Source of the DNA: Candidatus Korarchaeum sp.
GTDB taxonomy: Archaea > Korarchaeota > Korarchaeia > Korarchaeales > Korarchaeaceae
Reading direction: 5' to 3'
Length of the DNA stretch: 46,884 nucleotides
NCBI GenBank assembly: GCA_020833055.1
Contig: JAJHQZ010000007.1
Location: 1 to 46,884 of the forward strand
A program made the translations under genes and the position numbers. Below the pieces are notes generated by a model. The model searched no databases and was not told the DNA's origin. It saw only the letters and a list, made by a program, of their open reading frames with translations. Shown here one piece after another: positions 1 through 46,884 of the stretch. Every line of letters begins with the position of its first letter. The stretch's first letter is position 1.

Positions 1-577
1 CCGGTGAGAGGAGGACAGCTATGAGCATACCTCCGAATGAGATGAAAGCCGCCAGGACCTCGATGTATTCCACCACTTTGTAAGCGACGGGCCCCAGTAT
101 GAATATTATCCATACGACGATTATAGCTACTTCAGCCCAGAACCTGGTCTGCCCAGCGGCATCCCAGCCGGCCGGGAAGTTAGTCAAGGCTGCGAGAGCG
201 GTCGCACCGCTCGAGACGTACCCTCCGACCCAGAGCATGACTATCATGGACATGATGAACATGGCCCATCCGTATATCCTGTGGACCCTGTGGAACCCCT
301 CGAATATCCCCTCTCCAGTGGCCATAGTGTACCTAGCTATCTCCAGGTTTATCCAGTACTGGAGGCTAGCGTAGAATATGAGCCAGCTGAGGAAGAAAAG
401 TCCGTATTTCGCGACCATGTAGGGCCACCATATGAGCTCCCCGCTCCCCTGGGAGAGCCCCGCCCAGACTATCCCGGGACCTATCATAGCAGCGTATCCT
501 GGGAACTTCGGCAGTTCCTTGATGTCGAAGGGCTTCTTGAACCTCCCCAGAATGAGGCTCTCCTTCTCCATGCCCAT
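1..577 (-). CDS. Nramp-like divalent metal transporter, N-terminal part (cut by window edge)
   Basis: Reading leftward from about 577 gives an open frame of some 190 residues that runs off base 1. After a short cytoplasmic start comes GPGIVWAGLSQGSGEL, then several hydrophobic segments. The GPG...GSGEL pattern in the first helix resembles the Nramp superfamily, but the canonical metal-binding DPGN of true Nramp proteins is not there, so this is an Nramp-related membrane transporter of uncertain substrate. A TATA-like run on the minus strand (about 606-616) would start transcription near 585. ATG 577 or ATG 571 (behind GGTG) are therefore better starts than the in-frame ATG at 592. No C-terminal half is visible. 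Confidence 0.6.
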   Translation of the reverse strand, partial: MGMEKESLILGRFKKPFDIKELPKFPGYAAMIGPGIVWAGLSQGSGELIWWPYMVAKYGLFFLSWLIFYASLQYWINLEIARYTMATGEGIFEGFHRVHRIYGWAMFIMSMIVMLWVGGYVSSGATALAALTNFPAGWDAAGQTRFWAEVAIIVVWIIFILGPVAYKVVEYIEVLAAFISFGGMLIAVLLSP

Positions 578-695
578 CACCTTTGTGGCCATGCTGACGG
601 CTGCCTTTAATATAAACTTTACGCTTCCACATTCGACGAAATACGGTATCGATCCCCTCTGGGAAAATTTTTATTTTATTGACCCACGGTAGCAT

Positions 696-1037
696 ATGTT
701 CAAGATGCTCAGGGGAGAGGAAGCGAGAGTCGTGGAGACTTGGCCGGGGATCAGGAGGAAGACTCTGGCGCTCGGGGAGAGGACTCTCCTTCTCGAGGTG
801 AGCTTGAAGGCCGGAGCTGTCTCGAAACCCCATTCCCATGGGAATGAGCAGATAGGTTACGTAGTGAGGGGAAAGATAAAGCTCAGGATAGGTGAGGAGG
901 TCCACTATTTAAGCCAGGGGGATGCTTACGTGATCCCGGGGAACGTGGATCATGAGACAGAGGCGATAGAGGATTCTGTAGTGGTTGAAGTGTTCTCCCC
1001 TCCCCACGAGCTATTTAAGAGGGATCTGGAGGTGTGA
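696..1037 (+). CDS. small single-domain cupin protein
   Basis: This 113-residue protein is a single cupin beta-barrel. Motif 1 is visible as HSHGNEQIGYVVRGK (about residues 46-60), with two His and a Gln in place of the usual Glu as metal ligands. Motif 2 is GDAYVIPGNVDHETEA (about 75-90). Such proteins bind a metal and often act on sugars or small acids, or serve as sensors. The sequence does not show the substrate. A T-rich TATA-like stretch at 664-680 lies about 25 nt ahead, fitting a leaderless start. ATG 705 is an alternative. It is followed directly by a second, unrelated cupin, probably in one operon. Confidence 0.8.
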   Translation: MFKMLRGEEARVVETWPGIRRKTLALGERTLLLEVSLKAGAVSKPHSHGNEQIGYVVRGKIKLRIGEEVHYLSQGDAYVIPGNVDHETEAIEDSVVVEVFSPPHELFKRDLEV

Positions 1038-1039
1038 TC

Positions 1040-1441
1040 ATGCCCAAGTATGTGGTGAAGCCGGATGAGGTAGTAGGAGGGGCCCCGATGGAGAGGAAGA
1101 ACGTGAGGGATCTCAAAGTAATTTACCCGGAGACAGTGGATCCTCCACCTAAGTCCCTGATACTGGGGGTAGTCGAAGTGGATCCCGGGCATCACACCCC
1201 CCTCCACAGGCACAAGTGCGAGGAGGTCTACTACATACTGGAGGGTGAGGGGGAAGTCGAGATAGAGGGTGAGAGGTACGAAATTAAGAAGGGATATGGG
1301 GTCTTCCTCCCAGAGGGAGTTAGGCACAGGATATTCAACAAGGGAGAGAGCGTTTTGAGGTACGTCGTCGTCGGAGGGATAATGTTCGTCCCCCTGATAC
1401 CCAAGTGGCCCACGGAATCCCCCTACGAGATAATGGAGTAG
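1040..1441 (+). CDS. cupin-domain protein
   Basis: A second cupin of about 133 residues. Motif 1 is HTPLHRHKCEEVYYILEGEGEV (ligands His, His, Glu), and motif 2 is GVFLPEGVRHRIFN. This is the ordinary metal-binding set of mannose-6-phosphate-isomerase-like cupins; the C-terminal tail runs to a YEIME end. The start is placed at ATG 1040, which has GGAGG at 1028-1032 with a 7-nt gap. GTG 1034 is in frame but too close to that site. The upstream gene ends at 1037, so the two cupins are translationally coupled and may act on related ligands. No specific function is recognised. Confidence 0.8.
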   Translation: MPKYVVKPDEVVGGAPMERKNVRDLKVIYPETVDPPPKSLILGVVEVDPGHHTPLHRHKCEEVYYILEGEGEVEIEGERYEIKKGYGVFLPEGVRHRIFNKGESVLRYVVVGGIMFVPLIPKWPTESPYEIME

Positions 1442-1469
1442 CTTTTATTTTGAGGAGGAGCTCTATCAT

Positions 1470-1928
1470 ATGCTCAGGCCTCCCCCTAAGTTCGTTTACG
1501 TTAGATGGATAGGGCTCCTAGCGACATTGATTCCTATGTCAGCTCTCCTAATACTATACTTGTTCTCCCCAGCGCCTCTGGAGGGCCTCATGTATTCCAT
1601 CGTTGTCATAGCTCCGCTCCTCCTCTTCTCCTACTACCTCGATCTTCTAATCAGGCTCATACCCATGCCGGAGAGGATAAGGCACCCCTTCCCCAAGGTC
1701 TGGATATCCTGGATAATAGCCTTCCCAATAGCGAGGCTCGGCATATCGGAGCCCATCTTAGCTAGGCTCATAGGAAGCACTATTAACATCGATGGGAGAG
1801 CGTTGTTAGCTATGCTCTTCCTAGGGGCCGTTTATGGGGTGTTCTTCTACACAGCTTACATGGTACTCCTCAGGATTTACGTGAGGAGAAAATTGAGTAA
1901 GGGAGCCCTGCCGGAGGGATTCTACTGA
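1470..1928 (+). CDS. small integral membrane protein, function unknown
   Basis: This 152-residue protein has about four hydrophobic helices (near residues 11-31, 40-62, 78-95 and 110-137) and a short basic C-terminus. I do not recognise a family. The start has a clear ribosome site (GAGGAGG at about 1453-1459). Its last seven bases overlap the end of the convergent ilvD gene. A T-rich box around 1441-1450 could be its own promoter, so it need not belong to the cupin operon. Confidence 0.65.
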
Positions 1929-3586
1929 TATCTCAGTACAGCCCCCCTATCAGCTGACTCAGCTAGCATCGAGAATATCCTCAGGAATCCCGACTCCTCC
2001 TTTTTCATCGGTTTCCAATTCTTCCTCCTCTCATCCAGCTCCTCCTCGCTCACTAATAGCTCGAGCTTCCTCCCCGGTATATCTATCAGTATCTCATCTC
2101 CTTCCTCCACTAGAGCTATGGGCCCTCCCTCGGCTGCCTCAGGGGAGACATGGCCTATAGCAGGTCCTCTAGTGGCTCCGGAGAATCTACCATCAGTTAT
2201 CAGCGCGACTCTCCTCAGACCCATTCCAGTTATGGTAGCGGTAGCTGTGAGCATCTCCCTCATCCCAGGCCCTCCCTTCGGGCCCTCGTACCTTATTACT
2301 ACGACATCGCCTTCCCCTATCTCCCCATCGAATAGAGCTTTAACAGCTTCCTCCTCGGAGTTGAACGGCTTAGCCTTACCCCTGAAGACATGCATCTCCG
2401 GATCCACAGCTGTCTGCTTCACTACAGCTCCTCTAGGAGCCAAACTGCCCCAGAGGATCGCTAGACCACCCTCCTTATGGTAAGGGTCGCTCTTAGGCCT
2501 TATGACTCTCCTATCCTTGACCTCGGCTCTCTCGATTATGCTCCTCCACCTCTCCCCTGACACTGTAATGGCGTCGAGGTGCATCATATCGGAGAGCTCC
2601 TTGAATATGGCGGGCACTCCCCCTGCGTAATGCAGATCCTTGACGTAATGGGGGCCAGCTGGATTTATATTAGCTATGTGAGGGGTCTCCCTGCTTATCT
2701 TATCGAACAGTTCCAGGGGCAGCTCTATGCCAGCTTCCCTAGCTATCGCCATGAGATGCAGTACAGCATTAGTAGATCCTCCCAGAGCTACATCCACTCT
2801 TATGGCATTTTCGAATGCCTCATAAGTCATTATATCCCTCGGCTTCAGCCCTATCTCGAGCATCCTCATGACCAATCTCCCAGCGAGCCTTCCAGCCCTC
2901 ATCCTGTCAGCCGATACTGCTGGTATAGTGGAAGTGCCGGGAGGTATCATGCCGAGGGCCTCGCCGGCTATAGCCATCGTATTAGCTGTGTAAAGCCCCG
3001 CGCAAGACCCCGGGCCTGGGACAGCTAGAGATTCCATCCTCCTAAGTTCCTCCTCGCTAATCTTCCCCGAGGCGTACTGGCCGACTGCTTCGAACAACTG
3101 GCTTATCGCTACCTCCTTCCCCTCGTAAATTCCCGGGAGCATGCAGCCCCCGTTAACCATTACAGCTGGTATGTTCAGCCTCGCTGCGGCCATGAGCATC
3201 CCAGGAGTTATCTTATCGCATGAAGTTATCAGGACGAGAGCATCGAAAGCATGGGCCTTCGCCATGAGCTCCACGCTCGCAGCTATTACTTCCCTACTGG
3301 GGAGGGGAGCTTTCATCCCCTCGTGACCCATAGCTATCCCGTCGCATATAGCTATAGTGTTGAACTCCAAAGGAGTTCCTCCAGCCTCCCTGACTCCCTC
3401 CTTAACTGCTTTAGCTACTTTATCGAGATGAACGTGCCCCGGCACTATCTCGTTCCAGGAATTGGCTATTCCTATTATCGGTCTCTTGAGATCCTCATCA
3501 TCAAGACCTGCTGCCTTGAATAGAGATCTCTGAGGGGCCCTCTCAGGTCCCTCAGTGACGTATCTGCTCCTCCACCTCACATCCAT
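1922..3586 (-). CDS. ilvD: dihydroxy-acid dehydratase
   Basis: The enzyme dehydrates 2,3-dihydroxy-isovalerate and -methylvalerate to the 2-keto acids in valine, leucine and isoleucine synthesis, in the cytoplasm. At 554 residues the length is normal for IlvD/Edd. Family landmarks are present: [13 protein letters not shown] near the N-terminus, [19 protein letters not shown] (Fe-S cysteine), [15 protein letters not shown] (second cluster cysteine) and [21 protein letters not shown] toward the C-terminus. A third cysteine in [13 protein letters not shown] fits the usual cluster ligand. No other branched-chain gene is adjacent. It converges on the small membrane protein gene with a 7-bp overlap. 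Confidence 0.96.
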
Positions 3587-3624
3587 AAGGATACTCGAAA
3601 AAGGTAAAAAATAAAAAAGTGTAC

Positions 3625-4446
3625 TCAGCTCTTCTCCAGCATCTTCTCTATCCAGGGAGCTTCTTTCTTAGCTGAAGGCTTGAATATAGCATCCAGAACC
3701 CTTATCTGCCCTAGGAACATCAGGAGGGCCGCTATTATGTATATCACGTTCAGAGGCCAGTCGACGAGCATTCTCAGGAATTCATCCCTCCAAGGAAGAA
3801 TCTGTCTTGTTAAGGCCAATGGAAGAATGGAAAGAGTGTAATCTATACCTAACAGGAGAAGACCCATTATGAAGCTAGCTATCGCGAAGGAGAGGGCCCT
3901 CATACTCTTGGTCCTCATGTAGATGTAGAGGAACAGGATCACTGAAATGAGACCGAAGAGCTGGGACAAACCTATTAATAGGGCGATCATTCCCGATAAT
4001 ACCTCATTAACCTCGAAGTATGTGAAGAGGGTGATCCCGTAGAGCCTATAGGTCAAGTAAACTATGTAGAAACTGAAGGAAACTCCAACAGCTGGTAAAA
4101 TATAGAGGACTTTGAGCTCAAGTAGATAGAAGCTCATTGTGATTACGAATGCGAAAGAGATGAGCACTGTTACGAAAGCGTAGAACCAGAGGTTCACATC
4201 GAGTATGAGCTTTGGCGGTAGTATTGTGAAGGGAAATCCCATTTTCTCATAATATGAGAGGAGGAAGTACTCAGTTACTGCCCATAATGCGAATAATCCG
4301 TGCCATGCGATCGTAGGCCCAGCTCCCTTTAGCCATGAAGTGCCTGAGCCCCTCAGCCTGAGGAGAGTTATGAGGTGGTATATCGCTGCAGCTGCCATCA
4401 AGAGGAGAGAACTCGTATGAGCGAGGACATATGGATCGATTCCCAT
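3625..4446 (-). CDS. seven-helix membrane protein at the end of the GTPase operon
   Basis: This 273-residue protein has seven predicted hydrophobic helices (roughly 6-31, 41-66, 80-108, 113-135, 149-179, 182-208, 230-255) and a lysine-rich C-terminal tail. By the positive-inside rule this puts the N-terminus outside and the tail in the cytoplasm. I recognise no family motif. It starts 20 bp after the longin-like gene and is the last member of the run roadblock - Arf-like GTPase - longin-like - 7TM. It could be the membrane partner or receptor of that G-protein module, but this is inference from position and topology only. Confidence 0.65.
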
Positions 4447-4466
4447 CGCCTGAATGATACCACCCC

Positions 4467-4922
4467 CTAGAAGAAACCCCTGGCCCTCTCAACGGCCTTA
4501 TCTAAGGCTCCCTTATCCTTCCCCTCAGCTTCACTCTCCTTGATCCTGTATGCTGAGAGGAACTTAAAAACATCCGGCAGAAGATCCTTTAACTTATCGG
4601 AAGTCATATCACTCGATGATATGCTCTCAGCCACCCTCAACATCCCTGATTCCACTCTGCTAACTTCCCCCTCATCATCGGTTATAGCTACGAGAGCTGC
4701 CATCCCCTGCCTCGGCTTCTCCCCAGCCAATCTGACCGTACAGCCTACGAAGTTCAGATTCATCTGCTTGAACTTGACGACCTCTCCTCCGGATGCCGAC
4801 ATCGGGAAGGCCTTCACCACTAGCTTCTTGATCTCCTCACTCGGCTCCTCCGGGGGATAGAAGCCTATCAGTGAGAAACCCTCCTTGTCGAGTATTGAGA
4901 GGAGTAACTTTATTAGGGCCAT
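4467..4922 (-). CDS. longin-like small protein (tentative) in the GTPase operon
   Basis: A 151-residue soluble protein with no certain family. The N-terminus (GFSLIGFYPPEEPSEEIKKL, then KAFPMSAS) and the following beta strands around residues 45-80 resemble the order seen in longin/DENN-type longin domains, which partner small GTPases. The C-terminal third is helical and highly charged. It starts 12 bp after the Arf-like gene, with a GGGG-rich ribosome site. Next to a roadblock protein and an Arf-like GTPase, a longin fold is a sensible guess. A structure prediction could easily overturn it. Confidence 0.5.
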   Translation of the reverse strand: MALIKLLLSILDKEGFSLIGFYPPEEPSEEIKKLVVKAFPMSASGGEVVKFKQMNLNFVGCTVRLAGEKPRQGMAALVAITDDEGEVSRVESGMLRVAESISSSDMTSDKLKDLLPDVFKFLSAYRIKESEAEGKDKGALDKAVERARGFF

Positions 4923-4934
4923 CCTATCCCCCCA

Positions 4935-5837
4935 TCAAGTCCCTACACTCTCAACGTACCTCTCTATCACTTCCATGAGGGCCTCCCTAGCCCTCTCCCT
5001 ATCCTTGACTCTCGCTATGTTATTGAGGACATCCACTAGGAGCGCTTTCACCTTACTCTCTGATGAGTAACGGGGGACCAAAGCGGCGCCTATCAGGCCC
5101 TCTCTGATCGCTATTATCAATCTCTTGTCCCTCATCTCTATCGTCTGCGGGATATCTTTGAGAGATTCCGTCGTATAATTCCTCACTAATGAGACGAAGG
5201 CGCTGAGCGTCAAGCTAGTTGCCGAACTCGTTGAAATTATCGGGTTCCCTTTCTCATCTAAAACGATCAGATCCTCTATCCTGAGGGGATGCGAGACTTC
5301 CTTGCCAGTCAGTCTCTCATAGATCCATGCGAAAGCTTCGAATAGACCGAAGCCCGTTAAAGCGCTAGCCCAGACTATCTGCCAAGTCATCCCCTCCAAC
5401 TTCGTCAATTCCAATGCCTCTATCACTTCCATCACTGTCGCGGCATTCTCAAGATCCGCTTTGTTAGCGATTATTAGTAGGGGCTTACTCTTCTTTATCA
5501 AGGAGACTATCCTCCAGAGCTCCTCCTTAGCCTCAGGGAATCTCTCCCTATCGGCTGAGTCCACAACGAAGATGATAGCATCGGCCTTCTCAGCGTATTC
5601 CTCCCACATCCCCCTCAGGGCCTTCTGGCCCCCGAGGTCCCACACGTTGAACTCGAGCTCCCTGACCTTGAACCTCTCGAAATTAGCTCCGACTGTCGGT
5701 GCGGTTACTCCAGGCTCCCCTGTGAGCAAGTAATTCAACATCGTCGTTTTCCCGGCGCCATCCAATCCTAAGATAACTAGAGTAGTCGGCTTCTTAAAGA
5801 GCCCGAATATACCTGAAACGAGCCTCTTGAACGACAC
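4935..5837 (-). CDS. Arf-like small GTPase with C-terminal roadblock/longin-like domain
   Basis: From the chosen GTG start the protein has about 300 residues. The first 180 form an Arf/Sar-type G domain: GLDGAGKTT (P-loop, about 24-32), a switch I Thr in APTVG, WDLGGQ (G3, about 66-71), NKAD (G4, about 125-128) and ASALTG (G5). WDLGGQ is the hallmark of Arf-family proteins. Residues about 200-300 form an extra alpha/beta domain (VLDEKGNPIIS strand pair, helix, IIAIREGLIGAALVP strand pair, helix) with the strand order of roadblock/longin folds. The frame opens at TTG 5882, but a TATA box at 5858-5870 lies 25-30 nt from GTG 5837, and the Arf-like start VSFKRLVSGIFGLF begins there. No myristoylation glycine is seen. 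Confidence 0.85.
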   Translation of the reverse strand: MSFKRLVSGIFGLFKKPTTLVILGLDGAGKTTMLNYLLTGEPGVTAPTVGANFERFKVRELEFNVWDLGGQKALRGMWEEYAEKADAIIFVVDSADRERFPEAKEELWRIVSLIKKSKPLLIIANKADLENAATVMEVIEALELTKLEGMTWQIVWASALTGFGLFEAFAWIYERLTGKEVSHPLRIEDLIVLDEKGNPIISTSSATSLTLSAFVSLVRNYTTESLKDIPQTIEMRDKRLIIAIREGLIGAALVPRYSSESKVKALLVDVLNNIARVKDRERAREALMEVIERYVESVGT

Positions 5838-5857
5838 ATGAGTACAGTTTACCCTCC

Positions 5858-5870
5858 AAAATATAAATTT
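5858..5870 (-). promoter_or_regulatory. TATA box before the Arf-like GTPase
   Basis: AAATTTATATTTT on the minus strand lies inside the upstream part of the open frame and about 25-30 nt from GTG 5837. It supports a leaderless or very short leader start there, giving the GTPase a promoter in addition to the roadblock gene's. Confidence 0.5.
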
Positions 5871-5882
5871 TTCCTCCCGCAA

Positions 5883-6245
5883 TTAATGGAAAAATTCATT
5901 CAGTCTACGCAGGACCTCATTTATCGCTTCCGAGTGCTCTCCATAAGATCCTTTAACGTTCAACATCAGTATCACGTCCCTGATCACTCTCTTAATTATT
6001 ATGAAACCCCTCTCCCCGAGTAAGAGGACGCTCGGTTCCTCTAGGTTTAAGTGGGCTGAGATGCTCCTAGAGATCTCCGCTATTGCTGAGAACGATGCGA
6101 CAAGAAAATCCTCGCTCGGTGATTGTTTGGAATCAGAGTATAAGACTATCCCATCTGATGTAAATATCTTCATTGATATTAGGGAATCTTTCAACAAATT
6201 CTTTACATCACTTATGAGAGACTCGAACTCCCCCGACGGCTCCAT
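5883..6245 (-). CDS. roadblock/LC7 domain protein
   Basis: A single-domain protein of about 120 residues. It has the roadblock/LC7 layout: helix, strand pair (MKIFTSDGIVLYSDS), long helix (LVASFSAIAEISRSISAHL), strands (SVLLLGERGFIIIKRV, VILMLNVKG) and a final helix (SEAINEVLRRLNEF). Roadblock dimers act as GTPase regulators or scaffolds, for example MglB on MglA and Ragulator on Rag. It is the first gene of an operon whose second gene, a few tens of bases on, is an Arf-like GTPase, so that GTPase is the likely partner. The start could be GTG 6251 or ATG 6245. A CTTTAAAG box at 6268-6275 favours a leaderless ATG. Confidence 0.8.
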   Translation of the reverse strand: MEPSGEFESLISDVKNLLKDSLISMKIFTSDGIVLYSDSKQSPSEDFLVASFSAIAEISRSISAHLNLEEPSVLLLGERGFIIIKRVIRDVILMLNVKGSYGEHSEAINEVLRRLNEFFH

Positions 6246-6467
6246 CGTCACCAGGCCCGAAGGGAAACTTTAAAGTCGTTTCGAGAGGCATTAAGGGTAA
6301 AGAGTATTAAAAAAATCGAACGTTCCTATGAATTATCAGATATTCTCTGTAATTCTCAGTGAAATTTTTACTAAAAATTGTGGTTTAAAGAAGAATATTG
6401 GAGATATAATCAATATTCAGTTATCTCGAGAGCTTTTTAATGGAGAACGAGCTTATTGAGGAGGCTC

Positions 6468-7001
6468 ATGAGCGAGATATCCTTCGTAGAGAGAGTGAGC
6501 TTCTCCTGGGATGAAAGAGGGAAAATTATTAGTCTTGGTGGGTTAAGAGCTAATATTTTTAATGTTGGTTGCGGGGAGAGTTGTGTAACTCTTATAGAAT
6601 TTGAGTTGATAATGCCGCCGAGGGGTCGCATCGAGTTCTGCGGCTCCGATATATCGGATTTAGGCATTCGAATGGGGAAGACGAGAATATTGGTAATACA
6701 TAAACCATGCGAGGTCAAATTTGGAAGCAATATTTACAAAATCCCGGAGGTGATATCAGAACTCCCGGGAATGCTCAGGGTCAGGGGCGTGACTTACAGC
6801 TTCCAGGAGCTAGGAATGGGGGCTAGGATAAGGACTCTCTACAATAAGGAACCCAGAGTCTATCTCCTCATAACCCCAACTCATGCCACACTCCGCTCTA
6901 AGGATGGGAAGGAGCTAGTCATACCTCCGGAACCCCTGCTTGTTGCGACACCCGGAGGTAGCGAGTTGGAAATAACTGGCGTGACTCTGAAGCTCCCATA
7001 A
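6468..7001 (+). CDS. beta-rich protein of unknown function
   Basis: A 177-residue soluble protein, rich in predicted strands, with four cysteines in its first half. I recognise no family. The frame opens at TTG 6456, but GAGGAGG at 6459-6465 is a ribosome site for ATG 6468, which I use. A TTTTTAA box near 6432-6438 fits a promoter. It lies between the GTPase operon and the coiled-coil genes and is transcribed away from the former. Whether it joins their function cannot be told from sequence. Confidence 0.6.
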   Translation: MSEISFVERVSFSWDERGKIISLGGLRANIFNVGCGESCVTLIEFELIMPPRGRIEFCGSDISDLGIRMGKTRILVIHKPCEVKFGSNIYKIPEVISELPGMLRVRGVTYSFQELGMGARIRTLYNKEPRVYLLITPTHATLRSKDGKELVIPPEPLLVATPGGSELEITGVTLKLP

Positions 7002-7039
7002 ACTTCTATGGATCCATTTACTACTTCACTTTAAAGGGG

Positions 7040-7789
7040 CTAGCTCTTACTCAGTCCGCTCATAACTTCATCGAATAACTTCCTCTTCAGATCCTCTAAG
7101 TACCTAATCGAAGCCCCCGATAGCCCCGGGAATCTCTCGACCAGGGACTTCACCTTATCTAAAGTATCCAGAGCGGACCTTATCCTTTCCCTATCTTCTT
7201 CATTCAAATCCGCGAAGAACTCCCTCAAAGCGGCTCTCATATTCCCTATCTCCTTGATAACTCTCTCAGGAGACCCCTCCTGAGGTATATGTCTGACTAT
7301 TAGCTCTATAGTTGATGCGAGGAGCTCCGGAGGCAGCAGCTCTACCTTCCCCATCATACCCTTAAGTTGCCCTGAGAGGAAAACTGCGGAGAGGCAGTCC
7401 TCACAGTACTTCACTACCTCTATCAGAGTGTTTATGTAAATCTCCAACTCGCTCAAAGATCTCACTTTGATATCCTTGAGCCTCTTCATCATCTCATTAA
7501 CTAGAGGCTGGTATCTGTTCTTCAGGATCGAGGAGACTACAGAGGGATCTATCGCCTTGCTGTAAAGCACTTCCTCCTTAGAGAGCTTTTCTATGAGTGC
7601 CGATATATCCCTCTTGATAGAGTTAAGCTCCGTCAGGATTTCCCCATCTAAGAACTGATGCGATGCCTTTAGCAACCTCTCAGTGAATTTATACTCATTC
7701 ACAATATCTTCTATCATTTCATACATTGAGATCTCAAATAAAGAAGCTTCAAGCCTCTCAAATTCACTCCCGAAGAATTCCTCCAGCAT
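7040..7789 (-). CDS. helical protein of unknown function, divergent from the coiled-coil/GTPase operon
   Basis: This 249-residue protein is almost entirely alpha-helical and charged, with leucine-rich amphipathic stretches, no signal peptide and no membrane segment. I know of no family. Its ATG lies about 27 nt from the centre of the palindromic TATA box at 7811-7820, so it is probably leaderless. It shares that promoter with the coiled-coil gene on the other strand. Co-regulation with that gene and its GTPase suggests a structural or adaptor role, which is inference. Confidence 0.6.
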   Translation of the reverse strand: MLEEFFGSEFERLEASLFEISMYEMIEDIVNEYKFTERLLKASHQFLDGEILTELNSIKRDISALIEKLSKEEVLYSKAIDPSVVSSILKNRYQPLVNEMMKRLKDIKVRSLSELEIYINTLIEVVKYCEDCLSAVFLSGQLKGMMGKVELLPPELLASTIELIVRHIPQEGSPERVIKEIGNMRAALREFFADLNEEDRERIRSALDTLDKVKSLVERFPGLSGASIRYLEDLKRKLFDEVMSGLSKS

Positions 7790-7810
7790 TAGTTGAAACG
7801 GGCCTACAAT

Positions 7811-7820
7811 TTTTATAAAA
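7811..7820. promoter_or_regulatory. palindromic TATA box shared by two divergent genes
   Basis: TTTTATAAAA is a perfect palindrome. Its centre is 26.5 nt from ATG 7789 (minus strand) and 28.5 nt from ATG 7844 (plus strand), the spacing expected for archaeal leaderless transcripts in both directions. It decides the start of both genes. Confidence 0.7.
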
Positions 7821-7843
7821 CTTGCCTATCACTGATGGAGTGT

Positions 7844-9412
7844 ATGGAATCTGAGAACCCATGGGAGGCGCTGAGGGCCTCGCTGCTGGAGGCTGGGTAC
7901 AGTTTAGACAAGATAGATAAGCTCGAGAGCTTCATGAAGAAGGATGAACTATTCCCATTGTTTGAGAAAGTACTGGAAAAAGTGAAGAAGCTGGGAGAAA
8001 TCTCTTCAGAGGTCGAAAAGGAGACAGAGAGCGGGGAGGATATATCGAACAGAGCTAATCTGCTATTCCAGTCAGTGAAGGGAGTAGCGATTAGCCTGAT
8101 AGGGGATCCGGCTTATATGAGGTCGTTCCTCAGGAATAAGGGGAAGATTAAGGAAGTGAGGAGGATCTTAGAGGTCACGCTCGAGGAAGCGAACTCTCTG
8201 GGGAGGGAGCTCGTCAATAAAGTAAATGCATATATACGTGAGAGAGGGCTGGATATAGAGGAACTGAGGAGTTATGAGGAGATACCAGCAGCTCTGAGCT
8301 TCTTGAGGATCTTAAAGAGATCTAAGGAAGCTCAGGAGCAGAAAGCCGAGCATAAAGAGGAGCAGAGGAAGGTAAAGGAGGAAGCTATATCATCTCTAAA
8401 CGAAGCATTCGAAAAATTGAGGTCAATTGAAGAAGAGCTAGATCTGATGGGAGTGAGATATGAAAGACTCTCACATTATTTAGAATTGCGAGAAAGGTTC
8501 ATTGAGAGGATTCAGGGGATCGAGGAAGGGATCCCGCAGAAGTATTTGAAGAATATCACCTCCAGGCTCGCAGAAGTTGAGAATGATTCTAAGAAGCTGA
8601 TTCAAATTTCCCAAAAGCTGATAGATCTGAAGGCTAGTATTGAGGAGATGAAGGGGGATCTCTTAGAGAAGATGGAGAGAATAGAGGAGCTCGGGAAGTT
8701 CAAGGAGATAATCCCCTATATAGGGTTGGATTTCCCCAAGATACCCCTCCTAGTAAGATCTAAGATACATATAGAATCCCTGAGGAGGGAAGTAGAGAGG
8801 TTGAACAGGATAAGTTCGCTAATTAAGAGCGTCATAGATGAGCTGGAGTATATCCCTAAGGGTACAAAGCTAGATACAAGTAAGATCTCATTGGATTCAA
8901 CTGAGTCCTTCTTGGATAGCCTCAATAACTGCCTCAGGGCCTCCAGGCTCTCTTATGGGATGCCCGAGACGGTCAGCTATACTGGGATAATGAGTGAAAT
9001 ATTGGAGCTATATCCGAAATGGAGGGAAAAAATAATATCACTTCTCAGGGAGAGAGGGGAAATATCTCTCCAAGATTTGAAGTTCATTCCCGGGAGCTGG
9101 AGGCCCTGGGTCCTCAGGAACCTGACTGATGAGGGGATCGTAGTAGTTAACGAGGATAAGGTAGCCATGAGGATAATCCCTGAGGAAATGAGGAAATTGG
9201 AGATTGAGATAGAGGTAATAGAGGATATGGTATCTGATTTAGGAGTAATGCTCCCAAATTTGGATGATATGGGCATAAAGAGGATCAGAGAGGACTTCGA
9301 GAGGGCGAAGTCCTTATTCATGATGGGGAGGATCTCTGAGTACAGGGAGCTGATATCCCAGCTCAGATCCAGGGTGAGTGAAGTGAAGGTGCAGCTAGGT
9401 GCTAAAGGATGA
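7844..9412 (+). CDS. large coiled-coil protein with C-terminal winged-helix-like segment
   Basis: About 520 residues. The body is a chain of long amphipathic helices with heptad-like spacing (densest at about 180-340 of the open frame). A segment near residues 420-470 (LRERGEISLQDLKFIP...LRNLTDEGIVVVNEDK) looks like a winged helix, followed by another helical stretch. No membrane segment is visible. The frame opens at TTG 7793 and has ATGs at 7835 and 7844. The palindromic TATA box at 7811-7820 is centred 28 nt before ATG 7844, so I choose 7844 as a leaderless start. Its last four bases overlap the next gene, a small GTPase, pointing to coupled synthesis and a likely scaffold-GTPase pair. Confidence 0.7.
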   Translation: MESENPWEALRASLLEAGYSLDKIDKLESFMKKDELFPLFEKVLEKVKKLGEISSEVEKETESGEDISNRANLLFQSVKGVAISLIGDPAYMRSFLRNKGKIKEVRRILEVTLEEANSLGRELVNKVNAYIRERGLDIEELRSYEEIPAALSFLRILKRSKEAQEQKAEHKEEQRKVKEEAISSLNEAFEKLRSIEEELDLMGVRYERLSHYLELRERFIERIQGIEEGIPQKYLKNITSRLAEVENDSKKLIQISQKLIDLKASIEEMKGDLLEKMERIEELGKFKEIIPYIGLDFPKIPLLVRSKIHIESLRREVERLNRISSLIKSVIDELEYIPKGTKLDTSKISLDSTESFLDSLNNCLRASRLSYGMPETVSYTGIMSEILELYPKWREKIISLLRERGEISLQDLKFIPGSWRPWVLRNLTDEGIVVVNEDKVAMRIIPEEMRKLEIEIEVIEDMVSDLGVMLPNLDDMGIKRIREDFERAKSLFMMGRISEYRELISQLRSRVSEVKVQLGAKG

Positions 9413-10023
9413 GGAAGATCTCCCTAGCTATAATAGGCCCTCATCAAGCTGGAAAGAGCACTTTCATAAGGAGGCTGGATCCATCAGCCGTTAGGATGGA
9501 TTATGAGAAAGGCACTCTATCCACTACAGTCGGTTTCGATTACGGAATAATCTTCTGGGACGCTACGAAGGATAAGCTCTACCCTAAGGAGAGTATCGAG
9601 GACCTAGATCCCTTCGATGAGATATGGAAGGTCACGCTGACTGGAACTCCGGGGCAGATAGCGTTCTCTTACGTCAGGAAGGCTCTAGTTAAAGGTAAGG
9701 ATGGCGTCATAATGATAGTAGACAGTACTCAACCAGTCCAATTGGTCTACGCACTCGGCCAGTATCAGGAAGCTAGGGAAGTCCTCCCCCCGGGATTCCC
9801 ATTCCTAGTCCTGGCGAATAAGCAGGATCTCCCGGACGCTAAGCCCCCGGATGTGATAAAGAGCCTCCTGGGGATGGAAGCGGAAGTTATCCCCATCTCA
9901 GCTTTACGGGGGGATGGCGTTCAGGAGGCGTTCATCCACTTCCTCAAGGTCGTGAGGACCGATATAATGAGAAGATCTATTCAATCCTATGCTGAAGCGA
10001 GGATCGGGGTTCGAAAATTATGA
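9409..10023 (+). CDS. MglA/COG2229-type small GTPase
   Basis: A 204-residue GTPase. P-loop GPHQAGKST (about 10-18), switch I TTVGFDYG, G3 region LTGTPGQIAF with Gly-Gln after the loop, NKQDL (G4) and ISALRGDG (G5). A Thr-Pro-Gly replaces the DxxG aspartate. TGTPGQ is typical of the predicted GTPases (COG2229) related to MglA and Gtr/Rag, not of Arf. It has no lipid anchor or membrane segment. It overlaps the coiled-coil gene by ATGA and is the second small GTPase within 5 kb. The unrelated 76-residue gene on the other strand overlaps its end by 6 bp. Confidence 0.85.
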   Translation: MRKISLAIIGPHQAGKSTFIRRLDPSAVRMDYEKGTLSTTVGFDYGIIFWDATKDKLYPKESIEDLDPFDEIWKVTLTGTPGQIAFSYVRKALVKGKDGVIMIVDSTQPVQLVYALGQYQEAREVLPPGFPFLVLANKQDLPDAKPPDVIKSLLGMEAEVIPISALRGDGVQEAFIHFLKVVRTDIMRRSIQSYAEARIGVRKL

Positions 10024-10248
10024 CTTTTTCATTCTGACCTCTATCCTCTTCCTCAAGTAGTCCCTCCTCATCGTGACCTCGTACCCCTCCCACATTATCG
10101 CTTCCTCGGGCTCCCTAACCCAAGTAGGCCAGACGTAGTCCTTCATCTCTAATGTGTACTCCTCCTCTACCCCACTATAGGACTTCCTCAGCTTCCCATT
10201 CAGGTTAACTATCTCCCCACAGGATAGGATGTACTCGTACATCGGCAT
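10018..10248 (-). CDS. small hypothetical protein
   Basis: A 76-residue acidic/basic protein with many aromatic residues (three Trp, seven Tyr) and no recognised motif. A ribosome site AGGAG stands just ahead of ATG 10248; ATG 10242 is an equally usable start. It converges on the GTPase gene with a 6-bp overlap. The coding frame looks real because it has a start signal and balanced composition, but nothing shows its role. Confidence 0.5.
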   Translation of the reverse strand: MPMYEYILSCGEIVNLNGKLRKSYSGVEEEYTLEMKDYVWPTWVREPEEAIMWEGYEVTMRRDYLRKRIEVRMKKS

Positions 10249-10905
10249 GCTCCTAATGGGAATTAGGGCAAGAAAAAGGGATCCATCGGATTGTAATAGG
10301 TTAGTAATCCGGGGATCCTAACTCTCTTTCAACTCCGAGAGGTTATAGAGATCATACGCAGGATCGCTCTTTGATGGCGAAGTGGCCTCAAAATCACAGA
10401 TCCTACGGATGCATCCTCGGGAGTTGATGCAATCCATGACTAATGAAGACGGAAAGGAGTCTGAGAAACAGATCGTTTCATAAGGTAAACTCCGAGGGGA
10501 GCTGATGAATCGCTTCGAAGGTTAATGGGATAATTATTTACCCGAAGCTGAAAAATTATTGAGATTAGGGGGCGAGCCATGGATGTCGGAAGTCTATTGA
10601 GAGTCCATTCTCGATCGCTAAGAGGTTATAAGTCTCGATCTCATGGAGCGTATCAATCCAATGAATTTCCATATAGCAGGGGGTCTATTGGAAAGCTGAT
10701 TACCGCGATACCTCCTAGGTATCAGGGTCCCTCTAAGGGTAGGAGTCCCTTAATGGAGTGGAGATATGGAAAGTAATTGATCTCAAGGGGCGAGTGATTA
10801 GTAGGAGACGAGGGTCATTTCGGATCGAGTTTAATGAGAGAGTGATGATAAGGGCTCCATCAATATTTTTATTATTCCTAGACTAGGGCAACTAAATGTC
10901 CACCC
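10249..10905. other. long gene-poor stretch
   Basis: About 650 bp between the small hypothetical gene and the promoter of the secreted-protein gene. A 65-codon frame (10579-10776) has biased arginine/serine content and no ribosome site, so I do not call it. I see no tRNA, no repeat array and no convincing terminator. A TATA-like run (about 10864-10875) belongs to the next gene. It may hold decayed sequence or an untranslated RNA, but nothing decides this. Confidence 0.5.
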
Positions 10906-10932
10906 ATGCTTGAGGTGGAGGTGATCTTAATC

Positions 10933-12255
10933 ATGAGGGAAAGAGTAGTAGTCCTATTAGCGCTCCTAATCATGCTCACACCTTTAATGGCTGGATCTCA
11001 AGGGAGCATTACGGTGGGATTCGATAAGAAGCACGGACTTCCCTCAGCGAAGTTCCCAGAGCTGAAGAAGTTATTAGAGGGCGAGGGCTATGTAGTTAAG
11101 GATGTCGAGACGATATCCGAGGATATAGATATATTAGTGATCGTGAACCAAACTGCTCCATTGAGCGAGGGTGAGATCAGCAAGCTGGACTCTTATGTTA
11201 GGGCTGGCCATTCTTTACTCATAGTCAGGAACATTGTAGGTGTGGTATTCAATGCTATGCCTACTAATGATTCTCTGTGCACGATAAAGGTCATAGGTGG
11301 CTGCGATCCATTCGAGGCTACTGTTAACCCGACTTACTTCAAGTACTCAAGAGAAGTGATAGTCAAAGGGAGTTCATTGAGCCTCTCAGTCAACTTGTCG
11401 AGGTTCCTGATCAGTAAGGAAGTATGGATAGATAAGGATAGGAATGGGAGGTTCACTGAGACGGACCCGCGTCAGAGTAACTTAGTCTTAATGGTGGGGC
11501 AGAACTACGGGAGGGGGAGGGTAGTCGTATCCTCAGTAGATTTCTTCAGTGGGGCTCTCCTCTCTCAGAAGGATAACAAGTTATTCACTAGAGAACTCTT
11601 CTCCTGGCTCTCATCCCCCTCCTTAGCGAAGAGGAAGTATGAGGAAGTGGGATCTAAGCTCTCCAGCTTCGTGAACATGAAGGGCGATTTAGATAGAGTT
11701 GGAGGGGATTCTTCAGTCCTCTTGAGCATCGCGAATAGCATCAATAAGAGCCTTGAGAGCGTCAAGGCTATGATAGATAGGGGAGCTAGTGAGGAAGCTT
11801 TAAGCCAGCTTGAAGCGATTGAGAGGAAGATAAATGACTATATGAGCTTCGTTTCAAAGATAGTGGTTGTTGAGACGAAGTTATCTCAGTTCGCATCTTA
11901 CCTCGAGGAGACGAGGAAGAGCGAGCCCAACATATCCTTGGATAAGTTCTATGACGAGGTCTCGAGGCTCAACTCGGAGAAGAGAAATGTATATGAGAAG
12001 TGGTCAGCTGGGGACCTCTCGGGGGCTAATCAGACAGCTAACTCCATCCTGAATAGGGTAGAGGAGCTGAGCAATGAGGCGAAATCTTACGTAGCTGAGC
12101 AGAAGGAGAGGATCAAGAGGATAGAGGAGGAGAAGCAGAGGAACGTGATGATAGCTTTGCTAGCTGTAGTGATAGTAGTAATAGTTGTAGTTGGCTTCCT
12201 GCTGTACAGGAGGAGGAAGGAGGAGTATAGGGTAGAGATAAGACCTCCGGGGTGA
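10933..12255 (+). CDS. secreted, C-terminally membrane-anchored protein
   Basis: About 440 residues. There is an N-terminal signal peptide (VVVLLALLIMLTPLMAG), then an extracellular alpha/beta domain of about 200 residues resembling the DUF4350/class-I-amidotransferase-like fold (ILVIVNQTAPLSEGEI, SLLIVRNIVGV). A long helical stalk (about 240-400) follows, then one membrane helix and a basic RRRKEE tail. The frame opens at ATG 10906, but GGAGGTGATC at 10917-10926 is correctly spaced for ATG 10933, which also gives a clean signal peptide. Asn-X-Ser/Thr sites suggest surface glycosylation. It forms a pair with the small gene 4 bp downstream. Function is unknown. Confidence 0.75.
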   Translation: MRERVVVLLALLIMLTPLMAGSQGSITVGFDKKHGLPSAKFPELKKLLEGEGYVVKDVETISEDIDILVIVNQTAPLSEGEISKLDSYVRAGHSLLIVRNIVGVVFNAMPTNDSLCTIKVIGGCDPFEATVNPTYFKYSREVIVKGSSLSLSVNLSRFLISKEVWIDKDRNGRFTETDPRQSNLVLMVGQNYGRGRVVVSSVDFFSGALLSQKDNKLFTRELFSWLSSPSLAKRKYEEVGSKLSSFVNMKGDLDRVGGDSSVLLSIANSINKSLESVKAMIDRGASEEALSQLEAIERKINDYMSFVSKIVVVETKLSQFASYLEETRKSEPNISLDKFYDEVSRLNSEKRNVYEKWSAGDLSGANQTANSILNRVEELSNEAKSYVAEQKERIKRIEEEKQRNVMIALLAVVIVVIVVVGFLLYRRRKEEYRVEIRPPG

Positions 12256-12259
12256 GAGG

Positions 12260-12538
12260 ATGTACTCAGATCCCAGATTGTCCTTCAAGCTCGGTGAGTT
12301 CATCCAGTCCGTTGAGGATAAGCTCATCTACTCCAAGCCGAAAGTAGCTGATCTAGTGAGGGAGCTCCAGAGACTCAATGAGATGCTTGAGGAGGAGGAC
12401 AGGGAGATACCCAACTCCTGGATAGATTACCTCAAGCAGAACTACGGGAGCCTAGAGGAGCTGGATCCAGACGATAGGAAGGCCTTGGTTCAGGATTTAG
12501 AGGGGATCAAGCAATCGATAATGAATAAGATCAAGTGA
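12260..12538 (+). CDS. small acidic helical protein
   Basis: A 92-residue soluble helical protein without a known domain. It follows the membrane-anchored protein gene by 4 bp, so the two are co-transcribed, and may bind that protein's short cytoplasmic tail (inference). The ribosome site GGGGTGAGAGG sits over the upstream stop. It ends directly beside the end of the convergent HTH/LAGLIDADG-like gene. Confidence 0.6.
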   Translation: MYSDPRLSFKLGEFIQSVEDKLIYSKPKVADLVRELQRLNEMLEEEDREIPNSWIDYLKQNYGSLEELDPDDRKALVQDLEGIKQSIMNKIK

Positions 12539-13447
12539 CTATCTCCCCAGGAGCTGGGAGATCTCCCTTATTTTTCTTTGAGATGTGAAGCCTATCGAGT
12601 AAAGCAAAGCCTCGAGGACAGCTCTCCTGCATATCTCGATGTATATTATGTTATCTGAGAGTAGCCTGGGCCTCTCCTCCATATTAACCCCTACCCTCGC
12701 GTATAAGCCCCTGAGCCTCTCTATGAACTTGAGCATCCCCTCCATGTTGAACGTCTTGAAGTAGAACCTCGCGCACCTCCTAGAGGGGACGCTCCTGAAG
12801 AGCCTTCCGCTCTGGAAAGTCTTCAGGAATTGAGATGGATAATTCTCGAGCCAATATGGGATATCCCAACCGTCATAAAACTCCCTCTTCGTCGGAGCCC
12901 CGAAGAGGAGCAATACTACTCCGAACTGAGATAATAGATAGACCTTCCTCTCCCTCCTATTGATAGAGATATCAGATGCCTCTATATCGAAGAGCCTCTT
13001 AGATAGTTCTATGATGTGGGAGAGTTGGAAGTCATCATCGTACCTCAGGGATATCGTAGCGTTTCCCTTCCCCACCTTGAACTTCGAGCTGCTCGAGACA
13101 GCATAACCTATGAAGGAAGCTGTTGCTTCGAGATCGAAATTAGGCTTGAGGAACTTCCTTATGCCCATGCCCTCGATAGATCTGAGGACGTCCCATGTAT
13201 CTATCCTAGCTAGTTCAGCTAGTTTCAGGATTAAGATGAGGGGCATAGGGGAGCTCGGCGTAGACATGATCTTCATTACTTTAACCAAGGGGATGCCTGT
13301 CTCCTTCGCTATGTTTATGTAATTGCTCACTTTGAGCGACCTGACGACGAGTTCCTGCCTCATCTCGAGGCTAAGCTTCACGGGGTAGAGGGGGGGTGCT
13401 CTATTGAAGCTCAGCTCTATCCTCTCGGGGCCCTCATCCGATGCCAT
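12539..13447 (-). CDS. HTH protein with LAGLIDADG-like domains (possible regulator)
   Basis: A 302-residue protein. Residues about 30-90 are helical and look like a helix-turn-helix (NYINIAKETGIPLVKVMKIM). Residues about 110-280 resemble two divergent LAGLIDADG homing-endonuclease repeats (ATASFIGYAVSSSSKFKVG with alternating strands; YFKTFNMEGMLKFIERLRGLYARVGV). The acidic active-site residues expected at the ends of the LAGLIDADG helices are not evident. That fits a DNA-binding protein that has lost nuclease activity, as in WhiA-type regulators. A T-rich box at about 13468-13480 fits a leaderless ATG 13447. It lies immediately downstream of the FtsZ operon and could regulate it; this is a guess. 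Confidence 0.45.
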   Translation of the reverse strand: MASDEGPERIELSFNRAPPLYPVKLSLEMRQELVVRSLKVSNYINIAKETGIPLVKVMKIMSTPSSPMPLILILKLAELARIDTWDVLRSIEGMGIRKFLKPNFDLEATASFIGYAVSSSSKFKVGKGNATISLRYDDDFQLSHIIELSKRLFDIEASDISINRRERKVYLLSQFGVVLLLFGAPTKREFYDGWDIPYWLENYPSQFLKTFQSGRLFRSVPSRRCARFYFKTFNMEGMLKFIERLRGLYARVGVNMEERPRLLSDNIIYIEICRRAVLEALLYSIGFTSQRKIREISQLLGR

Positions 13448-13530
13448 TATTCCGGATGAGGTAATACAAGTGAAATAAAAATGTTCGCTCCAAACTTCGG
13501 ATGGGATCCCTGCAAAATTTCCAAAATCGT

Positions 13531-13545
13531 GATGAAAAAAGAAAG
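13531..13545 (-). terminator. T-rich terminator after the FtsZ operon
   Basis: On the minus strand, 10-25 nt after the last FtsZ stop codon, the sequence reads CTCTTTCTTTTTTC. Oligo-T tracts of this kind end archaeal transcripts. No stem-loop precedes it. Confidence 0.5.
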
Positions 13546-13554
13546 AGGGATAGT

Positions 13555-14523
13555 TTACCTCGTAGCTGAGATCCCGAGCAGGCCTTCTAGAGTTGGGGAC
13601 CTCACGCCCGATGCTATTATAGTTATCCTGGGCTCGTTGAGGTCTTCAGCTATTCTGAACCCCCAGTAGACCCTCTCGAGGAGGTAATCCTCGGTTAGGA
13701 GCTTAGTAGCAGAGCCAGCTTCCTCCAAGCTCGTATTGGGAGTCGCCTGCAAGTAAACTAGTGCGGAATCAGCTTCCTTTATCTCAGCATCGAGCAATAT
13801 GTTCCCTAGGGCTATCTTAGCTGCATCAGCAACCCTCCCGCCGACTCCAAGCCCAACAGCACCTAAGCCGGCCTCTCTAACGACAGCCTCGAAGTCAGCG
13901 AAGCTTATGCTGACCACATGGGGCATGTAGAACAGGTTAGCGAGATCTGAGATGACAGCTGCTAGCAATGAGTCAGCGTACTTAAATGCATATTGAACCT
14001 GTATGTACCCGATCTTCTTGCTCAATATGTCATTCAAGTTCACTATCGTGAGATCAGCTACCCCCATTATCCTCGAGAGGCCATACCTAGCGTTATTCAC
14101 CTTCCCCAATCCCTCCCAAGAGAAGGGGAAGGAGACTAAAGCTATCCTTATTACGTCGGGGAACCTGTCTCTAACCGCGGAGAGTATGGGAGCGATTCCT
14201 CCTGAAGCTGTTCCTCCTCCTAGCCCTCCAGTCACTATGAGGACGTGCGGCCTGCCTATAGCTGCCATTATCCTATCCAGATCAGACATTATGGCCCTCT
14301 CACCCACATTGGGGTTGCCTCCGCTACCGAAACCGCTAGTCACAGTTTCCCCGACTAAGAGCTTGACATCTGATTTGACTGCCTTTAGGTGATTGGCTTC
14401 AGTATGTATTGCTATCGTTTTCACGGGCGCACCCACTTCCTTGAGCCTGTTTAAAGTATTGCAACCGGCTCCTCCTACGCCTACGACTGTCATCGTCACC
14501 CTAGCCTCAGGAGCTCCTGACAT
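13555..14523 (-). CDS. FtsZ-family protein E (last of five; altered nucleotide pocket)
   Basis: A 322-residue tubulin/FtsZ fold. The glycine loop VVGVGGAGCNTLNRL and tubulin signature GLGGGTASGG (about 102-111 of the open frame) are present. Pocket residues differ from FtsZ: the usual NTD after strand 2 is HTE (IAIHTEANHL), and GTGTG reads GTASG. The T7 loop reads SISFAD (about 207-212): the first catalytic Asp is Ser, while the second (D212) is kept. There is no C-terminal FtsZ tail. The frame opens at TTG 14529; ATG 14523 is preferred. The upstream FtsZ stop is at 14526-14528, so the genes are coupled. The family is certain, but a classical FtsZ role is doubtful. Confidence 0.9.
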   Translation of the reverse strand: MSGAPEARVTMTVVGVGGAGCNTLNRLKEVGAPVKTIAIHTEANHLKAVKSDVKLLVGETVTSGFGSGGNPNVGERAIMSDLDRIMAAIGRPHVLIVTGGLGGGTASGGIAPILSAVRDRFPDVIRIALVSFPFSWEGLGKVNNARYGLSRIMGVADLTIVNLNDILSKKIGYIQVQYAFKYADSLLAAVISDLANLFYMPHVVSISFADFEAVVREAGLGAVGLGVGGRVADAAKIALGNILLDAEIKEADSALVYLQATPNTSLEEAGSATKLLTEDYLLERVYWGFRIAEDLNEPRITIIASGVRSPTLEGLLGISATR

Positions 14524-14525
14524 AT

Positions 14526-15515
14526 TCAACCACCCCCCATAGAGCTCAAGAATTCCTCCACCATCTTAGATTTGACACCGAAAGTGTAGACAGTGACTTT
14601 AGGCGTCGTCATCTCTATGCTCGGCTTGAGTCCGAAGTAAACCTCTGGTATGCTTAAGTTCGTCGTCAGGACATCTTGGACGTACGTCATCCCCTCCACT
14701 GAGACAGTTGTCTCAGCGGACTCGAGTATCCCGACTACACCCTTAGCCCCTTTGTGATTAGCATCTCCGAATGGATCGACTAAGGAGGACTCGAATGCCT
14801 CTCTTACTGTCCTCCCCTCCCCGAATCCAGCGTAACCTAAGCCAGATCCCTTAGCGAGTTCCTTCATCACCGCGAAGTCGACGTTCTGCATACCAGGAAG
14901 CGGTGAGAGGTTCTGGAGGGAAGCGAGTCCTCTTATAACGTTGAAGAGCCTATCGTCCATCATCTTATATGCTCTAGTCAGCGGGACGTTCGTGAACTTC
15001 CTCTTCAGGACGTCATTGAAAGCTACCCAAGTAACATCGGAGAGGTCTATTATCTCGGAGAGCCCGTACTTCGCGTTGTTCATCCTCACCTCTCCCTCGC
15101 TCGAGAATGGTATAACGACGTAGCTTATCGTTAGGGCATTCGGTAAGCTCTCCTTTATAGTCTCAGCTAACGTAACTATTCCTCCTGTTCCCGCACCTCC
15201 TCCTAAACCAGCTAAGAGTACTATGAGCTCCCTATCGCTCAGCATAGATATCAGGTTCTCCTTAACAGCCTCCATGGCTTTCTTACCATTCTCTATAGTT
15301 CTAGCGCTCCTTCCTCCTAGGAAAGACTCACCTGCGAGCACCTTATGATCCGCTTTAGTTGCGCTGAGAGAGGCGGCATCGGTATTAACTGCTATCAGCT
15401 TCGCATCCGCGAAACCGGTCCTCTTGATGTTCGTTATCATGTTGCAACCTGCTCCTCCTATGCCCACTACAGCCAGCTTGAGCTGGGAAGCGGGCTCCCC
15501 TCTCCTCCAACTCAT
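14526..15515 (-). CDS. FtsZ-family protein D (T7 loop lacks second Asp)
   Basis: A 329-residue FtsZ-family protein. Nucleotide side: VVGIGGAGCNMITNI, IAVNTDAASL and GLGGGAGTGG (about 103-112) are close to FtsZ. T7 loop: NVDFAV (211-216) keeps the first Asp but has Val where FtsZ has the catalytic second Asp. It probably binds GTP but cannot supply the full hydrolysis apparatus to its neighbour in a filament. It has no C-terminal tail peptide. GAGGAGG precedes ATG 15515, and the upstream PRC-barrel gene stops inside the ATGA overlap. Confidence 0.92.
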   Translation of the reverse strand: MSWRRGEPASQLKLAVVGIGGAGCNMITNIKRTGFADAKLIAVNTDAASLSATKADHKVLAGESFLGGRSARTIENGKKAMEAVKENLISMLSDRELIVLLAGLGGGAGTGGIVTLAETIKESLPNALTISYVVIPFSSEGEVRMNNAKYGLSEIIDLSDVTWVAFNDVLKRKFTNVPLTRAYKMMDDRLFNVIRGLASLQNLSPLPGMQNVDFAVMKELAKGSGLGYAGFGEGRTVREAFESSLVDPFGDANHKGAKGVVGILESAETTVSVEGMTYVQDVLTTNLSIPEVYFGLKPSIEMTTPKVTVYTFGVKSKMVEEFLSSMGGG

Positions 15516-15748
15516 TTCCTCCTCACCTCCACAATACCTTTAACTAAAACGACATCACCAACAGCTAAAATATTTGATGGGGGGAGCGTGTACTCCAAGA
15601 CTTTCTCACTCCCTCCTCTGACTATCTTCACCCTGACGAGGAGGCTAGCCTTTCCCTCCTGATCTATGACGACGTCATCCACTACTCCTACCCTCCTCCC
15701 CGAGCTATCTATTACCTCCTTCCCCACTACTTCCTCCCTCTTGATCAT
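15512..15748 (-). CDS. PRC-barrel domain protein inside the FtsZ operon
   Basis: A 78-residue single-domain protein with the PRC-barrel pattern: GKEVIDSSGRRVGVVDDVVID followed by beta strands (LLVRVKIVRG, VLEYTLPPSNILAVGDVVLV). PRC-barrel proteins occur in archaeal division: CdvA has one at its N-terminus, and haloarchaeal CdpB proteins bind the FtsZ anchor SepF. The start is ATG 15748 behind GGAGGGG and forming ATGA with the upstream FtsZ stop; a longer frame from 15769 would overlap more and has no ribosome site. Sitting between two FtsZ genes, it is a candidate filament cofactor or membrane-linker partner (inference). Confidence 0.82.
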   Translation of the reverse strand: MIKREEVVGKEVIDSSGRRVGVVDDVVIDQEGKASLLVRVKIVRGGSEKVLEYTLPPSNILAVGDVVLVKGIVEVRRK

Positions 15749-16743
15749 AATACCCCTCCTTGCAGCCATCTATCGACTAGCTCAGATCTAACTCCAGTCG
15801 CTAGGAGCATTATCTTGGGTTCATAGAGCTTCCAGTTCGGCTTTATCCCCCAGAATATGCTCATTATATTGTAATCGCTCGAGAGAGTCTGGGGTATCCT
15901 ATCGAGCTCCCTCATCACTAACTGCGATTGATTGCCCTCGACGTAAACTATAGCTCCCTTAGCGTTCCTTATATCTGCCTGACTGTAATTCGCAGCTAAT
16001 GCGTTTCTGAAAGCCTCTACAGCGCTTCTCCCTCTCCCTATTCCTACGAAGCCCAAGCCAGAGCCCCTAACTAAGACTTCCATATTGCTGTAATCTATGT
16101 TCACTAGACCCGGCTGCGGTACTATGTCCTGGAGACCCACTATAGAATCTATTATGTCGACTAGGAGCTTATCCATCTCTCTGAAAGCCTGGCTAATGGG
16201 CAAATTGCCCGCTCTCTCCTTCAATAAGTCGTTAGCGTTGACTATAGTCATATCAGCAGAGTCGAGCATCCTGGAGAGGCCCCACTGGGCGTTCCTTATC
16301 CTAGTAGGCCCCTCAGATATGAAAGGTAAAGTGATTATCCCTATGACTATCTTGTCCGGGAACTTCTCCTTGATAGCTTCAGCTATCGTCGGCCCAGCTC
16401 CTGTCCCTGTACCTCCTCCCATCCCCGCAGTTATCATTATGAGCTCCTTATCCCTCAGCGGAGCTAATATCTTGTCCATATCCTGCTCAGCTATCATCCT
16501 ACCTAGCTCTGGTGAACCAGCAGCTCCCCTCCCCTTACGAGCGCCCTCTCCGATCAGTATCTTTATGTCCGCGCTTATCCTCTGCAGCGTAGGGGCATCA
16601 GTATTGACTGCGACAGTCGGGACTCTGACGCCGTACCTCTTCACATTATTCACTGTGTTATTACCGCATCCCCCAACGCCCACTAACACCATCTTGAGGG
16701 CGGAGAGCTCGGAAGCCCTAGCTAACTCAGATCTAGACATCAT
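15745..16743 (-). CDS. FtsZ-family protein C (most canonical nucleotide pocket)
   Basis: A 332-residue protein, closest of the five to standard FtsZ on the nucleotide side: VGVGGCGNNTVNNV, VAVNTDAPTL and the textbook GMGGGTGTG (about 107-115), plus NAQWGLSRML and VNANDLL in the core helices. The T7 loop reads NIDYSN (215-220): the first Asp is kept and the second, catalytic one is Asn. The C-terminus ends soon after the activation domain, without the FtsZ tail that binds SepF/FtsA-type anchors. The start ATG 16743 has GAGGTGA upstream. It overlaps the PRC-barrel start by ATGA. Confidence 0.93.
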   Translation of the reverse strand: MMSRSELARASELSALKMVLVGVGGCGNNTVNNVKRYGVRVPTVAVNTDAPTLQRISADIKILIGEGARKGRGAAGSPELGRMIAEQDMDKILAPLRDKELIMITAGMGGGTGTGAGPTIAEAIKEKFPDKIVIGIITLPFISEGPTRIRNAQWGLSRMLDSADMTIVNANDLLKERAGNLPISQAFREMDKLLVDIIDSIVGLQDIVPQPGLVNIDYSNMEVLVRGSGLGFVGIGRGRSAVEAFRNALAANYSQADIRNAKGAIVYVEGNQSQLVMRELDRIPQTLSSDYNIMSIFWGIKPNWKLYEPKIMLLATGVRSELVDRWLQGGVL

Positions 16744-16754
16744 AGAAGCTCACC

Positions 16755-17048
16755 TCATAATGTACTTCCCATCGATGCCATCTTAGACTCTAAAATCCTC
16801 ATAAATGTCTTCCTTAACTCCTCCATGTCTGTTACGCTCCCTCCCTTGGCTTCTATGTATTCCTTGACCGCCATCAAGGGGGGTACGTATGGGAACTTCT
16901 CCTGCCTCGCGAACCACGCGAGTGAGACCTCCCCCTTGTTCTCATCTAAGTACCTGTTGATCAGTTCGGCAATCGATACTCTAGGTTCAGCTTGAACGGG
17001 AGGTTGAACAGGAGGTTGCTCCTCCTTCTTCCTACGGAACATATCCAT
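16755..17048 (-). CDS. small protein with basic N-terminus and Pro-Gln linker, in FtsZ operon
   Basis: A 97-residue protein of unknown family. The N-terminus MDMFRRKKEEQ is basic, followed by a Pro/Gln linker (PPVQPPVQAEP, about 12-22). A compact helical domain of about 70 residues (SIAELINRYLDENKG, MEELRKTFMRILESK) follows. A short basic tip plus flexible linker is what a filament tether or adaptor might have, and none of the five FtsZ proteins has its own tail peptide. That role is speculation. It is placed 11 bp after one FtsZ gene and about 12 bp before the next, so it is surely in the operon. Confidence 0.7.
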   Translation of the reverse strand: MDMFRRKKEEQPPVQPPVQAEPRVSIAELINRYLDENKGEVSLAWFARQEKFPYVPPLMAVKEYIEAKGGSVTDMEELRKTFMRILESKMASMGSTL

Positions 17049-17059
17049 CCCCCCTCAAC

Positions 17060-18085
17060 TCATAAACCTAACTCAGCTAAAAAATCATCCACGTAGTGAG
17101 ATCTAACTTGAGTCACGAGTAAGTTGACCCTCACATCGGGGTACTCGAAAGTAGGCCTGACTCCCATGAACACAGTGGGGATCCTGTACCTTCTGCTCAA
17201 TATATCAGTCGCTTCCCTCATCTGATCCACCCTCAGGTCGACGGACTTACCCTCGAAATATATTATAGCTCCCTTAGCCTCCGTTAAATCGCATTTAGCA
17301 TAATCATCTTGCAGGGCGTCATCGAAAGCCTCGAATATATAGCGGCCCCTCCCCACTCCTATGAATCCCAAGCCAGACTGATAGGATATCCTCGCGAAAT
17401 TGCTCAGATCGACGTTAACGTAACCAGGTCCTGTCTCCGTGCTCTGCATCTTAACTAGAGCATAGATGCTCCTCTCTATCTTCCTATTGACCATCGAGAA
17501 TGCATAATTGAGGTCCACTCCTTTCGCTTTCTCCATAGCTAAGTCGTTAGCATTCACTACAGTCACATCTGAAACTTCTAATGTCTCCCTCAATGAGAAT
17601 TGGGCATTCCTCCTCCTCTCCTCTCCCTCCTCCCTCATCGGTAATGTCACTACTGAGATCTTTATAGCGTCCCTCTTCCTCAGGCCTATCTCCCTCATGA
17701 GCACTGGGAGACCTCCTGAACCTGTTCCGCCTCCCATCCCAGCTATCCCTATGACTACGTCTACGTTCTCATCCAAAGCCCTTAATACGCTCTCTATGTC
17801 CTCCTCCATCGCCTCTCTCCCTAGGTCAGGTACTCCCTGAGCTCCCCTTCCCTTATGAGTGTACTTGCCTATCAGGACCTTCTCATCGGCATCGGTCTTC
17901 TTCAGTACAGCGGAATCTGTATTGACAGCTATCGTCTTTACGTTCTTCGGGAACTTCTTGTAAAATGCGCTTATTATGTTATTGCCGCACCCTCCGATGC
18001 CCACTATATTTATCCTAGCCTCAGTGGCTTTCTCTACACTCTCCAACCCCCTATCGACCATCCTTCCCCTAATAGCCATTTCCAT
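17060..18085 (-). CDS. FtsZ-family protein B (T7 loop NVDLSN)
   Basis: About 340 residues. Nucleotide side: IVGIGGCGNNIISAF, IAVNTDSAVL and GMGGGTGSGG (about 117-126) are intact. The T7 loop reads NVDLSN (225-230 of the open frame): the first Asp is present and the second is Asn. NVDLS also recalls the tubulin T7 wording (NVDLTE in alpha, NADLRK in beta), where the residue at this place decides whether the interface hydrolyses GTP. The frame opens at GTG 18088; ATG 18085 shares a base with the upstream stop (TGATG). There is no C-terminal tail. It is the second gene of the operon. Confidence 0.92.
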   Translation of the reverse strand: MEMAIRGRMVDRGLESVEKATEARINIVGIGGCGNNIISAFYKKFPKNVKTIAVNTDSAVLKKTDADEKVLIGKYTHKGRGAQGVPDLGREAMEEDIESVLRALDENVDVVIGIAGMGGGTGSGGLPVLMREIGLRKRDAIKISVVTLPMREEGEERRRNAQFSLRETLEVSDVTVVNANDLAMEKAKGVDLNYAFSMVNRKIERSIYALVKMQSTETGPGYVNVDLSNFARISYQSGLGFIGVGRGRYIFEAFDDALQDDYAKCDLTEAKGAIIYFEGKSVDLRVDQMREATDILSRRYRIPTVFMGVRPTFEYPDVRVNLLVTQVRSHYVDDFLAELGL

Positions 18086-19098
18086 CACTCCCTCAAGAGC
18101 TCCTTAACATCGCCTATCATTTCCCTCACGAAGGGAGAGTCGACGCCAGTAGCGTAAACGAATGACTCCGGTGTTCTGAGCATGGGGTTCAATCTAGCTC
18201 CGAATGAGATTCTCTCGACATCGTACTTCTCCGTTATGAGCCTAGGCCCGTCTATGACCTCCGAGAGGCTCGCAGTTGGCGGTATCTTGAGGTAGAGGAG
18301 GTAGCCCGAGGCCGACGTAGGATCTGCGTCTAGCAACCTAGTATCTATAGCGCTCTCAACAGCTTTCCTGACGCTCCTGTGGGAACCTATGCCTATGAAC
18401 CCTATCCCGGATCTCTCTATCATCCCCTTGAGATCAGGGAAGTCGAGCCTCTGCAAAGTGTCCCTGGGATCCAGCATCTCAACTATGTAATTTATGGCCA
18501 TCTTCAGTATATTGTCCATCCTCGCGTAAGCGACTTGAGCAGGCATCTCACCGAACTTCTCAAGGAGGACATCGTTCATGTTCACCACGACACTATCGTT
18601 CACGACGACTATTTCCCTCAATCCCGACTGGACATTCTTCAGTTTCGTCTGCCCTTCATACCTGAAGGGAATCGTTACGATAGATATCATAGCCGGGGCT
18701 TTATCCCCGTACTGATCCCTTATCGCCTTAAGGAGATATGGCAATCCGCCGCTTCCCATACCCCCGCCAAGTCCAGCTACAGCTATGAGGAGGTCGCAGA
18801 CATCTAGAGTCCTTATAACCTTGTCTAAATCCTCATCGACTGCTTTCTGGGCTAGGCTTATATCTCCTCCACTTCCTCTCCCCCTGAGCGTATTCTCCCC
18901 GACTTGAATGATCTCATGTGCCTTGACCTGCCTTAGGGCATTCAGATCAGAGTCTAAAGCGACTAATTTCGCCAATTCCATCCCAGATCTTGCCAAACTA
19001 TCAATAGCCTTTATCCCCGCCCCTCCAACACCCAAAACAGTGATTTTAGTTGGTATTTCCTCAAACCTCGTCGGAAGACCGGCCCTACTGCTAGCCAT
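18085..19098 (-). CDS. FtsZ-family protein A (first gene; complete T7 loop, divergent pocket)
   Basis: About 337 residues. The T7 loop reads RLDFPD (219-224 of the open frame), with both catalytic aspartates present. The nucleotide pocket is the most divergent: the glycine loop is VLGVGGAGIKAIDSL (the usual Asn is gone), NTD is DSD (LVALDSDLNAL) and the signature is GLGGGMGSGG (about 111-120). It may bind nucleotide weakly or differently yet act on a neighbour's GTP. GGGAGG stands ahead of ATG 19098; GTG 19104 is in frame but too near that site. As first gene behind the operon promoter it may be made in the greatest amount. Confidence 0.9.
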   Translation of the reverse strand: MASSRAGLPTRFEEIPTKITVLGVGGAGIKAIDSLARSGMELAKLVALDSDLNALRQVKAHEIIQVGENTLRGRGSGGDISLAQKAVDEDLDKVIRTLDVCDLLIAVAGLGGGMGSGGLPYLLKAIRDQYGDKAPAMISIVTIPFRYEGQTKLKNVQSGLREIVVVNDSVVVNMNDVLLEKFGEMPAQVAYARMDNILKMAINYIVEMLDPRDTLQRLDFPDLKGMIERSGIGFIGIGSHRSVRKAVESAIDTRLLDADPTSASGYLLYLKIPPTASLSEVIDGPRLITEKYDVERISFGARLNPMLRTPESFVYATGVDSPFVREMIGDVKELLRE

Positions 19099-19120
19099 CT
19101 TCACTTACCTCCCGTTTCAT

Positions 19121-19134
19121 GAGGCGAAGGCCTC
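19121..19134 (-). other. small hairpin in the FtsZ operon leader
   Basis: GAGGC-GAAG-GCCTC forms a short stem with a four-base loop inside the roughly 80-nt untranslated leader predicted for the operon. Five base pairs is weak. It is noted because most other genes here are leaderless, so a leader of this length is unusual. Confidence 0.35.
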
Positions 19135-19157
19135 GCCCCATCTCCTCACTCCCTCTC

Positions 19158-19185
19158 AGTGGTTGGTGATCTCGCACCAACCACT
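19158..19185 (-). promoter_or_regulatory. perfect inverted repeat at predicted FtsZ operon start: likely operator
   Basis: Two 11-bp arms, AGTGGTTGGTG (19158-19168) and CACCAACCACT (19175-19185), flank six bases. The TATA box at 19201-19212 predicts a transcript start near 19180, inside the repeat. That position suits a dimeric repressor blocking initiation. If transcription began a little further upstream the repeat would instead fold as an RNA hairpin. I found no second copy by eye. Confidence 0.55.
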
Positions 19186-19200
19186 ACGGAGAAGTGACGA

Positions 19201-19212
19201 AATTTTTATATA
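19201..19212 (-). promoter_or_regulatory. TATA box of the FtsZ operon
   Basis: The minus strand reads TATATAAAAATT, a strong archaeal TATA-type element upstream of the five-FtsZ operon and of the 11-bp inverted repeat. No other promoter-like stretch interrupts the operon, whose genes overlap or are separated by about a dozen bases. Confidence 0.65.
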
Positions 19213-19501
19213 TGTTTTATGTAAAACTGTGGGGGTACTCTCGCGGAGCGGAAAAGATCCCCTCAGCTGCTTCATTAAAAAATATAGCCTGAAGGGAATT
19301 TAGAAGAACAAAAAGCATTCATAAAACTTTCTTAATGAATTATCTGTACGATAACCTTCAATGTCATTAATTCCGTTCGGTGATGCCACCCAATATCCTC
19401 ACTATATCTTCTTAAAGAACTCGGGTGTTGAGCCTAGAGGCTGTTGAAATAATACGCTGTCTGAATTTAACTCAAAAATCAGGAGTCATAATGATCTTCC
19501 C
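19213..19501. other. intergenic stretch upstream of the FtsZ operon
   Basis: About 290 bp, AT-rich in the middle, between the FtsZ operon promoter and the end of the TusA-like gene. The open frames across it lack ribosome sites and run into the sulfur gene on the wrong strand. I see no RNA gene, repeat or clear terminator. Confidence 0.5.
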
Positions 19502-19747
19502 TCATCTAACGGGTTTGAATGCTATACATCTCTCGAGATCCCCCTCCCTCCCCAATCGCTCGAATTCGAGCCCCAGTTTCCTCGCTAAAGCCTCTGCAGC
19601 CTTCACTGGGAAAGCAGAGTCATCCAAAATGAGCAGGATAGCTTCTCCCTCTTTCAACTCCTTCACAAGCCTGAGGAAAGTCGCTACCGGAGATTCTGTG
19701 CACCCCTCCAATCTCTTAGCTGTGTTTATCTCAGCGACTATCCTCAT
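19502..19747 (-). CDS. TusA/SirA-like sulfur-carrier protein
   Basis: An 81-residue protein with the TusA-like beta-alpha-beta-alpha-beta order: a cysteine turn GCTESP at about 15-20 leading into a helix (VATFLRLVKELKEGE), a strand ILLILDD, then a second helix and strand. Classical TusA has a CPxP motif; here it is CTESP, so the sulfur-carrying Cys remains but the Pro after it is lost. It lies 4 bp after the IscU-like gene, downstream of a cysteine desulfurase, fitting a sulfur relay from the desulfurase. The match is moderate because the protein is short. Confidence 0.65.
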   Translation of the reverse strand: MRIVAEINTAKRLEGCTESPVATFLRLVKELKEGEAILLILDDSAFPVKAAEALARKLGLEFERLGREGDLERCIAFKPVR

Positions 19748-19751
19748 CCCA

Positions 19752-20234
19752 TCACCTCCTAAGCTTACCGTAAATACGCTCTATCATCTCCTCTTCCTCC
19801 AATGCCTGCCTCTCAACGCTAGTCAAATCCTTAGGCAGCCATTCAGGCAAATTATCCCCGAAATATCTCCTTATAGCTCTCCTCAAAGCCCCCACAGCTA
19901 AGATACTGCAGTGCTTCTTAACTGGAGGCAAGCCCCCGAGCTCATCAGCTATCTGCTGCCAATCGATATTCCAGGCCTCTTCCAAACTCTTTCCCTTCAC
20001 TATCTCCGTCAATACGCTTGCGGCAGCTATGTTAGCTGCGCATCCATAGCTCTCGAACTTCGCTTCCTCTATCACTCCATCCCTTATCCTCAAGTATATG
20101 CTTATGACATCTCCGCATGCAGGACTGCCGGCTTGAGCGAAGGCATCAGCGTCGTCGATCCTCCCTAAGTTCCTCGGCTCCCTGAAGAGCTCCAGGACCT
20201 TAGGCGTGTAAGGGAGGGGCACCCTCGTGCTCAT
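19752..20234 (-). CDS. iscU: Fe-S cluster scaffold protein, IscU/NifU N-terminal type
   Basis: A 160-residue protein on which [2Fe-2S]/[4Fe-4S] clusters are assembled from sulfur given by the desulfurase. The three scaffold cysteines are in place: SPACGD (about residue 40), YGCAANIAAAS (about 65) and KKHCSILA (about 108). The Asp after the first Cys is the residue that tunes cluster release. The C-terminus carries some 35 extra acidic/basic residues beyond the usual domain. It starts about 50 bp after the cysteine desulfurase gene on the same strand. Confidence 0.93.
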   Translation of the reverse strand: MSTRVPLPYTPKVLELFREPRNLGRIDDADAFAQAGSPACGDVISIYLRIRDGVIEEAKFESYGCAANIAAASVLTEIVKGKSLEEAWNIDWQQIADELGGLPPVKKHCSILAVGALRRAIRRYFGDNLPEWLPKDLTSVERQALEEEEMIERIYGKLRR

Positions 20235-20282
20235 GCTCCCACCATAACTAAAGTTATTAGAATATAATCTTATCCTTTCCTA

Positions 20283-21485
20283 CTACCTCCCCAACGGGCT
20301 TATCGACCTAAGCCTCTCTACAGCTTCCTTGACATTATCCACTACGAACCTCATATCTTCCATCTCATGATACCTAGTTAACTTGAATAGTATGCTCCCA
20401 TGAGCCTCCTCATGTTTCCTGCCTATAGCTAGCATCACGTGGCTCGGCTCCAGGATCCTGCTAGTGCAGGCGCTACCGCTGGAGACGTAGACTCCTCTCA
20501 TGCTGAGTTCCACCGTTAGGGCCTCCCCCTCGACGTGGAGGAAGCTAATGTTCACGTTATCAGGAGCCCTCTCATCCCCTCTCGGGCCATTTAGGATGGA
20601 ACCAGGGACTGAATCCAGTATGGAATCCATTAGGAAGTCCCTTAGCGAAGATAACTTCCTTATTCTCCCATCGAAATCCTCAAGGGAGAGTTCTATCGCT
20701 CTCTTGAAACCTGCGATCGCCGGGACGTTCTCGACCCCCGGCCAGAGGGTCTGGCTGCTCAATGCCCCCTTTATTATAGGCTCTATCTCAACTTCATCCC
20801 TAACATAGAGGGCAGCCGCCCCCTTGGGTCCCAGTATCTTATGAGAGCTTATCGTGAGCAAATCAACATCTAGCTTGCTTAAATCTATTGGGACCCTCAT
20901 GTAAGCATCGCATGCATCCGTGTGAAATATCACATTGGGATTTTTATCCTTCACTATCTCAGAGAGCTCCCCGATCCTCTGCACAGTCCCTATCTCATGA
21001 TTCACCGTCTGGATGCTGACTAAGAAGGTCTCGCTATCCACTAGCTCCGATAATACATCGCTCAGTACGAAGCCCCTCTCATCGACAGGAGCCCTGACTA
21101 CCTTGAATCCGTGCTCCTGTAAGGAGAGAGCGGGCATAAGGACGCTGTAATGCTCTATATCCGATACTATTATCTTCCTCTTTCTCGATTTCTTAGCTGT
21201 GCCGAGTATAGCGAGGTTATTAGCCTCAGTACCGCTGTGGACGAAGTTTATATCCTCCTTATCGGCCCCCAGAGTCCTCGCTATGAGCTCCGATGCCTCA
21301 TCTATCAGTTCGAAGGCCTCCCATCCCGGCTTATTAGTTATCGATGGATGCCCGTAACCGATGACGTTGAAGTAAGGGATCATGGCCTCAACTACTTCCC
21401 TAGGGACCCACCCGGAGTTCTCATTATCTAAATAAACCTCTTTAGAGGGCCTTCCATGCACCTTCAGCAGGTCTCTCACGCTCAT
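20283..21485 (-). CDS. iscS: cysteine desulfurase (NifS/IscS class)
   Basis: A 400-residue PLP enzyme releasing sulfur from cysteine as a persulfide for Fe-S clusters and thio-modification. The N-terminal YLDNENSGWVP and HSGTEANNLAI (cofactor phosphate) are present. HTDACDAYMRVP holds the PLP-ring Asp, and SSHKILGPKGAAALYV holds the PLP lysine. The catalytic loop Cys lies in SSGSACTS near residue 340. One His in the family's usual active site (HxDA) is also seen. It heads the desulfurase - scaffold - TusA-like run. Archaeal genomes often lack this gene, so its presence with its own scaffold is informative. Confidence 0.94.
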   Translation of the reverse strand: MSVRDLLKVHGRPSKEVYLDNENSGWVPREVVEAMIPYFNVIGYGHPSITNKPGWEAFELIDEASELIARTLGADKEDINFVHSGTEANNLAILGTAKKSRKRKIIVSDIEHYSVLMPALSLQEHGFKVVRAPVDERGFVLSDVLSELVDSETFLVSIQTVNHEIGTVQRIGELSEIVKDKNPNVIFHTDACDAYMRVPIDLSKLDVDLLTISSHKILGPKGAAALYVRDEVEIEPIIKGALSSQTLWPGVENVPAIAGFKRAIELSLEDFDGRIRKLSSLRDFLMDSILDSVPGSILNGPRGDERAPDNVNISFLHVEGEALTVELSMRGVYVSSGSACTSRILEPSHVMLAIGRKHEEAHGSILFKLTRYHEMEDMRFVVDNVKEAVERLRSISPLGR

Positions 21486-21598
21486 GATCCTTCGGGCATC
21501 TGAGTTAATGCAAATAATAATTTTAGTCCCTCAGGGTAACTTCGTGAGGAGTTAACTAGAGCTTCAAATTATTATGGGATCCCAGAGTTCATTCAGCC

Positions 21599-24500
21599 TC
21601 AGATATTCTTGCGTTTCGAGACCTTCTTCGGACCCTCTATCTTCCTCATGAGGTAGTAGAACGCTATTGAGAGGGCTAAGAAACTCGTTAGCGATTCAGC
21701 TAGATATCTGGACTCGTCGAAACTCTTATACAAGAGCTTCTTAGTGGATACCTCTTCCTTAGGTGCATCTAGCTTGCTCAGGAGAATAGCTCTATCCGCA
21801 GCCAATATCGTCAGATTAGCCTCAGTCAAATTGACATCGAAGGTATAGCTGATGCTCCTAGAGAAAGGATGGTACCTCTCTAGCTTAACGATACCCTCAG
21901 CCTCTATAGTCAGGGGGGTCCTGAACCTCATCTCGACTCTAGATGAGTTCATCCCCTCCACTCCATCCAAGAGTAAATCAGCATAGAAGCCCCTCCCCCT
22001 TAAGTAAGCTAGCTTACTGGCATTTATTCTTATCGTGGATGAGTTCATAGGCACTCCATTCAACGAGATTGGCCTGCCTATTACTCTAATTTTCCCAGAT
22101 GCCTCCAATCCCGTGATTACAGCCTCTATCTTCGGTACCTCTTGATATTCGGACTTCAGATCGAGCTTCAACCCTGGGAAGTGCTTCTTAGCATCGGAGA
22201 GGTTCCTCAAGCCCCTATCAACCCAGTCCTTGATATCTATCCCACCTCCAGAGACCCCTATGAGGATGGATCCATTCTTAGGATTCCATTCTAAGCTGTG
22301 GTAACCTGAGGCTTTCCCGCTTATTACACCGGTGAAGTTCCCCGTCTCGAATCCAAGGACCCCCAGCTTCTCGACTCCCGGGAGCTTTATGGCCCTCCCA
22401 TTAACCACGGCCTCTAGCTCCTTCCCGAGCCTCAGCTCCAGTTCATTGCACTCCCAACTCAAGGGGACGATGAAGGAGGGGCCTGATGAAACGTTCCTCC
22501 CCCTGATTATTCTATTCACAGCTGTCCCGCTATCTAGGTAGAGCTGGAAGATCCTGTAGTTCGCGAAGTTCTTGAAATCGTAAATTATCCCCACGTAACC
22601 GCCTTCCCCGCAGACCTTAAGCTTGAACTCTCCCTTATCGAGCTCGTAAGTAGTTATAGCTAGGTTCCTAGATCCCCTCACCCTTATCCCGGTCTCAGCC
22701 GGTGAGAAGTCGCCCCTCAAGTAGAGCCACCTCAGATCACCTCTATCCGAAGGTAGCTCCTCCTCAACGCTCTGGTTCGATGAGCTGGGCCCTATGTAAA
22801 TCCCACTGGGAGCCCTCGGATCATCGCTCAAGTAGATAGTGTGGAACGGCAGCTCATCCCTCATCAGCTCGTAAGCTATTAAGCTCCTCCTCCTGAAGTA
22901 TACGTCGGAAGGCATTATTATGGGGAGCGTCGCATTAGGGAGAGCTGGATTCCCTATCTCGATCCTCTCTACTGAAGGGGCGGATAATATGGGTCCCATG
23001 AACATGAATAGATAGTTGTAAGTGGAGTTCTCCCCGCTCAGGATAGCCACATCCCCCATAGTCGTCAGGACAGATAAATTCCGCTTCCCAACTAGCTCGT
23101 AGAGGATGAGGAGAGGAATTTCAGGCCCCTCAGAGATCCAGGGGGCCAATTGCCTCATACTATTACTGTGCATCAAGGAGGAGACAGCGCTGGAGTAATA
23201 GGAGAGAAGGAGCATAGTAGCATCATTTTCGCCCTTGAATTTTACAGCGAAATCGAAATCTGCCGGAAGGATAGAGCCTGAAGCAGTTACGTTCAGCTGA
23301 TTCCACCTCTGGACGCTTAAAGCTGTCGATGAGAATCCCGAGAAGAGTATCAAAGCCAAAATTAAAGCGTAGAGCTTCGAATCTCTCCTCCTGACTAGTA
23401 TTCTTATTATCGGTGAGGATAGGACTGAGGCTCCCAGTAAGGCGTAAAGCGGGAATCTGTATTCCCAGTAGTTTATCATGAAGCCCGAGATCTTAACGTA
23501 AGTTATCAACCTGCCCAAGATCAAGCAGGCGAGTGCGAAGAGAGCGTAATTATGGAGGGGCTCACGCAGGATCTTAAGGGAGGCTATTCCTAAGAGCCCA
23601 GAGACTCCGAGGAGAGCTGGATAGAAGAACCAGGGGACCTGTCCTATGTAGTATATCTCGCTGACTCTAATCTCCCCTAAATGCAGGATCCATACTATCA
23701 GGCCCGATGCGAAGAGTGCCATCAGTATGGAGATTATAATGTCGCGCTTGGAGCTCATCAGCCCTATTAACCTCTCGACCCTCAGGAACCTCCTGAGCTC
23801 GTTCAGGAGGAGGGGGATCGGGGAGGCCAGGAGGTAGAGGCCGGGCCCCCCGTAAATGGATGGTGGTCCGTGAATGAATGAGAGCAGGTAAACCGATGCT
23901 CCAGAGAGGAGGACAGCTATTGAAGATTCCCTCCTCTTCCCGAATATTAGGGAAGCCAGGGAAAGATAGGCTACGAAGAGGAGGGATTCCGCTACGTGGA
24001 CGAGGAAGGTGAGGGTGCTCAGGACGAATATTATGAAGACCTTCCTCCTCCCCTCTACGAATATATCGGAGTAGAGGAGGAAAGCCAGCAAGGCTATAGC
24101 TAAAGTTAGGGGGAGCCCCCAGAAGAATATGGGCTGGCTCCATATGAGCGATCTGTAAGATGCCTCATTAGCTTTATCCAGCCCGTTGTAATCCGTCCCG
24201 AACTTCAGGGCGGCTATCCAACCCAGGCCAGTCAGGAGGGACCACGCGAATAGGGACTCCTTCCTCCACTCGAGCTTCGAGAATGATGAAGCCACTATTA
24301 GGAATGAGAAGAGGTTTACCGCTACTACTGTGAGCATCAGGCTGAGAACATCAGCCTTAGTTATCAGGTAAATAGCTCCGAGGAGGGAGTTGTAGCCTAA
24401 GTAATTCCAAGCATTGTATTTGGAGGGGGAGTTCGTGAGGTACCATGCTTGATCTTGGTGGTAGAGGAGGTCGTTCGTAGTGTATCTGAATATGTTAGGG

Positions 24501-25057
24501 TAAGCTAGAGCGAGCTCCAGGAGGAAGAAAGCTGAGAGTATCGAGATCAACGCATGATAACCGTTCAGCTTGAACTCATTTTCCACAAAAATTTTCCTCT
24601 TAGTGGATAAATATATTGAAATTATGCTCATAGATACGGAAATTATAACTATTATTTCGAATATTGGGATCCTGTACAGGAAATTTATAGCGAAGAGGAG
24701 GGAGGTGAAGAGGCCCCCCACAGCTGCGGATAAGCTCAGGGCTTCCCAGAGGTCTTTGGAGATCAGGGGGGAGAGAGGCAAGAACATTAAGAATAGGAAG
24801 ATCATGCAGGAGATCGCGTTAAGTGGTGGCGGGGAGAGGATGGAGAGAAGCAAGAATATCTGAGGTATCAGGGCCAGTATGAGCTCCAACCTCGGTACCC
24901 TGATTTTGAGAGCTCGATCGGAGAGGAGGGAGATGAGGGAGAGCAATGGTATAGCTAGCAGCGGGATCTCATATATCCCCAAGTCCAGGAGGAAGCTTAT
25001 GATTACCATCGATATTAAGCAGGCGCCAAACGGGAAGTAGAGGCCTTCTAATTTCAT
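21599..25057 (-). CDS. very large multi-spanning membrane protein with extracellular C-terminal half
   Basis: 1152 residues. The first 570 hold about fifteen membrane helices with a loop rich in Trp, Tyr and His (TTNDLLYHQDQAWYLTNSP, about 190-208), reminiscent of GT-C glycosyltransferases acting on lipid-linked sugars. The remaining 550 residues look extracellular: beta-rich, many Asn-X-Ser/Thr sites, and a lectin-like stretch around 820-930. A final membrane helix (FLALSIAFYYLMRK) ends in a basic tail. I do not recognise the exact family. A role in surface glycoprotein or S-layer assembly is plausible because secreted proteins follow upstream, but unproved. Confidence 0.6.
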   Translation of the reverse strand: MKLEGLYFPFGACLISMVIISFLLDLGIYEIPLLAIPLLSLISLLSDRALKIRVPRLELILALIPQIFLLLSILSPPPLNAISCMIFLFLMFLPLSPLISKDLWEALSLSAAVGGLFTSLLFAINFLYRIPIFEIIVIISVSMSIISIYLSTKRKIFVENEFKLNGYHALISILSAFFLLELALAYPNIFRYTTNDLLYHQDQAWYLTNSPSKYNAWNYLGYNSLLGAIYLITKADVLSLMLTVVAVNLFSFLIVASSFSKLEWRKESLFAWSLLTGLGWIAALKFGTDYNGLDKANEASYRSLIWSQPIFFWGLPLTLAIALLAFLLYSDIFVEGRRKVFIIFVLSTLTFLVHVAESLLFVAYLSLASLIFGKRRESSIAVLLSGASVYLLSFIHGPPSIYGGPGLYLLASPIPLLLNELRRFLRVERLIGLMSSKRDIIISILMALFASGLIVWILHLGEIRVSEIYYIGQVPWFFYPALLGVSGLLGIASLKILREPLHNYALFALACLILGRLITYVKISGFMINYWEYRFPLYALLGASVLSSPIIRILVRRRDSKLYALILALILFSGFSSTALSVQRWNQLNVTASGSILPADFDFAVKFKGENDATMLLLSYYSSAVSSLMHSNSMRQLAPWISEGPEIPLLILYELVGKRNLSVLTTMGDVAILSGENSTYNYLFMFMGPILSAPSVERIEIGNPALPNATLPIIMPSDVYFRRRSLIAYELMRDELPFHTIYLSDDPRAPSGIYIGPSSSNQSVEEELPSDRGDLRWLYLRGDFSPAETGIRVRGSRNLAITTYELDKGEFKLKVCGEGGYVGIIYDFKNFANYRIFQLYLDSGTAVNRIIRGRNVSSGPSFIVPLSWECNELELRLGKELEAVVNGRAIKLPGVEKLGVLGFETGNFTGVISGKASGYHSLEWNPKNGSILIGVSGGGIDIKDWVDRGLRNLSDAKKHFPGLKLDLKSEYQEVPKIEAVITGLEASGKIRVIGRPISLNGVPMNSSTIRINASKLAYLRGRGFYADLLLDGVEGMNSSRVEMRFRTPLTIEAEGIVKLERYHPFSRSISYTFDVNLTEANLTILAADRAILLSKLDAPKEEVSTKKLLYKSFDESRYLAESLTSFLALSIAFYYLMRKIEGPKKVSKRKNI

Positions 25058-25170
25058 CGCTTAGCTCTGTGGCTAGAATTATTAAAAATTTTAGGGAGGG
25101 CTTGAGGCCATCATATAGATAGCTTTAAGCGATCCCATCTGAATCTCCGCATCCTAGCTGGCATGGGGAT

Positions 25171-26055
25171 TCATGAACCCCGGAGGATCCTAAATATGCC
25201 ATCTAAAGCTATGGCCAGGAATATAATGCCCTCAACTGGGCTCGCCACTTTGTACATCCTCCTCGCTTCCCCCCTGCTCGGGCTCCTAGCGTACCTTACC
25301 GAGTGTATGAGGAACCTGAGCGTTATCGGTAGTGAGAGGACTAAGAATATAGGACCGAGGGGACCGATGAGGAAGAGGAGCAGCTGAAGTATTATCATGA
25401 GTACATTTGAAGCCACTATAAGCTTGGAGGTCCTCTCTATACCCCAGACTACGGGGGCCATTGGGACTCTAGCGGTTGCGTAATCGTCCAGATAGTAGAT
25501 GGAGATGTACCATATGTGGGAGGGGATCCAGAGGATAGTGATGAGAGCTATCATGATCGCTTGGAGCTCTATCGATCCTCTAGCCGCAGCCCATCCAGCT
25601 AGGGAAGGAGCCGCTCCAGCGACCCCCCCGAAGATTATGGATAGAGGGGTGCGTCTCTTCGTCCACATCGTGTAGACGAGTATATCGAAGGCCATCCCCA
25701 GGGATGTAGAGAAGGCTGTCCACGGATTTATGAGGTAGGAGAGGCCAAGCCCGACGATGAAGAGGAGGAGGCCGAATGAGAGGGCTTCTACCCTGGAAAC
25801 CCTGCCTGAGGGGACTGGCCTATTCCTAGTCCTGGGCATCATAGCATCTATATCAGCATCTAGGGCCATGTTAACTGAGGTAGTGCCCGATATCGAGAGT
25901 AGCATGGCAGCTGTCAGGATCAGGAGTGCATCGAGCCTCACCCCCCCAGCACCCACGTATGTGAATATAGATGTCAAGAGGAGGAGGAACGTCTGCTTAG
26001 GCTTAGTGAGGCAGAGGAGATCTGATAACTTCACTTTAAAGGCTTCAACTTGCAT
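25171..26055 (-). CDS. ctaB: UbiA-family prenyltransferase, protoheme IX farnesyltransferase type
   Basis: About 294 residues and eight to nine membrane helices. The first Asp-rich motif is NMALDADIDAMMPRTRNRP (prenyl-diphosphate/Mg binding). The second region, TKRRTPLSIIFGGVAGAAPSLAGW, and YYLDDYATARVPMAP are the wording of CtaB (heme O synthase), which joins farnesyl to heme b. No terminal oxidase or heme A synthase lies in this window, so the product's use is unclear, and another aromatic substrate cannot be excluded. The start is ATG 26055 behind GAGGTGA; the frame opens at 26064. It lies 10 bp after a secreted protein gene. Confidence 0.85.
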   Translation of the reverse strand: MQVEAFKVKLSDLLCLTKPKQTFLLLLTSIFTYVGAGGVRLDALLILTAAMLLSISGTTSVNMALDADIDAMMPRTRNRPVPSGRVSRVEALSFGLLLFIVGLGLSYLINPWTAFSTSLGMAFDILVYTMWTKRRTPLSIIFGGVAGAAPSLAGWAAARGSIELQAIMIALITILWIPSHIWYISIYYLDDYATARVPMAPVVWGIERTSKLIVASNVLMIILQLLLFLIGPLGPIFLVLSLPITLRFLIHSVRYARSPSRGEARRMYKVASPVEGIIFLAIALDGIFRILRGS

Positions 26056-26065
26056 TATTCTCACC

Positions 26066-27145
26066 TCAAGGCCTATACTGATAGAGCTTGAGTACGGTAT
26101 CCGTCACGGGCACCCCCTCCAGGAACCTGTTATTGACCTCTATGACCCTCCCCCCGAAGGGTACGGATGGGTTCACGTACATCAACTGGAAGGGGGCCAG
26201 GGCTTCCCAACCCGGGTACCTCATCGCGTACTTTATCACTAGAACTGCCCTAATACTCTTATCACCTATCTGGTAGATCCTGCTCCTCCTCACAGGATTC
26301 CCAGCTATCTCGAACTCAGTCCTGTTCCCATAATCCTCCATCTTGAACGCGACATATACCTGAGTCCCTCCCAAGCCACTATCACCGCTCGGGCATCCCT
26401 CCACCTTACTCGAGACCTCACCATTCGTGAGCTGGACGAAGACGCACTTCTTAGGCCTGTTTAGCTCATCCACTACGTAGTAATCGATCGATGTGTAATT
26501 CACCCCCAAGTATATGTAGCTAGATTTGTAAGTGACGTTGAAGAAGTTGCTGCCATTCAAAGTGACTTTATTAGCCTTAATTACCTCGGATCCCCAGGGG
26601 ACTGAGTAAAATTCCATGGATTCGTTATCGTAGATCCATCTCTCAACGTAGTATATAGCGTAACTCCCGTCCCTGAAGTCGACTGGATAGCCCGCCCACC
26701 TCCAGAGCTTAGTGACCCTTATAGGATCCCTGAAGAAGTAAGGCACAGCTTCTCTCGTCTCCTGCCTCGTGTGGCCAGCTATAACTATTATATCCCTTCC
26801 ACCTTTGTATACCGAAATTAAGAAGGTCCTGGGCTCGTTTATCAAATTCGTGGCGTTCTCAGGTGGTATGTAATTTGAGGAGATCTCCCCTATCCCATCG
26901 TAAGCCTTGGGTCCTCCCAACAGTATTATGACATCGTAGTTCTCCAGAGCCCTCCGGAAATCCCTTGGCCCAAGTATATCGAATTGTACCCTGGATTCGC
27001 TCAAGAGACCGCCTAAGAATATAGCTGTAGGCTCATCAGCCTTATTGCTTATTATAGCGACATTAGGAGGTTTTTCAGCTAGGAGGGGCGCGAAGTCGAT
27101 CAGCAGGAGGATCAGCATGATTATAGAGCTCCTCATTTCTCCCAC
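26066..27145 (-). CDS. secreted protein of unknown function
   Basis: About 359 residues with an N-terminal signal peptide (IIMLILLLIDFAPLLAEKP) and no further membrane helix. The first 120 residues after cleavage look like an alpha/beta domain (VAIISNKADEPTAIFLGGLL, DVIILLGGPKAYDG), perhaps the cell-wall-binding/GATase-like type. The rest is beta-rich and aromatic with many glycosylation sites. A single Cys pair (KKCVFV, EGCPSG) could form a disulfide. GTG 27145 would be leaderless from the shared box at 27165-27175; ATG 27136 is the alternative. Co-transcription with the prenyltransferase is likely. Its role is unknown. Confidence 0.65.
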   Translation of the reverse strand: MGEMRSSIIMLILLLIDFAPLLAEKPPNVAIISNKADEPTAIFLGGLLSESRVQFDILGPRDFRRALENYDVIILLGGPKAYDGIGEISSNYIPPENATNLINEPRTFLISVYKGGRDIIVIAGHTRQETREAVPYFFRDPIRVTKLWRWAGYPVDFRDGSYAIYYVERWIYDNESMEFYSVPWGSEVIKANKVTLNGSNFFNVTYKSSYIYLGVNYTSIDYYVVDELNRPKKCVFVQLTNGEVSSKVEGCPSGDSGLGGTQVYVAFKMEDYGNRTEFEIAGNPVRRSRIYQIGDKSIRAVLVIKYAMRYPGWEALAPFQLMYVNPSVPFGGRVIEVNNRFLEGVPVTDTVLKLYQYRP

Positions 27146-27164
27146 ATTAGCGGGGTGAGGACAT

Positions 27165-27175
27165 GTTTAAAAAAC
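27165..27175. promoter_or_regulatory. near-palindromic TATA box shared by two divergent secreted-protein genes
   Basis: GTTTAAAAAAC is centred 25-26 nt from both ATG 27196 (plus strand) and GTG 27145 (minus strand). One element could direct leaderless transcription both ways, as at 7811-7820. Confidence 0.45.
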
Positions 27176-27195
27176 TTTCACAGTGAGTTAGGGGG

Positions 27196-28497
27196 ATGCG
27201 TGCTGCTAAGCTGATCCTCCTGCTGATCCTCCTCCCCACGATGGGACCCCAAGCCCTCCCATACTTCGAGATATCTAGGCTAGGTATTAACGCGAGGAAC
27301 TTCGCATTTAACAAAGATCTGATCGCTATTCAGAATGAGGAACTCCTCTTGATGGGGAAGCCCCTCAATATTAGTGGTTGCAAGCTATTAGGGGGGAGGG
27401 ATATATTCATACAGTGCGGGGGGAGCCTCTTAAAGTTACCAGAGCTCAGGGAAGTGGCTAGATGCGAGGGCTGCTCCTTCATCCCTTACTCGGAGGATCG
27501 TTACGCGATACTCAAGGACGGCCTCACACTGAGGATAGATGGCCGTGAGAGGAAATTCGATTTGAGGCCTAGAATTGCTAAGTGGTCGAGGGACGGGAAT
27601 TTCCTTTTGGTAGTTGATAGAGATGAAGCTATTCTCCTATCGGAGGACGGAATGTCGATCAGAGCGAGGTTGAACACTCAAATATTCGATGTAGATCTAT
27701 CTGGTAGGATAATGTGCGTAGCGACGAAGGATTGTGAGGTCTTCGCTTTCAGCGAGAGTGGAGTAGCTTGGACTAATAAGTTGTGCAGCTGCTGCATACC
27801 CTTGAAGCTGAGTTCATCGGATGGACTCTTCTTCGTGGCCCTGCAGGGGAAGGAAATAGCTGTACTCAATTCAGAGAGCGGGAGGGTCCTTCAGAGGATA
27901 GAGGTGCCCGGTTACTCGATATATTCCTTCGATGGAATCGTGGCCTCGCTGGATTCGAATGGCACACTGCACATATTCGCGGATCTATCTAAATTGAGGG
28001 TGGAGGGGAAGAGCTATGGGATATTGCTCAGCTGGGACATACCGGAATGGTTGAGGGGGGAGCTGAATTATGAGCTCAATGGGAGCTCCGGGAGAGTTGA
28101 AGTCTCGAGAGAATCCTTCATACCTGTAGGGAGTTCTGGGAGCTTCAAATTAAAGTTGAAGGATTTAAACGGCCTCGAGATTGAGAGGGATGTGAATTTG
28201 AGCGACTTGGAGGTTAAGCTCTCGCCTGATGGCTTAGTTGAGGTTAGAGGAGAGGGGAAGATCGGGATAAGCGCCCAGGGTAGGATCTACAATGGGACCA
28301 GAGCTAGTGTAGATACGGGCTTCCTCCCCTTCTATGAGGTAACGATCCTGAACTACGGGAAGCCCATCGCTACTTACAGATGTTACAACTCGAGGTTCAC
28401 AGTCATCTCATCTCTCTTAGCGATTCTCCTCATAGCGATAATCCTGAGAAAGTTTTTAGGAAAATGGCGTCAGCATAGCCTATGGATCTCGGTCTGA
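27196..28497 (+). CDS. secreted beta-propeller-like protein with C-terminal anchor
   Basis: A 433-residue protein with a signal peptide (LILLLILLPTMGPQALP), repeated beta segments over about 30-270 resembling propeller blades (NFLLVVDRDEAILLSEDG, IFDVDLSGRIMCVATKD), then an Ig-like beta region. It ends in a membrane helix (TVISSLLAILLIAIILRKFLG) and a basic tail. Paired cysteines (CGG, CEGCS, CSCC) suggest disulfides outside the cell. It overlaps the SDR gene by 16 bp, so they are co-transcribed although the functions look unrelated. No enzymatic motif is seen. Confidence 0.65.
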   Translation: MRAAKLILLLILLPTMGPQALPYFEISRLGINARNFAFNKDLIAIQNEELLLMGKPLNISGCKLLGGRDIFIQCGGSLLKLPELREVARCEGCSFIPYSEDRYAILKDGLTLRIDGRERKFDLRPRIAKWSRDGNFLLVVDRDEAILLSEDGMSIRARLNTQIFDVDLSGRIMCVATKDCEVFAFSESGVAWTNKLCSCCIPLKLSSSDGLFFVALQGKEIAVLNSESGRVLQRIEVPGYSIYSFDGIVASLDSNGTLHIFADLSKLRVEGKSYGILLSWDIPEWLRGELNYELNGSSGRVEVSRESFIPVGSSGSFKLKLKDLNGLEIERDVNLSDLEVKLSPDGLVEVRGEGKIGISAQGRIYNGTRASVDTGFLPFYEVTILNYGKPIATYRCYNSRFTVISSLLAILLIAIILRKFLGKWRQHSLWISV

Positions 28498-29261
28498 GGG
28501 GCAAGTCAGCTGTCGTAACTGGAGCTAGCTCCGGGATGGGGAAGGCATCAGCGATATCTCTCCTGAGGGAAGGTTCTAGGGTCCTAATATCCTCGAGAAG
28601 CGAGGAGAAACTCAAGAAAGCTGCTGAGGAGCTCTCAAGGTACGGGGAGGTTCACTTCAAGGCCTCGGATCTGAGGAAAGCTGAGGACATATCGGAGCTC
28701 TATGAGAGGGCTGAGGAGCTAGGAGGAGCTGATATATTAGTTATCAGCTATGGAGGTCCCAGGATAGCCAGATTCAGGGATCTGGATGATAAAGATTGGT
28801 ATGAAGCATTCGACTTGCTCGTGATGAGCTCAGTCAGGTTATCCAGGCTCTTCGGTTACAGGATGAAGGAGAGGGGATGGGGAAGGATAGTCCTAATAAC
28901 TTCAACGGCCGTGAAGGAGGTGAACATGAATATACCCCTATCCTCAGTCGTCAGGACGGGCCTAGCTGGCCTGATAAAGGTATTATCGAGGGAGCTAGCT
29001 CCGGAAGTCACGGTAAACGGGATCATGCCGGGCAGGATAATGACCGAGCGCCAGAGGGAGCTATTAGCTTTTAAAGCTGGGGAACTAGGCATAACTCTCG
29101 AGCGGATGGAGGAGGAAGCATCTAAGGAGATACCCCTGAGGAGGTTCGGTAAGCCAGAGGAAGTGGGGGATTTGATAGCGTTTCTGTGCAGTGAGAGGGC
29201 ATCTTATATATCCGGCGCCCTCATTCCAATAGATGGAGGGATGCTCACCGTTGTCGGATAG
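28482..29261 (+). CDS. short-chain dehydrogenase/reductase, atypical (lacks Tyr-Lys pair)
   Basis: 259 residues of Rossmann-fold SDR. The nucleotide motif TGASSGMG (about 14-21) and the C-terminal GRIMTERQ, FLCSERASYISGALIPIDGG are typical. The active site is not: after ITSTAV the expected YxxxK is replaced by PLSSVVRTG, so Tyr and Lys are both gone. A known SDR subgroup has this Ser/Arg form; its chemistry is not settled. The last codons (Val-Gly-stop) come from the IS-end repeat starting at 29248, so an insertion has set the C-terminus. Length loss seems small because IDGG is normally near the end. Confidence 0.85.
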   Translation: MDLGLRGKSAVVTGASSGMGKASAISLLREGSRVLISSRSEEKLKKAAEELSRYGEVHFKASDLRKAEDISELYERAEELGGADILVISYGGPRIARFRDLDDKDWYEAFDLLVMSSVRLSRLFGYRMKERGWGRIVLITSTAVKEVNMNIPLSSVVRTGLAGLIKVLSRELAPEVTVNGIMPGRIMTERQRELLAFKAGELGITLERMEEEASKEIPLRRFGKPEEVGDLIAFLCSERASYISGALIPIDGGMLTVVG

Positions 29262-29279
29262 TTTAACTATCCGTTCCAC
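29248..29279. repeat. IS-end hairpin repeat, copy 1
   Basis: CCGTTGTCGGATAGTT and AACTATCCGTTCCAC surround a one-base centre. The same two blocks recur at 30691-30731 with a longer loop. It adjoins a TnpB remnant on the minus strand, in the place of the element's right end. Confidence 0.7.
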
Positions 29280-29460
29280 CTCAGCCTCGGCTTCTGTGTC
29301 TTTCAGGGGCAACAGTTCCTCTCATCCTGAGCATGCCCGCTATTATGCCTATCATTTTCGTGACCGCAACGCGGGCATCTCAGCAGCCTATTCCCATTCG
29401 GAGCTAACCTTCCCCCACATACCGGGCACAGGCTTTAGTTCCTCCGCGATCTACGTACAT
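29262..29460 (-). pseudogene. tnpB: decayed tnpB (IS605-type) 3' fragment
   Basis: The minus strand at 29431-29303 encodes CPVCGGRLAPNG then RLLRCPRCGHENDR: the four-cysteine zinc ribbon and DR of TnpB proteins, the RNA-guided nucleases of IS200/IS605 elements. The frame then shifts: a neighbouring frame continues with IIAGMLRMRGTVAPE, the usual TnpB C-terminus. A stop codon lies just before the ribbon. Nothing of the RuvC core remains, so it is a dead fragment. It is followed by the hairpin repeat at 29248-29279, the element's right end. Confidence 0.8.
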
Positions 29461-29519
29461 AGGAGTTATAAGTTAACTTTTTTGGGAACTGCTGACGTAC
29501 TCTCATCTGAGGTGATCTT

Positions 29520-30542
29520 ATGGATTTGAAGCTCCTGGAGAGGCTTTCCCTAGCATCTGCTCCGCCAGGTTTTGAGGATGAGATCAGGGAGATCTTGAAG
29601 GAGGAGCTAGAGGGCAGAGTAGATGAGCTCCAAGAGGACGGGTTCGGGAACTTATACGCTGTGAAGGGGAGCGGGAGGAAAGTGATGTTCGCGGCTCATA
29701 TGGATGAAGTGGCCATGATGGTGAGGCATATAGATGAGAGGGGCTTCCTCAGAGTAGTAGCCCTTGGAGGCCTCAGCCCATCGCAATTAGTCGCTCAGAG
29801 GGTAGTTGTTCACGGGAAAGTGAAGCTCAGGGGAATAGTGGGCACTCTTCCAGCTCACATGGGTGAGGAGAAGATCCCTAAGATGGATGAGCTTTACGTG
29901 GATGTGGGTGCTTCCAGCGGAGAGGAGGCTAGGAGCCTCGGGATAAGGCCGGGCACTCTGATAACCTTCGATTCTCCGTTCATATATCAACCCGAGACAG
30001 GATCTGTAATTGGGAAGGCATTGGACGATAGATTAGGATGCTTCCTGCTCGCTGAGGCATTGAAGAGCGTGGAACCTGGTGAAAAAATATATGCTGTTTT
30101 CACTTGCGAGGAGGAGAGGGGGCTCAGGGGCGCCCAAGTAGCGGCCAATAGAGTGAGGCCAGACCTTGCATTCGTCTTGGAGGGTACTATAGCATCGGAT
30201 GTACCCGAGGTCCAGGAGTACAACTATATAACTCAACTGGGGAAGGGGCCGGCGATAAGGGTGATGGATAGGGGATTGATAGTCAAGGGATGGCTACTAG
30301 AATCGATTATAGCTAGAGCTGAAGGATTAGGGATCCCCTACCAGCTCCAGCTATCCCCGGTGAGCAGCACGGATGCCGCGACTATAAGCTTGAGCGGTGA
30401 TGGGGTAGCTGTAGGAGTGATCTCAGTCCCGGCCAGGTATATACACTCGCCTCAAGCCCTAGCTAAAGTCAGCGATATAGAGAACTCTCTGAAGCTAGTC
30501 AAGAGCCTCATGGAGGATCCCCCGAGGAAGCGAATACAGTAA
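29520..30542 (+). CDS. M42-family aminopeptidase (TET/FrvX type)
   Basis: A 340-residue cytoplasmic metallo-aminopeptidase, of the kind that forms hollow tetrahedral dodecamers and trims peptides from the proteasome. Metal and catalytic motifs are complete: AAHMDEVAMMV (His-Asp), GKALDDRLGC (bridging Asp), CEEERGLRGA (Glu-Glu), VLEGTIASDVPE (Asp region) and PARYIHSP (last His). GAGGTGATC precedes ATG 29520. The TnpB scar lies just upstream, so its promoter may lie in or beside insertion-derived sequence (GTTATAAGTTAAC at about 29464-29476 is TATA-like). Confidence 0.93.
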   Translation: MDLKLLERLSLASAPPGFEDEIREILKEELEGRVDELQEDGFGNLYAVKGSGRKVMFAAHMDEVAMMVRHIDERGFLRVVALGGLSPSQLVAQRVVVHGKVKLRGIVGTLPAHMGEEKIPKMDELYVDVGASSGEEARSLGIRPGTLITFDSPFIYQPETGSVIGKALDDRLGCFLLAEALKSVEPGEKIYAVFTCEEERGLRGAQVAANRVRPDLAFVLEGTIASDVPEVQEYNYITQLGKGPAIRVMDRGLIVKGWLLESIIARAEGLGIPYQLQLSPVSSTDAATISLSGDGVAVGVISVPARYIHSPQALAKVSDIENSLKLVKSLMEDPPRKRIQ

Positions 30543-30572
30543 AATTTTTCAATTATCCCCTCGCAATTTTAG

Positions 30573-31116
30573 ATGCATCCCTTCATGACTTACGATAGCG
30601 TCATCACCTCTGAACATTATCTAGCATCTACTGTAGCGGCTGAAGTCCTGAGAGATGGGGGAAATGCCGTAGATGCATCTGTAGTAGCCTCCGTTGTCGG
30701 ATAGTTATCACTTAATAACTATCCGTTCCACATCGATAGATAGTTATCACTATAATTATCAGATAACGCTTAACTGCAGGGCATCGAGCTTCTCATTGAA
30801 AGAAGATCATGTGAACAGGCTCGAACCTGGAAAGAGGACTTTACACACGCTATCCTCCCTTATCTTTGAGTTAGATGATGATTGGTATGTCATAGGAACT
30901 TCTGGTGGTCATTACAGGCCTCAGATACACTGGTGGCTATCTACGAACATATTCAAATTCGGCATGGACCTGAGGGAAGCCTTAGACTTTCCTAGGGCTT
31001 ATTTCGATCTCTCAAAGGGGATTCTAGTCGCTGAGGAGGGGCTCGAGATTGGGAGCGGTGTGAAGGTGGATGTGAGGAGGTATCCATCGAGGCTCGGCGT
31101 GGCCGCTCTCACTTGA
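30573..31116 (+). pseudogene. gamma-glutamyltransferase-like gene, gutted by deletion and an IS scar
   Basis: The first 41 codons encode a GGT N-terminus (ASTVAAEVLRDGGNAVDASV), then hit a stop from the repeat (TAG 30702-30704). From about 30785 a frame resumes with a GGT C-terminus: NRLEPGKRTLHTLSS, GTSGGHYRPQIHWW, FGMDLREALDFPRAYFD. Between them about 85 bp of repeat-derived sequence replaces the roughly 300 residues that hold the autocatalytic Thr. The product cannot be an active Ntn hydrolase. The ORF across 30694-31116 is the broken 3' end, not a gene of its own. It follows the M42 gene by 30 bp. Confidence 0.85.
30691..30778. mobile_element. IS605-type end remnant (PATE-like) with hairpin repeat, copy 2
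   Basis: It begins with the same CCGTTGTCGGATAGTT block as at 29248 and includes the stem GGATAGTTAT - CACTTA - ATAACTATCC (30699-30724) followed by CGTTCCAC. The 12-mer GATAGTTATCAC occurs again at 30739-30750, followed by imperfect inverted copies. No coding sequence is left. It resembles a palindrome-associated element made of the ends of an IS605-type transposon, lodged in the GGT gene. The outer right limit is approximate, set where GGT homology resumes. Confidence 0.65.
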
Positions 31117-31170
31117 TGGATTGAGGATAGGCTGCGCTGATTTGAGAGGAGACGGCAGTTGCTCGGGCAT

Positions 31171-32322
31171 CTAGACTGAGAGTATTGCTGAAAGCATTAC
31201 TGTCGTGATAGTGTCAGTCATAGTGGTCTCCAGGGGTATTATGAAGTTATCCGGATTAAGCCCCTTCCTGAAAGCTACTATCGCCAGGGAGAAGGTGAAT
31301 AAGGATATTAGGGGGAAGAGGATCGAGTAGACTAGCAGGGGTATAGCGAATGACCTCATGCTCCCTCCCACTGAGAAGCCTATGATAGCGTATAGGAAGT
31401 AGTATATGAGACCAGCGATCCATATCTGAGCTAACTCATTAATTCTAGATGCTATCTTGCTGAGGGAAGGTTCCATCAAACCGGTGAATAACTTAGTAGT
31501 TGAGGTAGATCCGAATATAGCGCCGCAATCACCCAAGGTATCTATTATCGCCGGATATATCGTTAGGATCCCGGGAGTTTCCTCTATCCTCTTCCTAGCC
31601 GAGGAGAGTGAGAACCCCGAGATGCTGGATATTAGAGTCACAGAGGCCACTGTAGGGAAAGACTCCCTGATGGTCCTCCTGAACTCCTCCTCCCTAGAGA
31701 AGATCGCTATCACTAAGAGAGTGAATATAACGGTGGCTGATGCTATTATATGATTGATGATCGAGGGGCCGAAAGCTATTGTGAGGGCTATGATGTAGGA
31801 GATAGTCGCCCATATATCAGCTACCGTGGATGATATCGGATAAACCACGGCATCGGGATCCAGACCCCTCTTGAAGGATTCATGGCCAGCTAATGATGTG
31901 GCAGGCACTATCAAAATAATAGCTATGGTCTGCGAGGATATCGCTGTGGATAAGATGATTGGAAGCTCCTCTAAAGTAGCTCCGGAGAATATGAAGGCGA
32001 GTGATCCCATGAGGAGGCTCATTAATAGGGAGAGCGTCACCATCGATGCCAATATCGAGTAATAATATTTAGTGTTCCCCCTGAAAGTGAGCTTCACGGT
32101 CCCCAGGTGGAGGCCAGTGCTTATCCTGGCCGCCTCTATCCCGTTCAAAGCCCCTCTGCCAGTGAGGACTATCGGATAGAGGGCTATGCTCCAACCGGTC
32201 CTCAGAGCGAGCCCGGAAAAACTCTCCAGGAGGCCTCCGGCTATGAGTCCGCCCATATCGAAGCTCAGTGAGAACATGGAGTCCCTGAGTATCTGGAACT
32301 TTCTCTCCCGATCTTTGAGCAT
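31171..32322 (-). CDS. MgtE/SLC41-type divalent cation transporter, duplicated membrane domain
   Basis: About 383 residues, with two copies of the MgtE membrane domain (PF01769 type). Copy 1 has LTGRGALNGIEAARISTGLHLG and LDPDAVVYPISSTVADIW. Copy 2 has IIDTLGDCGAIFGSTSTTKLFTGL and LNPDNFIIPLETTMTDTITT. The paired PxxxTxxD-like ends are the conserved pore elements of these Mg2+ channels. The N-terminal cytoplasmic CBS regulatory domain of bacterial MgtE is absent. ATG 32322 is chosen (GGTGAT ahead, TATA-like GTTATAAC at 32383-32390); GTG 32334 and ATG 32331 are in frame. Confidence 0.85.
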   Translation of the reverse strand: MLKDRERKFQILRDSMFSLSFDMGGLIAGGLLESFSGLALRTGWSIALYPIVLTGRGALNGIEAARISTGLHLGTVKLTFRGNTKYYYSILASMVTLSLLMSLLMGSLAFIFSGATLEELPIILSTAISSQTIAIILIVPATSLAGHESFKRGLDPDAVVYPISSTVADIWATISYIIALTIAFGPSIINHIIASATVIFTLLVIAIFSREEEFRRTIRESFPTVASVTLISSISGFSLSSARKRIEETPGILTIYPAIIDTLGDCGAIFGSTSTTKLFTGLMEPSLSKIASRINELAQIWIAGLIYYFLYAIIGFSVGGSMRSFAIPLLVYSILFPLISLFTFSLAIVAFRKGLNPDNFIIPLETTMTDTITTVMLSAILSV

Positions 32323-32471
32323 CGGAGTCATCACCTTCCATCTTCGACCCTCCTCAACTCCCGGGGTTACTCCGCTGGGGGTTATAACACTTTCCCCCTC
32401 ATTCTTCTAAGTAAACCCCTCTTAAGTGCTGGGGCATGAGTCATTATATTTTATTGACCCCCAATTAGCCG

Positions 32472-33764
32472 ATGCAGGAGGACATGTTGAGGAGATTGGA
32501 TTCCTCTCTCATGACGAACTTATTTAAGACGCATAGGATCGTGGTAAAAAAGGCGAAAGGCATTTATGTGGAGGACGTTGATGGGAAAAGATATATGGAT
32601 TTCATGACAGTGATAACCACAGCTTATCTAGGCCATAACCCGGATTACCTCGTTGAAGCGATAAAGGAAGCAGCTGAGAACCTCATAGCGGGGGGCTCCT
32701 ACGTCTACTACTCCGAGTACTTACTTAGGGCATCCGAGAAGCTCCTCTCCCTCTTCCCGAGGGAGCTAAATAGAGTGGCATTCAAGCCCGGAGGAGGTGA
32801 AGCAGTAGAGCTTGCTTTGAAGCTCGCTAAGAAGTTCACGAAGAGGCAGGAAGTTTTATTGACAATGGGATCCTACCACGGGAGGACCTCGGGGACTCTA
32901 ACATTCCATGGATCTAGGAAGAAGGAGTTCGCCCCATTAATCCCTGGAATGAGCTATGTACCGTATCCTTACTGCTATAGATGTCCAGTGAAGGCAGATA
33001 GTTGCGAGAGCTGCTCTGATTCCATCTTACAATTGATAGATTACTATCTGAAGTTCTCAGGGAATAGGGATTATGCAGCTCTCATAATAGAGCCAATACA
33101 GGGAGTTGGTGGGATAATCTACCCTGAGGATGGCTTCTTTCCTAAACTGGCCTCTATACTGAGGGAGAACAACTCCCTCCTGATATTCGATGAGATACAG
33201 ACCGGGATGGGGAGGACCGGAACTACTTGGAGGTTCGAGGCCCTTAACGTAGTCCCAGATATAGTCGTAGTGGCGAAGGGGATGACTGGGGGCCTGCCTT
33301 TAGCTGCTGTGGTGACGAGAGAGGAGATAGCAGCTTCTATGGAGCCCGGGGATGAGCACTCTACTTATGCAGCTCCACCATTAGTTATGGCTGCGGCAGA
33401 TGCTACTCTATCATATTTCATCGAGAATAAGGAAGCTATACTCAGGAACGTGAGGGAAGTCGGTGACTACGCTCTTAAGCTCCTCAATGAGCTGAAAGAG
33501 AGGAGGAAATTTGTTGGGGATGTTAGGGGGAAGGGACTCATGCTGGGAATAGAATTGGTCAAGGATAAGGAGAGCAAAAAGCCAGCTAGGGAGGAGACAG
33601 CTCAGCTCTGCTTCGATAAAGCTCTGAAGAGGGGATTATTACTCGCGACTAGCGGTTGGTATGGGAACGTCGTGAGGTTCGCGCCCCCTCTCACCGTGAG
33701 CAAGGAGGAGGTCGAGAGGGCCGTCCAGATAATAGATGAGAGCTTGGGGGAGATAGAGGGTTGA
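32472..33764 (+). CDS. class III aminotransferase (4-aminobutyrate/omega-amino acid or racemase type)
   Basis: A 430-residue PLP fold-type I enzyme. ADVDG-like start (VEDVDGKRYMDF), cofactor phosphate site GGGEAVELALK, SYHGRTSGTL, FDEIQTGMGRTG (PLP Asp), and AKGMTGGLPLAAV with the Schiff-base lysine. An inserted cysteine set PYCYRCPVKADSCESC (about 173-188) is typical of archaeal members of this group. Those include both GABA/ornithine aminotransferases and amino-acid racemases, so the reaction cannot be assigned. A T-rich box at about 32446-32455 fits a leaderless ATG 32472. Confidence 0.9.
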   Translation: MQEDMLRRLDSSLMTNLFKTHRIVVKKAKGIYVEDVDGKRYMDFMTVITTAYLGHNPDYLVEAIKEAAENLIAGGSYVYYSEYLLRASEKLLSLFPRELNRVAFKPGGGEAVELALKLAKKFTKRQEVLLTMGSYHGRTSGTLTFHGSRKKEFAPLIPGMSYVPYPYCYRCPVKADSCESCSDSILQLIDYYLKFSGNRDYAALIIEPIQGVGGIIYPEDGFFPKLASILRENNSLLIFDEIQTGMGRTGTTWRFEALNVVPDIVVVAKGMTGGLPLAAVVTREEIAASMEPGDEHSTYAAPPLVMAAADATLSYFIENKEAILRNVREVGDYALKLLNELKERRKFVGDVRGKGLMLGIELVKDKESKKPAREETAQLCFDKALKRGLLLATSGWYGNVVRFAPPLTVSKEEVERAVQIIDESLGEIEG

Positions 33765-33910
33765 TAAGTCATAATGACATGAAATAGTACTACAGATCAA
33801 AAAATTGACATTAATGATAGGAGCTTAAAGTGAGCATTCCTAAAAGGAAGATTCCAGAGGAGTCAGGATTCGGGGAATACATTTAATTAACTCGAGGATA
33901 GCGTAATGGG

Positions 33911-34801
33911 GTGATCGGTACGGAGCCAGTTATAATAGTGCACGGTGGCGCTTGGGCCATACCGGATGAGGAAGTAGAGGCTCATCTTACCGGCGTGAGG
34001 AAGGCTGCTGAACTCGGCTGGAAGGTCCTAATGGAGACGGATAACTCATTAGATGCTGTAGAGAGGGCAGTCATTTTGATGGAGGACGACCCGACTTTCG
34101 ATGCCGGTGTAGGCTCATTCCTCAACAGGGACGGTTACGTTGAATTAGATGCTTCCATAATGGATGGGGAGCTAAATGCTGGCGCCGTCGCCTCAGTTAA
34201 CAGGGTAAAGAATCCCGTGAGGTTAGCTAGGATGATAATGGAGAGGACTGAGCACTTATTATTTGTGGGCGAGGGAGCCCATAGGCTAGCGGAGAGCTTC
34301 GGTATGAGCTTAATAGATCCGAGGGAACTCATAGTCGAGAGGGAGAGGAGGAGGTGGGAGGAGTTCAGAGCGAAAGGGATGTCATCGAGGAAGGCATTCG
34401 AGAAGGACTCAACAGTCGGCGCTGTTGCTATAGACTCTAAGGGGAGGCTAGCTGCAGCTCTCTCAACTGGCGGTTCCCCATTCAGGATGGCCGGGAGAGT
34501 GGGTGATGTCCCCGTCATAGGTGCGGGCCTATATGCAGATAATAGGAAAGGGGCCGCCGCATGTTCGGGGCACGGGGAGAGCATAATTAAAGTTGTGCTG
34601 GCGAAATCAGCTGTAGATATGCTCGCACTCGGTTTGAGCGCTATGGAAGCTGCGAGGGCTGCTATCGACTTGCTCGGTAGAGTCGGGGGTAGGGGAGGCA
34701 TAATAATGATAGATAGGGACGGGGACCTCGGGTACTATTATAACACGCCGAGGATGGCTATAGCTTACGCGAAGAATGGGGTAGTGGAGGCCCTCATATG
34801 A
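33911..34801 (+). CDS. isoaspartyl peptidase/L-asparaginase, Ntn-hydrolase type
   Basis: A 296-residue plant-type asparaginase/beta-aspartyl peptidase precursor that cleaves itself before a catalytic Thr. IIVHGGAW at the N-terminus, GVGSFLNRDGYVELDASIMDG and the nucleophile region KDSTVGAVAID (Thr about 178) are present, then TGGSPFRMAGRVGDVPVIGAG. The family's GT-VGAV reads ST-VGAV here, so the residue before the cut is Ser. It may remove isoaspartyl residues formed in hot-grown proteins. A CATTTAATTAA box at about 33880-33890 is 25-30 nt ahead of GTG 33911, which I take as a leaderless start. Confidence 0.92.
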   Translation: MIGTEPVIIVHGGAWAIPDEEVEAHLTGVRKAAELGWKVLMETDNSLDAVERAVILMEDDPTFDAGVGSFLNRDGYVELDASIMDGELNAGAVASVNRVKNPVRLARMIMERTEHLLFVGEGAHRLAESFGMSLIDPRELIVERERRRWEEFRAKGMSSRKAFEKDSTVGAVAIDSKGRLAAALSTGGSPFRMAGRVGDVPVIGAGLYADNRKGAAACSGHGESIIKVVLAKSAVDMLALGLSAMEAARAAIDLLGRVGGRGGIIMIDRDGDLGYYYNTPRMAIAYAKNGVVEALI

Positions 34802-34814
34802 TCTCGCTGATGGA

Positions 34815-35840
34815 TCAGAGGATTCTAGCTCCGGTATCCTCTGGGAAGCGATATCCAGCTATACTAAAATCCTTTTTAGAGGTCAATTCCCTCAGGAATT
34901 CAATGAATGCTTCCTTTTCCAATATCTCCTCCTTAACAGCGAAATCGTACTTCTCCCATCCTATCGCTGAGAATCTCAGGCCGAAGGATTCTGCAACGGG
35001 CCTTATCGTCATAGTGACGTCGGCCCTCCCCCTGACAACAGCCTCGCAAGCTGATGAGTGCGTGAAGTACTCACTCCTATAGCCCCTCACTGACGCACAT
35101 CCGCCTAACTCACTCAAGATCCTATCTATCAATATCCTCGTCCCCGATCCCTTATTCCTGTTAGCTAGCCTCAATTTTCCTGAGATCAGTTCATCTATCG
35201 AGAAACGATCCCTATAAGCCCATCCTATCTCCCTCTCATATCCCCTGAAGAGGGCCACTCCCCTGGGGAAGAGCTCCCTCACGAACGGGACGTTGTAATC
35301 CATGCTCCTCGAATCTAGGAGGTGGATGCCCGCGATATCAGCTTCCCCTAAAGAGAGTGAGAGGAGGCCCCCGCAAGAGCCTATCCAGTGAGCCTCCACG
35401 CTGATCCCCTTCCCCCTGAGGCCTCCCAGTATCCCCTCCAGGAGGAGGTCGTGGCTCCCCATCACTACCAGATCACTTCTCTCAACTCCCCCAAATCTGA
35501 AGGGCTTTTTGATGCCGAATCTCTCCTCTATCTCCTCGAAGAAGTTCAGTAATTTGATGCCGATCTCATTGAGCTCGGCCCCTCCCCCTCCAGCCCCTCC
35601 CCTCCTCTGCCTGATGACCTTGCCCCCTATCCTCCTCTCTAGGGACGTTATCATCCTCCAGGCCTTCGCATAGGGGATCCCGAGGAGCTTGGCTGACGCT
35701 AATATTGAACCGCTCGATGATATCGCTCTCAACAGATCTGCTGTCAATCCGTCCATTATTACAGAATTACCCCTCATCAACTTTATCTCAAGCTTGACCT
35801 CTAAGTCATCTATGCTCACATGCCTTGAGGCAGTTACCAC
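34815..35840 (-). CDS. ModE-type HTH regulator with periplasmic-binding-protein-like sensor domain
   Basis: A 341-residue regulator. Residues about 15-115 are a ModE-like winged helix (LLRAISSSGSILASAKLLGI, then YAKAWRMITSLERRIGGKVI) with a Gly-rich wing. Residues about 125-320 form a molybdate/tungstate-binding-protein-like domain (MGSHDLLLEGIL, WIGSCGGLLSLSLGEADIAGIHL, NRNKGSGTRILIDRIL). Such ModE-SBP fusions sense the oxyanion or a cofactor precursor directly. It is divergent from wtpABC, so it is the likely controller of tungstate/molybdate uptake. The start is uncertain: GTG 35840 or a later GTG 35819. Confidence 0.87.
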   Translation of the reverse strand: MVTASRHVSIDDLEVKLEIKLMRGNSVIMDGLTADLLRAISSSGSILASAKLLGIPYAKAWRMITSLERRIGGKVIRQRRGGAGGGGAELNEIGIKLLNFFEEIEERFGIKKPFRFGGVERSDLVVMGSHDLLLEGILGGLRGKGISVEAHWIGSCGGLLSLSLGEADIAGIHLLDSRSMDYNVPFVRELFPRGVALFRGYEREIGWAYRDRFSIDELISGKLRLANRNKGSGTRILIDRILSELGGCASVRGYRSEYFTHSSACEAVVRGRADVTMTIRPVAESFGLRFSAIGWEKYDFAVKEEILEKEAFIEFLRELTSKKDFSIAGYRFPEDTGARIL

Positions 35841-35887
35841 CTATTAAGCTTCTCAAAGCTGTCTGAGCGGCTGAAAAGATAGGGCAT

Positions 35888-35898
35888 GAATTTTTATA
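35888..35898 (+). promoter_or_regulatory. TATA box of the wtpABC operon
   Basis: GAATTTTTATA directly precedes the 18-bp palindrome at 35906-35923 and is about 25 nt before the expected transcript start near 35918. This places the operator on the start site. Confidence 0.55.
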
Positions 35899-35905
35899 GA
35901 GTCCG

Positions 35906-35923
35906 TTATTCATTAATGAATAA
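35906..35923. promoter_or_regulatory. 18-bp perfect palindrome: likely operator of the ModE-like regulator
   Basis: TTATTCATTAATGAATAA reads the same on both strands. It lies just after the TATA box of wtpA, at the predicted start of transcription, and before ATG 35934. A dimeric winged-helix regulator bound there would block initiation. The ModE-like gene is the obvious candidate because it is adjacent and divergent. It is also far from its own start codon's side of the promoter, so self-control is less certain. Confidence 0.65.
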
Positions 35924-35933
35924 TGGGAGTCGC

Positions 35934-36956
35934 ATGAGTCGCGGTAAGTACTACCTCCTGATCCTACTATTCATCTCGATCACTCTCCTGATAGCATACA
36001 AGACTCTAACATCCGTTCCCGAGTCTTCAGTTCCCTCAGGCAAAACACCAGAGAAGCTGAAGATATTCCTCGCAGGCTCTCTCCAGATCCCCGTTGAGAG
36101 GATAACTGAGCTCTACAGGAGAATCGACCCGAATTTGGATTTTCAACTGGAGGCTAGCGGGAGCGTAGAGGCAATAAAGAAGGTTACGGAGCTCGGGAAA
36201 TATGCGGATTTGATTTTAGTAGCTGATTACAGCTTGATCCCAAAGCTAATGGCGGATCAGGCTGATTGGTACGTGGTCTTCGCGACCAACAGGCTCGTAA
36301 TAGCTTACACAGAATCGAGTAAATATGCTGGTGAGATAAATGAGAACAACTGGTATCGGATACTGATGAGGGATGGAGTCAAGTTCGGTTTCTCTGATCC
36401 CAATAGGGATCCCTGCGGATACAGGAGCTTGATCTCCCTTCTCCTGGCATCGAATCTGAGTGAATCGCCTCTAGCCTCAGAGCTTCTGAGGGGGACGAAC
36501 ATAAGGGTCATCGGGATGGAAGCTTGGGTCCCCGATCCAGTTCGGGGATCTGAGAAGGTAGTGATCAGGCCTAAGAGTGTTGAACTATTGGCATTACTGG
36601 AATCCGGTGTCCTGGACTACGCTTTCGAGTACGAGAGCGTAGCTATCCAGCACAACTTGAGTTACGTGAGGCTGCCTGATGAGATAGATCTCGGAAATCC
36701 GGAGCTCAAGGATTTCTACTCTCATGCCAAAGTCCATCTGGGCTCCGGTGAGGTCATAGAGGGTGATGCTATAGCTTACGGGCTCACTATACCTAAGGCA
36801 GCGAGGAATGATGAGGCCTTGAAGTTCACGAAGTTCCTCCTCACAGAGGGGCTCAATACCTTCGAGGAGCTCGGTCAGAGGGTCATGAGGCCGCCTCTAG
36901 CTTACGGTAAAGTCCCTGAGGAGCTGAAGGGCATAGTTAAGGAGGTTGGAGGATGA
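35934..36956 (+). CDS. wtpA: tungstate/molybdate ABC transporter, substrate-binding protein
   Basis: An extracytoplasmic binding protein of about 340 residues, anchored by an N-terminal helix (YYLLILLFISITLLIAYKTL), which in archaea is often uncleaved. Oxyanion-binding motifs follow: FLAGSLQIPVERI (Ser loop), EASGSVEAIKKV, ILVADYSLIPKLM, FGFSDPNRDPCGYRS, and LDYAFEYESVAIQH (Glu/Tyr region). The wording is that of WtpA, which prefers tungstate. The frame opens at 35886 inside the TATA box. ATG 35934 is chosen because it lies behind GGGAG and after the operator, and leaves a clean hydrophobic start. It overlaps wtpB by ATGA. Confidence 0.92.
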   Translation: MSRGKYYLLILLFISITLLIAYKTLTSVPESSVPSGKTPEKLKIFLAGSLQIPVERITELYRRIDPNLDFQLEASGSVEAIKKVTELGKYADLILVADYSLIPKLMADQADWYVVFATNRLVIAYTESSKYAGEINENNWYRILMRDGVKFGFSDPNRDPCGYRSLISLLLASNLSESPLASELLRGTNIRVIGMEAWVPDPVRGSEKVVIRPKSVELLALLESGVLDYAFEYESVAIQHNLSYVRLPDEIDLGNPELKDFYSHAKVHLGSGEVIEGDAIAYGLTIPKAARNDEALKFTKFLLTEGLNTFEELGQRVMRPPLAYGKVPEELKGIVKEVGG

Positions 36957-37723
36957 GGCTCAACCTTTTAAAAGCTTTCAGCATATTTGGAGCATTTCTG
37001 ATCCTCTTTTTACTCATACCGATTATTTCCTTCATTATTTGGACAGATCCTAAAGATGTTGCGAGGTACGGGCTAGATGATACGGCACTGGAAGCTCTGA
37101 TGATAGGGGTGTCGGCCTCCCTCCTCTCCACCTCACTCCTCCTCATCTCCGGCATCCCTCTATCTTACTTCCTCTCCAGGAGGGAATTCCGCGGGAAGGG
37201 ATTGCTAAAAGCCATCATAGATCTGCCGCTAGTTATCCCGCATGGAGTTGCAGGTATAATGCTCCTGATGGCGTATAACTCGAGAGCCCCCGTGGGGCTC
37301 CTCCTCTCTAAAGCCGGCATAACGATCGAGGACAGCTTCTACGGTATAGTGGCTACTATGGCCTTCGTATCCGCTCCCATCATGATAGGCAGCTTGATAG
37401 AGGGCTTCAACTCCATAGATTTGAATCTGGAATATGTCGCTAGGAGCTTGGGGGCTTCTGAGTGGAGGACCTTCATTGAGGTGACCCTCCCCCTCTCCCT
37501 CCGCTTCATAATCACTGGCTCCCTGCTCTCCTGGGGGAGGGGGATCAGTGAGGTCGGAGCCATACTAATAGTGGCTTATTACCCTAGATCGATAAACGTA
37601 CTCATAATGGACAGGTTCTGGACGCATGGTCTGAGAGCTGCTAGCGCTACAGCCCTTCCCCTCTTCCTGATGAGCGTCGCAATATTCATTATAGTGAGAT
37701 ACCCGTGGAGGGGGAGGAGATGA
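36953..37723 (+). CDS. wtpB: tungstate/molybdate ABC transporter, permease
   Basis: A 256-residue inner-membrane subunit with six helices. The ATPase-docking EAA loop is YVARSLGASEWRTFIEVTLPLSL (about 163-185, with the conserved Gly-Ala after RSL). LVIPHGVAGIMLLMAY is typical of the ModB/WtpB pore helix. It starts within the ATGA of wtpA and its own stop overlaps wtpC by the same signal. Stoichiometry in the family is two permeases and two ATPases per transporter. Confidence 0.94.
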   Translation: MRLNLLKAFSIFGAFLILFLLIPIISFIIWTDPKDVARYGLDDTALEALMIGVSASLLSTSLLLISGIPLSYFLSRREFRGKGLLKAIIDLPLVIPHGVAGIMLLMAYNSRAPVGLLLSKAGITIEDSFYGIVATMAFVSAPIMIGSLIEGFNSIDLNLEYVARSLGASEWRTFIEVTLPLSLRFIITGSLLSWGRGISEVGAILIVAYYPRSINVLIMDRFWTHGLRAASATALPLFLMSVAIFIIVRYPWRGRR

Positions 37724-38781
37724 TAGAGGTTCGAAAGCTAAGCGTCAATCTGGGAGATTTCTCTCTCGAGGATATTGATCTGAGCGTGGGAGATGGCGAG
37801 TACTTAGTGATAATGGGGCCCACGGGCGCGGGGAAGACCCTCCTCCTTCAGACGATATTGGGATTCATAGAGCCTGAAGAGGGGAAAATAATAGTTGATG
37901 GGAGGGATGTGACGAAGCTCCCGCCTGAGATGAGGAATTTAAGTTACGTACCTCAGGAATATGCCCTATTCCCCCACATGAGCGTTTTCGATAACATAGC
38001 ATTCGGTCTCAAGGTGAGGGGGAAGAGCTCATCGGAAGTGAGGGAGAGGGTCGGGGAGATATCTGAGATACTGAGGATATCGCACCTCCTCGAGAGGAAG
38101 CCAATCACTCTGAGTGGGGGGGAGAGGCAGAGGGTAGCTCTAGCCAGAGCTCTAGTAATAGAACCAAAAGCGGTTCTGATGGACGAGCCCCTCTCAGCAA
38201 TCCACAGGAGCTTGAGGGAGGAGCTTCAAGCATTCCTCAAGGAGATACATTCTAAGCTAGGTTTCACAGCTATTCACGTGACCCACGATCATCTGGAAGC
38301 TAGCTATCTGGGGGATAGGATAGCGCTTATCGTGGGGGGCAGGATCATCAAGGTCGGGAGTTTGGAGGAGCTCAGGGAGGATCCGGGGGCATCCGAATTC
38401 ATGGGGCCGGAGAACATACTGAGGGGGAGGGCTGAGAGGAGGGAGAATTTTACAGTTATAAGGGTGAATGGTATCGATCTGATCTCAGCTTACGAGTCGG
38501 AGGGAGATGTTCTAGTGATCGTGAGGCCCGAGGATATATTCATACACCCCTTGGGCGAGCTCCCGAAGACGAGCGCGAGGAACTTACTCGAGGCAGAAGT
38601 GATAGCTGTGAAATATAGGCCTCCCGTGTACGAAGTCTCCCTGGAAGCCTCCGGAGTCAAGCTCAGGTCCTTCCTGACGAAGCAAGCGTTGGAGGAGCTT
38701 GACGTGAGAGAGGGGAGGAGGGTTTTGATATCTATGAAGGCATCTGCTCTAAAAATTTTACCATATATGGGAAGATTTTGA
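37720..38781 (+). CDS. wtpC: tungstate/molybdate ABC transporter, ATPase
   Basis: About 353 residues. Walker A GPTGAGKT, Q-loop YVPQEYALFP, signature LSGGERQR, Walker B VLMDEP, and the H-loop His in HVTHDH. The D-loop, usually SALD, reads SAIH, so the Asp at the dimer interface is His. A TOBE/MOP-like C-terminal domain (about 240-350: VIVRPEDIFIH, LEAEVIAVKYRPPVYEVSLEASG) is normal for molybdate/tungstate and sugar ATPases. ATG 37720 is used (ATGA with the wtpB stop, GGGGGAGGAG ahead); the frame opens at GTG 37705. Confidence 0.94.
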   Translation: MIEVRKLSVNLGDFSLEDIDLSVGDGEYLVIMGPTGAGKTLLLQTILGFIEPEEGKIIVDGRDVTKLPPEMRNLSYVPQEYALFPHMSVFDNIAFGLKVRGKSSSEVRERVGEISEILRISHLLERKPITLSGGERQRVALARALVIEPKAVLMDEPLSAIHRSLREELQAFLKEIHSKLGFTAIHVTHDHLEASYLGDRIALIVGGRIIKVGSLEELREDPGASEFMGPENILRGRAERRENFTVIRVNGIDLISAYESEGDVLVIVRPEDIFIHPLGELPKTSARNLLEAEVIAVKYRPPVYEVSLEASGVKLRSFLTKQALEELDVREGRRVLISMKASALKILPYMGRF

Positions 38782-38782
38782 A

Positions 38783-40669
38783 TCATCTCCTCACCGCTAT
38801 GACCTTACCCGGGAACTTCTCCATCAGGAGCCTGGCCAATCCCGGTTCCTCGAGCTTCCTGGTGCCCCTGCCTATTATCACGAGGATGAAATCATAAATA
38901 TCAGCTTCAGCGAAGGAAATCGCGACTTCCCTCGGCTCACCGAACTCGATCCTATAGGTCACCTCGAGGCCCATCCCCCTGAGCTTGGATGCTATCCTGT
39001 TCAGTATCCTCTGAGCGTTCATCCTCTCCTCCTCTATCTCCTCCGAGCTCAGCCCCTCTGGATCTATTATCGATGTGAGATGGACTTTATATCTACCCTT
39101 AAGAGCGTGCGTTATATCCTCAGCGACATCTTCATCCTCATAAGGCCTTATGAATGCTATAACGCTCCTCCTATACTCAGCAGGTCTCATCTCATCAGCT
39201 GACACCCTCCCCAGGACAGGTAAGCCCGCTGACTTCCTGTAGCTAACGTAAGTTAGGATGCCTATGAGGAGCCAGAGGAGAGCTAGGGATCTACCGATCT
39301 TATGCAGTAAGATCACTATGCTGAGGAGGGAACCGACTGAAAGGAGACCTATCGTCGCCACTAAATTAATCTCCCTCCCCCCTATCTTAAGGTCCCCAGG
39401 AGCCCTCCAAGGCCTGTAAGCATCTCTATCTATCTTCCTCAATCTAGGAAGGGAGAGGTGGACTAAGAGATATGAGAGGAGACCAGCTACGGCATAGACA
39501 TCTGCTATCCTCTCCAGCTCCCCAAGGAAGCTCATTAAAATTGCTACGATCCCCGAGAAGATTATAGCCCTTACAGGGGTTCTGAACCTCTTGTTAACTG
39601 TTGAAAGATTCCCCGGCATGAGCCTGAATTTTCCCATGGAGTAAATTACTCTAGATACCCCTATCACACCTGTATTTGAGGAAGCGAGCGTTATCACGAA
39701 GCCAGTGAATGCCACGAGGATAGAGGCGTAGCTACCTATTATAGGGACGGATCTCATTATGATTGCCATGGACATCTCCCTATGTACTGCGGGCGCCTCC
39801 CAGCCAGCTGTCCCTAGGGCTGCTATAGAGATCCCTATCGCGAATATGAGGACTGAAACTGCTGATAGCTTCGTAGCTATGGGAATCCACTTATATGGCC
39901 TCTTTATCTCCTCCGATGCTTGAGCTATCGACTCTATCCCCACGAATGAGCTCATAGCGAGAGTAGTCCCATATAGGAAGTTTTGGAAATTCAAATCGAG
40001 CCCAGGTATATATGAGACGTCCTCATGGACGCCCGGAGCTCCGAACTCGCCTAAGTTACTTAAAAGCTTCGATGGATCTTGCAATATTAGGAAGAGGCCG
40101 GCTCCGAGTATGAAGGACTCGACAATGAGGTCTATAGCCACTAGGACCTCCGTGAAGACCGCGGACTCCCTTATGCCTATTATGTTGATGAGGATCAGGA
40201 AGCCTATCAGGATTATGGTCATTAAGATCAGCCCGTTTAAGTAGAGGGGACCCACCTCAATGGAGATCTTCCTTATGAAGGGGAAGAGGAAGGATAGATA
40301 GCCTGAAGATGAGAGGGCGAAGAGCGTTATATCAACGATATAGCTCAGTATGAGGAACCATCCAGCTAGGAAGCCCATATGATCCCCTAATCCTCTAGCG
40401 GCGAATATCTGGGCCCCCCCGGCTAGAGGGTACGTGGAGCTGAGCTCGGCATATGCGAAGCAGACCGTTATGTAAGCTATAGCTGCTATGAGGAATGAGA
40501 GAGGAGCTGCCCCCGCCGAGAACAGGAATACTATGCCCATAGCCATGTATATATCGGCACCTACATCAGCGTAACCCATGGAGAAAGCGCCGAAGAGCCC
40601 AACTTCCCTCTTGAGTGAGACCTCATCCCGTTTAAATGATCCCTTTCCCACCCCACCCACCCTTTTCAC
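38783..40669 (-). CDS. APC-family amino-acid permease with C-terminal USP domain
   Basis: 628 residues: about twelve membrane helices over residues 20-480, starting GLFGAFSMGYADVGADIYMAMG (APC helix 1 unwound GYADVGAD), with KRPYKWIPIA and VIYSMGKFRLMPG later. A soluble universal-stress-protein-like domain (about 500-628) carries FVL/VIIGRGTRKLEEPGLARLLMEKFPGKVIAVRR, the C-terminal nucleotide-loop wording of USPs. Fusions of this kind occur in archaea. The substrate is unknown. GTG 40669 opens the frame; GTG 40660 and 40651 are possible too. It ends next to wtpC convergently. Confidence 0.88.
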   Translation of the reverse strand: MKRVGGVGKGSFKRDEVSLKREVGLFGAFSMGYADVGADIYMAMGIVFLFSAGAAPLSFLIAAIAYITVCFAYAELSSTYPLAGGAQIFAARGLGDHMGFLAGWFLILSYIVDITLFALSSSGYLSFLFPFIRKISIEVGPLYLNGLILMTIILIGFLILINIIGIRESAVFTEVLVAIDLIVESFILGAGLFLILQDPSKLLSNLGEFGAPGVHEDVSYIPGLDLNFQNFLYGTTLAMSSFVGIESIAQASEEIKRPYKWIPIATKLSAVSVLIFAIGISIAALGTAGWEAPAVHREMSMAIIMRSVPIIGSYASILVAFTGFVITLASSNTGVIGVSRVIYSMGKFRLMPGNLSTVNKRFRTPVRAIIFSGIVAILMSFLGELERIADVYAVAGLLSYLLVHLSLPRLRKIDRDAYRPWRAPGDLKIGGREINLVATIGLLSVGSLLSIVILLHKIGRSLALLWLLIGILTYVSYRKSAGLPVLGRVSADEMRPAEYRRSVIAFIRPYEDEDVAEDITHALKGRYKVHLTSIIDPEGLSSEEIEEERMNAQRILNRIASKLRGMGLEVTYRIEFGEPREVAISFAEADIYDFILVIIGRGTRKLEEPGLARLLMEKFPGKVIAVRR

Positions 40670-40904
40670 CCACCGCAGCTAAATTCAACTTATTAACTTT
40701 CCCACCCCAATGCTCCTCCGGGGGAGCTCAGCTGAAATTGATGTTTTAATTTTATCTAAGTAAAGAGAGAAGGATAGAAAAAATCAATAATGTAGTGATT
40801 TTGCGATTAAAAGATTTCCATTTCTACTGCCTCATTTTTTTGAAATTTCATAGAATTGCAAAAAATCCTTTTATTCTAGAAGTTCGAGTGAACAGAGGGT
40901 CAGT

Positions 40905-41075
40905 ATGGGTGTGAAGGACAAGATACTGGAGGAGTTGAAGTCCGGCCCTAAGTCCGTAGAGGAGTTAGTTAAGGCTACGGGAGCTAAGGCGGGCGTAGTG
41001 AAGGGTCAATTGACGAGATTGGAGAAAGCGGGGAAAGTAGAGAAGACAGGGGATGGGAAGTACAAACTGAAATGA
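40905..41075 (+). CDS. very small winged-helix DNA-binding protein
   Basis: A 56-residue protein: MGVKDKILEELKSGPKSVEE starts it, then ATGAKAGVVKGQLTRLEKAG and KVEKTGDGKYKLK. This is a bare winged helix: three helices with a recognition helix (VVKGQLTRLEKAG) and a two-strand wing. It has no ligand domain and is basic, so it could be an abundant architectural or transcription protein. A T-rich TATA-like box at about 40868-40876 is about 30 nt ahead of ATG 40905. A strong T-rich terminator follows. It was found by reading the frame between the APC gene and the USP gene. Confidence 0.82.
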   Translation: MGVKDKILEELKSGPKSVEELVKATGAKAGVVKGQLTRLEKAGKVEKTGDGKYKLK

Positions 41076-41077
41076 AC

Positions 41078-41102
41078 ATACTTTTTCTTTTTTATTCTTT
41101 AA
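41078..41102 (+). terminator. T-rich terminator after the small winged-helix gene
   Basis: Just past the stop codon the plus strand reads a long run of T broken by single A/C bases (CTTTTTCTTTTTTATTCTTT), the archaeal intrinsic termination signal. No stem is needed in archaea. Confidence 0.6.
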
Positions 41103-41145
41103 AGACTATTCTGTTACTTCAATAGGTAAAGCCTTTGTTCAAGTT

Positions 41146-41580
41146 TCACGAGATCAGATCCCGACTTATCACGATTATCGGAGTCCTATACTTCTCCGAG
41201 AGTTTCTCTATCGAGATCCTAGCTATAATCTTCCTGAGAGTCCCCCCGAATGTCCCCCTGACTAAGAGGAGCATATCATGGCCTTGTAAGCATTCCTCTA
41301 TGCCCGTCAAGATACTCCTGGATAGAGCGACTTTGACAGTAGCTCTAATCCCCCCTCCCTCCAGTCGTTCAGCCAACTTCCTCAACTTACCTTCCCACTC
41401 AGCTAGCTCCCCTAAGAAGGTCTCCTCATCTAGAGGGACTGTCATAGGGACTCTGACTACATGCAGTAATGTTATCTCTGCATTAGGTATACCTATAGTC
41501 CCGGATATGAGAGCTCTGAGCTTATCCGGGGAGAAATCCTCTATTACTGGGAAGAGTATCCTCCTGGGGTTCCCGCTCAC
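41146..41580 (-). CDS. universal stress protein-like
   Basis: 144 residues of USP fold: ILFPVIEDFS (strand 1 with an acidic turn), ITLLHVVRVP, then a long charged helix, IRATVKVALSRSILTGIEECLQGHDMLLLVRGTFGG and a last strand PIIVISR. The ATP-binding GxxG-9-GS loop of nucleotide-binding USPs is reduced to RGTFGGTLRKI, so ATP binding is uncertain. It overlaps the RAM-domain gene by ATGA. The APC permease nearby carries its own USP-like domain. Confidence 0.82.
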   Translation of the reverse strand: MSGNPRRILFPVIEDFSPDKLRALISGTIGIPNAEITLLHVVRVPMTVPLDEETFLGELAEWEGKLRKLAERLEGGGIRATVKVALSRSILTGIEECLQGHDMLLLVRGTFGGTLRKIIARISIEKLSEKYRTPIIVISRDLIS

Positions 41581-41837
41581 TCCTCTAAGATCCTCCCTCC
41601 TCTCTTATGGGCGTGGAGAACTACGAAGCTATTAGTCCCCCTGACCCCCTTCAGGTCCATCAGCTTCCTGAGCACCTTGCTCCTGAACTCCTCGATGGAA
41701 TCGACCTCTATCACAGCTACTATATCGTAATCTCCCGTCACCTCGTAGAGGTCCACGACCTCATCGAGCTCCATCAACCTCTCGACTACATCATCGAGCT
41801 CGCCTAAGTGCGTGTATATGTTCAGGATCACTAGCAT
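41577..41837 (-). CDS. stand-alone Lrp/AsnC effector-binding (RAM) domain protein
   Basis: 86 residues that match only the C-terminal RAM domain of Lrp/AsnC regulators: strand VILNIYTHLGELDDVVERL, ELDEVVDLYEVTGDYDIVAVIEVDSIEEF and VRGTNSFVVLHAHKR. No HTH is present. Such SMDs bind amino acids and dimerise, and may modulate full-length Lrp proteins. It starts the USP pair of genes and may use an amino acid as signal; the amino-acid-type permease is close by. Confidence 0.86.
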   Translation of the reverse strand: MLVILNIYTHLGELDDVVERLMELDEVVDLYEVTGDYDIVAVIEVDSIEEFRSKVLRKLMDLKGVRGTNSFVVLHAHKRGGRILEE

Positions 41838-41882
41838 GATTATCCACCGCTGAGCCCCCGATAATATTAAAAAGGTGTCGCA

Positions 41883-42575
41883 TCACTTTATCGCCCTCAC
41901 TATCGGCAGTATCAGGGCTATCGAGATAGATATATATGAGGGGAGCCACGAGCTCGCTCCTGACATCGAGAGTATGGGGAGGAAGCCGCTCACGTATGGT
42001 ATATAGGATGTGGACCCTACCTCCGGGGGCTCCTCCCCAGCCAAATTATAGAGGATCAGTGAGATAGATGAGACCAGGAACCAGCCTAAGTAATTGGTCA
42101 GCGGTACTCCGAACCACTCTCCCCCTGCCTCCCACACCCAGAAGCCTCTCTCAACCATCACTGGATCTAAAGCCATATCCAGGAGGACCATCAGCGAGGA
42201 AGCAGTTATCATGCTCATCCTCCTCGAGATAGAGAGGGAAGCTAAGTAGCAAGTGTAGACGTAAACGCCCCAGGCTATTATGACCGGTATGGGGACCCCT
42301 TGGAGAGTGAAGCCCTCGAAGGCCAAATAGCGATAACTCCCGAAGGGAAAGGAATATCTCAAGCTTATGAACTCGGAGATAAATCCTAGGAAGGATCCGA
42401 GTATCGGGAGGAGGATTATCCTCCTCACTCTAGTGCTCATGAGCAATATGGATAGGGAAAATAGTATTAACATCGAGAGGTCAGCGATTCCTCTCGCTCC
42501 GATTCTCCCTAGGATCGCGTTGAATATATAACTGAGCGAGAGGAGGAGGATTGAGGCCTCAGCGACCCTCCCCAT
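41883..42575 (-). CDS. CruF-like carotenoid biosynthesis protein (DUF422 family)
   Basis: A 230-residue membrane protein with about seven helices. The family wording is there: FPFGSYRYLAFEGFTLQGVPIPVIIAWGVYVY is split as FPFGSYRY and LQGVPIPVIIAWGVY, and later DMALDPVMVERGFWVWE and WFGVPLTNYLGWFL. In haloarchaea CruF hydrates the carotenoid chain end of bacterioruberin. I see no phytoene synthase or desaturase nearby, so the substrate here may differ. A promoter is not obvious. Confidence 0.8.
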   Translation of the reverse strand: MGRVAEASILLLSLSYIFNAILGRIGARGIADLSMLILFSLSILLMSTRVRRIILLPILGSFLGFISEFISLRYSFPFGSYRYLAFEGFTLQGVPIPVIIAWGVYVYTCYLASLSISRRMSMITASSLMVLLDMALDPVMVERGFWVWEAGGEWFGVPLTNYLGWFLVSSISLILYNLAGEEPPEVGSTSYIPYVSGFLPILSMSGASSWLPSYISISIALILPIVRAIK

Positions 42576-42629
42576 AAGGGTGGTTAGCTATCTATTCATC
42601 TTAATCTTTCGGGAACTAGAACGGGATAA

Positions 42630-43163
42630 TTAGCTCATTTTTATGACTAAATCCATCATCTTCATTAATTTCTCAACTAAAAATCTCTCCCTCTCATTCA
42701 ATCCGCTCCCCTTATCATCGAAATCCTTCCCGTAATAAGCGTTACCTATGAAGGTCTTGGATGAATCTATGCACTTCAGCAGGATTTCTGGATCCCCGGA
42801 GTGCAGATAGATCGTCAGATCATTTATCACGAGAGCATCCGTCGGTTTCGAAAGAAAAGAAATTAAAATAGGTCTTATCTTCTCCTCATTATCCCTAGCC
42901 AACCTTAGGACTTCCTCAGCATCCCTCCCCTCGATCCTGGGAGCGTGCAAGCCCTCGGGCCTCACGCAACCTATGTTAATATAACTCGAGAGGGGGAGGC
43001 CAACTCCTCCCCTCCCGGGGGCGAAATCCATGAGGGTAAGGCTCCCCATGCGGTCCATGAGCCCCCTCAATATCTCAGCAGTTAGCCTCGTCTTCCCGCT
43101 CCCAACCCCGCCTATTATCAGGGTCTTCTTCCCTATGAGGAGCTCATATCTCCTCAATCCCAA
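42630..43163 (-). CDS. P-loop NTPase of unknown function in the thiamine operon
   Basis: 177 residues. Walker A is GGVGSGKT (about 18-25), a Walker-B-like run LTLMDFAPGRGG follows, and TDALVINDLTIYLHSG may hold the second acidic site. The ending GNAYYGKDFDDKGSGLNERE is a run I associate with an archaeal family without known function. It overlaps the ThiW gene by 20 bp on the same strand, so it is last in the thiamine operon. An ECF-type ATPase it is not, since there is no ABC signature. Confidence 0.68.
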   Translation of the reverse strand: MGLRRYELLIGKKTLIIGGVGSGKTRLTAEILRGLMDRMGSLTLMDFAPGRGGVGLPLSSYINIGCVRPEGLHAPRIEGRDAEEVLRLARDNEEKIRPILISFLSKPTDALVINDLTIYLHSGDPEILLKCIDSSKTFIGNAYYGKDFDDKGSGLNERERFLVEKLMKMMDLVIKMS

Positions 43164-43635
43164 TCCTCCTCAACCCCTCCAGGATCAAGTAGCCAGCTAT
43201 ACTGCCGGGGACTGAGCTCATAGCCCACGTCACCCATGTAGCCGTGAGTAGTATGGATCTACCGACCATCGGAGCCACTATTAGGGTGGCGATAGTCCCC
43301 CCTATGAAGACAGTTCCGAGGGGCTCCGATAGAGCTGCTAGCTCCTTCCTCACCCTCAGCCTCCTGAATAACCAGGAGAAGAAGCCGACCACTAGAGCTC
43401 CCGGGATGCCACCGGGATAGGCGAAGATAGTTCCCGTGCCAATCGCTATCCTCATCGTCCCGACTATCATGGATATGAGGGCAGCCCACCAAGGTCCTAA
43501 GAGGACTCCGGAGATAGCGTTTATCATGTGCTGCCCCGGGTACACCTTGAAGGCGAGTATTGGGAAGGAGAGCAGAGGTGATATCACGACGCCCAAGGCC
43601 GATAAAACCCCAGCTGTAACTAACTTCCTCATCAT
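43144..43635 (-). CDS. thiW: ThiW-type ECF transporter S component (thiazole uptake)
   Basis: 163 residues, six helices. The family wording is nearly textbook: FKVYPGQHMINAISGVLLGPWWAAL (split: VYPGQHMINAI, SGVLLGPWW) and GTGTIFAYPGGIPGALVVG. ThiW binds the hydroxyethylthiazole half of thiamine and needs ECF energising subunits (ATPases and T protein) encoded elsewhere. It overlaps the end of the ThiD-ThiN gene by 4 bp and lies downstream of the TPP riboswitch. Confidence 0.93.
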   Translation of the reverse strand: MMRKLVTAGVLSALGVVISPLLSFPILAFKVYPGQHMINAISGVLLGPWWAALISMIVGTMRIAIGTGTIFAYPGGIPGALVVGFFSWLFRRLRVRKELAALSEPLGTVFIGGTIATLIVAPMVGRSILLTATWVTWAMSSVPGSIAGYLILEGLRRIGIEEI

Positions 43636-44984
43636 GCTATCGACCTCACCACCTCAGCTAAGGAGACGGCATCCCTCCCCAGGAGCACTATCATCGGCTC
43701 CTTCCCCCAGTCCCCCCTGTGGAATATCGCATCAGGTACTCTGCCAGCTCTCTCGACGGCTACCCTGACCCCCCAGGGTATCGTGGCCCCCTCCCTAGCT
43801 TTGACCTCCCCGGGCTCCTCCCTCCTATCGTACCAAGAGACCTTCAGCCCCATGCTCGAGAGCCTCTCCAAGTTCTCATCGCTGTAAGCTATGTTTATAG
43901 CGGCCCTTATCTCCCTATCGTAGAGCCTAGATGTGAGGATGTACCTAGCTAAGTGATCGCTCGCACCGAACTCAGGGTAAGAGGTAGCTTTAAGCTTCCT
44001 ACCCACTAAATGGATCCTCCCCGGGACCGCGGCAACGTCATAAGAGTCCCTAGCGTATGGGAGGCTCATAGCGACATTGATCCCCACTTCCGGAGCTATC
44101 TTCCTCGCATCCTCTATCCCCTCGAGTATCCTGACTGCTTCAACTACTCTCATCAAAGTAGAGTACCTCTCCGATTCATTGTATAAGGAGGCCATCGGGT
44201 TCAGTGGCCCGTGCCCCTTCCCAACGGGTATCCCGTACATTATAGCGTGAGTGACTAGGTCCTTAGCGACCCTGAATGCTTCCCTGAGGTCCTTCCCTTT
44301 AGCTAGTTCCGCAGTTATCGCTGCTGAGAAGGAGCATCCAGTACCGTGAGTGTTCCTGCTCTCCAATCTGGGTGCCCTCAGCTCGATGAAATCCCCCTGG
44401 TAGAAGAGGATATCGATGCTCTCGCTCCCCTCCGTATGGCCCCCCTTCACTATCACCCCCTCCGGTCCCATATCAGCTATGAGCCTAGCAGCTCTCCTAG
44501 CGTCCTCAACGCTCTTTACCTTCACGCCGGCCAGGACTTCAGCTTCCCTAGCGTTAGGCGTGACTACTTTAGCTACGGGGAGCAGACTCCTTATCAGAGA
44601 GCCTACAGCATCCTCCTTAAGTAGAGGAGCCCCGCTCTTCGCTATCATTACTGGATCCACAACCAATGGTATTTTGTATCTACTTATCTCCTCTGAGACA
44701 GCTTCTATTATCTCAGAGGTATGCAGCATACCTGTCTTAGCTGCATCGACCCCTATATCGCTAACTACAGCCTCTATCTGAGCCTTAATCACATCTACGC
44801 TCACATCCTGGACGGCCCTGACCTCCTTAGTATTCTGAGCTGTTATAGATGTTATGGCAACAGTTCCATGAACTCCAAGAGCTGCGAAAGTCTTTAGATC
44901 AGCTTGTATGCCTGCCCCTCCGCCCGAATCGCTCCCAGCTATTGTGAGAGCTACGGGGACCCTCTTAAGATCTATCCAAACCAA
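43632..44984 (-). CDS. thiDN: HMP/HMP-P kinase fused to thiamine phosphate synthase (ThiD-ThiN)
   Basis: About 450 residues. Residues about 10-265 are Thi[55 protein letters not shown] and [12 protein letters not shown] (anion hole). It phosphorylates HMP to HMP-PP. Residues about 275-450 are ThiN, which joins HMP-PP with thiazole phosphate ([64 protein letters not shown]). ThiN replaces ThiE in many archaea. TTG 44984 is chosen: GGGAGG lies 7-8 nt upstream. The frame opens at TTG 44999, which overlaps the transporter more. Confidence 0.94.
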
Positions 44985-46230
44985 GCTCCCACCTCCCAAA
45001 AGCGTATTGAGCTAGCAGGGATGAGAGGAAGGAAGGTACGCTGGCCCCGAGGTCCGGGAAATATACTGCTATGACGCTGTAGACGAGGAGCCCTATGAAC
45101 CAGGATGCTATCGATCTCTTAACTAACTTCGGGGCCCCTTCGTAGAACTCCCCGAGCTCTATATTGCTCCTCCTCACTAGGAAGTATTCGGAGATGACGA
45201 CGCCGAAGAGGGGGATGAATGAAGCGCCTATCATGAGGAGGAACCACTCGTAGTTAGATAGGGGCACGAAGAAGGCTATAACAGCTGATATCGATATAAC
45301 GGGGATTATTATCTTCCACTGCCTGAGCTTCGGGAATATGTTCTGGAGGGAGACAGCTGAGGAGTATACATCAGCGTAAGCGTTATCAGTCTCATCGACT
45401 AATATCGCGATTAAGGCAACTCCTCCGAGGTATAAGCTTAGTATAGATGCTGCTATGAACTGCTGGCCTGATATAGCAGCTAAAATAGCTCCTAAGGAGT
45501 AGAACCATGTGTTAGCTACCGTATATCCTACGAGAGTTCCAAGGAAACTCGATCTCTCCCTCAAGCTGAACCTGTTGTAATCCGAGACCAAGGGCATCCA
45601 GGATATGGGCATCGCTATGACTAAATCTAATGCGAGCGTGAGAGGGAGTTCTCCGGTCCCCTGGGATCTCAACTCCGATGTGAGAGCCTGGTGAGTTATC
45701 CATATAGTGGAGAGGAGGACGAGCCAGACGGCGAACCTCTCGATCCACTTCCTCACGAAAGCTAGGGGCCCCCCTATCGCTAGGATCAGGACTATGAATG
45801 AGAAGATGACGAGCCAGAGGATCCTGAATGCCTCACCTCCGAGGATTAGGGATGCAGAATCGCTCATGACCTTCAGCTCGAAAGCAGTCCATCCGACTAA
45901 CTGGATGAAGTTCAATATCGTCGCTAAATATGAGCCGTATGCACCGAAGATCGGCCTCAGGGAGACCATAGTGGGTACTCCGTACTTAGAGCCTATGCTC
46001 CCTGCAAGAGCTAGGAGGAGGCTCCCGAGTATCGAGCCGCTGAGGGATACGAGGAGCGCTTGCTCTATAGTCAGGGAAGGGATCATCAGAGCACCTGCTT
46101 GGAGGACTAAGAGACCCACTCCCAAGCTGAACCAGAGGAAGAAGAAATCTATGGCCCTGAGTATCCTAGCATCCTCACTTACGGGCTCAACTCCCCACTC
46201 AGGAGGAGCTCTCAGCAACTTCCCAGGCAT
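44965..46230 (-). CDS. cytX: NCS1-family transporter, CytX-like (likely HMP uptake)
   Basis: About 421 residues, twelve membrane helices. NCS1/CytX wording: [49 protein letters not shown] and [16 protein letters not shown]. Function as a hydroxymethylpyrimidine importer follows from the TPP riboswitch before it and ThiD-ThiN after it. ATG 46230 is chosen because GGGAGGGG (46234-46241 on the other strand) precedes it. The frame opens at ATG 46272, which lies beside the riboswitch stem without a ribosome site. Confidence 0.9.
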
Positions 46231-46233
46231 ATT

Positions 46234-46261
46234 CCCCTCCCGAAGACGCCGGAGGGAGGGG
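46234..46261 (-). promoter_or_regulatory. hairpin hiding the ribosome site of the cytX gene (riboswitch expression platform)
   Basis: Arms CCCCTCCC (RNA side, from 46261-46254) and GGGAGGGG (from 46241-46234) can form 8 perfect pairs around a 12-nt loop. The second arm is the ribosome-binding site just ahead of ATG 46230. The stem stands 15 nt after the riboswitch. This predicts control at translation initiation, not by a terminator; no T run follows. Confidence 0.72.
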
Positions 46262-46276
46262 TGGGCCAGCATAAGG

Positions 46277-46383
46277 AGAGGGCGCTCTCCCTACGCCGGC
46301 ATTACCCGGATCAGGTTCGAGGGGTCGGCAGCGCATCAGCTGCCCTCTCAGCCGGGTTTCTCCCAGCTCCCCCGGCGCCCTCT
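46277..46383 (-). promoter_or_regulatory. TPP riboswitch (THI element)
   Basis: The minus strand carries the conserved core: GGCTGAGAGG, then CGAACCTGATCCGGGTAATGCC and GGCGTAGGGAGAG as two runs (pyrimidine-sensor CUGAGA, pyrophosphate-sensor ACCUGAUCCGG...AAUGCC-GGCGUAGGGA). Stem P1 is perfect, AGAGGGCGC (46383-46375) with GCGCCCTCT (46285-46277), 9 bp. An ACTTTTAAG TATA-like box at about 46404-46413 puts the transcript start at about 46381, the first base of P1. It precedes the HMP transporter, ThiD-ThiN and ThiW genes. Archaeal TPP switches are rare. Confidence 0.95.
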
Positions 46384-46646
46384 AACTCATCCGACTGGCA
46401 CTCCTTAAAAGTTTTTCCTCTCGAGATGCGGGCTCACTGAGGGTCCCGTGAAGGGTCATCGAGCATGAATCTTCGCATTTTCTCCCCAAATGTTGTAAAT
46501 AAATTCTGAAAAACTCGCGGAGAGAAGTGATTAACTTTTTATTATCCTTTTAGTCATCCCGATCATCTTTCCGTGAGGGAGGTAGGAGGTGAGCCTCAAG
46601 AGGATCGACATATCCGAAGGCTTCTGGAGGGGTCAAGGAACACGTT

Positions 46647-46884
46647 TTGGAGCTTCTAGCTGGCGATATATTGCAAGCGGGCGTAGCATTGATAAAACCA
46701 GGGGAGAGATATCCGCCTCAGGGCTATAGCTCTCACTCAGAGAGCGATGAGCTATCTTTCATGCTCTCAGGGAAGCTCAAGTTCTGCACGGATAAGGAGG
46801 AGATAGTGCTCGGACCGGGAGATCTCCTTCTCAATCCGAAGGGTACTCCGCATTATATAGAGAACGTGGGGGATGAGGAAGTCA
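46647..46884 (+). pseudogene. cupin-domain gene, 5' end disrupted, cut by window edge
   Basis: The open frame encodes ALIKPGERYPPQGYSSHSES, DELSFMLSGKLKFCTDKEE and LGPGDLLLNPKGTPHYIEN: two cupin motifs. Upstream there is a strong ribosome site (GGTAGGAGGT, about 46581-46590) and a GTG frame from 46589, but this frame enters the cupin out of phase; a one-base change in GGGG (46629-46632) would join them. No normal start exists in the cupin frame before TTG 46647. So it is either a decayed gene, a sequencing error, or a TTG start. The right part lies outside. Confidence 0.55.

Follow-up and report, generated by a model that had tools for sequence, protein, structure and literature searches.

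A conserved seven-gene cassette with five FtsZ paralogues in Korarchaeota, possibly encoding a mixed FtsZ filament

A cassette of seven genes, five of which encode divergent FtsZ paralogues (here A to E), is present in Candidatus Korarchaeum sp. and in related Korarchaeota of two genera. It was studied in a window of 46,884 nucleotides, the whole stretch of DNA analyzed, from a genome of 1.39 Mb in 25 contigs. The catalytic residues that are combined in ordinary FtsZ proteins are distributed unequally over the five paralogues. Based on this distribution, we consider an obligate mixed FtsZ filament, with B and C as the holders of GTP and A as the main donor of the T7 loop, to be a tentative reading with a probability of about 0.45. 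The interpretation of the earlier note, which proposed active sites split over the set of paralogues, is thus partly supported.

Gene content, family membership and distribution of the cassette

The cassette genes lie on the minus strand between positions 19104 and 13555, in the order A, B, x97, C, PRC, D, E. The first gene encodes protein A (339 aa, 18085..19104), which starts with GTG, has an in-frame ATG at 19098, and has orthologues in five other genomes. It is followed by the genes for protein B (342 aa, 17060..18088), the conserved helical protein x97 of 97 aa with a charged N-terminus (FRRKKE; 16755..17048), protein C (332 aa, 15745..16743), a PRC-barrel protein of 85 aa (15512..15769; PF05239, E=4.4e-7, over the cut-off, with orthologues), protein D (329 aa, 14526..15515) and protein E (324 aa, 13555..14529). 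Neighbouring genes are separated by gaps or overlaps of at most 12 bases, including overlaps of 4 bases for A/B, PRC/D and D/E, except for C and the PRC-barrel gene, which overlap by 25 bases. Given this spacing, the seven genes read as a single translationally coupled operon. Five FtsZ paralogues in one operon had been described in the earlier note, and the open reading frames and quoted motifs were confirmed; the genes between B and C (x97) and between C and D (PRC-barrel) were absent from its list.

All five paralogues are full-length and exceed the cut-off for the Pfam Tubulin/FtsZ GTPase domain, while the FtsZ_C domain is matched over the cut-off by E and weakly, below the cut-off, by A. 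Their TIGR00065 scores (166-227 bits) do not reach the curated cut-off of 295 bits for the FtsZ equivalog. The best match of C in the PDB is the archaeal FtsZ1 of M. jannaschii (1w58/1fsz, E about 2e-58), and tubulins match C weakly in the same search (E 5e-9 or weaker). Judged by sequence, A-E are FtsZ proteins and not closer to tubulin or BtubA/B. Two further FtsZ genes of the canonical FtsZ1 and FtsZ2 types (C1:283504 and C1:202072), as well as SepF, are encoded in the same genome.

Among the 29 Korarchaeota genomes searched, the cassette was found in six: the present one, G010 (a single contig of 1,590,757 bases, which we take to be Ca. Korarchaeum cryptofilum OPF8), G011, G012, G005 (MAG record CALJEO01) and G021 (MAG record QMVU01, another genus). 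The gene order is identical in the six genomes as far as the contigs extend; E was found on the contig of neither G011 nor G005, G005 lacks D as well, and E of G021 is represented by an N-terminal piece. There are near-complete genomes of the same genus that are devoid of the cassette, and G001 possesses the flanking genes without it. The cassette was not seen outside Korarchaeota in a search of 394 genomes, in which the B, C, D and E proteins of the cassette (E <= 5.2e-77) were set apart from the best other FtsZ (1.3e-72); as this profile derived from B and C, A scored within the range of ordinary FtsZ proteins. The literature searched contains no description of the cassette, but the 2008 K. 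cryptofilum genome paper was outside its reach, so an earlier mention of the copies is possible.

A mobile or viral origin was also considered; all matches in the scan of viral contigs were relatives with 25-42% identity (29-34% among the long matches), and the cassette type was not among them. FtsZ relatives, mostly 29-34% identical to C, are encoded by 75 IMG/VR contigs (L141-L215), and both T7 aspartates are kept in all 51 distinct proteins of this group that were read.

Residue states, phylogeny and selection

Residues are numbered here as in S. aureus FtsZ, in which the upper subunit contributes N208, D210 and D213 through its T7 loop, and the lower one N44 and D46 (through Mg waters) together with G72 and R143 (PMC8936486). 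The attacking water is held by the two T7 aspartates, of which D210 is the swinging catalytic one, and either D210N or D213N alone abolishes assembly (PMC8936486). The residues at positions 208, 210 and 213 are R-D-D in A (RxDxxD), N-D-N in B and C (NVDLSN and NIDYSN), N-D-V in D (NVDFAV) and S-S-D in E (SISFAD). The intact NxDxxD motif, with N208, D210 and D213 together, is therefore present in none of the five. The states of A-D in G021 are the same as here; the T7 loop of E is not on the G021 contig.

The replacement of the second T7 aspartate in B, C and D, proposed earlier from the present sequence, is found in every cassette genome (N, N and V/I; D has Val here and Ile in G010), including that of the other genus, and persists in relatives with as little as 57-67% identity. 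The comparative outcome that the note had named as a refutation, T7 changes not kept in relatives, thus did not occur. Position 213 is occupied by Asn, Val or Ile in 19 of 19 B, C and D rows and by Asp or Glu in 84 of 84 non-cassette FtsZ/tubulin relatives with a readable T7 loop, so the change is not attributable to chance. Both catalytic T7 aspartates are found in A only, where they are kept in 6/6 genomes with N208 replaced by Arg. As suggested in the earlier note, A and E share D213; however, E has lost N208 and D210. These losses, which include the swinging catalytic aspartate, make E an unlikely donor for hydrolysis and eliminate it as an equal of A in this role, so that the proposed supply of hydrolysis by A and/or E is narrowed to A.

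On the nucleotide side, 29 positions are invariant in canonical FtsZ, of which 28 are kept in C, 25-27 in B, 25 in E, 24 in D and 22 in A (25 in A of G021). The suggestion that B, C and D have all kept an FtsZ-type pocket is borne out for C, the most canonical of the five, and largely for B. It does not extend to D, whose status as an intact GTP pocket is weakened by the replacement of the T4 Thr with Ala (Ser in the other genus) and, in both genera, by a changed T3 loop that is one residue shorter (GRSAR). The pockets of A and E are changed in the present genome, as had been noted. E (HTE, GGGTASG) is thus altered on both faces. The pocket of A (GIK, DSD, GGGMGSG) is degraded in five of the six genomes and almost normal in the distant G021 (GNN, NTD, GGGTGSG), which makes the changes in A lineage-specific and derived; most simply, A would have lost its pocket after the cassette originated. 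R143K was rejected as an additional mark of A and E, since the canonical FtsZs of the same genome also have Lys at this position.

In the phylogenetic tree, one of the checks suggested earlier, A-E form a single clade separate from FtsZ1 and FtsZ2 (support 100/99), although the placement of this clade relative to FtsZ1 and FtsZ2 is unsure, with long stem branches and a tool warning on long-branch joins. Each paralogue forms a supported clade of its own, into which the sequence from the other genus falls for A-D. B, C and D are united in a single clade (100/98; SH-aLRT 97.9 after removal of the T7 columns), and a sister relationship of A and E is not rejected (p-AU 0.29). The loss of D213 is therefore most simply explained by one inherited event in the B/C/D ancestor rather than by three, and the complementarity carries less statistical weight than three losses would. 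The notion of complementary losses as independent events was not upheld, with a single loss at the base of B/C/D and a later loss of the pocket in A. Recent tandem duplication is ruled out, as the paralogues are ~30-41% identical and older than the split of the genera.

In comparison with their G012 orthologues, A-E show 90-96% amino acid identity and dN/dS of 0.019-0.042, versus 88-89% and 0.051-0.057 for the canonical FtsZ1 and FtsZ2, with dS near or above saturation in this comparison; the genes flanking the cassette are 55-81% identical. The closer G010 gives the same picture (dN/dS 0.024-0.057 for A-E). All five paralogues are constrained in their present state by strong purifying selection. 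Decay of redundant copies is excluded by the dN/dS of 0.02-0.06, E being the most constrained of the five (about 0.02) despite the changes on both of its faces.

Missing tails, small proteins and neighbouring genes

A-E end just past the FtsZ_C core and contain neither a C-terminal linker nor a GID-type SepF-binding peptide. By contrast, the FtsZ2 C-terminus is FGIDEL in this genome and LGIDEL in relatives, and the GID-type motif binds archaeal SepF (PMC8178401). Without such a tail, the cassette proteins probably need another anchor, and the PRC-barrel and 97-aa proteins would probably link the filament to the membrane or to partners. In Haloferax, FtsZ is recruited by PRC-barrel proteins with SepF (PMC11188069), and by analogy the PRC-barrel protein of the cassette is a plausible candidate for the anchor link; two other PRC proteins are encoded elsewhere in this genome. 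For x97, no Pfam family, PDB relative or meaningful fold match was found with a low-confidence model (pLDDT 68), and we regard it as a candidate adaptor.

Downstream of E, the cassette-linked gene p302 (12539..13447, minus strand) encodes a protein without a recognisable family. Its low-confidence model, which gave no meaningful fold match, is confident only in the N-terminal helical, HTH-like part (residues about 21-80), suggesting a candidate regulator. The identity of p302 is 92% to G010, 71% to G012 and about 30% to G021. It adjoins the cassette in both genera, being divergent and upstream of A in the other genus. Convergent to p302, the region 10906-12538 encodes a protein of 449 aa that has an apparent signal peptide, a C-terminal TM segment and weak ABC_transp_aux/DUF4350 similarity, as well as a 92-aa protein. 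This gene pair, a possible membrane partner, is kept in G010 and G012 and was not found in the matching region of the cassette-less G001. Further along, genes for an Arf-family GTPase, a small Ras-like GTPase and a coiled-coil protein of 539 aa that weakly resembles Rad50 are located together at 4935-10023, and relatives of these genes are also present in G001.

A possible mixed filament and its alternatives

In the proposed mechanism, the cassette would encode one accessory cytoskeletal filament of several FtsZ-type subunits, apart from the FtsZ1/FtsZ2/SepF division machine. B and C, and less surely D, would bind GTP in their own pockets but could not complete the active sites of one another, since the second aspartate is missing from their T7 loops. 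As the T7 loop of A is the only one with both catalytic aspartates, GTP would be cut only where it sits on the nucleotide of a B, C or D subunit. The remaining interfaces would stay GTP-bound and stable, like the intradimer interface of alpha/beta tubulin, and E would serve as a conserved structural subunit. The best sequence evidence for action of the T7 loop in trans is its retention in A: a protein that keeps both aspartates despite losing its pocket in five of six genomes should use them on a neighbouring subunit. A mixed filament is also favoured by the fixed order of the seven genes, the single A-E clade, the retained loss of D213, the low dN/dS and the missing tails. On the other side, A of the other genus, with its near-normal pocket, could polymerise alone, and the Arg at position 208 of A may likewise count against this reading. 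E. coli FtsZ with D212A or D212G still forms filaments (PMC4383033), so B-D need not require A.

The same mutants lend some weight to a rather unlikely alternative, a static scaffold for cell shape made of mixed or separate filaments, in which the loss of D213 and the pocket changes have switched hydrolysis off. At least one catalytic-site change is indeed found in every member in this lineage, E. coli FtsZ(D212A) combines slow hydrolysis with filament formation (PMC4383033), and S. aureus FtsZ mutants with GTPase reduced about sixfold form stabilised straight filaments (PMC8936486). Had hydrolysis been abandoned, however, neither the two T7 aspartates of A in 6/6 genomes nor the 28 of 29 positions in C would be expected. 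It is also unlikely that A-E act on the canonical ring, co-assembling with FtsZ1 and FtsZ2 as poisoning, capping or bridging subunits to which the canonical proteins supply an intact T7 loop. Such a role would suit tail-less subunits riding on tailed partners and a cassette with a PRC-barrel gene of the kind that acts with SepF in Haloferax (PMC11188069), in a genome that has FtsZ1, FtsZ2 and SepF. Yet the long separate branch of the cassette, its five-fold split and the constant order of its genes point to a distinct assembly, and most Korarchaeota live without it.

The overlapping genes and their order across genera make it quite improbable that A-E are five merely co-expressed proteins that act separately as homopolymers or non-polymerising nucleotide sensors, even though gene clustering alone is no proof of a complex and the residue changes might stem from slower rates or from a function other than GTP hydrolysis. 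Since D210N and D213N block assembly of the S. aureus protein, B-D are unlikely to be ordinary homopolymers; the D213N state occurs naturally in B and C. The mixed filament in its fullest form, namely a five-subunit obligate prokaryotic FtsZ heteropolymer arisen independently of tubulin, with A as a dedicated T7 donor no longer binding GTP, an independently invented split-interface principle and a PRC-barrel/x97 anchor replacing SepF, is doubtful, though we regard it as a serious possibility.

Microtubules are typified by interfaces that alternate between active and inactive, an asymmetry whose evolution from an FtsZ that assembles with itself has yet to be explained. In alpha/beta-tubulin, whether an interface hydrolyses or not is set by the residue corresponding to D213, which is Glu254 in alpha and Lys252 in beta. 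Two stages may be preserved in living relatives, with a near-normal pocket of A in the other genus and a lost pocket with a kept T7 loop in the Korarchaeum clade. The idea is directly testable by mixing the subunits, five small and probably thermostable proteins from one operon; if real, the filament would add a cytoskeleton not described before to a lineage whose cell biology has hardly been studied.

Several known systems share features with the cassette. The archaeal FtsZ1 and FtsZ2 of H. volcanii and Odinarchaeota have the fold and pocket motifs in common with A-E, which differ in their separate clade, missing tails, five-gene arrangement in one operon and T7 and pocket losses, and which occur beside a canonical pair. 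Alpha/beta-tubulin, BtubA/B and Asgard AtubA/B likewise consist of paralogous subunits differing at the D213 position; A-E, in contrast, are FtsZ-like in sequence and number five rather than two, and their heteropolymer is a predicted one. The paralogous chloroplast FtsZ1 and FtsZ2, only two in number, co-assemble according to works cited in PMC8142252, and the T7 aspartate of AtFtsZ1, mutated as D275A (PMC8142252), is conserved there; B, C and D lack this residue naturally. Like A-E, the CetZ proteins and further divergent tubulin-like families of archaea are extra paralogues beside the division FtsZ; the divergent archaeal paralogues examined are 23-31% identical to A-E and have Asp or Glu at position 213 where the T7 loop is readable. 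A different multi-paralogue cluster was observed in G029, an archaeon of another phylum, where three adjacent divergent tubulin-like genes (L043, 8554-12680) encode non-canonical T7 loops, one of them of the VDASE type.
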